Shown in pieces: positions 1 through 64,000 of a stretch of DNA of 64,000 bases. Below the pieces are notes generated by a model. It was given only the letters and a program-made list of their open reading frames with translations, searched no databases and was not told where the DNA came from. Position 1 is the first letter of the stretch, and every line of letters starts with the position of its first letter. The stretch comes from Coptis chinensis (lineage: Eukaryota > Streptophyta > Magnoliopsida > Ranunculales > Ranunculaceae), in the NCBI GenBank assembly GCA_015680905.1, contig CM027378.1, forward strand, positions 103,437,501 through 103,501,500. The letters run 5' to 3'. The position numbers were made by a program, and so were the translations under genes.

Positions 1-603
1 TGAGATAGAGTGATATAATTAACGCGTGAAGGTTATTGTGAATGCAACCCTTTCAAGTTTACAAGGGTAGTTTGCAGACATATGATGAGAGTATTTGATC
101 ATCTTGATGTGGATAAAATTCCCTCATATTTTATTTTAAAAAGGTGGACAAAAGAGACAAACAAGTTCAGAGTGATGGATGGAGAAGTGGAGCAACCTAC
201 TGACTAGTGCCCTAAGGCTTTCCGAATGAGCCATTTATGTGGAAGATATACACAAATGTGGAGTGTTGTTTCTGAAGATGAGAGGTTGTAGAAAATGGCA
301 TTGGATGGACTTGAAAAACTTTTCATAGGTGTTTTGGAAGAGCATGACAAATTATTTAGAACTCCTAATACTATTAATGCTACATTGGAGGCTCAAAAAA
401 GTCAAGAAGATGCTACTACTTCATGTCAAATTCTGATTCTCGATCCGAATATCTCAATAATGGTAGGGAGACCAAAGGATTGTAAGAGCACCAGTGGTAG
501 ATGGAAGAGTCCTGTTGAATTTGCAGTGACCAAGAAAAGAAAATGTAGCCAGTTTAAATCGCAGGATCATGACAAGCGAACATGTCCAGAATTGAAAAAA
601 ACT
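1..603 (+). pseudogene. FAR1-related (FRS) protein, 3' fragment
   Basis: This is the C-terminal part of a FAR1/FHY3-related sequence protein, a plant transcription-factor family domesticated from Mutator-like transposases. From base 37 one frame reads a SWIM-type zinc finger (C-E-C then CRHMMRVFDHLDV), the typical IPSYFILKRWTK segment, then SEDERL and KMALDGLEKL. It ends in a basic zinc-knuckle-like tail with CSQF and DHDKRTCPE. Two in-frame TAG codons (205-207, 289-291) interrupt an otherwise family-like frame, and the 5' part lies outside or is lost at the window edge. The upstream bases 1-36 hold stops in this frame. A pseudogene is likely, although an intron spanning either stop cannot be fully excluded. 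A decayed Mutator transposase is a less likely reading, because the order matches FRS proteins. Confidence 0.7.
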
Positions 604-2455
604 TAGGTATTGTTTCATCTCTTTTGTACGTAAAACTTCTTTATTTATAGAGTTGCTTCTTTTATTTGTTTATTTTCTTCCCGTCAAATACTATTTATAG
701 AACATTAATGTATCCTTAATTTCAATAGACACTCTGGACAAGAAGCTATATGGATTTGGCAATTGAAAACATGTGCAGGAGCTATATGACACTTTGGGAT
801 TGGCATTGTTTTTCAAAGAATTTGGAGTTGAACTATTTTGAAGAATTTGAAGTGCATTTTGAATTGCAAGAAGAGGAGGAACTCTAACACAAGAGAGGAG
901 TGTTTTTAGGATCCTTTTTATTTTGTAGGTTTCGAAACTATTATGTGGTATTCCATATCATATCAAATGGTTATATTTGTGAATTTGTATACCTTGACAA
1001 GGCATTTTCATGCTGAAAACTGGTGGAGTTGGTCACGATTTCAAGCAAAAATTATAAGTTCTATGTTCTTTGCATAGATTGTAACATGCTCTAGTTGTTT
1101 TCATTTTTTTTTTAACTTTTTAAAAATACTAGTCAAATGAAAAAATGTTCTTAGGATGAAGCAATTTCGTCATCGGCATTTCGATCCATATATGGGGATT
1201 GGGGTATCGTTTAGGAGGCCATATATGCCACCAAAAATCTACTCGCTTTATAAATATGGGTGAGTACCTTGTTGTTACTCATTTCAGGAAGTTCTCCTCT
1301 TGAGCGTCTAGTTTATGTTAGGTGAATTGTTAATTTCTAGCAGCATATTTTTGAAGTCATACTAATCTACAATGCATATTTTGTTTCTCTGTTGCCATTT
1401 TCATGCAATTGAAGGGTGTTGAAACAGGGGATGGAGCCAAGAGTTCACCGGAAAAAAAATAGTACATATGCATCTAATGTGTCTATATATAGTTTTATTT
1501 GTACCAGTATAATTATTGTCTCTTAGAAGTGAACTGAATCCTTAAGTTCATTGACAAAAGAAAAAGCATAATACTAAATAACAAATTTGTAAAGTTTAAT
1601 ATGAATATCAAGGCAATGTCGTCTCTGCTTCTTTGGTATGATCCTCTCTCTTATTAAAGGATGCAAACTTAAAACGCTTTGCACAGTAGGTGAACTCTCG
1701 AAAAATTAATCATCGTTATGCCAGCTAAGAGAAATAAAAACTTTTATGTAAAACAATCATTTAGATTTGGAGGTATCCACCCTGGACTCCCATTTTCGTA
1801 ATGATCTCCATAACCGCTCATATAAGCATGCTTGTCAGATAACCCCCTAAGGCAGTTGATGACATGCTCAAACCAACTCCCAAGCTTTTTAATGCATCTG
1901 GTATTTGTGCATCAAACAATTCTATTTGTGCAACATATATGAGTACTTCTAATACTCAAAAATAAATATTGAGGAACTTGCCAAAAGATAATGAGGGAAC
2001 TAAGTTTTTCGCCACCTTCAATAACATATTTCCGCCTTTGTTGCCTTACTGCAACTGCTGCTATCATAGCCACAATTGCAAACACAAAGTCCAAGCCCCA
2101 TTCTCTGCAGCTTATTATATTATCCGAATTTACTACAGTACTACACTTGAAATTCCACTCCTCCAAAACAAATCTATATAATAGTTTTGTGATTCCATGC
2201 ATATATTTCTATATTTCCGCTAACAATAAATAAAAGGGTAAATAAAAGGGTATATGAAGTCTGGGGTGATTGAGAAGAGAGAAAATGAGTGCGAAGAGAA
2301 AAGCTAGACCTCAAAAAATAAACAAAGGGAAAAACACGTAACTAAATTATTGTTGGTCCTACATGATTCGTTAGATTAAAAAGATCCTAGGGCTAGCAGA
2401 TTGAGTTCAAAAAATCTGAGTCCGTTTCAGACAAGGATTAAAAATGTCTTACATA
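604..2455. other. Intergenic, no gene recognised
   Basis: AT-rich sequence with only short unsupported ORFs. Around 720-900 a short in-frame tail could be the untranslated or last-exon remnant of the FRS pseudogene. The overlapping ORFs on both strands at 1912-2233 have low-complexity translations and no family resemblance. Confidence 0.5.
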
Positions 2456-2529
2456 TTCCGTTGCCGGGATTTGAACCCGGGTCGCCTGGGTGAAAGCCAG
2501 GTATCCTAACCAGGCTGGACTACAACGGA
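2456..2529 (-). tRNA. tRNA-Glu (anticodon UUC)
   Basis: Read on the minus strand, a 7-bp acceptor stem (TCCGTTG with CAACGGA) encloses a D arm, a 5-bp anticodon stem CCTGG/CCAGG with loop CTTTCAC (anticodon TTC), and a T arm CCCGG-GTTCAAAT-CCCGG. The discriminator base would be A at 2456. There is no intron. A run of five T follows about ten bases downstream on the minus strand and is the expected Pol III terminator. It sits 238 bp upstream of, and divergent from, the acetyltransferase gene on the plus strand. Confidence 0.95.
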
Positions 2530-2767
2530 TTTATGACAGTCAACCTACTCAAAAGTCTTAATAAACATGGAAACAACAATTTCGGATCCAAAATTTGGAC
2601 AGGGCATACTAGAATCTTTAGATTCCTGATTCCCCGCAGAATCCCATGTCTGCATATAAAAACTGCCACAACTCACAACGCGTTAAAAACAAAAGTCAGA
2701 CTTGGAATCTTTCTCAACAACATCCTCATTAGTCCGAACAACTTCTTGTCTTTCCGAAATCTTGGAA

Positions 2768-5700
2768 ATGTCTGATTACGAGCAATTGCCAAGCGAGGCA
2801 GCAAATAATAATAAAAACAACAACCGCCTCGCTTCTCTCGACGTGTTTCGCGGCCTCTCTGTCTTTGTAATCTCTCTCTCTCTCTGATTAGCATGCACCA
2901 CATTTTTTATTCATTCACCTGCATTGATTATTTATTTCAGCTGATGATATTTGTTGACTATGGAGGCTCACTTATACCATTCATTGCTCATTCACCATGG
3001 AACGGTTTACACTTGGCGGATTTCGTTATGCCTTTCTTTCTTTTTATCGTTGGACTTTCTCTTGCACTTGTATATAAGGTACTATTTACTTTTTTATTTT
3101 TTTTTTTTTTATAAGTTCATATAGCGAGTTAAAAGTTTGATTATGATGTATCGATTGCAGAATGTAGAGAACAAAGTAGAGGCTACACGTAAGGCAGTTG
3201 TGAGGGCAATTCAACTCTTTGTTCTTGGAATTGTTCTTCAAGGTATTATTCTGTGTAACTTTTACTTGGTTTTTTTTTTATTGAAGTTTATTGTTTGCTT
3301 CTTCTATGCCCGAGTTTGAAGATATATGAACTTGTAAATACAATGCAAGCATGTAAAAAAAAAATCCACACAAACTATCCAAGATTGTACATAATCAATC
3401 GAAACAGTACACCCAACCAAAATTGTTAAATTTGAAAAGTGGGATTTTAGTGTATACATCTTAATTTTAGTGTAGCTTAAATGGAGATTTATGAAAATAT
3501 AAGATATATAACATGTTCTTATCTTAATTTTAGGTGGTTATTTTCATGGACTAAATTCCTTGACATTTGGCGTTGACATTGAACGTATACGATGGCTTGG
3601 CATTTTACAGGTTTCACAAATCAATATTAACTTGTAATCTTGAAATTTGAAACCAAGTAGTAGAGAAATATAGAAATATAGTTCTAAATTAATATACCAT
3701 CTTGTATGAGAAATATAAAAAAATTTAAGTTGCATTGACATGGATAGGTATGTCGGTGTCCGACACAGATACGAAGTGTCTGACATGGTGAAATATCAAA
3801 AATTGAGGTAAATCATATACAAAATGTGTCCGACACGGACACGTGGATACGTATCCGACACACATTTTTTTAAGAATATGGCGTGTCCATGTAACATAGA
3901 GAAAAATGGTTTGGAGATGCTGAAAAAATGGAATTTACCAGAGGAAGTGTTTCTAGAGGTTCATCCTTGAGGTTTTTCTAGTTCTGGCCATAGTGGTAGC
4001 CGAATTTGTTGGGTTTAATACCAATACCAATCAATTTCCACTACACAGATAATTCGCCTCGCTAAACAACTATTAACAACAGATAATAATAATGTAAAGC
4101 AGTAAAAACAAACCACAACACAAAGATATACCGTGGTTTGGCCAATGGTGCCTACTTCCACAAGAGTTAGTCCTTATATAAAGTGGGAAGGAAGATTACA
4201 ATCACTCCTTGCAGTTTCTCACCTTATTAGATCACTCCTCTCTCTTTATAGGGTTGTATCTCTGTAAATGTTATCTCTCAATCTTGATAGCTATCAAGAT
4301 TGGGTTTTCTCTGACTTTTGTGTTGTCTCTCGTGTGTTTGGTTTTGCCAAAAATCCAAACATATAGTGCCAAACTCGCGGTTCGCAAAAATAGAATCCTG
4401 CCAAAATAGGCATGGGCGCGGGGTGCGCTTGGACTTGTGTTGAAACGGGTGCGGGGCGCGCTCTTGCCTTGGACGATGTCCAGGCGCTTGAGCGCGTGGC
4501 ACGCTTCAAATTGGCTTGTGGAGGGCGCGTGGCGCGTTCTTGCCTTGGATGATGACCAGGCACTTTAGCGCGGGGCACGCTTCAGAATGGCTTGTGGAGG
4601 GCGCGGGGCGCACTCTTGCTTTTCCACACAAGCTGAACTGATTTCTCTCCTCTCCTCATGTGAGGGATAACTCCAACAGAATTAGCCTTGGAGCTGGCAA
4701 AATGCGGCGCTAGTTCTCGAGAGAATCTTATTGTTGCTAATGTAGTAGTGGAAGCATAGGCCTAGTCATTCGAAACCAACTTTAATGTTTTCTGCTAAAG
4801 ATGGTTTGTTAACCATTTTTTCTCTACAGTCTATACACAATCGATCCTTCGTTCTTTAGGGTCTTTGAAGGCTACTAGAGTCTTTTTTGTTGTTTCTTAC
4901 AAGGCCCAAAATATCGATATCGATGAATATATCGGTGTACCCAAAAACCGATATATATCGGATATATCGGATATTTCGGATATATCCATTTTTTTGGTAA
5001 CCAGTCCAAACTATTTAAAATATCGGAAATATTGGATATATCGGAAATATCGGAAATATATCGGAAATATCGGATATATATCAGATTTATATTTTAAAAT
5101 AGTCAAAAAGTCAACCGATATATATCGATTATATCGAAATATCGAAATATCGGGATTAAAATTTCCGGAAATTCGATATATATCGGGAAAAAAAGGGTTC
5201 TATATTCGGTGGATATATATCGGGAATATCGATGTCGGTGTACCAAAATACCGATATATATCGGCGATATATCGGATATATCGGCGATATTTTGGTCCAT
5301 GGTTTCTTATCCCAGTTGTTGCTGGCAAGGGCACTTAGAGGACAGATGGAACAGCTTCATGTGGCTGTCATTTTGCACGAGAAATATGTTTTTCCCTATG
5401 TTACATGGATACGCCATATTTTGAAAACAATCTGTGTCGCATTCATATCCACGTGGAGTGTAGGACACACCACGGACACATAATGCATGTGATAACCCCC
5501 AATTTTTTATATTTCGCCGTGCTAGGCACTTTGTATCTGTGTCGGATATGGACACACATATCTGTCTCAATACAACTTAGGTTTTTCTTTTTTCTAATGA
5601 ATGTGATATTTAAGGTTATAAACCAGGTGAACACAGAAGTACTTGCTGTAGTAAAGCTTTGAAAAAAATGTATTTAGTGGGATCCCAAATCTGGTCTACC

Positions 5701-8700
5701 TATGGATGCAGCAATTGATGCAGGAAAAAACATTGGAGCATCATTAGAAAGTTTTACCCCGAGCCAAAAGAATCAGAAGTCTCAAGCCTTAAGACAATGA
5801 TGTTATTGATAAGAAGATGGATTAAGTCCTTAATATTATCTTTTGCCTATACTTCTTGATATGAGTCTAACTGGCTAGCAAGTATAAAATGCTCTTTTAA
5901 AATTCTCAGCCTATGAGTTCTCTGTCTGGAACCAGGAATAATGATCAAACCTGTTATTCAAATTTTTCTTGATATATCCCGACTTGAAGTCTACAATAAT
6001 TCTTCTAAAAACATCTTTCTGCCCAAGTAATCCATTTTAGCTTTTTGCCCTTTACCCATCTCAACATGATCACGTTGAGATTAAATGGGAAACTTATGTA
6101 AGCAATCCTCTGTATGTTCTTTAGTTTATACATTGGTGAAATAACTAGCTGTCTCTACAGTTCATATATTTGAATACTCTAAACTTTTAATATGTGATCG
6201 AATCCCCCTTCCAAATGTTGTAATGTCTAGGTTTTAATATGAAATTGTCTTTCACTAAATTCAAAGGGAGTCGATGTTTATAGTAGGGTTATTTCAATGA
6301 AAAGTGTATGTTTTTAACTTTTTCCCCTAACATCGACTATAATTACGAATAAAACCTAATGGTTCGATTTGATTTTTGCACTTTTTGTGAGTTTATTTAT
6401 ATCTTCAGCTAATGAGTATGTACCGGTGTACCCTAAGTCCCTAACTTCACTGGGTGCTGGAACATAATAGCTCCTAAAATATGTAATGCTGACCAATTTT
6501 CTCAGTTCTCTTTTCCTATTGGATTTCTTTTAATTTACATTATACCTACATGCTCAATTTTCTTCCTTTACATCTTAACTTTTTTGTGAGTGCAGAGGAT
6601 ATCTCTCGGTTATATTGTTGCAGCTTTATGTGAAATCTGGTTACCATGTAAAACAAGGAGAGAAGTAACTCTTTTTAAGAGCTATTATTTGAATTGGTAA
6701 GAGTGTAATTGTTTTAATTGGGCTTCAAACGTTAAACTTGAGGATGCTGTGCTTAATATGACATATTTCTTTTTTTATAGGATGGTATTGTATGACATTC
6801 ATTAATGATGTTTTGTCATAAAATGTGATATGGTATCTATTCTCCTCAGCAAAGCACACTCACTAATTCTGTAGATATGAGAAATAGACAAACTATCTTA
6901 AAGTGTAATTATTTTCACGCCGCATCCTGAACATACAATAATCAGCTACTTATTTCCCTCGACAAACATAAAGGATGGAAACTACTTCAAATAGTGGTTG
7001 CAGATTCAAAACGTTTCCAGTGATGTCTTTGTTCTCTTAAGATTGTCCTTCTCATTGCCTTATATGTTCTGTGCATGTGCCAATGTGATAATAAATCTGC
7101 CACTCTAATCCCATCGAGTGCAACTCAGACTAGAAGTTCACAGCTTCCCATGTGAAGCGCCACCTGATGTTCAAGGTGATATAGGATATGTAGATAGCCG
7201 CCAAACATAGCCGCATAAAGTAGGTTACACACTGATATCAGGATTTTCATTCATGATCAGCAGAGATAATAATCTAGGTTCCATTTTTATTACTTTATTC
7301 ATCTAGTTCATATCAAGTGTTATAGGTTTACTTCCATCTGCTAAATATCTAATTGCTTTGGATGATCATTGGAATTTCATAATTTTTGTGTTTTTATAGT
7401 CAACCAGGTTAATCCACGAACAGAGTCGCAGTATGCTAGTATAGCTGAAGTGATCATTTTTACTAGTCTTCTTCTTATTGTAGGTGCGTTGCGCTTGCTC
7501 TATGCATCATATACTCAGGCCTCTTATATGGTCTATATGTCTCAGATTGGCAGATCAAAGTGTCACATTCGACCTCTTCTATGTTCGCAGCAAGTGATAA
7601 CTACACAATTTACACGGTATAAGGGTAACATCCATCTACATATTTAAAATTTTAAGCATCTCCTAATACTCAAACAAACTATAGTCATTTACAATTATCA
7701 ATTTAGGTTTGAAAGAATGGCTACTGCATGACTGAGGCATTCTGGGCAGAATCCTTTCCACTCAGATTATATTTTATTTCAGGATTCCATTGATTTCATT
7801 TCAGATAGAACCTTGTTTTTTATTTTTATTGTAATCAAGTACTCATAAATATTAACTCGTGGCTAGGGTGCATCATCTATAATTTTGATCTTAGTGAGAC
7901 TTCTAATCATCTACGATAAACTTATATTAGGAGGTATACTCATTTTTGGTGCTTCTCTCCTCCAGTTATTAAAGTTCTCAAGATTTGCTCCTTGTTATCT
8001 TACCTTTAATTTTTGTTGCATTAATCTTTTGGATGTTAGTTGGACAGACCTGGATTAGATTTAAGTAATTCAGGTTTACCTATTTTGTAGGTGAACTGTG
8101 AAGTAAGGGGTGATCTTGGACCGGCATGTAATGCTGCTGGATTGATTGACCGGCATGTTCTAGGTGTCAAACATTTATATAGAAAACCAGGTTACAGAAA
8201 CTTGAAGGTATACAAAATCTGAAAAGTATATATGTTTTAACTCTCTGATATAGTAGAATTATTCCTAAGCAACATCTTTGTTCCATAGGAATGCAGTAAT
8301 TCCGAGAATGTTTCAGAGGGTCTGCCTCCATGGTGCCTTGCCCCTTTTGATCCGGAAGGCATTCTGAGGTAAATTAGTCTTTTCTGTACTAATTCTACAC
8401 ATTATTTTATTTGCTGTGTGGCTCATCTGTCATATAGCATTTCTTTGTACTCAAAGATTTTTATGTAAATTGAATCTTCTTTGTCCTTGATTTTATTTTT
8501 ATTTTCCCAAAAGAAATGGGCAAACACTAAAGCGCTCCCCCCATCCCCATTCCACTGAGGAACAGCTAGAGGATTTTCTGTTTCCTGAAGAAAAGAGAGG
8601 TGAGATTTAGCATTGGAGACACAAGATTTTCTGTTGTACACATGTTCACAACTTGGATATTCGGTTAGTTGTGTGTGTGTGTGTTCAATTGGGACTGGAG

Positions 8701-10726
8701 TTACAATTCCTAAAAATGACCATTTGAAAACTCGTGTTTTTTTTATCATACTAAATGCAAATAAATGGGATTAAAGCTCGTCCTCATACATTCTGGAATC
8801 CTTCTTCTTTTTCTTTTTGGGCTTTTGGTAAATCTGGTATCTTATATCCGCTCTGTTTATTATGGAATAGCATCACAATTTTCTGTATTGAAGTTAATGT
8901 GTTGAAGTATCACATTGGACACAACTCAATTGTAAAACTTAAAAGGGCCCATATGTAAATTCCGCAACCATTTCACTGATCAAATTGATTTTTCAGTACT
9001 TTAACAGCTGCTGTTACCTGTATCATTGGACTTCATTATGGCCATGTTCTTGTGCAATTAGAGGTGATATTTTAGATTGATATCTTCCTGTACCTTTAAT
9101 TTATCAATTCAACTTACCTTATTGATTGAGTAAAGGGGGTGAGGCACAAATTGTGTCTTGTTTGACACAAAAGAAAATTATTAATTTTATTCTTAACTAG
9201 TTTTATGACTTCTATATTTTTGGGGCCTAAGCGTTATTACAATGAAATGAATAAACTGCAATGTTACTAATCACTTTCGTCTCTATAGATACAATAAATG
9301 ACCTTTCGTCTCTATGTTTTAGTCAGTTCCCTAATAATTGACAATATTATTTACATGTAGACCATGCCACCAAAAAAACTCCTATCAAAGATGTCTCTTT
9401 TTTCCCTGTAGTTTCAAATAAATTTTATTCATAGATTAGTATGTCTAAAGAATGTGTTTTGTGGTTTTATTCGTTATGTGGGTATTCAGTCTCGAAAGCT
9501 ACTATTGTTACAAGAACTGATTCTTATCGAATCTCATATAACTCAGGGCCATAAAAGGCGGCTTTTCCATTGGCTACTTATCTCATTCACACTTTTTGGC
9601 CTCGGGTTGATACTATCCTGTGCAGGTTTGGCCAATTATGTAACTGTTTCAGTCTTTTTTTTTTTTTTGGGTAAAGGTAACTGTTTTAGTCACAATCTAT
9701 TGCAAATGTCTCAGGGTAACAGTAAAGTGCTTCAAACTGAGAAAAACGTGTTCGGTTTTTTGTTACTTAACAGGAATACCCCTGAACAAATCTCTGTACA
9801 CTACCAGTTACATGCTCCTTACATCTGCTTCTGCGGGCATCACTTTTAGTGCTCTATATGTGCTGGTGAGTTGGAACAACTTGGTCATATTTTCGTATGA
9901 TTTTATGAATTCAAACTTGATATACTGTTAATTTTATATCACTTTACTCCGAGTCAAAAATCTTCTCTTGTATTCAGTGGATATTTCGTTAAGTTACATG
10001 AAGCCCTAATCCAGCTTATAAGGACTTGTAGTGCAATTTTTTATAAAAAAAAATAGAAATAGGTTACGAATTGTAGGCTGAAAGAGTACCATCAGGATTA
10101 TTTTATTTTGATCTTTAACTTTCTTGTGGTGACTCACACATACTTGGTGTGAATCAGCTAAGAGGTTCTCCATTTGAGTGTGTCTATACAATGTAAGATG
10201 CAGCGGTTTTCTCATTGTTCCCTATACTTACCATTAGATATGTGTTTTATTTTCAAATAACAATATCTTCTAAAGATGCATGAGATGAATGTTTGTTGTA
10301 TAGCTAAAGCATATCATTTATGTCTTGTTTGTAGGTAGATATTTATGGTTACAAGCGATTGACATTTGTGTTGGAGTGGATGGGAATCCATTCCCTGGGC
10401 ATCTTTGTTCTTGTAACTTCGAATTTGGCTGTGATTGCAATACAAGGGTTCTACTGGAGTTCTCCTAAAAATAACATTGTGAGTTTACAATCAGTTTAAC
10501 AGATTCTTAAAGCTCATGTACTGTCAACTGTTTTTGACTTTTCCAGTCAAATATGCAAGTGGGTTTTTGTGATAGTACATATTTTTCTTTCAATTGTTCT
10601 TCTGGATTATGCAACATGTGCTGCTGCGGGGTCCTTATACCCTTAGGTATAAAATTATTAAATATTTATCTGTATTTTCGTGTCCAACAGGTTAATTGGA
10701 TCGTAACAAGGTTTGTGCACAAGTGA
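2768..10726 (+). CDS. Heparan-alpha-glucosaminide N-acetyltransferase-like membrane protein
   Basis: Thirteen exons joined by GT-AG introns in consistent phase: 2768-2866, 2941-3078, 3161-3242, 3534-3610, 6596-6696, 7484-7616, 8091-8207, 8289-8368, 8997-9063, 9547-9625, 9774-9865, 10335-10478, 10691-10726; 414 residues. The product matches plant homologues of HGSNAT (DUF1624/DUF5009), multi-pass proteins that in animals move acetyl groups across the lysosomal membrane; the plant substrate is not established. Visible signatures are RLASLDVFRGLSV near the start, AHSPWNG (His50 aligns with the catalytic His269 of human HGSNAT) and LADFVMPFFLFIVG, then the conserved lumenal segment with RGDLGPACNAAG, LPPWCLAPFDPEGIL and about eight later hydrophobic helices. 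The start gives a short cytosolic tail before LASLD, as in relatives. The protein stops at VNWIVTRFVHK, shorter than Arabidopsis AT5G47900-type proteins, which have one more helix. Intron 4 (3.0 kb) is packed with mobile elements. Confidence 0.85.
3990..4870. mobile_element. Possible LTR-retrotransposon-derived fragment inside the intronic element
   Basis: This interior filler resembles the non-coding part of plant LTR elements (Copia or TRIM type). The phrase around 4130-4165, ACCGTGGTTTGGCCAATGG followed by CCTACTTCCAC, is of a kind often seen in such LTRs. No coding domains, primer-binding site or paired LTRs were recognised, so the assignment is tentative. It would be an old, incomplete fossil nested within the long-TIR element. 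Confidence 0.25.
4450..4622. repeat. GC-rich tandem repeat, 76-bp unit
   Basis: Two full copies and a partial third of a 76-bp unit containing GGCGCG(C/T)(T/G)CTTGCCTTGGA and TTGGCTTGTGGAGGGCGCG. It is the only strongly GC-rich patch for kilobases around and stands out in AT-rich intron 4. The apparent minus-strand ORFs here are by-products of the repeat. Confidence 0.75.
4900..5301. mobile_element. hAT-like MITE built of CGATATATCG words
   Basis: The ends are inverted repeats, CAAGGCCCAAAATATCG on the left and the complement of CATGGACCAAAATATCG on the right. They are flanked by an exact 8-bp direct repeat GTTTCTTA (4892-4899 and 5302-5309), the target-duplication size and CA..G end type of hAT elements. 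The 402-bp interior is almost entirely iterations of the self-complementary word (C)CGATATATCGG and close variants. It is nested within the larger intronic element. The 157-residue ORF across it (Y-I-S-D-I-S repeats) is a by-product of the repeated word, not a protein. Confidence 0.75.
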
Positions 10727-12191
10727 CAAGTATCTTTGGTCTGGCAGGAGGTAACATTCATAACTCTTATTATCTTTGGCCTGCTATTACCTTTTGTTGT
10801 ATGAGCAAGTGCTGAGACAACCATGCTTTGTTTTTTTCAGTCGATTTCTTGTTGAAAATTAGTATCATCGATTGCTATATGTATGTGTGAATACGCACTT
10901 AAAAGTATTGGCAAGTCGACTGCAGTGAACACCGTAATCTGGTTTTAATCTTCGGTGATGGTCGAGTCGGTGTATTTACATACAACTTATAATTGTTGTG
11001 TATTATTTGGGGGAATTAATTTCTCCACTTGCATACTAGTTCAGTACTGTAATATGATTGAATACTATGATTCCCTACATATGGAATGAAGCTTAGATCA
11101 TGGCTGGTTAGCACTTACAAGTTTTGTGTATTTCACTATTTTCGATGGAATTCTTGATTCCAACTGTATTAGTGTTGGTCAATAACTAACTGGTATCGAT
11201 CATATTTTTCAGTAAAGACTTGTTAATCGGTTAAAAAAAATGTCTAGACATGCTTTGTATGCACAACCCCCATCTCATGGCTTTTTTTTCCAGATTATCA
11301 ATAGTCTGTCCAGTCATGGACATGTAAGGGAGACTATTATTGCTTGTACCTGCAAATTGTTCTTTTATTCCTTCAGGAAATCCAAACAAGAAAATGCTGG
11401 TCATTTGGAGATATTGAATGGATAGAGTTGGCCTAGGTGTATTCAGAGTTTCGGACAATACTTATTTTAGAATTGATGATTGGTAAGTTGAAGGAGTTCG
11501 TTTTGCAGATAAAATACTTCAGTCTAGGGTAGAAAAATAGATCAAAGTGAATCTATGACCATTGAAAAAATTGGCTTGAAGCTACAAAAGTAGGAGGTCG
11601 TAGCAAAATCTAGGTTAGGTCCCAAATTTACATATATAAGAACATAAGGTATATGAGTATATCTCATTCGGGAGAGTAGGAGCTGTACGTGAAAAAGAAG
11701 TCACGTGATGCGTGTACTTCAGTGCTTCTGATCTCAAATGACTCTGGCAGATTTGTCTTTCACATTAAGAGCAACTTTCCTGCTTTTGGTGATGCCAATT
11801 TTCACCTAATTTGGTGCTGAAGATTATGGGGATGGCCACTGTCAGCCGTACCCATATCCTCCTTATCAAATGACAGAGAAAGCGGACTTTTTAGAAAACA
11901 AAAAAATCTGTCGAAATTCAGGCATTTTGACGAAGTTGATGTCTATGCATCACCATCCCGTAGAAAGTATTTGAAATTTTTTTGAACCACATGGGAACTT
12001 AAATTGGGCTTGACACTCTAAAACATTTCCCACCCTCACCAATCACCATCGTCAACCTTGCTTTTGTCCCATATATGGAGAGGGTTGGCTAGTTCGCTCC
12101 GGCTGCCAGTATACCCACATTCCAAGGATCCTCCCAGACAGTACTGATGCAGTGATGCCATCCGAGGGCACACGGGCACACCAATGTTTAG
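10727..12191. other. Intergenic, includes acetyltransferase 3' region
   Basis: The first few hundred bases presumably hold the 3' untranslated region of the acetyltransferase gene. The rest is low-complexity AT-rich sequence with short unsupported ORFs (for example near 11240-11460). No gene or delimited repeat seen. Confidence 0.4.
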
Positions 12192-12800
12192 GGCTGGCAC
12201 TGGGTTGGATCGGGTCTGGATATATGAAAATCCAAGACCATTCCGTTTTTTAACAATGCAGATCTAGAACCGGACCGGACCGATTAGATACTCGAGTTAG
12301 AGAACTAAAGCCGAACCGAAAATTTAATGTCCACCAATAACCTTAATTTTTGGATGGGTAGACATTAAATTTCCAATTTTATAATTAGATCCTAATTTCC
12401 ATTATATAAATATTAAATTTATATTTTGCAAAATATAAATAAGGTGCATAAATCCAAAATGTATAACACATTAATTAAAGAAGAAAAATTCCTTAATTAA
12501 AAGTAATTACAGGAACTGCATACATCCCTTATTTAGTATTTCCTGTGAGGGTGAACCTACAGTGAGGGTGAACCTATTACTGAAGCTAATTACGAAAAAA
12601 AAAATGTCATTGGGAATTGCATATATTCTTTATTCATTTACTGAATCTTTATATAGTGGAGGGAAATTAGGATTTAGAAAGAATAAGGTTCAAAATTTCA
12701 ACCGAATCATGTCTATAATAGTTCGATACGTACTTAATCCATAACCAATCCAATAAAATTCTGGTTTTGATTTTCAAGAACCATAACCGGTCCAAATTAC
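12192..12800. mobile_element. hAT-like element remnant (GGGTTGGATCGGGTC type)
   Basis: It begins TAGGGCTGGCACTGGG, a typical plant hAT terminus, and then runs into repeated GGACCGG/CCGGTCC-type words (12270-12310 and 12780-12795). The right terminus could not be placed, so the end is approximate. Confidence 0.35.
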
Positions 12801-13312
12801 TAACTACTTAACACAAAAAAAATGTTAAAAATTGGTCTGAAAAATTATTTTTTAATAAACACCTAAAATGTGACAAAAATAGGTTTTTCACTTTTTGGCT
12901 GTTATTTAGGGTTCTTGCTCAAGACAAATGGACAGCCCGGGTGTATAGTACATAATACTGCAATATTTTGAGAAATATTGTGAAATCTGTCGATTTTATA
13001 AAAATAGTTTTTAAGAAAAATGTCAACCAAACATGTTTATTCAAAAACTATTTTTAGAATAAATAATTTTTTAGAAAAAATGAGATCCAAACACTCACTT
13101 ATTGTTTTTAATAAAAAAAAATAGAATTTTTGAAGAGCGTTTCTACTCGGACTCCCTCTATCACTCCTTTGGGACTTCATTTCGCACTAGTATCCAAATG
13201 TCACTTTCTCTTTCCAAAAATAAAAAAACAAATATAGAAACAAAATAATAACAAATAAATTACCAACCCAATACTAAAACCATAAATAGTAACAAGTAAA
13301 TCAACAAACTTA
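12801..13312. other. Intergenic AT-rich, nothing recognised
   Basis: Homopolymer-rich sequence with no ORF of note and no delimited repeat apart from the flanking elements. Confidence 0.4.
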
Positions 13313-13839
13313 GAGCATCTCTAGGTGGTGGTAGCATACTCTTCAAATTTGAAGAATGCTACTACAGAATCTGATAACAAATTTCGACCAACTCTAGGTG
13401 GTCGCAAATTAAATGGTCATGAAAATTCATTGGGGACCCCTGCTGCGACATTAATCTTGGAAATGCGCCAAGTCTTATTAATGTCGCGACATTACCACCT
13501 TTGTCGCCCCAAATTCAAAAAAAACTCACGCCCGATCTTAATGTCGCATGCACAAATTGAAAAAATTAAAAAAAATAACTTGCGACATTAGTAGTGGTGG
13601 CCAATACTGGGCTACGGTGCTAGTCAAAGTCAAAAAAACTTGGGGCGACATTTGCAATGGCGACGACATTAATAATGTCGCCTCCGCGATCCGCATCCCA
13701 AATTGCCAAACAAGAATGCTTAACAAGCGGTGATCGACCGCGAATCGCGACCACCTAGAGTTGGAATTCCGGGAAATTCCGACTCATTTCTTCAAATTTG
13801 AAGAATGCGACTACGGATACGTCCACCTAGAGATGCTCT
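13313..13839. mobile_element. PIF/Harbinger-like foldback MITE, TTA target duplication
   Basis: Left end GAGCATCTCTAGGTGG and right end CCACCTAGAGATGCTC are perfect inverted repeats flanked by TTA on both sides (13310-13312, 13840-13842). Deeper inside, the block CTTCAAATTTGAAGAA and the CAACTCTAGGTGGTCGC segment also recur inverted near the right end, so most of the 527 bp folds back. The TWA duplication and GAGCATCT ends fit Tourist-type MITEs. Confidence 0.8.
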
Positions 13840-13842
13840 TAC

Positions 13843-16115
13843 TAGTATTTCCACAAACAAAATAAATAAAATAAATAAATAAACTTAACACCAAAAAATG
13901 TTGAATCAAGTTTCATTCATTTTCTTTTCTACTGTATCTTCATCTTTAGTCACACCATTTTCATATTTAGACTATGAATTTTTCACGTCTAGTTCATCTT
14001 TCTCTTACACATTTGTTCAAGTCAATAGATAGAACATACGGGGGGTTTTTTTTTTTTTTCTTTATTCAAAACTAATATAACTAAAGTGATAAAAAGTAAA
14101 TAAAGAGAGAGAGGAGATAATGAAGAAATTGATATAAATAAGTTTTTTGTCATTTATTTGTTATTATATTGGGTTTTAACTATTTAATTTGATAAATCAT
14201 TAGTTATTTATTTGTTTCAATTTTTAGTTTTTAACTTTTGGAAATTATATATATATATATATATATAATTTGGATGTCACTTAAATACGAATTCTCTAAG
14301 GAGTTATTAAAAGAGTCTAAATAGATTTTTTGATTTTTGAGACCTAATCTCATGCTGGTTTTCATTGTATTAGTTTGTATTCCTAATTAAGACGGTTAAA
14401 CTAATTTAGAACGATGAAGTGGTTTTCTTACAAAGAGATTTATTACATGTTTTTGTTTTTGTTTTTTTTTTTGCAAACATGTTTTAAATGTGGGGTTCGA
14501 GTCTCATTCCTCTAGTCGGCACCTGCCATGTTTAGCTTTTTGGGACTTCTGTTTTTTGTTTTCGTTTTATTTTGTTTTCCTTAACAAGAAAAACGAAGGG
14601 TAAGAACACATAGAACCGGATGAAAGACTAGCAAAAATTTTATCTAGGACGTGGCTTTAATTGATAGGGCCTGTTGGCCTGCTAGAAGGCAGTAGTCAGT
14701 CGCTGTCGCTGTCGCTGTCCCGCTAGCAGTTCTCTTTTGGTCAATCACCTGTCAGGAGGACCAACGACTGAGATCAAAAGCCCTGAGCCAAAATGTGTTA
14801 GACGTTCGAAAGCTGCTGTGCATTTGATCAAATCTAAATTTGCCCGATTTTTGGGTATTCTCTCCGGATGACCGACTAGTGCAAATTGAAATCCCCTAGA
14901 TAAATAAGAATTGATTATCAAATATAAACAGTTATTTAGTGGCTCATTCTTTAAAATAGTCCAACAGTAATTAGTTTGTCCAATTAGTTTCTTTCTTCTG
15001 CTTATTTATGTTATTATGTACCTGACTACCTGTCTTGAGGGACCATACGACATTACGATGACACCAGTCATCATTAAACCTTCTTTTTTTTTTTTTATGA
15101 AGTAGTCATCGTCGTAAACCTTCTTTCAAGATATACACACACGTGAAAGTTATATATCCTTCTAAGTCTGACGATTTCAAGCCACGAGTCTAGATTCTAA
15201 ATCTTTCTTTCCTATTCAAGCAAATATTCTGTCAGCTGTTAGCACTACGCTTTTCTGAAGGGCTTCTCTACTCTCCCCCCACCCACAAATATACACGTAC
15301 CTAAAACTCTGAATGTTCCACCCAAAATGCCCTCCTTAAAACGATTATGAAATTCAAGTCAACTTTCAACCATTATGAAATTCATCAGAATCCCACCAGT
15401 CTGCTTTAGTTCCTCACATGAAACAACATAAAACGACTGTCAAGTTTCAACACAAAGTGCGTAGTTAATCTAGTAATCAACTAACTAGTCGAGCTCAAAA
15501 CACCAAAGTTGTCGAATTTTTTCAATTGTAGTGCTCCATCAAAGATAGAGTTTGCATGCCATGATTACCATGAATGTAAGATTTAAGAGGGTAGATCAGA
15601 GCAAAACAGATCATTCCATAGCATTACCAACTAATAAGTAAGAATAAGGACACGTAGAAAAGGTACGAGAGGTAAGAATTAGAGTGGGGTTCAGATAAGG
15701 AAATTATGATGGTGAAGGTGATCGATGTGATAGCAATGTGTGTCTCACTCTCATCTTACACACTGAGAAAGCAAATTAAAACATAAGCCCTCTTAAAACA
15801 TTGTATTCTAAATAAAATAACTAATAACTAATAACTCCATTAACTCCTATCCCCGTACCATTCGATCAATGGGTTATGGGTAAAAAAAAAAAAAAAACAC
15901 AACGAGATAACCAAATTACTTAATTACATGCAAAATACAAAGGATTAGAGCGAAACAAAGCTGTCATTTGTGATTTCTTTGTCACACTTGGCCCCAGCTT
16001 AGCTTTAATGACTTGCCCCACCAAGAAACACCAGACATATTTCCCCTCTTCTAAGGTAGTTGCGCCCATCGAATAAAAGAAGAGCAAAATGGAAGGACAG
16101 GCATGCATTTACTTC
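13843..16115. other. Intergenic between MITE and the FD-like gene
   Basis: Contains a (TA)n tract at about 14250-14268 and long T or A runs. The part nearest 16115 should hold the FD-like 3' untranslated region. The short ORFs on either strand have no family resemblance. Confidence 0.4.
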
Positions 16116-17124
16116 TCAAAATGGAGCTGTTGAGGTTCTCTGGAGCATATGCCTCTTGGGTAGTTGAGCAGCAGCAGCTGCTGCTGCTAAATATACCTGC
16201 TCGCACAAACACATTGAGAATCACCAAAAGAAGATGCATGGAAAATAAAATTTGACTTAATTCCTATCTAGCTACTAAATTTTACCTGTTCTTGTTGTTT
16301 AAGCCTTTCATTCTCCAGTGTCAAACGTTCAACTTTATTTTCCAACTCATTCGTATAAGCCTGTTAATAGATAATTAAAACAAAAAGAAAAAAATCGGGA
16401 CAGAAAAAGAGAGATCAAATATAGAAGAAAGAAGCATGCGTACCTGTTTTCTAGATCTTGAACGGGCAGCAGACTCTCTGTTCTTGATCATTCTCTTACT
16501 TCTTCGATCTCCAACATTATCTTCAGATTCAGAATCTCTTTTCTTGCCAAATGGAGAGAATGCAGAACAAGGACCTAAAACATCAAAAGGAGAGTTAAAA
16601 GATGTGCCAAAGGAGGAAGCGACATCATTAGACTGGTTATCCAGTTGTGAGTGTAGTGGACCAAGAGTGTTAGAAGTGTTGTCCAAGTAATGAAACTCAG
16701 GTACAGAATTCAAGCATAATGCAGTTGGTGGGGTGGGAGTTGGTGAAGACCCAAAGTGGCGAAACTCATGGGTAGAGTTACTAGACCCTAAACTATCTCT
16801 GCTGCTAAATGGTCTTGCTAAGAACTCTTGAAGGTTATTGCCCCTAAAGGTGTTTGGGTTATAATGGTTATCACAGGAGTGGGGTTTGGGTGGAACCCTT
16901 CCCAATGCTTCTCTAGTAGGGTGATGATCTACTGATGAAAGACCAATGTCCTCCCAAACTTCTTCCATGGTTTTTGTTCTTGGGGTTTGTAAAGGAGATG
17001 AAGCTGAGAATGGAGATTGTGATTGATAAGAAGATGAAGATGAAGACTTTGAAAATGAAGAAGTTCTTTGGTTGCTATTATTTGTTGTGCTGAAGATGAT
17101 CTCCTCACCGCCTGATGACCACAT
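16116..17124 (-). CDS. FD: FD-like bZIP transcription factor
   Basis: Three exons on the minus strand, 17124-16444, 16360-16286 and 16196-16116, give 278 residues. It is a group A bZIP of the FD/FDP type: FD binds DNA in shoot-apex nuclei and joins FT through 14-3-3 proteins to switch on AP1-class floral genes. The order is serine-rich N-terminus, MEEVWEDIGLSS motif at about 53, NLQEFLARPF at about 96, FSPFGKKRDSES linker, basic region KRMIKNRESAARSRSRKQ (209-227; the invariant N-x7-R is intact), leucine zipper 228-252, a run of seven alanines, and C-terminal RTSTAPF. The last is the SAP motif; Thr275 corresponds to Thr282 of Arabidopsis FD, phosphorylated for 14-3-3 binding. Introns are 83 and 89 bp and split the zipper as in the family. 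Length fits (Arabidopsis FD 285). All key residues are present and it looks functional. Confidence 0.93.
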
Positions 17125-17210
17125 AGTTTGAGTCAGATATGCTTGACATGGGATGGGAACAAAGGAGAGGTGGGATTATAGATTTCAAAGAAGAAATGAA
17201 GAAAAAGGGC

Positions 17211-17218
17211 GTTTTATA
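17211..17218 (-). promoter_or_regulatory. Putative TATA box of the FD-like gene
   Basis: On the minus strand TATAAAAC lies about 90 bp upstream of the FD-like ATG at 17124, a plausible spacing for a short 5' untranslated region. No other TATA candidate is closer. Confidence 0.5.
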
Positions 17219-18446
17219 CTGTGGCCATGTATGTATGTATGTGAGCTATTTTGACCTGATATAAAAGATCATGATGCTTTAAGAGCGTTTCTTCTCTGTT
17301 TTAAGTTTATATACAATTTGTACAGGTTTCGGTAGAGATAATTGGGGATAGTCGGGAGACCCTTGTTTTATCCAATGGGGAAAGTTATGAGGGACATCGT
17401 TTTATCCAATTAGGTAATGTAGATTTTTGCTTTATATATACAACAGTACAGATGCAAAATATAATGACCACACGTACATACATCGACAAAGCTTACACAC
17501 AGAATAAAAATAGTCAAAGAAAAAATAAAATAAAAAAATGTAAGAACCAAACCTGAAACCCCATGCCAGAGTTGGAAGGGACATGGAAATTAAAGGAACT
17601 ACGATGTTTGGTGTATGAGTATATTTCCGCCTATCCGGCTCCCCTACCGGGGGATACCTTCAATTTTCATTGAAACCAAGGCGGGGATGCGTATTTGGGA
17701 GACAAACAGTACAAATGACTCACGTCAGACATGCCCTTATTTTGCATCCTCTGTCATTAAAGGTGTCTCCATATCTGAGCAATAGTGATATTCAAGCTAA
17801 GGATCAGTTTGTCCAATATACGTGTTTGGCTAATTTTGCACAATTGATTCGCCCTTCAACATGTCTCTCTTGGATGGCGACCTCAGTGACTTCATTCACT
17901 TTCATAGCATAAAGATCCTTGGGTGGAAAATGTCCCTTAGAAATCGGCCCAAGGTTCATGGACGGAGTGTGGTAACAACACGTGTATATCACGTGAAGAC
18001 TTTACTTGGGGAAGGCACGCGTAGGAGACTGAGGTTGAAGTGTTGAACTAAAATAGCAGTGAGACACCTGTCGACCATAAAATCCGCCGCTTTGACTGAT
18101 TTACCCCGACTGATTTGACAATGAGTATTAAATATTCAAAGAAAGAAATGAGATAATGAAGAGGTGCGAAGTCATCACTCATCCCCTGCCCTGAGTGAAA
18201 GAACGTACGATATTGTATCTGCCGCCACTATTGTAATTGCAGTCTGTGTATTTCTTTCATCATCAGAGATTCGCTTCTTTCATCAATAAATTACTTTTTC
18301 ATTACACTTTTGGACCATGCATGTTCCACTCTCTCTCATGCACTTTTTTTTTTCCGATAGAATCGTAGAATCGAAATACAACTTTTTTTTGGTTGGGACA
18401 TGAGACCTCACCACATCTGGAGTCTGGCCTTACTTTGTATTTTTAA
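17219..18446. other. FD-like upstream region, no gene recognised
   Basis: Presumed promoter and upstream sequence of the FD-like gene. Overlapping ORFs of 60-80 codons at 17670-18046 lie on both strands with no recognisable motif and are probably chance. Confidence 0.4.
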
Positions 18447-18453
18447 TTTTGTA

Positions 18454-19265
18454 AGAGAAATGTTAGCGAGCTACCCTTCTTTTGGGGTACCACGGTGATA
18501 CTCACTAAAAAACGAAATTTCATAACTCGATACCGTATCAAAATACACTATTTTCTATCTACTTTTTTTGTTTGTACGGTAAGCTTTTTCTCTCTAGTTT
18601 CCATCTCTTAAAAGTTATGCTTACTTCACTTTCCAAATATCAGTTTGATGTTTTGATTGGCAACATCTAAAATTGGAATTTGACTTTTTGGTTTCACTTT
18701 ATTAGTGGAGAAGAAGAGGGAAAAGTATAGTTCAATACATCACATAAAAAGAATTCAGAGAAACAACAAAGAATGAGAACAACCTTTCCGGAAACCCAAT
18801 TTTGCTTTAATCTATATTGGCCGATAAATAACCTAATTCTCAGAAAAATCAATAAAAGTGAACACCCCAAAAAAAATTGCACTAAATTCATATTTGGTGT
18901 TCAATCTTTGCTAACTAATGGGTTGGGCAAAAAATTAGTTCAATCTAAAAACGAAGAATAAAAGTTTTCTTCGAAAACAATGGCAGATCAAAGAGTAAAG
19001 TGATGATTAACTGAATTGGAGATGAGAGATGAGGTTCTAATTTACTAATTTCTCAGGGAAGGTAGTGATGGAATTTTCACATTTTAAATCTGCAAAACAA
19101 AGAAGAATAATAAGACGAAAAGGAAAATGAATAACAGACTCAATTTCATTTTCTCTTGTTTTCCCCGAACCCTATTCAGCAGGTCATCAGTTTATTTTTT
19201 TTCGTTCTTTAGCGGTGCATCACCATGCTACCCCAAAGAGGGGGGTAGCTCACTAGCATTTCTCT
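18454..19265. mobile_element. Non-autonomous DNA transposon, about 50-bp TIRs
   Basis: Left end AGAGAAATGTTAGCGAGC and right end, read inverted, AGAGAAATGCTAGTGAGC continue as matching inverted repeats through GGGGTA and CA(C/T)GGTGAT. Direct repeats TTTTGTA flank both sides (18447-18453, 19266-19272), extendable to 8 bp with one mismatch. The 812-bp interior has no transposase. Target duplication size suggests hAT, but the termini are not a clear hAT match, so the superfamily is left open. Confidence 0.75.
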
Positions 19266-19272
19266 TTTTGTA

Positions 19273-21051
19273 ATCATCTTCTCTCTCTCTCCCTCTAAAT
19301 GTGGAACCTAGTACGATATAAGTTACCTGTTGGACTGTTGGTGACTTGCATCCTCATGCTGTTCCACCAACTGTACATCTAGTTCAATCTGAACGATTCT
19401 TTCTCATTGAACAGCACATGTCTAACTTTACAAATTTTGCAAAATCTCAAACAGTTTGCAGAATTTAATTTCTTTTGTTCAGTTGGTTCTCGAGATACAA
19501 ACATACACTAGTATACCCCGTTGGCCGTTGCCTTGGCTTTGGGCCTTGGTTATATGTTTATGGATGCGGGGATGCCGATTTTATAACAAAATTATTGGGA
19601 AATTTCGGAATCCAATGGCACTAGTAGTAATTAGTTATTACTTATCACAAGTACGTTCCATGGCTTAAAAGTTATTAGCCTGGTATTATTTGATTTTTAG
19701 GTCGTCCCACCACTTTCTTTGTTGTGGAGCCACTGTGACTGGTCACTGATCCATCAAAGTTCATACGTACTGTACTAACTCATTGCTTTTGTGACAAATG
19801 CCTGAACAGAAACACCAATCAGTCACCCACCGACTATCTCTCTCTCTCTCATCTCTCTTAATTTGGTTCCTTTATTCACCACCGAAGACAATAGCAGAAG
19901 TCTATAGTCTTCAAGTACTTGCTTGGTTGCTTTTGAAAGTTCGGTGGGTCATACGTGTATATTTTTAGTGAATTTCAATTGGCCAAACGCAGCAAAATGT
20001 AGTACTTTCAGTGAGTGATTATGTCATCAATATCGATCATTCATTAGCCACCACTATAGTTTGTACTCGGTGAAGAGCTGAAGATGAGAATGCATACTGT
20101 ATTTGATCAGGCTTGGTTATATCATCCAATCCCGTGTCTCTTTTGTTGCCAAGTGGCACCCACTTTCCATCAATGTTTTTGGGCCCCCACATTACCGTAA
20201 TTCAGCTCAACCACATCTACAAACACTTGTGGCCAGATAAGAACGCCCACAACTGGCAAAACTTCTTGATCCTTAATTGGTGAAAATCACAAATCAAACA
20301 GGTTTTTGGTACGTAGATTTAAATTATTGGTTTCTACATGCGATTTATTATGGTGGTGTCGCAGAAGAATCAATAAGGTGCTTTGCTTGGTCGGGTATAG
20401 TAAAATATAACAGTCACATTATTGAAGAATACTGTTGCTCGAAAATACGTGGGGCGGTCTTATTTGTCTTTATTGAGGTGGCATGTATGCAACTCACAAA
20501 ATGGATTACCCCTTAGCCTATTATAAAGACTTGAGATCGACTTGAGCGCATTAGCAATTTTCAGTCTATTCAGCGCATTTTACATGTTTGCACAATTCGT
20601 TTGTGAAGTAGCCTGTACCCCCATGGCCCCATGACATTTTTTGCAAGTAGTGGTACTAGAGTGGTAGTGATCGAACTCCTTGTATGTAATCATGTTTTCG
20701 CTATATTTTGAGTTTTAACCCAAAATAGCAATTTGTAGAGAAACATTCTTTTTGGTTCAGTACATAACACTGTGACTGTATTTACAAAATAGCTCTAGTG
20801 TAATTCAGCTTGCTTTTAAACCAAGATAATGTGTACCATAGGAGAAGACACCAGTAAATTTGAACTACCTCGTGCCAGCGTACTACTAGATAGCTTGCTT
20901 CATAGTTCTTATGGAGTTTAAAATTGAGATTGTCTAAAAAGATGGTTTTCTTTCTTATTGTGGAAACCTTCCTTCTGGGGTAGAATAGATTTGAAAATGT
21001 ATGATGATAAAACCATGGCATGATACTCGATCATACCATGCGGCCCTTCGC
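19273..21051. other. Intergenic, nothing recognised
   Basis: AT-rich sequence between the 18454 element and the MTERF18 duplication. ORFs such as 20277-20516 show no family motifs. Confidence 0.4.
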
Positions 21052-21176
21052 CAGAGGTGGCAATTTTAAAAATGGCCCAAGCCAGAAAAAAACTTGGGCT
21101 TAGCATTCTTAGTAAAAACCCGGCCCGATGTGCTTGGCCCGAAAGGATTAGGGCCGGACCAGCCCCAATTGCCACC
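21052..21176. mobile_element. Short hAT-like MITE (GGCCCAAGCC / GGGCCGG words)
   Basis: Starts CAGAGGTGGCAATT and ends with AATTGCCACCTT, an inverted pair of the common plant hAT type. The interior repeats GGGC/GCCC words. A target duplication was not identified. Confidence 0.5.
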
Positions 21177-21607
21177 TTCTTTTTCTTTGGTATGACTTAT
21201 GAGTAATGACTGTCCTTGGAGTTCTGTTATTAGTTTTGGTCGGAGTTTTGTTATTAGGGCTGCTTGGATTGGGTTTAGATCTAACCTGAGCCCAACCCAA
21301 GTTCCTCAACTACTAAATTTGAGCCTGAAGGGCCAGAACCAAAATCCAGGTTCTACTTTTTGAACCGGGCTTGGGCAGATTTAGCTGCCAATTACTGTAG
21401 CCCAAGCCCAAACAGGGGTTGGTATCCATATCCAGTACCCACATTTTTGAGGACCAGAGACAACCATTTCTCCATTGAAGCAGCAGCAGCAGAAAAGAAA
21501 TGAAAGCTTAAAGTATTAAAGCATTACCTGCTCTTTCATTTTACTCAAATAAAGGTTCAGGTAACAGAACAAACCCCCTTTAAATTGACTGCACTGTAAA
21601 CTATTTA

Positions 21608-24600
21608 ATGAACCATTTACAGAAACTTAAATCACAATTTCTACTCAAATGGGTATCTTCAGTTTACCCTCAAACCCGCCTTAGAACATCAACTATTAAA
21701 CTTTCAATCTTGTCTGCGTCAGTTTACACTGCAAAGAATTCGACCTTTTATACTAGTAGAGCAGAAAATTGTGAAAAAGATCAAATTTTAGAGGAAATGA
21801 AAGTAGCCCATTGTAAACCTGGTCCAAAATACCATAGTAGTATAAGTAAGGCGGAAGCTCAAACGGCTCTCTTGGAGTATCTACATGTTACTAGAAACTT
21901 ACCTTTTACTGATGCTGAATACATGAGTAAAAACTCCCCACTCTTTATCAAGAATCTTTTAAAGAATGTCGAAGTTGGCCAGAAGATTAAGTGGTCACTT
22001 ATGAAGTTCTTTTGTTACCACCCCATTAATGAGTTTGAGCCTTTTTTTGAGAGCATGGGTTTGACAGGTTCTGAACTGGATTCGATTCTTCCTCAGGATT
22101 TGTTGTTTTTGAAAGATGATGGTTTGTTGCTTGAGAACTATCATGCTTTGTGTAATTATGGTGTGCCCCGTGGTATGATTGGGAAAATATATAGAGAAGC
22201 TAAGGAAGTTTTCAGGTATGATTACGGGGTTTTGCATTCAACACTTTACGGTTATAAAGATATGGGGTTGAGTCAGACTAGTGTTATTAAGGTTGTGGTT
22301 TCGAGCCCTTCTCTTTTGATTGGGGGTGTTAATGGAGACTTTAGAAAGGTGTTGGATATGTTTAGAAGTTTAGAGATTGATTTCGAGTGGATTGAGGAAT
22401 GCATATCTGATAATGATACTTATGATTGGAGCCAAGTGCTTGGGTTTCTCAACTTCGTATGTCGGTTGGATTACAGTAAAGAAGAGTTACGAGCATTGGT
22501 GAAAACGCATCCAGGACTGTTATTGGAAGGTTCAGGAAGAAACGCATTTCATCTGGTTAAAATTTTGTTGAAGTTGGGATTCACAGGGAAAGAGGTAGCC
22601 TCCTTGCTTCTGAGATTACCTCAAATTCAAGTTGGAACCTTTGCGAAGAATTTGGACCGTTGCTTGAGTTTTCTGATGCACATTGAAATGGATTCTGAAG
22701 ACATTGCAAGAATTGTGCGTGCGCACACGGTAATGCTTGGGACTTTATATCTAAAGAAAGCCAATACCGTACAAAATGAATTGAGTATTGGGAGAACGAG
22801 ACTATGTAAAATTGTAAAAGGGAATCCATATCAGTTAAAGAATTGGGCCCTGGGAATGAAATTGGAACCATTGCGCAACTCAGCGGAGAACCAGAGTTCA
22901 CTAATGCAGAAGAAGGAGTTCCTTTTAAAATATGATGGTTTGTTGCTTGAGAACTATCATGCTTTGTGTAATTATGGCGTGCCCCGTGGTATGATTGGGA
23001 AAATATATAGAGAAGCTAAGGAAGTTTTCAGCTATGATTACGGGGTTTTGCGTTCAACACTTTACAGTTATAAAGATATGGGGTTGAGTCAGACTAGTGT
23101 TATTAAAGTTGTGGTTTCGAGCCCTTCTCTTTTGATTGGGGGTGTTAATGGAGACTTTAGAAAGGTGTTGGATATGTTTAGAAGTTTAGAGATTGATTTC
23201 GAGTGGATTGAGGAATGCATATCTGATAATGATACTTATGATTGGAGCCAAGTGCTTGGGTTTCTCAACTTCGTCTGTCGGTTGGATTACAGTAAAGAAG
23301 AGTTACGAGCATTGGTGAAAACGCATCCAGGACTGTTATTGGAAGGTTCAGGAAGAAACGCATTTCATCTGGTTAAAATTTTGGTGAAGTTGGGATTCAC
23401 AGGGAAAGAGGTAGCCTCCTTGCTTCTGAGATTACCTCAAATTCAAGTTGGAACCTTTGCGAAGAATTTGGACCGTTGCTTGAGTTTTCTGATGCACATT
23501 GAAATGGATTCTGAAGACATTGCAAGAATTGTGCGTGCGCACACGGTAATGCTTGGGACTTTATATCTAAAGAAAGCCAACACCGTACTAACTGAATTGA
23601 GTATTGGGAGAACGAAACTATGTAAAATTGTAAAAGGGAATCCATATCAGTTAAAGAATTGGGCCCTGGGAATGAAATTGGAACCATTGCGCAACTCAGC
23701 GGAGAACCAGAGTTCACTAATGCAGAAGGAGTTCCTTTTAAAAGATGATGATTTGTTGCTTGAGAACTATCATGCTTTGTGTAATTATGGCGTGCCCCGT
23801 GGTATGATTGGGAAAATATATAGAGAAGCTAAGGAAGTTTTCAGGTATGATTACGGGGTTTTGCATTCAACGCTTTACAGTTATAAAGATATGGGGTTGA
23901 GTCAGACTAGTGTTATTAAGGTTGTGGTTTCGAGCCCTTCTCTTTTGATTGGGGGTGTTAATGGAGACTTTAGAAAGGTGTTGGATATGTTTAGAAGTTT
24001 AGAGATTGATTTCGAGTGGATTGAGGAATGCATATCTGATAATGATACTTATGATTGGAGCCAAGTGCTTGGGTTTCTCAACTTCGTCTGTCAGTTGGAT
24101 TACAGTAAAGAAGAGTTACGAGCATTGGTGAAAACGCATCCAGGACTGTTATTGGAAGGTTCAGGAAGAAACGCATTTCATCTGATTAAAATTTTGTTGA
24201 AGTTGGGATTCACAGGGAAAGAGGTAGCCTCCTTGCTTCTGAGATTACCTCAAATTCAAGTTGGAACCTTTGCGAAGAATTTGGACCGTTGCTTGAGTTT
24301 TCTGATGCACATTGAAATGGATTCTGAAGACATTGCAAAGATTGTACGTGCACACACGGTAATGCTTGGGACTTTTCCTGTGAAAAAAGTTAGCACCGTA
24401 CAATCGCAATTGAGTATTGGGACAACGAGACTATGTAAAATTGTAAAAGGGAATCCATATCAGTTAAAGAATTGGTCCCTGGGAATGAAATTGGAACCAT
24501 TGCGCAACTCAGCGGAGAACCAGAGTTCACTAATGCAGAAGAAGGAGTTCCTTTTAAACTTGGGTTACATTGACAACTCGGATGATCTGAATAAAGCACT

Positions 24601-25006
24601 CAAGGCTTTTCGAGGAAAAGGAGGGGAACTCCAGGGTAGATTTGATTGTCTCTTGAAGGCTGGTGTGGACAGCAAAGACATAATTGAGATGGTTAAACTT
24701 GTGCCTAAGATTCTGAACCATAGAACGGATGTGCTTGAGCGAAAAATAGATTTTCTTCTAAACGGGTGTTGTTATCCTGTTTCGTGTTTGGTGGGATATC
24801 CGTCATTAATCACTTTAAATTCTGAGAGGGTTAGGCTCAGGCTTTTGATGTACAGTTGGCTCAGGGATGAAGGAGTAAAATCGCCCCATTTATCTCCAAA
24901 CTCTTACATGACTTGCTCAGATAAGATTTTTATTAAGCGCTTTGTAAATCGTCACCCTGGAGGGCCTGAAGTTTGGGAGAGTATTAAGAAAGAACATCGC
25001 CTATAG
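21608..25006 (+). CDS. MTERF18: MTERF18 (SHOT1)-like organellar mTERF protein with triplicated core
   Basis: A single 1132-residue frame with no intron, like Arabidopsis MTERF18/SHOT1 (At3g60400, about 560 residues), a mitochondrial mTERF protein linked to heat tolerance. mTERF proteins are helical-repeat nucleic-acid binders acting on organelle transcripts. Order: MNHLQKLK start and basic, Ser/Thr-rich presequence (about 1-45), conserved LLEYLHVTRNL and MSKNSPLFIKNLL, then a block of about 272 residues present three times (about 169-440, 441-712, 713-984), each beginning GLLLENYHALCNYGV and ending with KNWALGMKLEPLRN. The C-terminal part follows once (about 985-1132: FRGKGGELQGRFDCLLKAG, HPGGPEVWES). 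Units are 816, 813 and 816 bp, nearly identical and all in frame; unit 2 lacks one Lys codon at its end. The start is the only upstream ATG and matches the family's MTHLPKL. Either a true expanded protein or a misassembled near-identical repeat. Confidence 0.88.
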   Translation: MNHLQKLKSQFLLKWVSSVYPQTRLRTSTIKLSILSASVYTAKNSTFYTSRAENCEKDQILEEMKVAHCKPGPKYHSSISKAEAQTALLEYLHVTRNLPFTDAEYMSKNSPLFIKNLLKNVEVGQKIKWSLMKFFCYHPINEFEPFFESMGLTGSELDSILPQDLLFLKDDGLLLENYHALCNYGVPRGMIGKIYREAKEVFRYDYGVLHSTLYGYKDMGLSQTSVIKVVVSSPSLLIGGVNGDFRKVLDMFRSLEIDFEWIEECISDNDTYDWSQVLGFLNFVCRLDYSKEELRALVKTHPGLLLEGSGRNAFHLVKILLKLGFTGKEVASLLLRLPQIQVGTFAKNLDRCLSFLMHIEMDSEDIARIVRAHTVMLGTLYLKKANTVQNELSIGRTRLCKIVKGNPYQLKNWALGMKLEPLRNSAENQSSLMQKKEFLLKYDGLLLENYHALCNYGVPRGMIGKIYREAKEVFSYDYGVLRSTLYSYKDMGLSQTSVIKVVVSSPSLLIGGVNGDFRKVLDMFRSLEIDFEWIEECISDNDTYDWSQVLGFLNFVCRLDYSKEELRALVKTHPGLLLEGSGRNAFHLVKILVKLGFTGKEVASLLLRLPQIQVGTFAKNLDRCLSFLMHIEMDSEDIARIVRAHTVMLGTLYLKKANTVLTELSIGRTKLCKIVKGNPYQLKNWALGMKLEPLRNSAENQSSLMQKEFLLKDDDLLLENYHALCNYGVPRGMIGKIYREAKEVFRYDYGVLHSTLYSYKDMGLSQTSVIKVVVSSPSLLIGGVNGDFRKVLDMFRSLEIDFEWIEECISDNDTYDWSQVLGFLNFVCQLDYSKEELRALVKTHPGLLLEGSGRNAFHLIKILLKLGFTGKEVASLLLRLPQIQVGTFAKNLDRCLSFLMHIEMDSEDIAKIVRAHTVMLGTFPVKKVSTVQSQLSIGTTRLCKIVKGNPYQLKNWSLGMKLEPLRNSAENQSSLMQKKEFLLNLGYIDNSDDLNKALKAFRGKGGELQGRFDCLLKAGVDSKDIIEMVKLVPKILNHRTDVLERKIDFLLNGCCYPVSCLVGYPSLITLNSERVRLRLLMYSWLRDEGVKSPHLSPNSYMTCSDKIFIKRFVNRHPGGPEVWESIKKEHRL
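22112..24556 (+). repeat. Three-copy in-frame tandem repeat within MTERF18-like gene
   Basis: Units start at about 22112, 22928 and 23741 (816, 813 and about 816 bp). Both internal junctions join the end of a unit (GAGTTCCTTTTAAA) to the start motif (GAAAGATGATGG-like). The two partner sites share the near-match TTTTGAAA / TTTTAAAC, suggesting recombination at short microhomology. Differences between units are few, for example VFRYDYGVLHSTLYG, VFSYDYGVLRSTLYS and VFRYDYGVLHSTLYS. Confidence 0.93.
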
Positions 25007-26121
25007 TGCCTCAACAATCTATTGCTTTTACAGTTTAGATCATCTTTGCATACGCTGACAATGTAAAATTGGTTCTAGGAGGAAAGAATGCGAGCACTGT
25101 TTTTTTTCTTCAGCATGCTCAGGTAAGGACTAATGTATTCTCTATCTATTTAGAGTCCCTGAGGTTTTGAAAGTTACCATTTATTATCTTCTAGTTAACA
25201 ACTTGTTAAATCCGAGGTTTGTATTTTGTCCTCTATATGTTTAGGCATTTCTTGCTCATTATGATGAAAAACCTCAGGTTTGAATTCTTTTCTCTCTTTC
25301 TTCGACGTACAGGTCGCCTTGTCCAACAGTGCGTCTCCTTCAATTTAATATATGGTATGACATTGATAATTTACTGTTGGCGGTTTGTTTCATCCCAGCA
25401 TTTCAGCTGGGGCAATATTTTAGTGATTTGTCTACAGCTATCCCACGGCAATGAGCTAAATTTTATTTTAGAAAGTATAATATTAGAAACGGGATTCCTC
25501 ACTGCAATGAGTATACTTATATATTAAAAAGCTTGCACTGTGATCAACAGTAATAGTTAAGGACGTTATGCACGTTATGCTTATGCTTAAGCATATCATT
25601 TTCATTGCAGATCCATATATGACACTTCCACACTTCACCGGTGTAAGGATATTATGCATCAAATCTGATGGCTATTTTTGGTCAACACCAAGTTGGCAGT
25701 TGGGGGAACTTGGGAGTTCTTCAATTGGTGAACAAATAAGTATGTTTGGTACTGTTAAAGAAATTGGCTTGTCTAGAAATGACCTCACAAGGATGCACCG
25801 CCTGTATCATGGGAATTCTAAATTCTTTTTATGCCTCTTTATCTAAATCATGAGCCACCTCAATTCTTCCGAAACCCCTTTTTTTTTTTTGGAATATTTA
25901 GAGGGTTAAGGCAGACCTACACCAGTTACATCGAAGGACCGTAGCTCGAAGACTTACATTACCCGAAGGCTTATCAACCCTGGAGGGACACTAGCCCGAA
26001 GGCTTACATTGCCCGGCTTACATTGCCCAAGGCATGCACCATTTTGAGTAGACCCAACCGCTTCCACCTTGCCCATGAAAACTTGTTTTCGCTCCTTGGT
26101 CCACCTATCACAGCAGCATCC
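25007..26121. other. 3' flank of MTERF18-like gene with inserted sequence
   Basis: The first about 120 bp match the flank of the paralogue (30503-30620). From about 25130 the sequence is absent from copy B. ORFs at 25219-25527 and 25568-25846 (reading, for example, FGTVKEIGLSRNDLTRMHRL) look exon-like in places but I do not recognise them. At 25876-26060 there is a T-run followed by repeats of GGCTTACATTGCCC, which resembles the 3' part of the SINE at 26589-26741. Confidence 0.35.
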
Positions 26122-26129
26122 TTCTATGA

Positions 26130-26580
26130 AGCACCGATACGTCCCTAAGGGTGAAGTATCCGTGTCCGACACAAATACGCCCCGATACGCAATTTGGAGT
26201 ATCCTATTTTATAATTAATTTTTTAATTTCCGACACGCGGGGGACAGTAATCTCACACATACAAGAATTTTTTTTGGAACTTCAAAAAAAAAAAAACAAA
26301 TGAAATAAAATCCAAGTTAAGAAGAGATGCAAGAGAAGAAAGATGAAGTGAATCCAAGTTATACATGTAAGTTGTTGCTTAATGTGTTTGAATTGGTCAT
26401 TTTATGAAGTAGAATTGCCAATTTTAATTTGAATTTGGTGAAAAATGTTCAATTATATAATATTTATATATATATTATTCAAACGTGTTCATGACGTATC
26501 CGTGTCCTATATTTTTGAAAAATGCCGTGTCCGCGTATCCGTGTCGTGTCATATCCATGTCGCGTAACGGTATCTGTGCT
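26130..26580. mobile_element. hAT-like MITE built of GTATCCGTGTCCGACAC words
   Basis: Left end AGCACCGATACG and right end, read inverted, AGCACAGATACCG, flanked by TTCTATGA (26122-26129) and TTCTAGGC (26581-26588), a decayed 8-bp duplication (6/8). The interior near both ends repeats CGTGTCC, GACACG and GTATCCGTG words. It belongs to the same word family as the long-TIR element in the acetyltransferase intron. Present only in duplication copy A. Confidence 0.6.
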
Positions 26581-26588
26581 TTCTAGGC

Positions 26589-26741
26589 ATTCTTGTCACT
26601 AGCATGAAAGCTCACATAGCCCAAAGACCCATCACATAATTACACAAGGAAGAAATCCCAACCAACACTTGGTGGGATTCGAACTTGCAACCTCTCCCAT
26701 GAGGAGAGGGGTACACAACCAATTGAGCTAGAAGCTCTTGT
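26589..26741 (-). mobile_element. tRNA-derived SINE
   Basis: On the minus strand a Pol III A-box region reads TAGCTCAATTGGTTGTG and, about 40 bases on, a B-box AAGTTCGAATCCC. Between them the stem-like CCTCTCC / GGAGAGG is retained. No full tRNA cloverleaf or acceptor stem forms, so this is a SINE head rather than a tRNA gene. The tail boundary is approximate. Confidence 0.55.
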
Positions 26742-28469
26742 GTTCTTTTGAAACTTTCTTGCAGTATTCCAGGTGCCTTGTCTTAAGTTTGTAGTGGTGA
26801 ACACTGACCTATCTTCTCTTCACCAAGTTGTATCCTTGTAATGTATGTTACGTTGGGCCACCTATTTTTTTTTTTTTTTCATCTAATGAGTATATTGCTC
26901 TTAATGGAAAACTGACATTCTTGGACATTTTGGAGAAGCTAGTCTGAGTACCTTGATTGATGTTATGCAGAGCTAGCACTAGGGTTTATGCAAGATGCAT
27001 TATACCAAAATCGAATAGTTAACATCATTGGTAGCACGGGTGCACACATTTTACTTTTGCCATCTGGGTCATTTTCACCTAGCTATTTAACTTGTAGATG
27101 TGCCTAGATTAAATTGGGTAATCATTGAACTTTACCTCGGTTAAGCTTGTACTATATAGGAAATGTGACTGGTTGATGATTGAATTTCTACTTGCCACTT
27201 CTACCATTCTTCTTGTTCAGAGTGTCTGCTTAAAAGTAGGATCATGCTCTTGCATCCAGAAAAATGAAAGTTCTTCCAAAAGGTGAGATTGCCGTGGCAT
27301 GCCGTCCAAATGTTCGCCCCTATTATTGCCAGGTATGTATACTGTTATTATTATATGCATGCTGTTGATCTACTGAACTAGATTAATCAATAATCTATTA
27401 CTGCCTTACCGGCAATTGAGATGAAGACGGGTTTTCTTTTTGAATTTTGTCTATACCTATTTATTATATTTTGCATAAGGTAACGTGTTTAGTAGATGCA
27501 TTGCTTCTCATGAGAATGCTTAAATATTGTTGATCAAATTCAATCTTGAAAACTGAAGGGAGAATTTGGCGAGTGCTTGACAAAACCATTCATTAAAAGG
27601 CCACGTATATGGCGGTCCTCTGAGTTATGTAGTACTTTTCAGGTACAAATTTTATATTGTTTGTTTTTTTAATAAAAAATGGGTTGGCTGAGTTTGAAAA
27701 TGACTAAACAATTGAATTGGAAACACAAGTTATTTATGTCTGGGTTTATCTTTAGTACATATTCGTTGACCTTTATCTCAAAACAAGTTTCCTCATCTCA
27801 GTTTCTTGATCACTGGTGGCGGGATTACCATTTAATTTTCCTCTCGCAAGAACGCAAGCTGAAGTTTGCGATATTCTCAAGGGGGGGGGGAGGGGGGACT
27901 GCCCTCTTGGAGTCCGTTGCTACAGTAATTATGATCCAAGCTTTGCAATGATCTGCAGAGCTGGTCAAATGCTCAAGCTGCACCACTGATACTCATTCCT
28001 TAGATCATAATGTAATGTTGGAGGGAGCCTACACAGGGCCCTCGCTGATGTAAAACACTAAAACGTACTTTTATTGACGCTATTTATAGTCACCCTTAAC
28101 AAAAAACAAAGGTAAAAGTGGGTGGTTGGCTGGTATAATAGTTTTGTTAGGACTTTCATGTGTTCATTCCGGGCTTGTCAATGTTGCCATTGCTTGTAAT
28201 CTCGAGGATTTTTGGAGATATGAAAGCAAAGTCGTATAGAAGTCTTTTAATGTTAACACAGAATTTCAGGCCATCTATAGCAATAATAAGAAGAAAAAAA
28301 ATCCCGAGTAAACACACAGCTATTTAAAATGGCATCATGCTCTAATGCTCTATTATGGTTAAATGACCTCCAAATACTTGTGTCGCTGTTCCAAGTGAGT
28401 ACCGTGCTATAGTAGTAAAGTAAAGATAACTTCTTGTTCTCGAATCTCAAATCTGGTAAGTAGTAGCTA
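26742..28469. other. Distal part of duplication copy A, gene remnants only
   Basis: Blocks near 27220-27335, 27545-27640 and 27895-27985 match copy B. On the minus strand at about 27900-27950 a short reading ITVATDSKRAV parallels ITIATDSKRVAHTI in copy B (RNase H-like remnant). A G-run (about 27880-27897) marks a low-complexity spot. No intact gene seen. Confidence 0.4.
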
Positions 28470-28795
28470 CTATGTTAGACCCGGGTTGAGATCTTACCTG
28501 AGCCCAACCCAAATTCTTAAACGTTTAATAATCAAGCCCAAACCAACCTAACACTGGGTACGGTGTTGGGTCCGTAATCGGGCTTGGGCTTTGTTAGTTG
28601 TCCATACTCTTATACCAAGCCCAACCAAGGGGTTGGTTAGAGAGCGTTTGAAAAATCATCTGGAGACCATCGAAGTAGAAGAAGAAGAAATAAATCCCAG
28701 TAAAAAATTATCTTCAAGCTCTACTTCAAGGTAACAAAATAAACCCCACATTTATTAAACTATTCAACTTTTACTACTACTATAAAAGATAAAAG

Positions 28796-30500
28796 ATGAA
28801 CCATTTGAAGAAACTCAAATGGGTTTGTTATTCAAATTTCTCTCAAAAACCACCTTACATCATCATCAAACTATTTTACATCAAGTTACTATACAAGTAG
28901 AGCTGGAATTGCTGAAAAATATAAATATTGTAAACCTGTATTATATCCAAAATACCATAGTAGTACAAGTAAGGCAGAAGCTCAAACTGCTCTCTTGGAG
29001 TATCTACATGTTACTAGAAACTTACCTTTTACTGATGCTAAATACATGAGTAAAAACTCCCCACTCTTTATCAAGAATCTTTTAAAGAATGTCGAAGTTG
29101 GGCAGAAGATTAAGTGGTCACTTATGAAGTTCTTTTGTTACCACCCCATTAATGAGTTTGAGCCTTTTTTTGAGAGCATGGGTTTGACAGGTTCTGAACT
29201 GGATTCGATTCTTCCTCGGGATTTGTTGTGCTTGAAAGATGATGGTTTGTTGCTTGAGAACTATCATGCTTTGTGTAATTATGGCGTGTCCCGTGGTATG
29301 ATTGGGAAAATATATAGAGAAGCTAAGGAAGTTTTCAGCTATGATTACGGGGTTTTGCGTTCAACGCTTTACAGTTATAAAGATATGGGGTTGAGTCAGA
29401 CTAGTGTTATCAAGGTTGTGGTTTCGAGCCCTTCTCTTTTGATTGGGGGTGTTAATGGAGACTTTAGAAAGGTGTTGGATATGTTTAGAAGTTTAGAGAT
29501 TGATTTCGAGTGGATTGAGGAATGCCTATCTGATAATGATACTTATGATTGGAGCCAAGTGCTTGGGTTTCTCAACTTCATTTGTCGGTTGGATTACAGT
29601 AAAGAAGAGTTACGAGCATTGGTGAAAACGCATCCAGGACTGTTATTGGAAGGTTCAGGAAGAAACGCATTTCATCTGGTTAAAATTTTGTTGAAGTTGG
29701 GATCCACGGGGCAAGAGGTAGCCTCCTTGCTTCTGAGATTACCTCAAATTCAAGTTGGTACCTTTGTGAAGAATTTGGTCCGTTGCTTGATTTTTCTGAT
29801 GCGCATTGAAATGGATTCTGAAGACATAGCAAGAATTGTGCGTGCACACACGGTAATGCTTGGGACTTTATATCTAAAGAAAGCCAACACTGTACAAACT
29901 GAATTGAGTATCGGGTCGAAGAGACTACGTAAAATCATAAAAGGGGATCCATATCGGTTAAAGAATTGGGCTCTGGGAATGAAATTGGAACCATTGCGCA
30001 ACTCAGGGGAGAACCAGGGAACACGGTTGCAGAAGAAGGAGTTCTTGTTAAACTTAGGTTTCATTGAGAACTCGGATGGACTGGAAAAAGCACTCAAGGT
30101 TATTCGAGGAAAAGGAGGGGAGCTCCAGGGGCGATTTGATTGTCTCTTGAAAGCTGGTCTGGACAGCAAAGACGTAATTGAGATAGTTAAACGCGCACCT
30201 GAGATTCTGAACCAAACAACGGATGTGCTTGAGCAAAAAATAGATTTTCTTGTAAATGGGTTGCGTTACCCTGCTTCGTATTTGGTGGAATTCCCAAAAT
30301 ATCTCAGTTATACTATTGAGAGGGTTGAGCTTAGGTTTTCAATGTACAGTTGGCTCAGGGATCAAGGAGTAAAATCGCCCCAGTTATCTCTACACACTTA
30401 CATTACTTACACAGATGAAATGTTTATTAGGCGATTAGTAAATCATCACCCTAGAGGGCCTGAAGTTTGGGAGAATATGAAGAGCAAACATTGCCTATAG
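28796..30500 (+). CDS. MTERF18 (SHOT1)-like paralogue, N-terminus disrupted
   Basis: Tandem paralogue of the gene at 21608, with one copy of the core block and about 90% or better residue identity to it by eye. The main frame is open from 28809 to the stop at 30498-30500 and includes LLEYLHVTRNLPFTDAKYMS, GLLLENYHALCNYGVSRG, LKNWALGMKLEPLRN and C-terminal HPRGPEVWENMK. The equivalent of the paralogue's start ATG (28796) lies in another frame and ends at TAG 28898-28900 after 34 codons, because the presequence region has gained or lost bases; the main frame has TGA at 28806-28808. The first ATG in the main frame is 29046, giving 484 residues without a mitochondrial presequence. So it may be a pseudogene, a protein with changed targeting, or a gene with an unrecognised 5' exon. 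The body is intact and looks under constraint. Confidence 0.7.
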
Positions 30501-30502
30501 TG

Positions 30503-31377
30503 TATCAACAATCTATTTCTTGTACAGTTTGACGATCTTTGCATAACTGACATTGTAAAATTGGTCCAACGGTGAATGCAAGCTCTGTTGTTTTTCTTGA
30601 GCATGCTCAGGTAGGGTCTAATGTATGTACTTTACATCATTTTAGAAGCCCTGGGGGTTTGGAGGAGTTAACTATTTATATTGGGTGGATGAAATTGGCT
30701 AATCATTTAACTGTACCTCCATTCTTGTTGTAGCTTGTACTTTATACTTATTGAGGAAATGTGACTAACGTTTGCTTGTTGATTTTCTACTTTCCACTGC
30801 TACCAGTCTGCTTGTTCAGAGTGTTTGCTTGAAAGTTGGATCATGCTTTTGCATTCTGAAAGATGGAAGTTCTTCCAGAAGGTGAGATTGCCGTGAAATG
30901 TAGTCCCAGTATTCTGTCCTATCATTGCTAGGTTTGCCCATGTAGTTTCATTATCGTAAGCGTGCTGTTCATCTAGTGAGCCAGATATATCACTAGCAGT
31001 TGAGATGAATACAGGCTTTATATTCCAATTTTGTCGGTACCAGTTTATGATGTTTTACTTAGGGGTAATGAGTATATAAGAGATGTATCACTTCTCATGA
31101 GCCCTGATGATTATATATTTCTTTATCAGATTCAACCATTGATGAAAACTGAAGAGACTGAATCGGGTGAAATGGAAAGGATTAGTGCGTGCCAAACCCT
31201 TCATTCTGAAGCCAAGTATATGGCAGTCCTCAGTTATGTTGTTCGTCTCTTTTATTATCTGGTTGTTTATGTTTGAAAACAAGTTTCCCTTGGCTGGGAT
31301 TTTTGTATTATTTTGCATATAATAATAAGAATTACATGAGTTGCATCTGAGATTCAGTACATCCAGTTCATCATTCT
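30503..31377. other. 3' flank of the MTERF18 paralogue
   Basis: Homologous in blocks to the copy A flank. The ORF at 31031-31276 has no recognised family. Both copies keep the phrase GTTCTTCCA(A/G)AAGGTGAGATTGCCGTG (27266-27300, 30869-30895), a candidate remnant of an adjacent duplicated exon or untranslated region. Confidence 0.35.
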
Positions 31378-31770
31378 CTACAAATTGTTGAAGTAATGCT
31401 TCCAGAGTAAGAAGTACTTGTATAGTCTCTGGTCTCTGGTCGGTTTCTCTATAAACATGAATGATCTCATGGATCCATCCTCAAGCTGCCAAATGTCATG
31501 CACAATACCAAAAACGACCGATGTCAAGCTTAGCTTCCTGCTAATGGTATGGGCTACCCTCTTTGAGTCTGTTGCTATAGTAATTCGTACCCCAGCTTGG
31601 CACTGACCTACATACCTAGCCAAGTGCTCGTGCTGCACCAATACAGCCCCCTCATTGTTCCCGAGAGACCTCCTATCCAGCTCCGAATAAATGTAGAGGG
31701 CATCTAGTGTGCGCAGGGTGCATGGGTGCGCAAGCCTAAGAGGACATAGATCCAGTACCTTACCATGCAA
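31378..31770 (-). pseudogene. RNase H-like (plant RVT_3 type) remnant
   Basis: A 130-codon minus-strand frame contains ITIATDSKRVAHTISRKL, then FGIVHDIWQLED and SFMFIEKPTRDQ. The order resembles the plant RNase H-like fold found in LINE-derived and stand-alone proteins (D-S-K/Q-x-V, then I-x-D-I-x-x-L, then F-x-F-V-x-R). The acidic residue in TDS is present, but the early strand carrying other catalytic acids is not visible. A shorter relic of the same region lies at about 27900-27950 in copy A. Whether this is a host gene fragment or a LINE remnant is undecided. Confidence 0.3.
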
Positions 31771-32949
31771 TACACTCTCAATTTTCTCTTTCCTAACTAA
31801 GTTGTTCTCTTTTCTCTCTCAATTTTCTTCTTAATTAGCTATAATAAAATTTCACTTCTCCAATGCTTGTTTCTACACTCATTTCGGCATATATATTTTT
31901 CTGCTAATCCGCTGATTTGTGTCACCTATAATATCTTTTTTTAGCAGAAATTGCACAAGTTGTTCAGCTGAACTAGCCTTCCTCTGGAACCTCCAGTTGT
32001 CCTATTTTTACTTCTCAAAGTGGCCTTTCTAGGCTTCGTAAGGGATAGACTCTTTTAGAGTAGAGATGTAGTCTTTCTTCTATAGTGAAGGTGCTTAATG
32101 TTTCATCTCCAACGTTGGTTCAAAGCTTCTTCTTCTTGTTGAAACGAAGTCTGAATTGTTATATGAATAGTGATTACTGATCCACCATGCACAAATGACA
32201 AGCAAAATAAATATGTTCTTTCTGCCATTTTCCCTTTCTTGGCTAGTTTTGCTAGTAGCCACGGGACTCGCTATGTTCTTCATGGCAATCGCAGGCTTCT
32301 GTACTATTCAAGGAAGACCATGAAACTTGCATCACATATTCACAATTACACCTCATACAGCACCAACGGTCAACCCTACCCTCTCCTCTCTTTCATATTT
32401 CAATCTTAACTCGTAACTGTGACAAATGTTTCCATTTGCCAAGAGTACAACGTGGGGAAACTGGAAACATCTGCCCGTATTGACATAGCAATGATCTATC
32501 AGTTGTCACTTCCTTGCCTTGGCTATACGGGGAGTCAGGGAGTGTATCCCTTATTCCCTTCCATTTAACTTTGGTGACGTTTTAAATTCCCACTAACTAA
32601 AAAAAAATGGATATACGGCGCTACCAACAAGTGGATCCTTTTTATTATCGAAAAAAAAAACAAGTGGGTCCTTTTTCAGACAGAGCTAGTGGTCCTCTAC
32701 CACCAACCAAGTATTCAACTGGTGCAATTCAAGTGAAATGAATTACTCGTCTTGTCGTCCAGAGGTCCACAGCTTCTACACGCGATTTACTTTGAGCAAA
32801 ACCCAACAACTATAGTCAACATTGTCTAAAAACTTTGAGCATCGAAACAAATTTGAGATATGTAATAGTAGCCCACAAGTTTAGGATGATTCTAATCAAT
32901 ATCAAGATTAGTAATAAATCCATTTTCTTGTGCGGGACGGTCACGTTAC
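31771..32949. other. Intergenic, nothing recognised
   Basis: Short unsupported ORFs on both strands and no repeat structure that I could delimit. Confidence 0.4.
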
Positions 32950-32952
32950 TAA

Positions 32953-33811
32953 GGGTGTGTTTGTTATGATGGAAACACTATGGAAATGAAAGGAAAGAAA
33001 AGGAAAATAAGAGTGGTCCACATTTTCCATAGTTTTTAAGGCGTTTGTTGTTTGTGGAAAGGAAATGGGAACTTTTCCATATTAAAATAAATGGAAAAGG
33101 TTTTGTGTCATTAAAATTAGCTCGCGAAAATTTTGTGGAAAAGAAAGGAAAGGAAATAGATAGATAGGGACTTAGTGACTTACTACTAATACACCCATGA
33201 CCCAACAATACAATTATTCATTTCCATAACTTTTGCAAACAAACATGATTATTCCTTTCCTCGTTTTTTCTTTCCTTTTCCAGCTTTTTTTTTTTTCAGC
33301 TTTTCACAGGTTCTCAAACTTCATACCATTTAAAATTATTTTCATTTCAATTCCATTCCAAAAGTGGGCATTTTATTTATTTTTCCTTTCCGTGAGGTTA
33401 AAATTTAACAAACACAAAATGAAAAGGAAAGGAAATAAAATGGGTCCAATATGAATATGGAATGGAATGAAAAATAATTTTAAATAGATATTTGTGAACC
33501 TATAAAAAAAAGTAAACCTGGAGAAAAAATAAAATGTTTGTTTTGCAAAAGTATGGAAAGGAAATAATTGTATTGTTAGGTCATAGGTGTATTATTAGTA
33601 GTAAAGTTCACATCTATCTATTTTCTTTCCTTTTCTTTCCACAAAATTTTTAGGGGTTAAAATTTGGGGACACAAAACCTTTTCGATTTCTATGATTTTG
33701 TTTCCATATGGAAAAGCCCATTTTCCTTTCTACAGAAAACAAAATGGAAAATGTGGACCACTCTTATTTTCATTTCCTTTCCATAATGTTTCTATCATAA
33801 CAAACACACCC
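32953..33811. mobile_element. PIF/Harbinger-like foldback element, TAA target duplication
   Basis: Ends GGGTGTGTTTGTTATGAT and ATCATAACAAACACACCC (one mismatch) are inverted, flanked by TAA at 32950-32952 and 33812-33814. The inverted match continues through GAGTGGTCCACATTTTCCAT, AAAAGGTTTTGTGTC, AATAGATAGAT, the ACTACTAATACACC block and ACAATACAATTATT, so arms of roughly 300 bp make almost the whole 859 bp a hairpin. TAA duplication and GGGTGTGTTTG ends fit Tourist/Harbinger MITEs. Confidence 0.85.
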
Positions 33812-33814
33812 TAA

Positions 33815-34279
33815 TGTGGAAAGAATTTTGAAAGTCAAACCGAAAAGTGCAACAACAGATCCAACTCATCCAAGTCGTTCTTAGTCAATAAAATTCTTTA
33901 ATGTGGTTTACGGGAATTTGGTTGGACAACAAAACGCAATAATAGACATCGACATTTTTTGGTTTATTGATGGTGATACGTAATACGTGGACATATATGT
34001 GAAATATCACCATCTGTCGTCGCTATGTCAGTCCGCCACCTGAATTTCTGAGGTACCAGCTATAAAGTTTTTAAATATAACTAGCTTTCTGGCCCGCTCG
34101 ATGAGCGTGAAATCTATTCGGGCATGCACGATACAACTGTTATTTTTCACACTTATTATATGCTATCTATCCGAAACCAAAAAATCGAGTTAATAAAAAA
34201 CTCCGATTCCAAAATTTAAATTTAAACCTTAAATTTCCAATCCGATTTGTTGCTCTAGATGTAAGGAGGTCCCACTAAT
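33815..34279. other. Intergenic, nothing recognised
   Basis: AT-rich. A phrase at 34085-34130 (GGCCCGCTCGATGAGCG) resembles a dispersed repeat end but could not be delimited. Confidence 0.3.
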
Positions 34280-34633
34280 TATAGTTAGCAATTCAGCGAA
34301 TTATTCGTTTAATTCGGAAAACGTTTAAAAAAGTTGTATTTATTTTCAATGATACAGAATAATTCATTAATTTGGCAAAAAATCATTAATTTGCGAATTA
34401 TTCGCGAATTATTCGTATTGTCACTATAAGTTTGCTGAGTATGTTGTCAAATTTTATTGTAATTTTTTTATTTTTAGCTTCGTATTATACTCGAATTATT
34501 TACGAATCTGAACTTTTGCCAATTTCGTTGTTTTTATTCCGAATTGAAAAAAAATGAATTATTATCGAAGCTCGAATTTTATTCAAATATTTTCCGTATC
34601 GAATTTTTGCCGTATTATAAATTGCTAACTATG
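34280..34633. mobile_element. hAT-like MITE built of CGAATTATTCG words (member 1)
   Basis: Left TATAGTTAGCAATTC and right, read inverted, CATAGTTAGCAATT form the termini. Flanks CCACTAAT and TCACTAAC are in register as a decayed 8-bp duplication (6/8). The interior repeats GCGAATTATTCG and ATTCG/CGAAT words and includes GAATTTTTGCCGTATTA next to the right end. It shares termini and interior words with the element at 45084. Confidence 0.65.
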
Positions 34634-36531
34634 TCACTAACCCACTAATATAGACTAAATATGTTAAATTTGTCAGAATAAAAAAAAAATAATAATAATA
34701 ATAATAATAATTTTTGAAAATTTATTTGAAATTTCTGATGAAATTATCAAAATTTCAGAAGGAATTGTCGAAAGATCGAATGGCATAGATTGTGGCATGA
34801 GTTGTAATAATAGTGTGAAAAATTGTCCAGAATTTCTGATATCGAAATTTCGGATGACATGAGCTGTGGCATAAGTTGTAATAATAGTGTTTGGCGAGGG
34901 CAAAATTGGAAAAAAAAAAAAAAACAACGCATGAATTCTACTGTAACTGGGGGCGCGTTTTTTAAAAGAGAGATCAATACCAAAATGAGAAAAGTTATTG
35001 AGAAGAGCAATAAATATATGCAGAGAGAATAGTAAGAAGAATTATACACCTGATATTGATGGAGTAATATTAGGAGGGGGTGATATTGAGTGAGGAAAAG
35101 TCGGTGATTGTTTTTCCAAATATCTCCTGCGTGAGCAAATCTGTTGGAAAAAGAAAAATAGGCGAGGCAAAAACCGAAACAATGAGAAATGAGAGCAAAA
35201 TCAGAAAAAAAAAAAAAAAAAAAACGTATGAAAATAGTATAACTGGGGACGCATTTTTTAAAGGAGAGAGATAATTTAAGTCATTCTAATTGACCGTTAG
35301 TCCAAATTTTCTATTTTCTTCCACTAAAAAAATAATAATAATCTAAAACTCCTATAATAAACTAAAATACAAAATATACTCTCAATAATTTCTATTTCGC
35401 ACGTAATTTACTATTTAAAATTAAGTCTTTCTATTTTACACTCAAACATGAACACACTCAACAGGTGTTTAAAATTTTAATGTACTTGATAGCTGTTGAG
35501 GGCATATTCTGCCTTCATTATGAGTTTTAGATTTTTTTTTTTTTTTTTTTTAGATTAAAAGAAAATAGAAAACTAGACTAACTATCAATGAGAGTCAAAC
35601 CTAGTTGACCGGCATTAAGCGTTACAGTAGGGGGAATGTCTAAAGAAAATTAGAGTGGGGTATGTCTAAAAAACCCTAAAATATGCAGCTGGCACCCTAA
35701 AATCGATGATAATAAAGCTCCACACAGAATAGACATTGCTCAAGTCCCTGCTCCTATCTAAAATGACAAAAATTCAATTGAAAATATTTATTGTAAATTA
35801 GGATTCAATAAGCCAGACCAAATTTGCAATCAACAATTCTAGAGATGAAACCATCACGTCCAGCCAATCATCATATCTCATCCTCAATTCATAATAGCAC
35901 ATAAAGAGGTCCCCCATACAGAAACATATTATGCAGTAAAGACTTCAACTAGTCTTGAAGAAAAGATATTGGTAAGTATCTCATCAAAATAATTGGCTCA
36001 GAGGGGAGAGTACAAAAACCAGCTGAAGGTACCAGAGGTTCAGTTGCAGGGCCTGCACTATCATCCACAGAAACCAACCAAATATTCCTTTCTACCATCA
36101 CCTCAGGACATGGTTGAATGTTGACAGTGTATGTAACAAAAAAGAAAAAAAGTTCTACATATAGCTTGGAAATCTCCTCAAAATTTGCTCGAACAAAACC
36201 CCAACCATGGCATCAGAAATACCATATTTCTAGAAAAAAAGCAAACTATACATCCCAGTAACTCCACAACAGGTCAATAAAATAACCATTGTTTTCTCTT
36301 CTTTCCCTCTTTCTTTCTTTCCAGTTTTTTTGGCTACGTTTCTCAAATTTTGACCTGAGTAGCCACTCTGCAATATTAAATGAGAGGCCCTAATCTAAGT
36401 GAAGACCCATGAAAGGCCTAATTCACCTGTTCATTAGCATCCCCTCCCCCTCATTTTGAATCAGGAAAAATGTGCATTAGTGCAAACGCATTTGCATAAG
36501 CTTCTTTTTAACAATGAAAGACAGGTAACAA
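34634..36531. other. Low-complexity intergenic region and LARP 3' flank
   Basis: An (ATA/TAA)n tract at about 34685-34710, internal direct repeats (GTGGCATGAGTTGTAATAAT at about 34791 and GTGGCATAAGTTGTAATAAT at about 34867), and a diverged pair of blocks with GGGG(G/A)CGC(G/A)TTTTTTAAA at 34950 and 35250. The last several hundred bases presumably include the LARP 3' untranslated region. Confidence 0.45.
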
Positions 36532-39500
36532 CTACTGCAGTTTCTCCTGACCTTCCCCATTGAACGCCTTTGACTGATCGTATAAATCCTCAGCAGAAGA
36601 GGCCTGTTGATGAGCATCTGCAGGATCCTTACCATTACCACTGGCAGTATTCCCCTCCTCTAGTCCAATACTCTGGAGACGGTTGGTCAGCACATCATGA
36701 TTAGTACTCGAGGATGGTGTATCTGGAGCAGACGCAGGCTGACTAGGCAACAGAATCCAATTCATCCAATCATTTCGCTTCCTAACTTGGTCACCCTGCA
36801 ATCAAGAATATATTTAATCTAAGACTAGAGAAATATGATGAGGGAAACAAGATTTATTTAACAGCTCATGTTTCCAAGCTTGAATCTATGATACTACACC
36901 AAAGACAGGTTATGTTACGACACCAAAGACAGGTTATACAACGTTTTGTTGTCTGCATCACATAAATTTCCTGTTAATAAGATTTCACTAAATTTTCGTA
37001 CCTGTACTTCCACTACGGTTGATGTACGCACAGATTCCAATATAAACTGGATATTGGTCGCCAACTGTTTAACCTGCAAAGAAAAATTCAGAATCTCCGT
37101 ACAAATATGAACCTTTGACAAAAATACTGTTTGACAACAACAGGGCACTAATTCATGTGTCATGTCCAGTTCAAGTCTAAAAAATAATCCATCTTAAAAA
37201 AGTGCATTGCGAAAATAACCAATCATCAAAAAGAGACGAACTGGTAATACTTGTGAAGAGAAAATATATATAACTGATGCTGATTATGTATGTGTATAAA
37301 ATAGGAAAGAAATGACTAATTTACTAGAGGCCTTCACAAGTCCGACCACATATAGTGAAGTTATTTCATTTCTTTAATCGAAACATGTAAAGTTATGTAT
37401 ACACAACTAGAAAACATTCTTCCATTCATCTCACACTATCCACTAAGCGCAAACTCCAGTTCTGAAAACCTTCTTAATGGACTGGATAGCACAATCTTAA
37501 AGCGTATGAGTCAATCAAGACATTAACTTTGTGCATAAATCAATAATCAGAACGAAAGAAAGAAAAAGATAATTAAATGAGGGTTTAGGCCACGTGTTAT
37601 CTGAAGATGGCAGTCTAAACAAATAAAACTAGGGAGCAAAATAAATGCAAAACTGAAAATTACAGAGACAGATGTATAGTTATAGAAGGGGAGCAGAAAT
37701 ATTGACTACAATGATAATATGAAAAACATCAAAAAGACAAAAACCAAAAAAGGAAAGGGCAATCATGCATAAATTTCTTGTTAGTGTCTGGCTAGCGCGC
37801 CGAACCAAGGCCCACACACCCCATGGATCTAACTTCATCCCCGTCTTAACCACCACTGAACCTGGTTCGGTGGGCCTCCATTGGGCGGGGTTCCATTTTC
37901 AGAAGGTCTCAATACTGATAGGGGTTGATGTCCAACTCAAATAGTTGGCTTTTGACTCTTCTAATGTGATGTGGGACTATTTCACGTCAGTCCAACACCA
38001 ACAAATCCAATGAGCCCATAAAAAAGAGACGCAAACCCTCGTACAGGTCAAACTACATTCATAATTCCAAAAGTTTGAGTTATGCCAACTAGCGGAGGTA
38101 AAAATACGACCACTTAGTACGTTTTAAGAAGCCTATTTGAGCCTACACGGAAATGTATTTGGGGCTGATAATTTGTGAAGATAATCCGACATCATAGGGA
38201 TCATCTCACAAAATCAAGACTGTCTATCTGTAATCTTGGAACGAAATAATATCTATCTGTAATCTTCAATTGGTGATAACTAAAGGAAGGAACTCTTTGT
38301 AAAAATTGAAGTTAAATTATACAACCACTACAAACCACATAGCAAATCCCACCACTCTCTTACTTAGTCCACTAATTCTGGCTTAGAGACATATGAGTCC
38401 TTAATATAATAATTTGTAAACAACATTCTCTTTGTGGAATTAATGATCAGCTAAAAGGTAAATATAGAAATATAATCACCTATGGTTCTGATAAGGGAAA
38501 TGTACTTTCAAACTCAGTATCTCCAAATCTATGGCCATATATCAACAAAAAACAGCAATAACCTCATAGTAAATTTCATATGGAATCATTGCCCACTAGT
38601 ATAGCATATCATGTTCTGATATTAGCATGCAGTGATAAGGATTACCCCACAAATATAAGGAAAATCAGTCTATCGTATCAACTATTAATATAAGTTAACA
38701 AGCAATATTGTACCATAATCAAAATAATAAAAACCCCTATCAAACAATTATAGTTAAATACTACGAATACCAATATAATTTTAAGTTGTTAAGGATCGAG
38801 CTAACTAGAGAAGAAAACAAGGAAGATAAGCAGGATAACTCCACCAAACAACAAAAAGGGAAACCAGAGGAGCACACTATTGGGATGGGAAAGAACTATT
38901 GAGATGGGAAAGAAAACCAATATAATCGCAAGACATTTAAACGTGCCATATCAAGCCACACATTTTCCTTGTGGGGCATTATTTTAATGCAGTATCTCAT
39001 TTTGGTTATAATTTAACTGAACAGAAAATGTGGGGATCTGAAACTCAAACATAAGTTCTCACACTTATTCAAACACAAAACTACTAATGAGTCTTTGAAA
39101 CATAACAACAGGCAACAGCCCAAAACTTAGTTTAAGATTTTTAAACTTTCTATTAATGTTATTATACTAAAAATTTATGCTTTCTAATGTACTTGGGAGC
39201 CAAAAATTTATTGTGAACTTCCAACCAATATTGCCATAGTGATTGAAATACTGAGGAACATTTTAGATGCGGAAACTTTAACAAGCACCATCCTAAAGTT
39301 TATTGTGAACTTCCAACCAATATTGCCACACTGATTGGAGTACTAAGGAACATTTTAGACACAGAGGCTTTAACAAGCGCCATTCTGTATTCTCTTCATC
39401 AAAAAAATGTGTAAGGCGACAGAGATAGGGGTGACAGGTGACTTCGTCAATAATTTTCCGTAACAATATATCCAAGAAAGTTGGTATGTAACTTTAACCG

Positions 39501-41883
39501 GATTGTGATTACAAGTAATTGAAGTTTTTTTAAGTTCCCTCTTTTCAGTAAGAGTTGAAGACTGGTCACCTTCCTCTTTTTAAGTCCCCACTTCTCAGCC
39601 CAGTAATAACCCAAAAAAAAAAAAAAAAAAAACATTGTGTTTTGTCAACCATGACCCAGATAATAACAACTTATAAATTATACTGGCAGATTAAAAATTC
39701 AAACAACAGAATTTGACTAACATCTCTGGATACCAGGATGCTTAAAAAAGTTAAAAAGAAACAGTGGAATAACTGGAAGGATTTCTGCAGGATATGATAT
39801 AAGATGCCTCCAGTCAATGAACGTACTGCTGTTAAGATCTTATTATTTACATTATACCATATAGAGTAGCCCAAAACGTCCCTAATCATACTAGTTCTAA
39901 GTACCAAAAACAAACTAGTCTGTGAAGCGTGAAAAAAAAACTCGACACCTATAGGATACTAATAATAGGATTTAAAATTATGAAACGAAAATGTGTTCAA
40001 GATCCTTTGTTCAATGTCACAAATTTCTGTAACAATTCAATCGACAAATGATTAATGGAATTCCCCAAACTGGCTCAAGCCCCCATAATCAAGGACTGAG
40101 CTGGCAAGGGAAAAACTTAGTTGAAATGCAGAAGTATAATTATGATACTACCTACCCGACAGAGATATGGAAAAGGAACTGATTATCCTGGAATAGCTAT
40201 CAAATGAAGAAACGATATCATGTTGACATACCTAATCATCAACAAAAATAGAGAAACATTTTTTTTTCTTTTTTATCTGAAAAGAAAAATGTCAACTCAC
40301 TCGATTGAAATTTGCAATTATAGAAATGGATACCCATCCTTGTCCATCCATGTACGTCCGCAAGAAAATGTCCTTGCAAAGATTCTCAGGACTGAAACAA
40401 CCGATCAAGTGGGTCACAATACAGTAAGTTAGACAAGTGATAATTAAAACAAAACTAAATTGAGTAACACATTCAAGACAATACAACATATTGATTACCT
40501 GAAGTAATACTCTATTTGTTTTGCTAACCTAGCAGGTAAAGTAGGGTCTGGAGGTGGTAGAATCATAAAGGGTGCTGCTGGATGAAAAAAGGGAACACCC
40601 CTGAGGGGATCAGTTTGGGGAACATAATATACTGGGGGAGGCATATCTGCAAGTGAAAGAAAAAAAAACATCAAGAACAGAGACAAATTAGATTACAAAA
40701 AAATCATATATTGAAAACATTACCTGCAGGGAAGCTCAAGGGATTGCCAAAAGGCCGAATGGGCTGAGGGCTAACAAATGAGGCAGTACTAGGCGGCATA
40801 GGTCTTACAAAATTTCTCTGAGGAACCCTCTGCTGCATGTGTCCATCTCTACTACCATTATAACCCCGGTGAGTAGTGTTAGAATCATGATTAGCAGCAC
40901 GATCATGCTCACGCCTATTATTTCCATGCCCATAATGGTTGTTCCCATCACCACGATGATGCCCACCACCACTTCTTCTGAACGAATTCCTTGGCTGTGA
41001 ATGCTCATTCCCTCCATGAGATTGCGACCCCCCTCCTGTCCTTGATCCACCTTCCCAGTTATGGGTCTTACTAGAATTGTCTCTAGGAGAAGTACCAGGA
41101 ACCAAAGGCGCGGTTTTGGTGGAATTATTATGAGACATTTCCACCATAGGTGGTGGTGGTGGTGGATGTGGCTGGTGCCCACCATTAGCAGATCCACTCC
41201 CACCACCACCACGCTTCATAGATTTCTGTCTAGCAGGTAATGTGTGATTCGAAACCAAATTAACCAAATTAGGGTTTGCATTACCACCAAGTTTCTTCGG
41301 CGAAGAAGCAACAACCACATTGCCCTATAAACCATCAAACAACAAAACGCAAACCCAAACATACATATACATAAACATACAACACATAATTAAAAAAATA
41401 TCAAATAAATTAAATTAAAATCTCCAATAATCGAACCTGAGTAGCAGCAGATCCATCAGGAAGAGTTTTGATAGAATCTTTAGGAGATGCTTTAGCAGCA
41501 TCAGAAAGAGCAGGCCAGGAAACAGCACCCATAACAGGACCCACTTCAACAACAGCACCATTACTTGCCGATGGTTTATTCCAAGCCGGTTTCTTGGAAG
41601 AACTATTAGTCCCCCGAGCAGCTACATTATTATTACTATTACTACTATCAGATGTTGTTGTTATTATTATATCTGGTGGGGCCGCCTCCGCCGCAGAAAT
41701 ATCAGGCGAAGACGAAACTATCACCTTCCCAGAATCAGTATCATCATCAATGGAGACTGGTGAATCAGATTCGCCGCGAACGATATTGGCCCAAGGTGCT
41801 GGTAAATTTCTGGAATTTCGACGAAATTCATTAGTTGTGGAGATGGATGATGATCGAGGGGAATCGGAAACGGTGGTGGCCAT
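36532..41883 (-). CDS. LARP1C: La-related protein 1B/1C-like RNA-binding protein
   Basis: Six minus-strand exons: 41883-41437, 41324-40724, 40646-40499, 40391-40301, 37073-37002, 36795-36532; 540 residues. Plant LARP1b/1c proteins bind mRNA in the cytoplasm and act in mRNA stability, translation and leaf senescence. The N-terminus is disordered (Ser/Asn-rich, then LPAPWANIVRGES, KKPAWNKPS and MGAVSWPALSDAAK), followed by a Gly/His/Arg-rich region with a run of six prolines (about 215-220) and a proline stretch ending DMPPPVYYV. The La motif spans about 388-453: LAKQIEYYFSPENLCKD, FLRTYMDGQGWVSI, IANFNRVKQL, and the C-terminal WMNWILLP follows. The extra DM15 domain of LARP1a is absent, as expected. 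The start is the first ATG in frame. Intron 4 is 3.2 kb and splits the La motif after IANFNR. All splice phases agree and it looks intact; 1B versus 1C cannot be separated here. Confidence 0.92.
37779..38003. mobile_element. Possible small inserted element in LARP intron 4
   Basis: A GC-richer patch bounded by TGTTAGTGTCTGG and TCCAACACCAACA (TG..CA ends, weakly inverted), in an AT-rich intron. No target duplication or coding content seen, so the class is unknown. Confidence 0.3.
39207..39390. repeat. 92-bp tandem duplication in LARP intron 4
   Basis: Two adjacent copies offset by 92 bp, sharing TTTATTGTGAACTTCCAACC and GGAACATTTTAGA, with about a dozen differences. A local duplication of no evident function. 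Confidence 0.8.
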
Positions 41884-44800
41884 AAAATTAGGGTTTTTTT
41901 TTTTGTTTGTGTTTTCCAATTAAATTAAAATAAATTTTGGGAGGACAAAATTGGGGTGGAATGAATAATAAAAAAAGGATTTTTTTTTTGGGGGTGTTAG
42001 TAATGCGGGTTTGGTGATTGAAGGGAGTAAGAAGGATCTAAAAAGGATTTGATCTAAAAAAGATTTTGGGCCGTAAGTTAAGAGAGAGATGGAGGATGAG
42101 GAGGAGGGGAGCGAATCTGCGTCTCTCTCTTCTGAGTTCTATCTCTCTCTCTATATTTTTTTTTTTTCTTTCGCCTCTTTGGCTTTACGCCTTAACTTCT
42201 GACCACTTGAGATTCCAGGTTTTTGTTATGGGAGTTACCTGTTTTGGACCAAAATAGCCTTTTTCCTATTCCGATTTTTATTTCTAAAACAAATACAAAT
42301 AGGAATAAATATGAAAAAAGATAATTGAAAAAAATAAATAAGTGAAGGTGCAGAGTAGCAGGTCTATCTGTTTCTGTATAGAATTTAACTATATATATAT
42401 ATACAAGTATAAAATATAAATATTTATACCAAAACAAATTGTCTTTGTGAATTTAAACTAATTTGAGCTCATTTTCTTTTTAAAAAGGGAAATAAAATGT
42501 TCAACATTTATTTTCATCACATAAATAGAAAACACATTTAATTTTTATTTTCTTTTGGGCATTGACAATTGATGGAGATAACAAACTGACCACCAAGATC
42601 TCGACATCTCATTCTCGTCGAAATTATTCACCTTTCCACGTTCGTCAAGATTAACAACCTCTACCGTTTTGGATCATCATATAAGCATGAAAATTAATAC
42701 TTAGTGTTCATCAAACATTACTTCCATAGTTCAATGTAGATTTCAACATGTAGTTAATAAAGTGGGTTGACATTGTGAGACTTTCGTTGGCATTTGCAAA
42801 TCTAGAATGAATAGTCGCCCAAAAAACAAGTGAAATATATATACAAAAACGATTAAATATAATAAAGACTTTTAAAATTGGAATCATTTTCATATTATAT
42901 ACTATAAACCTCAGACACTGAGTTTGCATTTGTTCCACAATCGCACTTCTACGTTTCATTCATCTTCATTACTCTAAATTTCATTATTAAGAAGTGAATG
43001 GCATCTACCTTTCAATCTATTACTAGATGTTATTACCAAAAAAAATATATTACATGTTCTCAAAAAATAAAAATCCAAGTCATATTTGTCTCATAGTAGT
43101 ATAGTACTAGAGGCAAGTTCGTGGTTGAGAGTTGTTTAGGATCGGAAAATTTATTTCCCCTCTACTCTCTCCTTAGTTAGCCATTTGATCATCCAATATC
43201 GCATACTTGAACTTTGTTCGTTTTTCGATGCAAACATACTTGAACTTTGTTAGTAGGGTGATGATGTGGATTATACAATTCGGACTTTGCATACTCCAAG
43301 GTTGCCAGAAGGAATGAGGTTATTTTCAAGGGTTTTAATACTTTTGAAGTTTCGATGCCCTTAGGAGAATGGAGAACCAAAAATCTTACAAGCTGCATTT
43401 GGTTGGTTATCTAATTTTTTTTATATGGTAACTTCACTGCTTGGATAATATATAAATAACGCAACTATATCTTAAAATGTGATGTCCATTTCATATATTA
43501 ATATACATAAAATATTAGAAATAAATAAATATGATAGAATAAACATAAATAAATATAAATAAATGAATTATGTATTGTACGTAACCCTCTCTTCCGCTAC
43601 TGGTGAATTGGTGCACATAAAGGCTGACAGAAGCGGAGTGAGATCACCATGAAAAGGTAATTGCGAGTAATATATACCAACCATTATGTTTTAAGTCTGT
43701 GGCGTTTGAGCATCATGGACCTGCGTCTTTGTCAATAAATTACAAAAAGATGAGAGGAAAGGACTTAATTATAAATGGCATAACAAACATTGTTATTTGT
43801 GATTCCTTTCACAAATAATTTCTTAAATAGTTGGAAATTTGGCTTTCTATATATCTTTAATTGTACATGTGCTTAACTAACTTTAATTTTGAAATGTTGT
43901 TGGGGCGGAGAGATTGAAATTATTTATCTTTAGTAGTTGAATAATTAATCATGTTGTAGTTGGGTTCTTAATTTCTTATTGACAAATGCAATGAGATGGT
44001 CTGGCTTACAAAATGTTGTGGCAAGTTTTACCTTAGAAATCATGGGTTAAGAATCTGGGTTCTTTGTCCATAGTTCGAATGTATATCAATCTTTTAGTCT
44101 GGAGTAAAATATGTCAACCTTAATATATGTTTATCCAGAAATTAAAAGATGCTAGTTTTTATTTGTAAATTACATACAATAAGAACAACAACAAAGCCAA
44201 TAATGAAAACGTACCATTTTGGCAAATGAGACTATTTGTTAATTTTCAGTATGATAAAAATAACAAATTGTCATGTGAAGGCAATAAAAAGTTTTACATG
44301 CTGGCTGGAAGAAGTTTAGACCAAATATCCGCGAAACTCCATTACATGGTTTCTTTTTAGTAGTTTGTTTCTCTTAAAAACAAAGATATAAGGATTTAGT
44401 CATATATATTTTTTCGATAGGTACATCAAGACTATAGCATATATATATATATATATTTTTTGTTTGATAAACAAGATCAAATATAGCAACATTGTGTCTT
44501 CAGGAGCATCTCCAATGGGGTGTGTAAATTGTAGACCGTATAAAATTGTAAAAATTACACTCCTGACCTCACAAAATACCCTCCCAATAGGAATGCAAAT
44601 CCTAGATGGTATCTAATAATTAACTAATAGATCGAGTGGAGAATTCTCTACCCATATACAAATTAAATGACTCGGGCATCATTTGGAGTGAGCACCAGCT
44701 TAAAATAAGTTAAGGCATGAGTAACACCATTGTTTTAAAGTTCTAAATTCTTATCAGTTTCCAATCGGAAGCTATATATAGTGTTCATACATATCTTTAT

Positions 44801-45075
44801 ACTATATATACATTGGAGTGTCGGAGATGGTAAATCCTAGTGGCACCTATGTGGAGGTGTAATTATACACCTTCCTTTCGAGGTGCCCTCATAGGACCAG
44901 TATGTATCTTTGATAGCGAGCTTTTGTTACATGTTACTTTAATTTGGTCATGCAGTACTGAGCCAAGTATTTTCAATGTGAACCCGGCTATTTTCAACAC
45001 TTTGTTCTTATGCGGAAATGTGTCACTGACCTTAAAAAGTATTTGTTCTCGGCATTTAAACAAGACAAATTGTTA
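41884..45075. other. LARP upstream region and intergenic
   Basis: Just upstream of the LARP ATG is the expected untranslated leader and promoter, with a CT-rich tract (TCTCTCTCT-type runs at 42120-42155). The rest has only short ORFs. At 44502-44600 GAGCATCTCCAATGGGGTGT faces a diverged inverted partner near 44580 (CCCTCCCAATAGGAATGC), probably an old GAGCATCTCC-type MITE. Confidence 0.4.
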
Positions 45076-45083
45076 CTTTCTAG

Positions 45084-45569
45084 CATAGCTAGTAATTCAC
45101 CAAATTATAAGGTTTAGCGAATAAAACGAATAAGTCGGCGAATTTTTGAATAATACGGTTTAATTCGCGAATTGGTTGGGCTGGGCTTATAATTGTCGAA
45201 TTACAATGTCCGGATATTTGAAATTAAAAAAAAACAGGCTGGGCCTTAGTTGGAACCAAAAATAAATGTGTTAGTAATAGTAAGTAGAACAAAAAATTTG
45301 ACATTTTTATTATTTTTTTCATAAATAAAATTGTAAAAATAAAAATAAAAACGTTATATACTTATATATCAAAGTTTTAAATGTAAAATATATAGCCGAT
45401 TTTTAAAGAAATACATTCGTATTATACCCATTTAAAATATGTATATCGTATTTTTACTGTTAGCGTTTTATTGGACCGAATATTTAAAAGTATTATTGTT
45501 GAAAATTTCGAATCTTAGGCGAATAATTGCCATATCGAACTTTTGCCGTCCACGAATTTACTAGTTATG
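45084..45569. mobile_element. hAT-like MITE built of CGAATTATTCG words (member 2)
   Basis: Ends CATAGCTAGTAATTCAC and, inverted, CATAACTAGTAAATTCG, flanked by CTTTCTAG (45076-45083) and CTTGCTAG (45570-45577), a 7/8 match of hAT size. Interior words GCGAAT, CGAATAA, TAATTCGCGAATT and CGAACTTTTGCCG match member 1 at 34280-34633. 486 bp, no coding capacity. Confidence 0.75.
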
Positions 45570-45577
45570 CTTGCTAG

Positions 45578-48169
45578 TATTTTTGGTTGGCTGCACCAAG
45601 GCCAACACTGAGATTGTCGGGCCCGAGGTAACGTCTTAAAATGGGCCCAAAAAATCCCATATACAAAAGCCCAACCCAAAATAATTTGTCAACTTAGGAA
45701 ATTATTAATTTCTAATACCGATTGTGATGGAAGAAATTAGGTAGAATGTTGGCGAAGTTTCTTCTACGCGTGGAAGGATTATGAAGGATTATGTTTTTTT
45801 TAGCGAAAAAATAAGAGACTTGTGCCTGAGCAATTGCCAAAGGGCCATGCCTTAAACCACAAAACAATAGTACAAAATCTGGATGGGACCCTTTAATTGA
45901 GGTAAAACTTGGGCCTGAGCAATTGCCTAGGCCGTTGCCTTGATGGCCTTACCCCAGGCCACGACTTCAACTCTTAAGTATCCAAAGTCTAAACTCAATA
46001 TATAAGTACCCATCACTCTAACAAAGTCCAATGAGGACTAGGGAAAGAGAACAAATTACCTGCGACACTATTCAAAAAAAAATAATGAAAAATAAAAATA
46101 ATAAAGAAAAAAAGAAAAACAACAACAACCCAAAATACATTAATAGTTTTTTTTTTTTGCGTAACTAAAGCACATTGTTAAGCAACTGCCTATAAACCTT
46201 GAAAACTAAATTGTAGGGAATAGCGGTTGGAATGCCAATTAATCAGAATCTAGGGCTGGCTCACCCCTATAGAAGAATAAGCAACTGTTTAGGCCCCAAC
46301 AGTCCAAATGGCCACCAACTCAGCACATACTAGTTTGGATTTCATTTTTCAATTTTATTATTTTTAGAATAGTTACAAATTTATATAATAACATTTGAAA
46401 AAATATTAAGGTTCTGTTTTGCAGTAACAATTAGTGTTGTATAACGTGGTACTTGATCATATTTGGAGTATCCAATTCTTGTAGTTAATGTCCCATAGAT
46501 GATAAATGTAGAAAGTGTTTGGTTCCATCTCTCTTCTCCCACCAAAATTGTCCCACCCTTCAAAACCAAAACCAAAATCCCAACATTCAATTAAACCAAA
46601 ATCTTCAATTAAACCAAAATCAAAATCCCAACCTTCAATTAAACCAAAATCAGATTATTGCAAGCTTCACAACTAATTGCAAAAACAACTCCAAACATAC
46701 TTCTATATTCTTCAAAAAAAAAATCAAAAAGATAAATCACATCAACTTCTTTTAGAGCAACAATAACCAAATAAAATTGGGTTTAATGTATGTGAGAATA
46801 TGGATGAATTCCAACTTTAAATCTTTTGAGAAATTAAGAAATGTTGTGTAGAGAGAGACGAAGGAGGTGAAAATGGAGGTTTTTTTTTATTATTTTTTTT
46901 ATTTTGTATGATGAAAAATGGAGGAGGTGAAGACTAGATGCTTAATGCTTTAAGTGCTTGCATGGTGGAGGAGATAGGAATGGAGGGAGATGAGCGCGCG
47001 CGTGAAGAAAAAAAGCTTTTTGTTGCAACTCTTGATCTAATTTACACAATGAATATTGTTATTGCACCTAAATTAAGAGATAACGTTATACTGATTATTG
47101 GATTTTTTTTGTATTCGTTATTCATAAGTTGTGGCCTCGTATTTAGTAAATAGACTGGACCAAACAACTAAAGAACTTATCAAGGGCCTTATTTATTATA
47201 TAAGCTATCCAATCCATGCCACCAAACATGCCCTAAATGCAATTATATTCTCAAACAAATATTTCGTTTTTCTCTAATAAATAACTTTTAATTTATCATG
47301 CAAAAAGTGAGTGTAATCAATGGTAGTTAAAAAACTTTTGGAACGTCGCCTAGGGCCACAAATGGCTTGAGCCGCTCCTCCCATAATCCTAACAGACTTT
47401 CAAGTATCAGGTCCAGTAAATTGTGAAAAATAACTTCCAAAATTATCAGTATTGAGAATATCTCAAGAATTAGGTGTTGTGCAAATTGACTTGATTCGTC
47501 TTTGCCATGGCTGTTTCGGTAAGCCCGACGACAGACAATTTGGTATAGAACAAGATGGGAAATATCAGTATATCACGCTTTCACGCATCACTCATGCACT
47601 GCTCAAATAATACTTTTTGTATTTTACGCTGTATTGGGCAAACAGCAGCATATTTGGGCCTTGTTAAGGAGCTTTGGTCAGGCCCAATTAATATTCTGTG
47701 TGTTGTGACTCTGTGTAGCCCATCACTTCCAGGTTTTATGCTATTTGAGTATTTGGCCCAGTTTTAGTAGGTAAGCGATATTTCTTCAGTTGGGCCTGCC
47801 GAAAGCACAGCTGCTATGCTTCGGCAACACAAACCGATCAAGTTGCAGTTGTTTGTGATACCATGTAAGAGCATCAGAATTCCTGTACATACATACAAAG
47901 AAAATACTATCTCTAGTCCTTCTCCTAATTTTGAATTTTCACCAAAATTTTCGTCTCACTCATAATTTAATTGTAGACTGACCCGGATCTGGGTGTTTCC
48001 ACTGAAGCCAGAGCCCAATAACGAAGTTAAAATGACTCGGATTTGGGCTAATCAGCTAGGCTCCATTTCGGTGCTGAAGGAATGTTTATTACTGTAACTG
48101 TACCTTCGGGACCTCAATTACGATGTATGATGTATCCTCTTAAAATGTAATACTCTGGAATGGCAAGGC
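45578..48169. other. Intergenic, repeat-derived in part
   Basis: GGCCCA/TGGGCC-rich phrases (45590-46000, 47650-47800) and tandem AAACCAAAATC(C/A)AATT-like repeats at 46560-46650 suggest decayed repeats. No gene recognised. ORFs at 46381-47153 are low complexity. Confidence 0.4.
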
Positions 48170-49589
48170 TGTGCTTGTTTAGTGGCAAATGGGGGTGACA
48201 AATTTTATTTTCCCACTAGATGCACAATTAGCCAGTGTTTAGCTGCATTTAAGGATAGTGGCAAACACTATTTACATTTTACCGGCAAATGAAATTTTCC
48301 CACTAGAAGTGGAAAAATAGAATCCACTGCCCCCCCTCTAAACTCTTTTGCCAATGGAAAAATCACCCAAAATTTTCCACTAGGGCAAAAATATTTGCCA
48401 CTATCTATCGCACTCATCTCTCTCTCTCTCTCTCTCGCATCTCTCACTTCGCTTGATTTCTCACTCAAATAACTCAAACAGTCAAGTGAGATTTCCATAA
48501 CAATCTCTTTAATCAATTCAATATGTTTCGAATCAACCAGTAGTTTCAAGAAATTTGACACGTTTGGTTGTAAATTTAACAATCTCACATCTCTCTCTCT
48601 CTCTCTCATTTTCTCACTGTTTTTTTCCCTCTTTCTCAGATTTGGATTCGGGGTTCTCACTGTAATCTCTCTCTAGCTTGCCGCCATCAGGTATGATTTT
48701 TTTGGTTTTGATTTCTTTTTTTAGGGGGCGGGGGTTAAGTTTGATTTCATTTTTTTTGTTTTGATTTGTTCCCACTGTAATTAGTACTATTTGATTTTGT
48801 TTTGGTTTTGATTTTATTGAAAATAATGTTTGTTAAATAAGGCTCATGGATTTTGTTGAACTACTTCGTTGATGGATATGGGCTTGACTGTTGTTTGACT
48901 GGACATGGTTTGATATGATATGAACTATTTCGTTGATGGACAAATGGATATGAGACTATTTTGTTGACATTGATATTGAAGAGTATTGATACTGTTGTTT
49001 GAAGACTATTGAATATGAGACTATTTAGCATTTCGGTCTTAAAAGTATTGATATTGTTGTTTGAAGTAACAAACAATTTAATAGTGTTTAATTCTTAGAA
49101 GTAATGATTATTAGGTGTGTGTCTATGTAGTGGTAGGTGGTATTGTGTGTGTGGTGGAGGTAGTAGTGTGTATGTATGGTATGGTGTGGTGGAGGTGGTA
49201 GTATGAGTGTGTGGTGTGGTGTGGTGGAGGTGGTACACTACACCATAACAGGATATTTGTAATACGCATTTTTTTTGTTTTATAATGGTTTTTAGTCGTT
49301 GGTAATTTGCCAACGCTTTCTAAACGTTGGTAATGCTGTAAAGTGTTACTTAAATTTTAAGAATTAATTTCTAGCACTTGAAAACCGTGTGACAAGTGTT
49401 AGAAATCCAAAAAACCAAAACAACTTCGAAATTTTGAAAATAGGGAAACAAAAAAGAAATCACGAAATAGAAAACCTCTCTTTCTCTCTCACAACTGCTA
49501 CTACTATCTTCCCCCATTAGGGTTTTCTGATCTTTTCTCTTACTGCTTTCGAGAGGTGATCTGAAATTAATTAATTAATAATAATAATA

Positions 49590-49738
49590 GAAGATCTAGT
49601 TTTAGACCCAAACAATTAGAGATTGGGTATTAATCCCACTCTCACTAGTCATGGTACTAATCGGAATCCTCCGTTACTTTGTCTTAAAACTCATGCGTTC
49701 TTCTCAATTACCAACTGATCCCAAAATCGTCAAAGAAG
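49590..49738 (+). pseudogene. EMC3: EMC3 first-exon fragment (captured)
   Basis: Reads DWVLIPLSLVMVLIGILRYF then KLMRSSQLP and KIVKEG, the N-terminal exon of ER membrane complex subunit 3 (normally ending in the same KIVKEG before GQ). The start region EDLVLDPNN is one base out of frame with RDWVLIP and the usual initiator is missing. Only one exon is present. A 5'-untranslated-like CT-rich stretch precedes it. Non-functional capture by the surrounding CACTA element is the best explanation. Confidence 0.85.
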
Positions 49739-49926
49739 GGTATTTTTTATAATTATTTAATTCTTTCAATTTTGTTGTTGTTAGTCTAAAGTTTTGATTT
49801 TTATTGTTGTTTAATAGACAGATTGTTGTTAGGGCGAGGAATTTAAGAGCTTAAGGTTTTATTAATTTGAATGATTTGAGTTGTTGGGCTTTTGAGTAAT
49901 GATGTTATTTGATGTTGGGTTGTTAG

Positions 49927-50634
49927 GCATTTGCTTATAGTTCGAAAAATAAAGCAAAGAGGTTGAAGTCTAGAGCGACAGAGAAAGAGCAAAAGAGATT
50001 ACATGTTCCTACTATTGATAGGAATTTGGGAGAACCTGCTCCTTATGTTGTTGTTGTTCAAGGACCACCTAAGGTAATTTTTAACTTGTTTTTTTTTTAG
50101 CTTGGAATTTTGAAATTTTAGTGTAGGCCATTCATTGTTTGGATGATAGGTTTTGAGTTTGGGGTCTTTGAATGTAGCTCTTGTTGAGTTACATATTTGA
50201 CTATCATTTGAAATTTTGTGGAAGTTGAGAAATGGGTTTAGTTATTGTGATTTTGATGATTGGTTGCAGGTTGGGAAATCACTTTTGATAAAGTCTCTTG
50301 TAAAGCATTACACGAAACAAAACCTTCATGAAGTTTGAGGTCTAATTACAATCATGTCAGGTTCGATACTTAACCATACTCTAAATACCGTAATTGAGTG
50401 TCGTTTAGTTGTATTATTTAGAATCCAGTATTTTCTTTTTAGGTCTTTGTTTGGTTGTACTTTGCTTACACATACTCTAAATAACTTGACCAACTACTGG
50501 AATTACTATTTCAGGGAAGCAGAGGCAGTTGTAGTTTGTGGAGTGTCCAAATGATATTAGTGGCATGATTGATGCAGCGAAGTTTGCTGATATCGCATTG
50601 CTACTTATCGATGGAAGTTACAGATTCGAAATGG
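49927..50634 (+). pseudogene. BMS1: BMS1 ribosome-biogenesis GTPase fragment (captured, introns kept)
   Basis: Three exon-like pieces with intact GT-AG borders: 49927-50073, 50270-50360, 50515-50634. They read KAKRLKSRATEKEQKRLHVP, VVVVQGPPK then VGKSLLIKSLVKHYTKQ (P-loop GPPKVGKS), and VECPNDISGMIDAAKFAD with LLIDGSYRFEM, the N-terminal GTPase region of BMS1, which helps assemble 40S ribosomal subunits. Two TGA/TAG codons interrupt it (after NLHEV, and after GKQRQL), and everything downstream is absent. Retained introns show a DNA-level copy rather than a retro-copy. It directly follows the EMC3 exon, so two unrelated genes are fused. Confidence 0.9.
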
Positions 50635-52475
50635 TTAGTCACAGTTTGTGTATCATTTTGTGCCTTCAGATGTCATCATCTATCTAGGCAATATGCATCA
50701 ATCCAATATTAAATCGTGCCTTACCCATCAATCCAATATGCATTATCATTAGTCTACAATGTCAAACAAATAAAACAAGAAAAGATTGAACTTCAGACAT
50801 AATCATGATCAAACTAGGCAAGCGGTACATAAGGCTTATGATAAAACAAAGGACAACATGGATTATTCAGTGCAAGTTATCAGCTGTCATAACAAGTCCT
50901 TTATTTAGTAGAGAACACATACTTGTAACTATAACATAATATATGTATATATTTTTTCATTAACTTTTATCTTCAAATGATTAAGCTATTATTGAACACC
51001 ATAACTATTTTCATGTTTCCATCATTCAAAAAAATTATGAATATGGATGTATCTTTGAAGAGGAGAGACTATACAAAACAAACCTGAATTGTGGTCACAT
51101 TTCCTTGCTGCGTGAATTGTGATTTGAGGACCTGAAGCATGCTTTAGAACAAATTTTGTGAATAAGAAAAAGTCCAAATCAATGGAATAAAACTTAGAAA
51201 AATACCCAAAACCAAAACTAATTGGCTATCAAACTAATTATCCCAAAATCCAATAGTTAAAGACCTAAAATCACATATCGAACCAAAACCTATTAATACC
51301 CAAAACCAAAATCGAAGGTTTACCAGTGATGGAGGACTGATCCAAAACAAAAACCGAAATTAAAGCTTTAAACTTTAATAAAGAGAGAGGCGGGGAGTGA
51401 TAGAGAGCTTATCATAGCTTTGTGGTGGTGGTGGGTGAGGGCTGCGAAACTTTAAGTGAAGAAGAAAAGAAAAGAAAATGGGGTGGCTGGAGAGAGACAA
51501 AAGTGTTTTTAGGTGTTTTCTTATTTTACCATTTTTTCGTGGAGAGAGAGAGTGAATTGTTTTTGGGTTTTCTAATTTTTTTCGGTTCGAGCTAAGAATG
51601 AAAAAAGCCCCGCCACAATGTTGAGTTTCTAATTAGAGTGGCATTCATTGAGGTAAACCATTTGCACTTTCTCTTTATAGCGAGCTGGTTTGACATTTGA
51701 AATACAACTTTTGAAGCTAGAACAATCCTCGTTTCTTGGTCATGGGTACCGTTTGAATTAACGTTGTGAAATCTCGTTTCTTGGTCATGAGTTCGCTTTT
51801 TGTTGGGAACGAACTAAGATTGGTATTTTGTTGCTAGATGCGTTGAAAGTTTTAGTATATTGCAAGTATGAGCTTCAAGTACTGGAAAGATTGGCTTGGA
51901 GAAAAGGACATGGAAGCAATGTTGATAATGTTAATATTGTCGATGATAATGATTATTCTTTTTGTAATAACTTTAGCTTTGACTTTATAAACTCTGATTT
52001 TGAAGAGCAGCAACCACTTCAGGCATGCGGCGGGAATGGATTCTTCGATTACTATTCTTCTGCTCAAGATGGATTGAGTTATTGAAGATGAGGGATTGAT
52101 TTGTTTTGTGTAAGTATTTTGTTTGCAATGTCAAAGAATATTCTGATTTTTTACTTCTGTATCTATGATGTAGTTTAATTAATTCTATGGAAAAAAGGTT
52201 TCCACCTTCAATTTATCTTTTTTCGTATCTTGTTCCTTTAAATTCTAAGTATATAGCCCTAGCCACCATACTATCTTCTAACACCTCAAGCTGCTTTCTA
52301 ACACTAGTCGTGATGTTATACGTTTTCGTGATGATGCCCTTTCTTTTTGCTCTTCTATTTCCAGCATTCTCCTCAAACTTCGTAAGGTATAATAAAAAAC
52401 CATTCTTTACTTGTATATCTCAATGAATATAAGCTTGTGCCTAGCATACATAGATTTAACACTACCCAAGTGTAG
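50635..52475. other. CACTA interior with an unidentified exon-like piece
   Basis: An open stretch 51828-52085 (+) reading CKYELQVLERLAWRKGHG then acidic/Asn-rich and ending QDGLSY follows a possible acceptor. It may be another captured exon, but I do not recognise it. A shorter minus-strand frame at about 51085-51140 (LQVLKSQFTQQGNVTTIQ) is similarly unassigned. The remainder is AT-rich filler. Confidence 0.3.
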
Positions 52476-52941
52476 GCGGAGGGCACGTCAGGTGAATCTA
52501 TTGATGCCCTTGCAAAAGTCGACATAGTCAAACAAAGAATGGAAGCAACTTATGAAACACTTCAGGTAATTTATAATGTTGGTTCCTGAGTTCTCTCCGA
52601 TTTGTGGATTTTGTCTTATTGTGGAATTATAAACAGGATGCTGCAGGGTTGACTCAATTAAGTGCTAGTGTGGAGGATGTGTTTGCCAGTGGAGATCTTC
52701 CACAAGTTGCAGAAACTTTGGCCAACATGAGACATTGCTTGTCTGCTATAGGTGAGGTAATTTTTTTGGATTTATTATGTTTTGTGTAGAAAGGTATTAG
52801 GCTTCCTAAGGTCTGCTGATATGGTTCTTGAGTTTCTATGTGTATTAGGTTGCAGAGTTTGCGAATGTTAGAAAGCAACTTGAGGTGTTAGAAGATAGAC
52901 TAGAAGAAATGGTTCAACCTCGTCTATCCGAAGCTTTATCT
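52476..52941 (+). pseudogene. COG7: COG7 fragment (captured, introns kept)
   Basis: Three exons with GT-AG borders, 52476-52565, 52637-52756 and 52849-52941, read GESIDALAKVDIVKQRMEAT, DAAGLTQLSASVEDVFASGD with ETLANMRHCLSAIGE, and VAEFANVRKQLEVLEDRLEE ending VQPRLSEALS. This is the N-terminal region of conserved oligomeric Golgi complex subunit 7, a Golgi tethering subunit. The frame is intact across all three, but the first exon and all later exons are missing. After SEALS the frame runs into unrelated sequence to 53088. Confidence 0.9.
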
Positions 52942-53088
52942 CTCTCTGCCCACACACACTCTGACTGGGAGAAACCACGACGGAATTGTAGCACCTTCCA
53001 CCATAATATACTGGAGGGACTTCGCTTCCAATTTGGATCTTGGCTTCCAAACGCATCCAAGCGATTGGTACGTACTGGTAGAAAGGTA
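52942..53088. other. Unidentified sequence fused to the COG7 fragment
   Basis: The COG7 frame continues as THSDWEKPRRNCSTFHHN to RTGRK and then a GT. In the reverse direction the same bases read RLEAKIQIGSEVPPVYYGGR then CYNSVVVSPS, which looks more protein-like and could be a captured exon of another gene in antisense. No family assigned. Confidence 0.25.
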
Positions 53089-54090
53089 TGGATACTTTTT
53101 TTTTTAAAAGTAATTATTTCAAGAAATTTTGTGGTAAAGTTGCAACCTTTTGGTTCCGAACTGAAGTTTAAACTTTCAATTCCATTTTTGTCTTCATGGT
53201 TTTGAATGTGGAGGAGAATGGAAGCGATTGGATGGAATTCCATCGTCTGTGGAAGAAATGAGTTTTTTTATTGGGTGTTTGGGTGGTTATAGATTGTATG
53301 TGAAAGTGTGTTCAGTGGATTTTGTTGCAAATTATTTGTTGTAATTAGTATTCTAAGAGTCACATGCATTTTGTGCTTAATTTTTTTGTGCGTGTTATGT
53401 TGGGTGAGTGTTTTCTTGCTATTTGTTTTTTCTAGATTTCCTTGCTTAGAATTCATGAAATTTAATAAATGCAAGTAGATATCTTAAACTGGATGGAACG
53501 TTTGCAGAAATGGTACTGGATAACATATTATTGGCTATGTTCACAACCTGAATATCTGTCAAATTAGTGAGTATCTCTTGTGGGAAGTACCGAGAGAATG
53601 AGTTATATTATAAAAAGATTACGCGAAGACGACGACATTTTGACAAGGAGTATGGGATAGTACCGTTGAGTGACTTTGAACGGAGAGAATGTTTACGTAA
53701 GTTTGTGAGTTTGGAGAGGTGAGGAGTGAGGGGGCCTGAAAGTTGAAGATGAGGTAAACGGAGTTCATGGACTTAAGTATTGTAACGTACATGAAATGCC
53801 ACGCCAGTCACATGGTGCAAAAGGTGTGGTTGAGTCCCAACCATCTAGTGAACCAATGGGTCGTGGAGGTTTTGTTCAGCTAATAATATAGGAGATTCTA
53901 AAAGGCCTCATCAACTTGATCCTTGGTCCATCATCTTTTCAGTTAGTCTGGTATATCATGCATGTGTACCCCATTTACAATATAATGAAGGAAAACATAA
54001 ACTTCTCCAATTTAGATTTTCCCTTCAATTGTGAGTGAAATGAGGTTCTATAGTTAGTACTGTACTTCTTATAGCAAGTAGTATTAATAA
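53089..54090. other. CACTA interior, nothing recognised
   Basis: AT/GT-rich sequence between COG7 and PDI fragments; no further gene fragment identified. Confidence 0.35.
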
Positions 54091-54164
54091 ATCTCAACTT
54101 TTGATTTCATATGCGTTGATATCTATGCTCCTTGGTGTGGTCACTGTCAAAAACTCTCTCCTGA
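54091..54164 (+). pseudogene. Protein disulfide isomerase thioredoxin-domain scrap (captured)
   Basis: Reads VDIYAPWCGHCQKLSPD, the active-site segment of PDI-family thioredoxin domains with the CGHC pair intact. It is cut off immediately by the terminus of the inner CACTA element at 54165, so only about 25 codons remain. Confidence 0.7.
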
Positions 54165-55601
54165 CACTACTACAGAATGACACTTATACCACTGTTTTTA
54201 AGTGTAGTATAAATATATTTATCACTGTTATACAACCGTGACAATAGGTGGTGTGGTATATAATAATAGCAAAACTGTGGTATATATGTTTAACGGATAC
54301 CACGGTTTTTCAAAGAACCGTGGTTTGTAATGCCCATTATATACCATGGTTGTCAACATAACCGTGGCATATAAGCTATTGAAACCGTGGTTTATGTTAG
54401 TGTACATGTTATAATACCGTAGTATATAGTTATAATAAACACTACGGTTTATGCCAAACCGTGGTATATATATTAATAATAGTGCTAGTAATAGTCTTCC
54501 ACTTAAAAACCGAACCTGCATAACAAAATTTACACAGCCTGCATACATACAACATTTCCATCTTCCCAACAAATTCCAAAATGTACAATAAACTATCAAA
54601 CATTGCAAAAAAAGATAATAATAATAATATAAAAAAAACTTCCATTAATTTTTTGAGTGCACTAAGAAAACAAACTTCAAATTCCTTTTCATAAATTAAA
54701 AAGGTAAGATTCATAAATTAAATTGGAGGGTCGAACATAGCTAAAACTCATCCTCATTCGGCCCGATTTGAAACACCCCATTTTCCTGGATGAACTGAAT
54801 AATATCGAGTCGAACACCGTCAAGTTCATCTTGTGTGTATGTCTCCTTCAGTTCTAAATTTGTTATCTGGATGAGTCAAAGCACAACATGTGGAGTTACT
54901 ATATAAGAATAAGGCGAAGTCGTTGAGCCAAATAAAGTGTTTGTCAAAACTTTCGAATACCTTATTTTCAAATGATCCAGTTGAACAAGCTTCTACTATT
55001 TCCCTCATAAACTTCATTGTATAATACCCACACTGTGCCACTGGTTGATATGGGCCCTAACATATAGACTCACAACATATGTAAACATATACTTTTCAAA
55101 GAAAAAGACAATAATGTGTTGGATTTGTTTACCTTGATCTTGTCCCACTTCAGCGGAACTCGTTTCCCATCAACCCTTTGCAATATGAGGACCGCACTTT
55201 ACAATAAGATAAATGCAAAACATTTAATTCACAAGGTTTAGAGACAACCAATAGAAACTAAGCTATGTTCTATTAAGCGAAACATGATTCACTCCCACAT
55301 AGTTTATACTATCTTTCTCCTCAACAAAAGCTACAAAAACGATTATCAAGTAAGTAGACCTTATTGGTGGATGTTCTGTTATAATTTGAGCATCAGGGAC
55401 CTGAGATGTTGCCCTAAGAAAGTGAGCCAAAGGCTGACCATATGTGTGTGGAAACGCCCGGCTGATGCTGTGCGCACCAGATGGGTCAGCAGCAGTAGTG
55501 GTTGCATCACCCAATTCAACCCTGATTGTAGTTCCCTGCATTAATGGAAAAAGTAAAATATTAGCAGACATCACTTGATTTACAATGGAAACAAGTAACA
55601 A
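54165..55601 (-). mobile_element. Inner CACTA (En/Spm) remnant with Ulp1-type protease end
   Basis: Terminus CACTACTACAGAATGAC at 54165, followed by many ACCGTGGT(A/T)TAT subterminal words, differs from the outer CACTA. On the minus strand a spliced-type gene ends at a TAG complementary to 54741-54743: ELKETYTQDELDGVRLDIIQ, preceded by GPYQPVAQCGYYTMKFMREI (C48 Ulp1-like peptidase; the Cys of QCGYY is the expected nucleophile), by a short exon at about 55137-55200 (GKRVPLKWDKIK), and by a further piece 55263-55601 with [11 protein letters not shown]. This layout matches the Ulp1-bearing ORF of plant CACTA elements, read toward the 54165 end. The opposite terminus was not found, so the element is incomplete and the end given is only the last supported coding piece. 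Confidence 0.65.
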
Positions 55602-56374
55602 TTTAATAATCTAATCAAACGAATACAGATGATCTACCAGCCAATGCTCCACTAGTTTATGAACCCAAATTCAATTCCACTAGTCCCGTGTTCACCTCAC
55701 CCCATGATTTTGAGTTGATATGCTAATATTAAAACATGATTTTGAGTTGAAAAAGCATTAGTTTACAAAATGCTTACAAATCTTGCAGACCTAAAATTGG
55801 CTTAAGACTGGACAGTTAAATTCTTCTTGGACGTTCGCAATTCTTGTAAGGACCAATAACTTAACCATAACAGCAAGCAATTAGACCATTCTGAAATCAA
55901 GAAGAGCTGACAAGAAGATCTAAACCACTTGATAAGGGCAAAAAATATCGATAAGAGAAAAGTCAGAGAGCTACGATGTCAATGGTTAGAGAACTGATAA
56001 AAGTAAACAAATATAAAAAAAATCAAGTAACCCCCACTCCCCCTTAAAACAGTCGTTGGATCCCAGAAAATAGTTTTATGGACAATGGGCCATGGTGTTT
56101 GAACGATGACAATCTCATTATTTTATTCAAGATTATTAGTGATCTAACTTCACAGGTCGTACGCACCCTTTCAACCCTCAAGGTATTTCAGTGAGTAAGG
56201 AGCAAGAGAGAGAGAGCTAACCTTATACTTTGGTAGTTGGCGACTTGGTGGTGAGCTGGTGAAGGAGCTCTTCTCGGGGTTTATTTTTTGGGTAAAGTTC
56301 TCGACTTCTCGCCTTCTTGGGGGTTTTTTTTTTTATTTTTTTCCGAACAAAAGTGACAAAACCAAAGAGAAGAA
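55602..56374. other. CACTA interior, nothing recognised
   Basis: AT-rich with a GAGAGA tract at about 56205-56217. It may include more of the inner CACTA element, but no domain is visible. Confidence 0.3.
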
Positions 56375-56545
56375 AGTTTAAAACGCGATTTTTTCAAAAT
56401 ATCGCGATATATACAGTTTTTACGTTTAAATCGCGTTTCAAACGTTTTAAACGCGATATTTTGAAAAACACGGGTTCAAAATGCATACAAGACGCCTTGG
56501 CAATTTAACGGGTTTTAAACGCGTTTTATTCAAAAAAACGCCGTA
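56375..56545. mobile_element. Word-repeat element (GTTTTAAACGCG)
   Basis: About 170 bp dominated by iterations of GTTTTAAACGCG and its complement CGCGTTTAAAAC, plus TATCGCGATATAT. This is the same architecture as the other word-repeat MITEs here. A candidate right end, inverted, reads CAAGTACGGCGTTTTTTTG. Boundaries and target duplication are uncertain. Confidence 0.45.
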
Positions 56546-56556
56546 CTTGGTGACAA

Positions 56557-56781
56557 TTGACTGCAGTCATACCGCCTTGTAGAAACCTTCCGTCCATCAA
56601 TCACATTTTTGCCGAAGATTGATGGGTGCCCATCCTTACGGAAGTTTGTTAATCTTGTCACATTCAACAGTATCACTGGTACCTTCATTTTATGAATAAC
56701 AACCTCGTCATCCCTACTCAAGCTCCTCTTCCTCTGATATGCAGGGCTTCGGCTCCTAAAAGGACTGCCACTCTTGAACAT
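56557..56781 (-). pseudogene. TBL/PMR5-family fragment joined to an RS-rich piece
   Basis: The frame 56781 to 56557 reads FRSRSPAYQRKRSLSRDDE (RS-rich, unassigned), then VPVILLNVTRLTNFRKDGHP, SIFGK and KVSTRRYDCS. The second part matches the C-terminal region of TRICHOME BIREFRINGENCE-LIKE proteins (N-x-T-x-L-x-x-x-RKDGHPS, then DCSHWCLPG), which O-acetylate cell-wall polymers in the Golgi. Here it breaks off after DCSQ, before the catalytic D-x-x-H (DCSHWCLPG) is completed. Only one partial exon is present. Confidence 0.6.
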
Positions 56782-58486
56782 GGAGAACTTTCGAAAAAGG
56801 TTTTGGGTTTTTGAGTGCTAGGAATTTTTTTTAGGGTCGGCGGAAGAGAAAAGAAGAAAGGTTTTGGTTTTTTAAATCGCGGGGCTGTTTTTCGATTTAG
56901 GGCCAGTTTTTTTCTCCCCCTTTTTGTAATCCCGGGGTATAATGAGGTAAAATATTAATAAATTTCGATTCTTTATTGATTTTCTTAAATGAAAAATTTT
57001 ATAAAATTTTAAGTTGGATCTAAGTTGGTTTGACTAGTAAAATTATGTTTTTCAATATATTTCGTGGTATTTGTTTTGATTAAAGAATGTTTTTTCAATA
57101 TATTTCGTTTGTTTTTTATAGAAAAGTATACTTAAAAGATGATCTTTACACAATTTTGGATGTTGGGTATGTGTAACTATGCATTAGTTTATTGAAGGTA
57201 GAAGTTTATGTTATTTTGAAACTAGCTATGAGGTACTAAGGGGAATGATGGGGTTTTATTGGATTTGTGCGAGTGGGGTGTCGGGGCATGAGGTATTGAT
57301 TGGTTCTTCATGCTGTCGATTCGTGTGAAGTATGTAATATATCTTTGAAAACATAATGTAGGCATGTAGATCTCAGATTGTAGAATGTACCTGATTATAA
57401 GAATCCCAATGCAAGAGATGTGTGTTTTTTGTGAAAAATGAATTGCCTGCTAGCATTCCTCTGGGGGAATATAGTACAATGAGATTTTAAGCTTCAACTA
57501 ATTTCGATTTTTTGTGTTGGAACTTGGAACCAATGAAGCTTTGATTTGTGTCTTGAGACTCCACCTCTTTCAAATAGTTCTTTAGTAAAGTATTCCCATT
57601 ATGGGATATTTGTTAAATACCTAACAAATTGTTTAAAAACTAGTTTTCCGGCTATTATGTAATCTGAGTTTTCTTCCACAGAATTTGAAGACTCAAAGCT
57701 CTGTACAATTCGCTTGTCTTCATATAGCCCAACTGGTATGGAATATTTTGTAACTTAATAAATCATTTATTTTCCTTGGTGTTAGTAATCATCTTCAATG
57801 CATTTAAGCTTGCTTTACTAGGGACAAGCTTTTACATTGAATTTCCTATTTTAACTTAGAAGTTAGTTCAAATCATAGAAGACATGTTAAAGATTTGTTG
57901 CAAACTTTTTAAATTTTGAACTTCTATTTGGCAGGTCAATATGTGACTGGAGCGGTAGAATAATTTGAACAATTGCAACAACAGTTGAGGATGTCATGTT
58001 TGTGTATAAGTTCTTTTTGTGTATGATTCTCTTTTACATTGAACCGTGTTAGTCATTACCACCATCTTTTTTGTGATTCAACATGGATGTCAAGGGGTTA
58101 GTCAAATGTGATCTCAGAACCATTATATTTCTGGTGTTGGCTTGGTTTTTGCAGCAACACATTTTCATTGTGATTTAGGTGATGGGTTGATTGTTGCAAT
58201 ATTAAGTTTTCTATCTTGCGATAACAGGTATACTATTTGTCATTAAGACTTTTACGACATTTCCTTTATTATATATCTTCTCTATGGTTTAACACTTGAA
58301 TAGGGGTTTTAAGCTTTTAGAACTTCATGTGTGTTGTTTATTTCTATGTCTTGTATTCTTTTGCTTGTACCTGGTGTTGGGATTGCATGTGTAGGTGTTG
58401 TGTGAACATCTAGCAGTAAGTGTACTTGTAGGGATTTTGAGGAAAAATTGTGGATGCCATTCATTTTTTGTAGGATTAGCTGGTCT
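56782..58486. other. CACTA interior, nothing recognised
   Basis: Long AT-rich stretch without usable ORFs or repeats that I could delimit. Confidence 0.35.
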
Positions 58487-58792
58487 CACTACAAAATATG
58501 AGATTTTTTTTTTATCAACAACCCATCAGCAACGGTTTATAACCGTTACAAATGACTTTTAATTTTTTTTTAAATTAACTAACAACTTTGCAATGGTTAA
58601 GAACCGTTGGTAATCTTTTTAACAAATTACTAATGTTTAATAATCGTTGGAAATTTCTGTTTGCAACGCTTATTAACCGTTGCAAATATTTCCAACGCTT
58701 TACCCACGCTATATTTGCAACGCTTAAAAAGCGTTGCGAAAATTATTAACAACGGTTTTTTGTCGTTGCAAATAGCCTGTCATGGTGTAGTG
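58487..58792. repeat. Right subterminal repeat array of the Pack-CACTA
   Basis: About ten copies of the inverted word AACCGTTG / CAACGCTT(A/T) in alternating orientation, for example CAACGGTTTATAACCGTT and GCAACGCTTAAAAAGCGTTG. In CACTA elements such arrays bind the transposase partner. The array starts CACTACAAAATATGAG, which could itself be a CACTA terminus (a nested short element). Confidence 0.6.
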
Positions 58793-59120
58793 GTTGTGTG
58801 TGTGTGTTGACAGGTCATGTGGTAGAGTGATGTGATGGAGTTGTGGTGTTGTGTTGTGTGTGTGGTGATGCACTACTACTGCTATGTGTTGGGTTGTTGT
58901 TCTTCTTTGGGTGTTGCTTTACTTTCTTTCTTTGTTTGTGTGTTAGGTCTTTGGTGCTGTTTTAAATGCGCTACTATTGTTCTTGTTGTTCTTTGCTTCC
59001 AAGTGATCATTTCTTTGCTTTTGGTGCTTGATGGTGGGAGTGTGGTGAGTGTGCTAGTTGGTGTGTGTGATGGTGTAGTGGTGTAGGTGGCAGGTGGTTT
59101 AGTAGTGTAGTGGATTGGTG
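58793..59120. repeat. GT-rich minisatellite-like tract
   Basis: Degenerate TGTGTGGTG / GTAGTGGTG repeats, the counterpart of a similar tract at 49120-49235 on the other side of the CACTA element. The Val/Cys-rich ORF across it is a by-product. Confidence 0.6.
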
Positions 59121-59992
59121 CTGCTATTGTGGCTACTACAACTTTTCCATATTTATTACAAGTACATGGGAGGGGTATAAAAAGCATCAACTTCTTCCTC
59201 TGGCTCCAGCATGAACTGAGTGCAAGAAAGTTGCCTTTAGTTTCCATTTGTAATTCATTTCTATTGTACCACCCGAGCTTTTGCAAGCATCTATTGACTC
59301 TAAAAATATATGCCAGTTTTCTTTTGATATTTCACTTCTTAAAGGTGTGTTATCCTCCCTTAATATAATAATATATGATGCTTTCCTGCATATCCAAGAC
59401 ATGACCTACTTCACAACACTTCTTTACAAGGTGTTGGGCTTGCATACAAAAGACTGGTGCATAGAGTCTTCTGGGTCTATGCCAGCATTCCATACTCGAT
59501 CCCATATTCTCATGTCCCAACACCTGACTATCATGCGGCAACATTCATAACACTTCTAAGATTGGTTTGTAATGAATTTGCATTTGCAAACTAGTCTTTG
59601 AATATTATCACAACATGAAATTTATCTAATAGGTTTTTAACCTAACATCACTACAATTGCATTATTCAATGATTGTGCATCCTTAATTTGAAGTGTTTGA
59701 TTGTGTATTATCTTTAATTTTCTTTATTTTGTATTTTATTTTTAATTTTTTTTAGATTTCATTGAGTTAGGAAACAAAAAATATATTATTATATTTGTCA
59801 AGGAAAAAAAACCATATAAACAAACACTGACAAAACTAGCAAATCTCATATTTTCTCACTATAAATTTTTGCAAACAAACACTGGCAAACTTATATTTTT
59901 CCATACTACAAATTAGTCTGCCAAAACTCTAGTGGGAAAATACTGACAAATCTAATATTTTCCCACTACAGATTTGCCACTAAACAAACACA

Positions 59993-60983
59993 TAAATAGA
60001 AAATTCAATGGTAGTTTGTGTGCATTCATATACATACTTGAGCAAATCATACATGCCCAACATTAGGATATGTGATTTTTTTTTTTTTTACATAAATAAG
60101 AACCACATCAAAAAAGGAAAAGTTAATTGATGAAAAAATTCTATACATTACATCGATTTCTAGGTTATATAAAATTATAAACTGATCTATGTCCATTGAT
60201 AAGATGCTAGCTTGAAGCATTGAAGGCAACAAAAACAATTGCTAACACAGTACTTTTTTTTTTGGTAACTGCTAACATAGTACTTGAAAGTTTGTCCATT
60301 ATATATATATTTTTAAATCTCATAACTTCATAAGAGGAGTTACAGACTAAAAATTCAATTTGGAGGAGGTCCGATTCGGACATATCTTGTTGCCCACTTG
60401 GCCAATTTATGGGTCTCTCCATTGGTATTACGTTTTATCCAAAAAAAACAGTATTTGACTCATTATTTATATTATAAACTTGGAAGCTTGTCCATTGATA
60501 AGTTTGGAGTAATTGCTAACACAGTACTCAGACAAACATTTAGAAAACATTAAAAAAAAATAATTAAAAGACAATCAGGATTCAGGAGTAATAAATTTAG
60601 GAAGGGATGTGGCACAGCAGTACAGCACATGGTACATATATTGCGAGTTTGCGACTACTTCCATAATGCATGTCCAGTTCTGAGGGATGGTGGTCTACTG
60701 GTCCTTCTATGAATAGTCCTACCAAGAGAACATAATAGACCAAAATAAGTGGTGTCCCTTGTCTGGCATTCTCATCAATTTTAGCTTGGCATCAAATGTG
60801 CCCATCCATATCAGTTTGCTTAGAGACCTGTTAATAGAGTAATTTAGATTTTAGAGACTATATCCTCCTACATTTCCAGGTGTTATTAACTTATTTAAGT
60901 ATTATATATTTTATTTTCGCTGAAAAATACCCGAAAATTATTCTATCAAGATCAGGCGCACTTTACTATATTAAAGTTTCAAC
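59993..60983. other. Intergenic, nothing recognised
   Basis: AT-rich with short microsatellite runs (TA at about 60300). No supported gene or repeat. Confidence 0.4.
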
Positions 60984-61394
60984 CAGTGTTTATAATTCCG
61001 AATGAAATATCATAATTCTGTCGGATATTTTGATTTTTAAAAAAGAAACGGAAAAAACAATATAAAATCAAAATATTGATAATTTCTAAATTAGTTAAAA
61101 TCAAAATATGACATGAGTTGAAATATTGTGAATTTAAGAATTTCAAAATCCCAAACCCAAAAGAAATGAAATTATTTGAAAACAGTTCGAACACATATAG
61201 AGTACAGGGGATTTCAAAATTTCAAAAATCTGAAAAACTGAAATTCATAATATTTTGAGTTTTCGACCCATGTTATATTTTGATTTCGATTAATTTTGAA
61301 ATTATCAATATTTCACTCTATAGTGTTTTTTTCATTTTTTTAAAACCGAAATATTCCACAAAATTATGACATTCCGTTTGGAATGGTGAACACT
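60984..61394. mobile_element. Foldback MITE with CAGTGTT ends
   Basis: CAGTGTTTATAATTCC at the left and, inverted, CAGTGTTCACCATTCC at the right. Both continue as ATGAAATATCATAATT- and ACGGAATGTCATAATT-like sequence. Internal arms (ATCAAAATATGACATG with ATCAAAATATAACATG inverted) bring the fold to nearly the full 411 bp. CAGTG ends suggest hAT, but the flanking 8-mers do not match. Confidence 0.65.
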
Positions 61395-63080
61395 GAGTAA
61401 GCTAAACCAATTCGTTTGATCATTTCGACCGTAACGAGGGTTGAATTGTTGAAAGAAAACGTTGTTTTGGTAGAGGGACTAAAAACAAAGCATTTCTATT
61501 TATGAAACTTTATCACAAACTTCATAGTGACATATTTCGGAATCTTTATGGGAAAATTGGTGGGTCTCTATTTCCCAAACACAGGCATTTAACGTGCACC
61601 TAGGGATAGCTCCAGAGCTTCATTCACGTCCACAGCATTCAAACCACCTCCAAAAGCTTGCAGTTTAGTACAGAGAAAATATTTGACCGTTGCAAAAGTG
61701 TTACCAGAGTGTAGTCTCTTTCTGTGTGTCCAACGGTTGAAAAATGTAAGAAGTCTCTCGAAACATCACGCCGTTATTGGTTAGTGACATGTGGCAGTCA
61801 TACGCCGGTGATCAAAGACAAAAAGAGAGAAGAAAATCATTTAAACTGAATTTTATTTATTGGTAGGAATAGTGACAGCGTGGGCACAGAATCCGGATAG
61901 AAGCAGATAACGGTGAGTGAACGTGGGACCTGGTCAATATGGTTTGATTAGGAAAACTCAGATCTTTCCAGCTAATGCCACGTGTTAATGCTTAGCTGCT
62001 GTTCACAGTATCCTCAGTGGCTTTGGCGGTTTGGCCCATGTTTCATGATTGATTAAGCAGACTAAACTAAACACTAAAGAAGGTTCAGTTTTCAGAGAAT
62101 GTTATAATCTGCACTGTGTTCATTAACTTAAGATGCATTTTATTAATAAAACTTGGACTGAAGTGGTGGCACGTGGCAGATTGATTTACATGACAGCCTT
62201 TTTTGCAACAATAATTATAGGGCGACATTCTTTCTGGCATGGTTAGTGACATTGATGACATTGCAAGCCTATATTTTATTCTTTAACATTTTTTCCACAT
62301 GACAAAAAATAAAAAAATCGAAAATAGTCTCCAATCTTCTCCTTTATACAATATTGACTCTACGCTTCCTTTTCTATTTCCACTGGTGAATACCCAACTG
62401 GACCAATTTTAGATTTAAGAAAAAAGATAAAAAAAAAAATCGAAAAAAAAGGATGGTGTATTGGTGTCTTTATACTGGTTCGTTTGTTCTAATTAGAGAC
62501 AAAATCTCGCTATAGTGAAAAACTTGTGAAAACCATTTTTTATTAATGAATTATTGAAATTCTCTTTTCTAACCAACCAAATTCTCAAATCATTAGAGAT
62601 GAGTTTCCTTTTAATTTACAGGGCCTAAGGGTATGAAATAAAATTTGTGCCTCATTTTGTAAGTAGTAGATAAGAAATCATTATATATATATGAGAAAAT
62701 CAGTAGTGATCACAATCTGAAATTGATAATTTGAGAGGATGTTGGATATTGATAAATGACTAAATGGGTGGAAAAAATAAAGAGAGTAGTAGAGTAATTG
62801 TGTTTTATTTGGTTTGAGTTGAGAGAAATCAGAGAAGTAGAAAACTGCAAGACACGTCAACCAATCACTAAATCGGGCCAAAATGTCTGTCTCCGTAGAA
62901 TTACTCTTTTTGCAAAGCTTAAAGTCTAGTGAGCATGGCCGAAAATTTCCATGTCCATGTACTCACCAAGGCCCAAACATCCAATCTATTTAAAAATTCA
63001 TCTCAATTTTTGAGTTGGCCTTAAGCCAAACCAATGGAGAAATAGGTGTCAGCCGCATTGTTCTCCATGTTCATATTTTC
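61395..63080. other. Intergenic, nothing recognised
   Basis: Contains ACGTGGCA/CACGTGGC phrases (61785, 61978, 62168) that could be G-box-like sites, but no adjacent gene is in view to give them meaning. No supported ORF. Confidence 0.35.
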
Positions 63081-63083
63081 TAA

Positions 63084-63767
63084 GAGTCCAATGGAGGGGT
63101 GCTATATAGAGCTGCTATACTACTGCTACTATATAAAATTTTTAGTAGCTTAGCTAAATTTGGCATGCTAAAACAGAAAAAGACTTCAGTCCTCAACGCT
63201 TAGGATCGAAGTGTGTCCAAAGCGGCTGAGGACCACACATTTGGTATTTTTTGTTTTTTTAAAAATATTTTTGAATACTTTTTGTGTGAAAGTGCTTATG
63301 TGGATACCAAATGTGTGGTCCTCAGCCGGTTTGGATGCACTTCGGTCCTAAGCGCTGAGGACCGAAGCTTTTCTCACTAAAACATGAAAAACCAATCCAA
63401 TAGATTTTTTTTAGCATTTTGTGAAATTGTTGGATGGTTTTCTGCTGTCTTCAACTATTTACTTAAAATGAACAGTGATCGTAAACATTAAAATTGAACA
63501 ATATCATAAATAGTGATAGACAACATAAAATATGTCGTATGTTGAACAATAACAGTGAACAGTGTTGTGAATAGTGATAGACGCCTTTTAACACATGGAC
63601 GATCTGTCGTCTGTCTCCCGAAACATATCTTTAGTAACTACTAGATAAGACTACAAATTTGACTAACCAAATTTAAGAGCCTTCTAATAGCCCATTAAAA
63701 TGGGTTTTTAGTGTTTAGGATGTTATATGACTTTTATTAGCTATATAACACCTCATTGGACTTGCTC
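63084..63767. mobile_element. PIF/Harbinger-like MITE, TAA target duplication, with nested hairpin
   Basis: Left GAGTCCAATGGAGGGGTGCT and right, inverted, GAGCAAGTCCAATGAGGTGT are followed by TATATAG on both sides and flanked by TAA (63081-63083, 63768-63770). These ends and the TAA duplication fit a Tourist-type MITE. The interior was split by the hairpin element at 63182-63370. Confidence 0.75.
63182..63370. mobile_element. Hairpin element nested in the MITE
   Basis: CTTCAGTCCTCAACGCTTAG and, inverted, CTTCGGTCCTCAGCGCTTAG continue as GAAGTG(T/C)(G/A)TCCAAA and CGGCTGAGGACCACACATTT on both arms. Two arms of about 68 bp surround a T-rich loop. Such a structure could form a stable RNA hairpin if transcribed. 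No clear target duplication was found. Confidence 0.75.
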
Positions 63768-63770
63768 TAA

Positions 63771-64000
63771 TGGAGTACTGGCGTGCAATGCCCAAAACTA
63801 CCCTCATCAACTATATAAGAGCATTCTCAATGCAAGTCAATATTTTCTCCATCTTATCACTTCCACGTTAGCAGTATTTTCCCATTTTATCACCATTTTG
63901 GTGAAAAGCAAGGTGCAATTGCCTAATGTAAAGGTGATTATTAATTTCGGATGAGATGTTAGATTTCGTCTGGATGTAAAAATTAAAAAAACACTCTGGA
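63771..64000. other. Window edge, possible start of another GAGCATTCTC MITE
   Basis: TAAGAGCATTCTCAATGCAAG at about 63817 resembles the left end of a TAA-targeting MITE, but its partner would lie beyond the window. Confidence 0.3.

Follow-up and report, generated by a model that had tools for sequence, protein, structure and literature searches.

An mTERF-family gene of Coptis chinensis with its core tripled in frame, next to a single-core sister gene

The locus described here raises three connected questions: whether an mTERF gene whose core stands three times in one open frame is real, how the copies could have arisen with the frame preserved, and whether the resulting protein would do anything new.

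Gene structure and domain plan

The gene g1 (21608..25006, +) lies in a window of 64 kb, by which we mean the whole stretch of DNA that was analysed, and runs from ATG to stop over 1132 codons without interruption, 3420 bases being open from stop to stop. The first-pass annotation had described three blocks of 816, 813 and 816 bp inside this frame, and both the open reading frame and the block alignment bear this out: block 1 occupies 22097..22912 (+; 272 codons), block 2 occupies 22913..23725 (+; 271 codons, with one AAG codon missing at its end) and block 3 occupies 23726..24541 (+; 272 codons), and a repeat search gave block spacings of 816 and 813 bp. They are preceded by a single-copy N-terminal region (21608..22096, +; 163 codons), which alone has no Pfam match, and followed by a single-copy C-terminal half (24542..25006, +, stop included; 154 codons). 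Compared as in-frame blocks, blocks 1 and 2 are identical at 794/813 positions (97.7%), blocks 2 and 3 at 784/813 (96.4%) and blocks 1 and 3 at 782/816 (95.8%), and only one in-frame indel separates the three. This triple repeat exceeds chance by far. In block 1 the coding frame is the sole open one, each of the other five carrying 11 to 24 stops. The protein had also been put at about twice the length expected without the extra blocks, which agrees with the count: 1132 minus 543 gives 589 residues, and the frame of the neighbouring gene g2 has 563 codons. What that description overlooked, while right about the triple block, is this single-core sister in the same window.

The assignment to the mTERF family holds for the whole and for its parts. 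In a Pfam profile search, the complete protein reached 177.8 bits against PF02536 (E 3.3e-52, in five stretches; gathering cut-off 23.1) and, taken alone, block 1 (48.9 bits, E 5.5e-13), block 2 (53.8 bits, E 1.8e-14), block 3 (49.0 bits, E 5.2e-13) and the C-terminal half (41.9 bits, E 7.7e-11) all scored above the same cut-off. The profile is 314 positions long; each block covers only its first part (positions 2-137 in blocks 1 and 3, and 2-138 in block 2), and positions 217-313 are present once, in the C-terminal half. The plan of g1 is, in this order, a leader with the N-terminal region, the first mTERF half three times and the second half once. The suggestion that the extra blocks could serve as several recognition modules does not survive this comparison, because the repeated unit is the N-terminal part of the profile only, with a single C-terminal half behind the three blocks. 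Weak Pfam matches in g1 to CagL, the Cdc6 lid and ribosomal S4 were below their cut-offs and were taken as chance.

We file g1 simply as mTERF; the narrower label mTERF18/SHOT1 (reference gene At3g60400), given in the first-pass annotation, is a putative one. With the plant mitochondrial mTERF18/SHOT1 and MTERF18-like proteins, g1 shares the mTERF domain and a leader of composition fit for an organelle: its first 50 residues contain no Asp or Glu and seven Lys or Arg, which is suggestive only of a transit peptide. It differs from them in having three cores and 1132 residues, which places it outside the usual mTERF18/SHOT1 form (one core, about 560-600 residues). Human MTERF1, MTERF3 and MTERF4, with solved structures, are far shorter. 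A profile made from g2 and the g1 pieces matched human MTERF3 (3m66) at E 1.2e-08 by way of the C-terminal part, and this was the sole PDB sequence match at E up to 5. One scan of viral_contigs for relatives of the 1132-residue protein gave 13 pattern-matching stretches, and one scan of genome_contigs for relatives of g2 gave 59; none of these stretches encoded a relative.

Site II elements, with the motif TGGGCY, often precede nuclear genes whose products go to organelles. Of the 59 copies of this motif in the whole 64 kb, five lie in the 600 bp upstream of g1 (21008..21607) and four in the 600 bp upstream of g2 (28194-28793); as many occur in the 600-bp bins starting at 47401 (five) and 45601 (four). 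Elsewhere in the window there are a tRNA-Glu gene (2456-2529), an open frame (4799-5335) rich in YRKY/ISDISD-like repeats that is probably simple-sequence DNA, a PC-esterase fragment above the cut-off (56533-56817), and weak matches below the cut-off to bZIP (16378-17175) and COG7 (52849-53202). The recognisable pieces among these would be in keeping with nuclear DNA of a plant.

Joints, copy-specific changes and the neighbouring gene

The two places where one block passes into the next are informative about the origin of the repeat. Joint 1 (22913..22939, +) leads from the block end GAGTTCCTTTTAAAA into the block start TATGATGGT, in which the T is read as a later change from G, and joint 2 (23726..23752, +) leads from GAGTTCCTTTTAAAA into GATGATGAT at a breakpoint identical to that of joint 1. 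The joint sequences are GAGTTCCTTTTAAAATATGATGG and GAGTTCCTTTTAAAAGATGATGA, respectively; the natural core start (22106-22122) is TTTTTGAAAGATGATGG and the natural core end is GAGTTCCTTTTAAACTTGGG. Barring later single changes, both joints are the same end-to-start fusion, in which the two sides share 2 bp (AA).

Genome assemblies are generally weak at long, nearly identical tandem blocks, and g1 might have been produced by the wrong chaining of copies from two haplotypes, from g2 or from other paralogues. Such chaining needs a long overlap, however, and the end and the start of a block share just 2 bp at the joint. The joints also differ from each other, block 2 lacks one codon, and every block has changes of its own. 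On the alignment of the blocks with g2, leaving aside 7 joint-derived columns at the block starts, the private differences are 5 in block 1, 5 plus the missing codon in block 2, and 19 in block 3; two columns pair block 2 with g2, three pair block 3 with g2, and 33 are private to g2. Outside the joints, 34 sites vary among the blocks of g1. Because the blocks bear such copy-specific changes, we hold a pure assembly artefact to be decidedly unlikely. That a joint exists is better secured than how many blocks there are, which could be two, three or more.

Twelve of the 19 private changes of block 3 are packed into 32 bp, in a patch at 24376..24407 (+) where LYLKKANTVQNEL of block 1 becomes FPVKKVSTVQSQL. 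The first-pass annotation had called the differences between blocks mostly conservative, which fails for block 3 on account of this clustering. In 20,000 random placements there was no case of 12 changes within 32 bp, the largest group being 7. The patch suggests a gene conversion, the probable donor being a further paralogue outside the window.

The sister gene g2 (28809..30500, +) was located by tblastn and blastn within the window and starts 3.8 kb downstream of g1. Its frame has no stop between 28809 and 30497 (563 codons stop to stop), and the first in-frame Met is at 29046. Both genes are of the same family and have the same order of parts; g2 differs in having one core, 92-95% identical to those of g1 (94.7% with block 1, 94.0% with block 2 and 92.4% with block 3), and a leader out of frame, since its ATG at 28796 is in a different frame from the rest, one that is closed after 34 codons. 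As assembled, g2 has lost its leader, and it is possible that we are dealing with a pseudogene, a shortened or leaderless gene, or a sequence error.

The DNA similarity between the two genes spans 28927 to 30679 in g2, with aligned pieces from 21810 to 25184 in g1, and it is uneven. In steps of 60 bp, the two genes are 98% identical across the N-terminal flank (four steps, 21857-22096); the values for block 1 are 93-100% over its first 660 bp and 81-95% beyond, and those for the C-terminal part are 68-90%. Ks takes the values 0.035 (N-terminal flank), 0.079 (block 1 with g2) and 0.153 (C-terminal part). We read the fall in identity from 5' to 3' as partial gene conversion that would have kept the 5' parts alike. 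Outside the genes, the segments 27107-27633 and 30688-31242 are 70% identical; the latter follows g2 directly, and some 2 kb separate the former from g1. It would thus seem that an insertion of about 1.9 kb took place downstream of g1, or a loss of that size downstream of g2.

The simplest history of g1 would be one duplication and one unequal crossing-over. In a first step, a break would have fused the core end CCTTTTAAA to the core start AAAGATGATGG, the two overlapping by 2 bp, and two in-frame cores would have resulted; in a second step, unequal crossing-over would have turned two cores into three. Both the three copies and the preserved frame would be explained in this way, because the breakpoint is common to both joints. 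Subsequently, the blocks diverged by 2-4%, and block 3 presumably took its patch from another copy, while gene conversion may have held g1 and g2 alike at the 5' side as they drifted apart at the 3' side. Transposon capture was discarded as the cause of the repeat: there are no inverted repeats of at least 60 bp in 20500-26500, and the repeat is restricted to the coding core.

Selection and frame keeping

The open state of all three copies had previously been taken to indicate either selection or extreme recency, an argument that turns out to be weak. The frame needed to be right only once, with a chance of 1 in 3, and crossing-over copies it without new risk; therefore the in-frame state would by itself be a weak sign of either. 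For codons 10-271 of the aligned blocks, the block pairs have Ka/Ks values of 0.61 (1 with 2), 0.49 (1 with 3) and 0.70 (2 with 3); g2 gives 0.57 with block 1, 0.59 with block 2 and 0.69 with block 3. The one-sided P for an excess of silent changes goes from 0.05 to 0.32 across these comparisons, and no block pair is clearly below 1. The probability that 35 random changes create no stop is 0.14-0.24 (transition weights 1 to 3), so the lack of stops in the blocks alone is unremarkable. As to recency, the silent divergence between blocks is 0.020-0.055, and the tripling therefore need not be extremely recent.

The Ka/Ks values and the stop probability would fit a tripled gene that is unimportant, a near-neutral or decaying copy whose frame is still open as the event is young and a few dozen changes rarely hit a stop. 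The broken leader of the adjoining g2 points in the same direction, and so does the comparison of the C-terminal parts (g1 24542-25003 with g2 30036-30497), where Ka/Ks is 1.32 on 77 changes (60.5 amino-acid-changing and 16.5 silent), a value not clearly above 1 (P 0.27). Against such a decay, the frame is open over its whole length from stop to stop with a single in-frame indel among the blocks, and Ka/Ks falls to 0.23 between blocks 1 and 3 in codons 10-214, before the block-3 patch, and to 0.32 in the N-terminal flank of g1 and g2, on ten and four changes respectively. Moreover, when the 33 changes of g2 are counted (68 in all), the probability of no stop drops to 0.02-0.06, and this stop-free family frame gives a mild hint that the frame may be kept. 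We regard the near-neutral copy as possible, and hold to it only tentatively. The Ka/Ks comparisons among the block pairs and with g2 gave evidence neither that the added blocks are constrained nor that selection has been positive.

What we consider probable is that g1 is a real and fairly recent intragenic tandem duplication within a small tandem mTERF array, and that its product would still be an ordinary nucleic-acid binder in which the extra blocks are tolerated.

Possible function and relation to known mTERF genes

If it is made, the g1 product would be a basic, organelle-directed, all-helical mTERF of 129 kDa, with an N-terminal superhelix half about three times the usual length and one normal C-terminal half. 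The structure models are poor, that of g1 too much so for a continuous solenoid to be recognised in it. The 1132-residue chain folded alone gave a mean pLDDT of 39.8, every residue being below 70, and the model of g2, for which the three g1 pieces were used as alignment, gave a mean of 50.8, with block means of 63-86 in the last 120 residues or so; at these low scores, both consist of helices without strands. In Foldseek, the g2 model found 3m66 (MTERF3) first and a chain of an MTERF4-bound mitoribosome entry second (E 0.026 and 0.030; TM 0.19-0.38), with no match at E 0.001 or better, a weak result because the g2 model itself is poor. With the 1132-residue model there was no mTERF among the best 50 of 590 matches, and those listed at E 0.001 or better were two, both designed proteins; its matches (designed helical proteins, transportin, FANCI and similar ones) are of the kind that a poor all-helical model would be expected to give in any case, and we left them aside. 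Judged by eye, the helix register may be kept at the joints, where the block end QKKEFLLK replaces the QDLLFLKDD pattern of the natural start; the peptides in the joint regions are EFLLKYDGLLL and EFLLKDDDLLL.

A gain of binding length from the extra blocks is possible. By analogy with expanded restorer-like PPR or mTERF genes, the extended helical array might cover more organelle DNA or RNA, or hold several such stretches at once. The mTERF proteins are described as helical-repeat nucleic-acid binders (PMC7909791), and one mTERF clade of cereals is implicated in fertility restoration, with evolutionary patterns like those of restorer PPR genes (PMC7759465); g1 and g2 likewise stand in tandem and show signs of gene conversion, the only features that they share with the cereal clade. 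On the other hand, the C-terminal half is unrepeated in g1 and each block has a computed charge of only +2 to +4 at pH 7. We consider a gain of function of this kind unlikely. Quite unlikely, in our view, is the more specific proposal of a working mTERF whose N-terminal superhelix half, tripled to some 20 mTERF-type units by a visual count over the three cores, would recognise a longer site in organelle DNA or RNA or wrap around it for more than one turn. Of the ways in which g1 could work, the likeliest would be as an ordinary organelle nucleic-acid binder of the mTERF type with tolerated extra helical units.

As for the known proteins, two papers place mTERF18/SHOT1 in mitochondria (PMC7909791; PMC6982079), and a review states that mTERF18 interacts with ATAD3A and that both are suggested to be necessary for nucleoid organisation (PMC10419812). 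Tandem duplication of mTERF genes is reported or suggested for Arabidopsis chromosome 1 (PMC3471360), barley (PMC8319850), capsicum (PMC6982079) and tomato (PMC10421145), and also for maize and grape; in what these sources describe, the copies are whole genes, whereas the tripling of g1 lies inside one gene. Family surveys give lengths of 105-632 residues in barley (PMC8319850), 202-1222 in tomato (PMC10421145), 266-606 in Salvia and 212-747 in spinach; the maize and grape texts consulted state none. The longest tomato member, SLmTERF20 (1222 residues), has an aliphatic index of 38 (PMC10421145) and in this is unlike the leucine-rich g1 protein, the comparison being one of published length and index; the capsicum text gives 1971 "residues", which does not fit the 67.82 kDa that it lists as the largest mass (PMC6982079). 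A search aimed at internal duplication in mTERF genes, and the texts consulted, yielded no description of an intragenic tripling.

Most likely, on the sequence at hand, g1 is a true oddity that is simply explained by ordinary recombination beside its single-core sister, and any new activity of the longer protein is hypothetical. Should that protein be produced, g1 would amount to a natural experiment, asking if a helical mTERF array can be extended block by block and still keep or gain binding. The question has so far been put mostly to PPR, PUF and TAL repeats; and if the tripled array does bind a longer site, g1 would be natural proof that mTERF arrays lengthen by whole blocks, as PPR arrays do. 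If the long protein is not made, the locus would show that tandem mTERF arrays generate odd gene models through unequal exchange, which gene-family surveys should flag.
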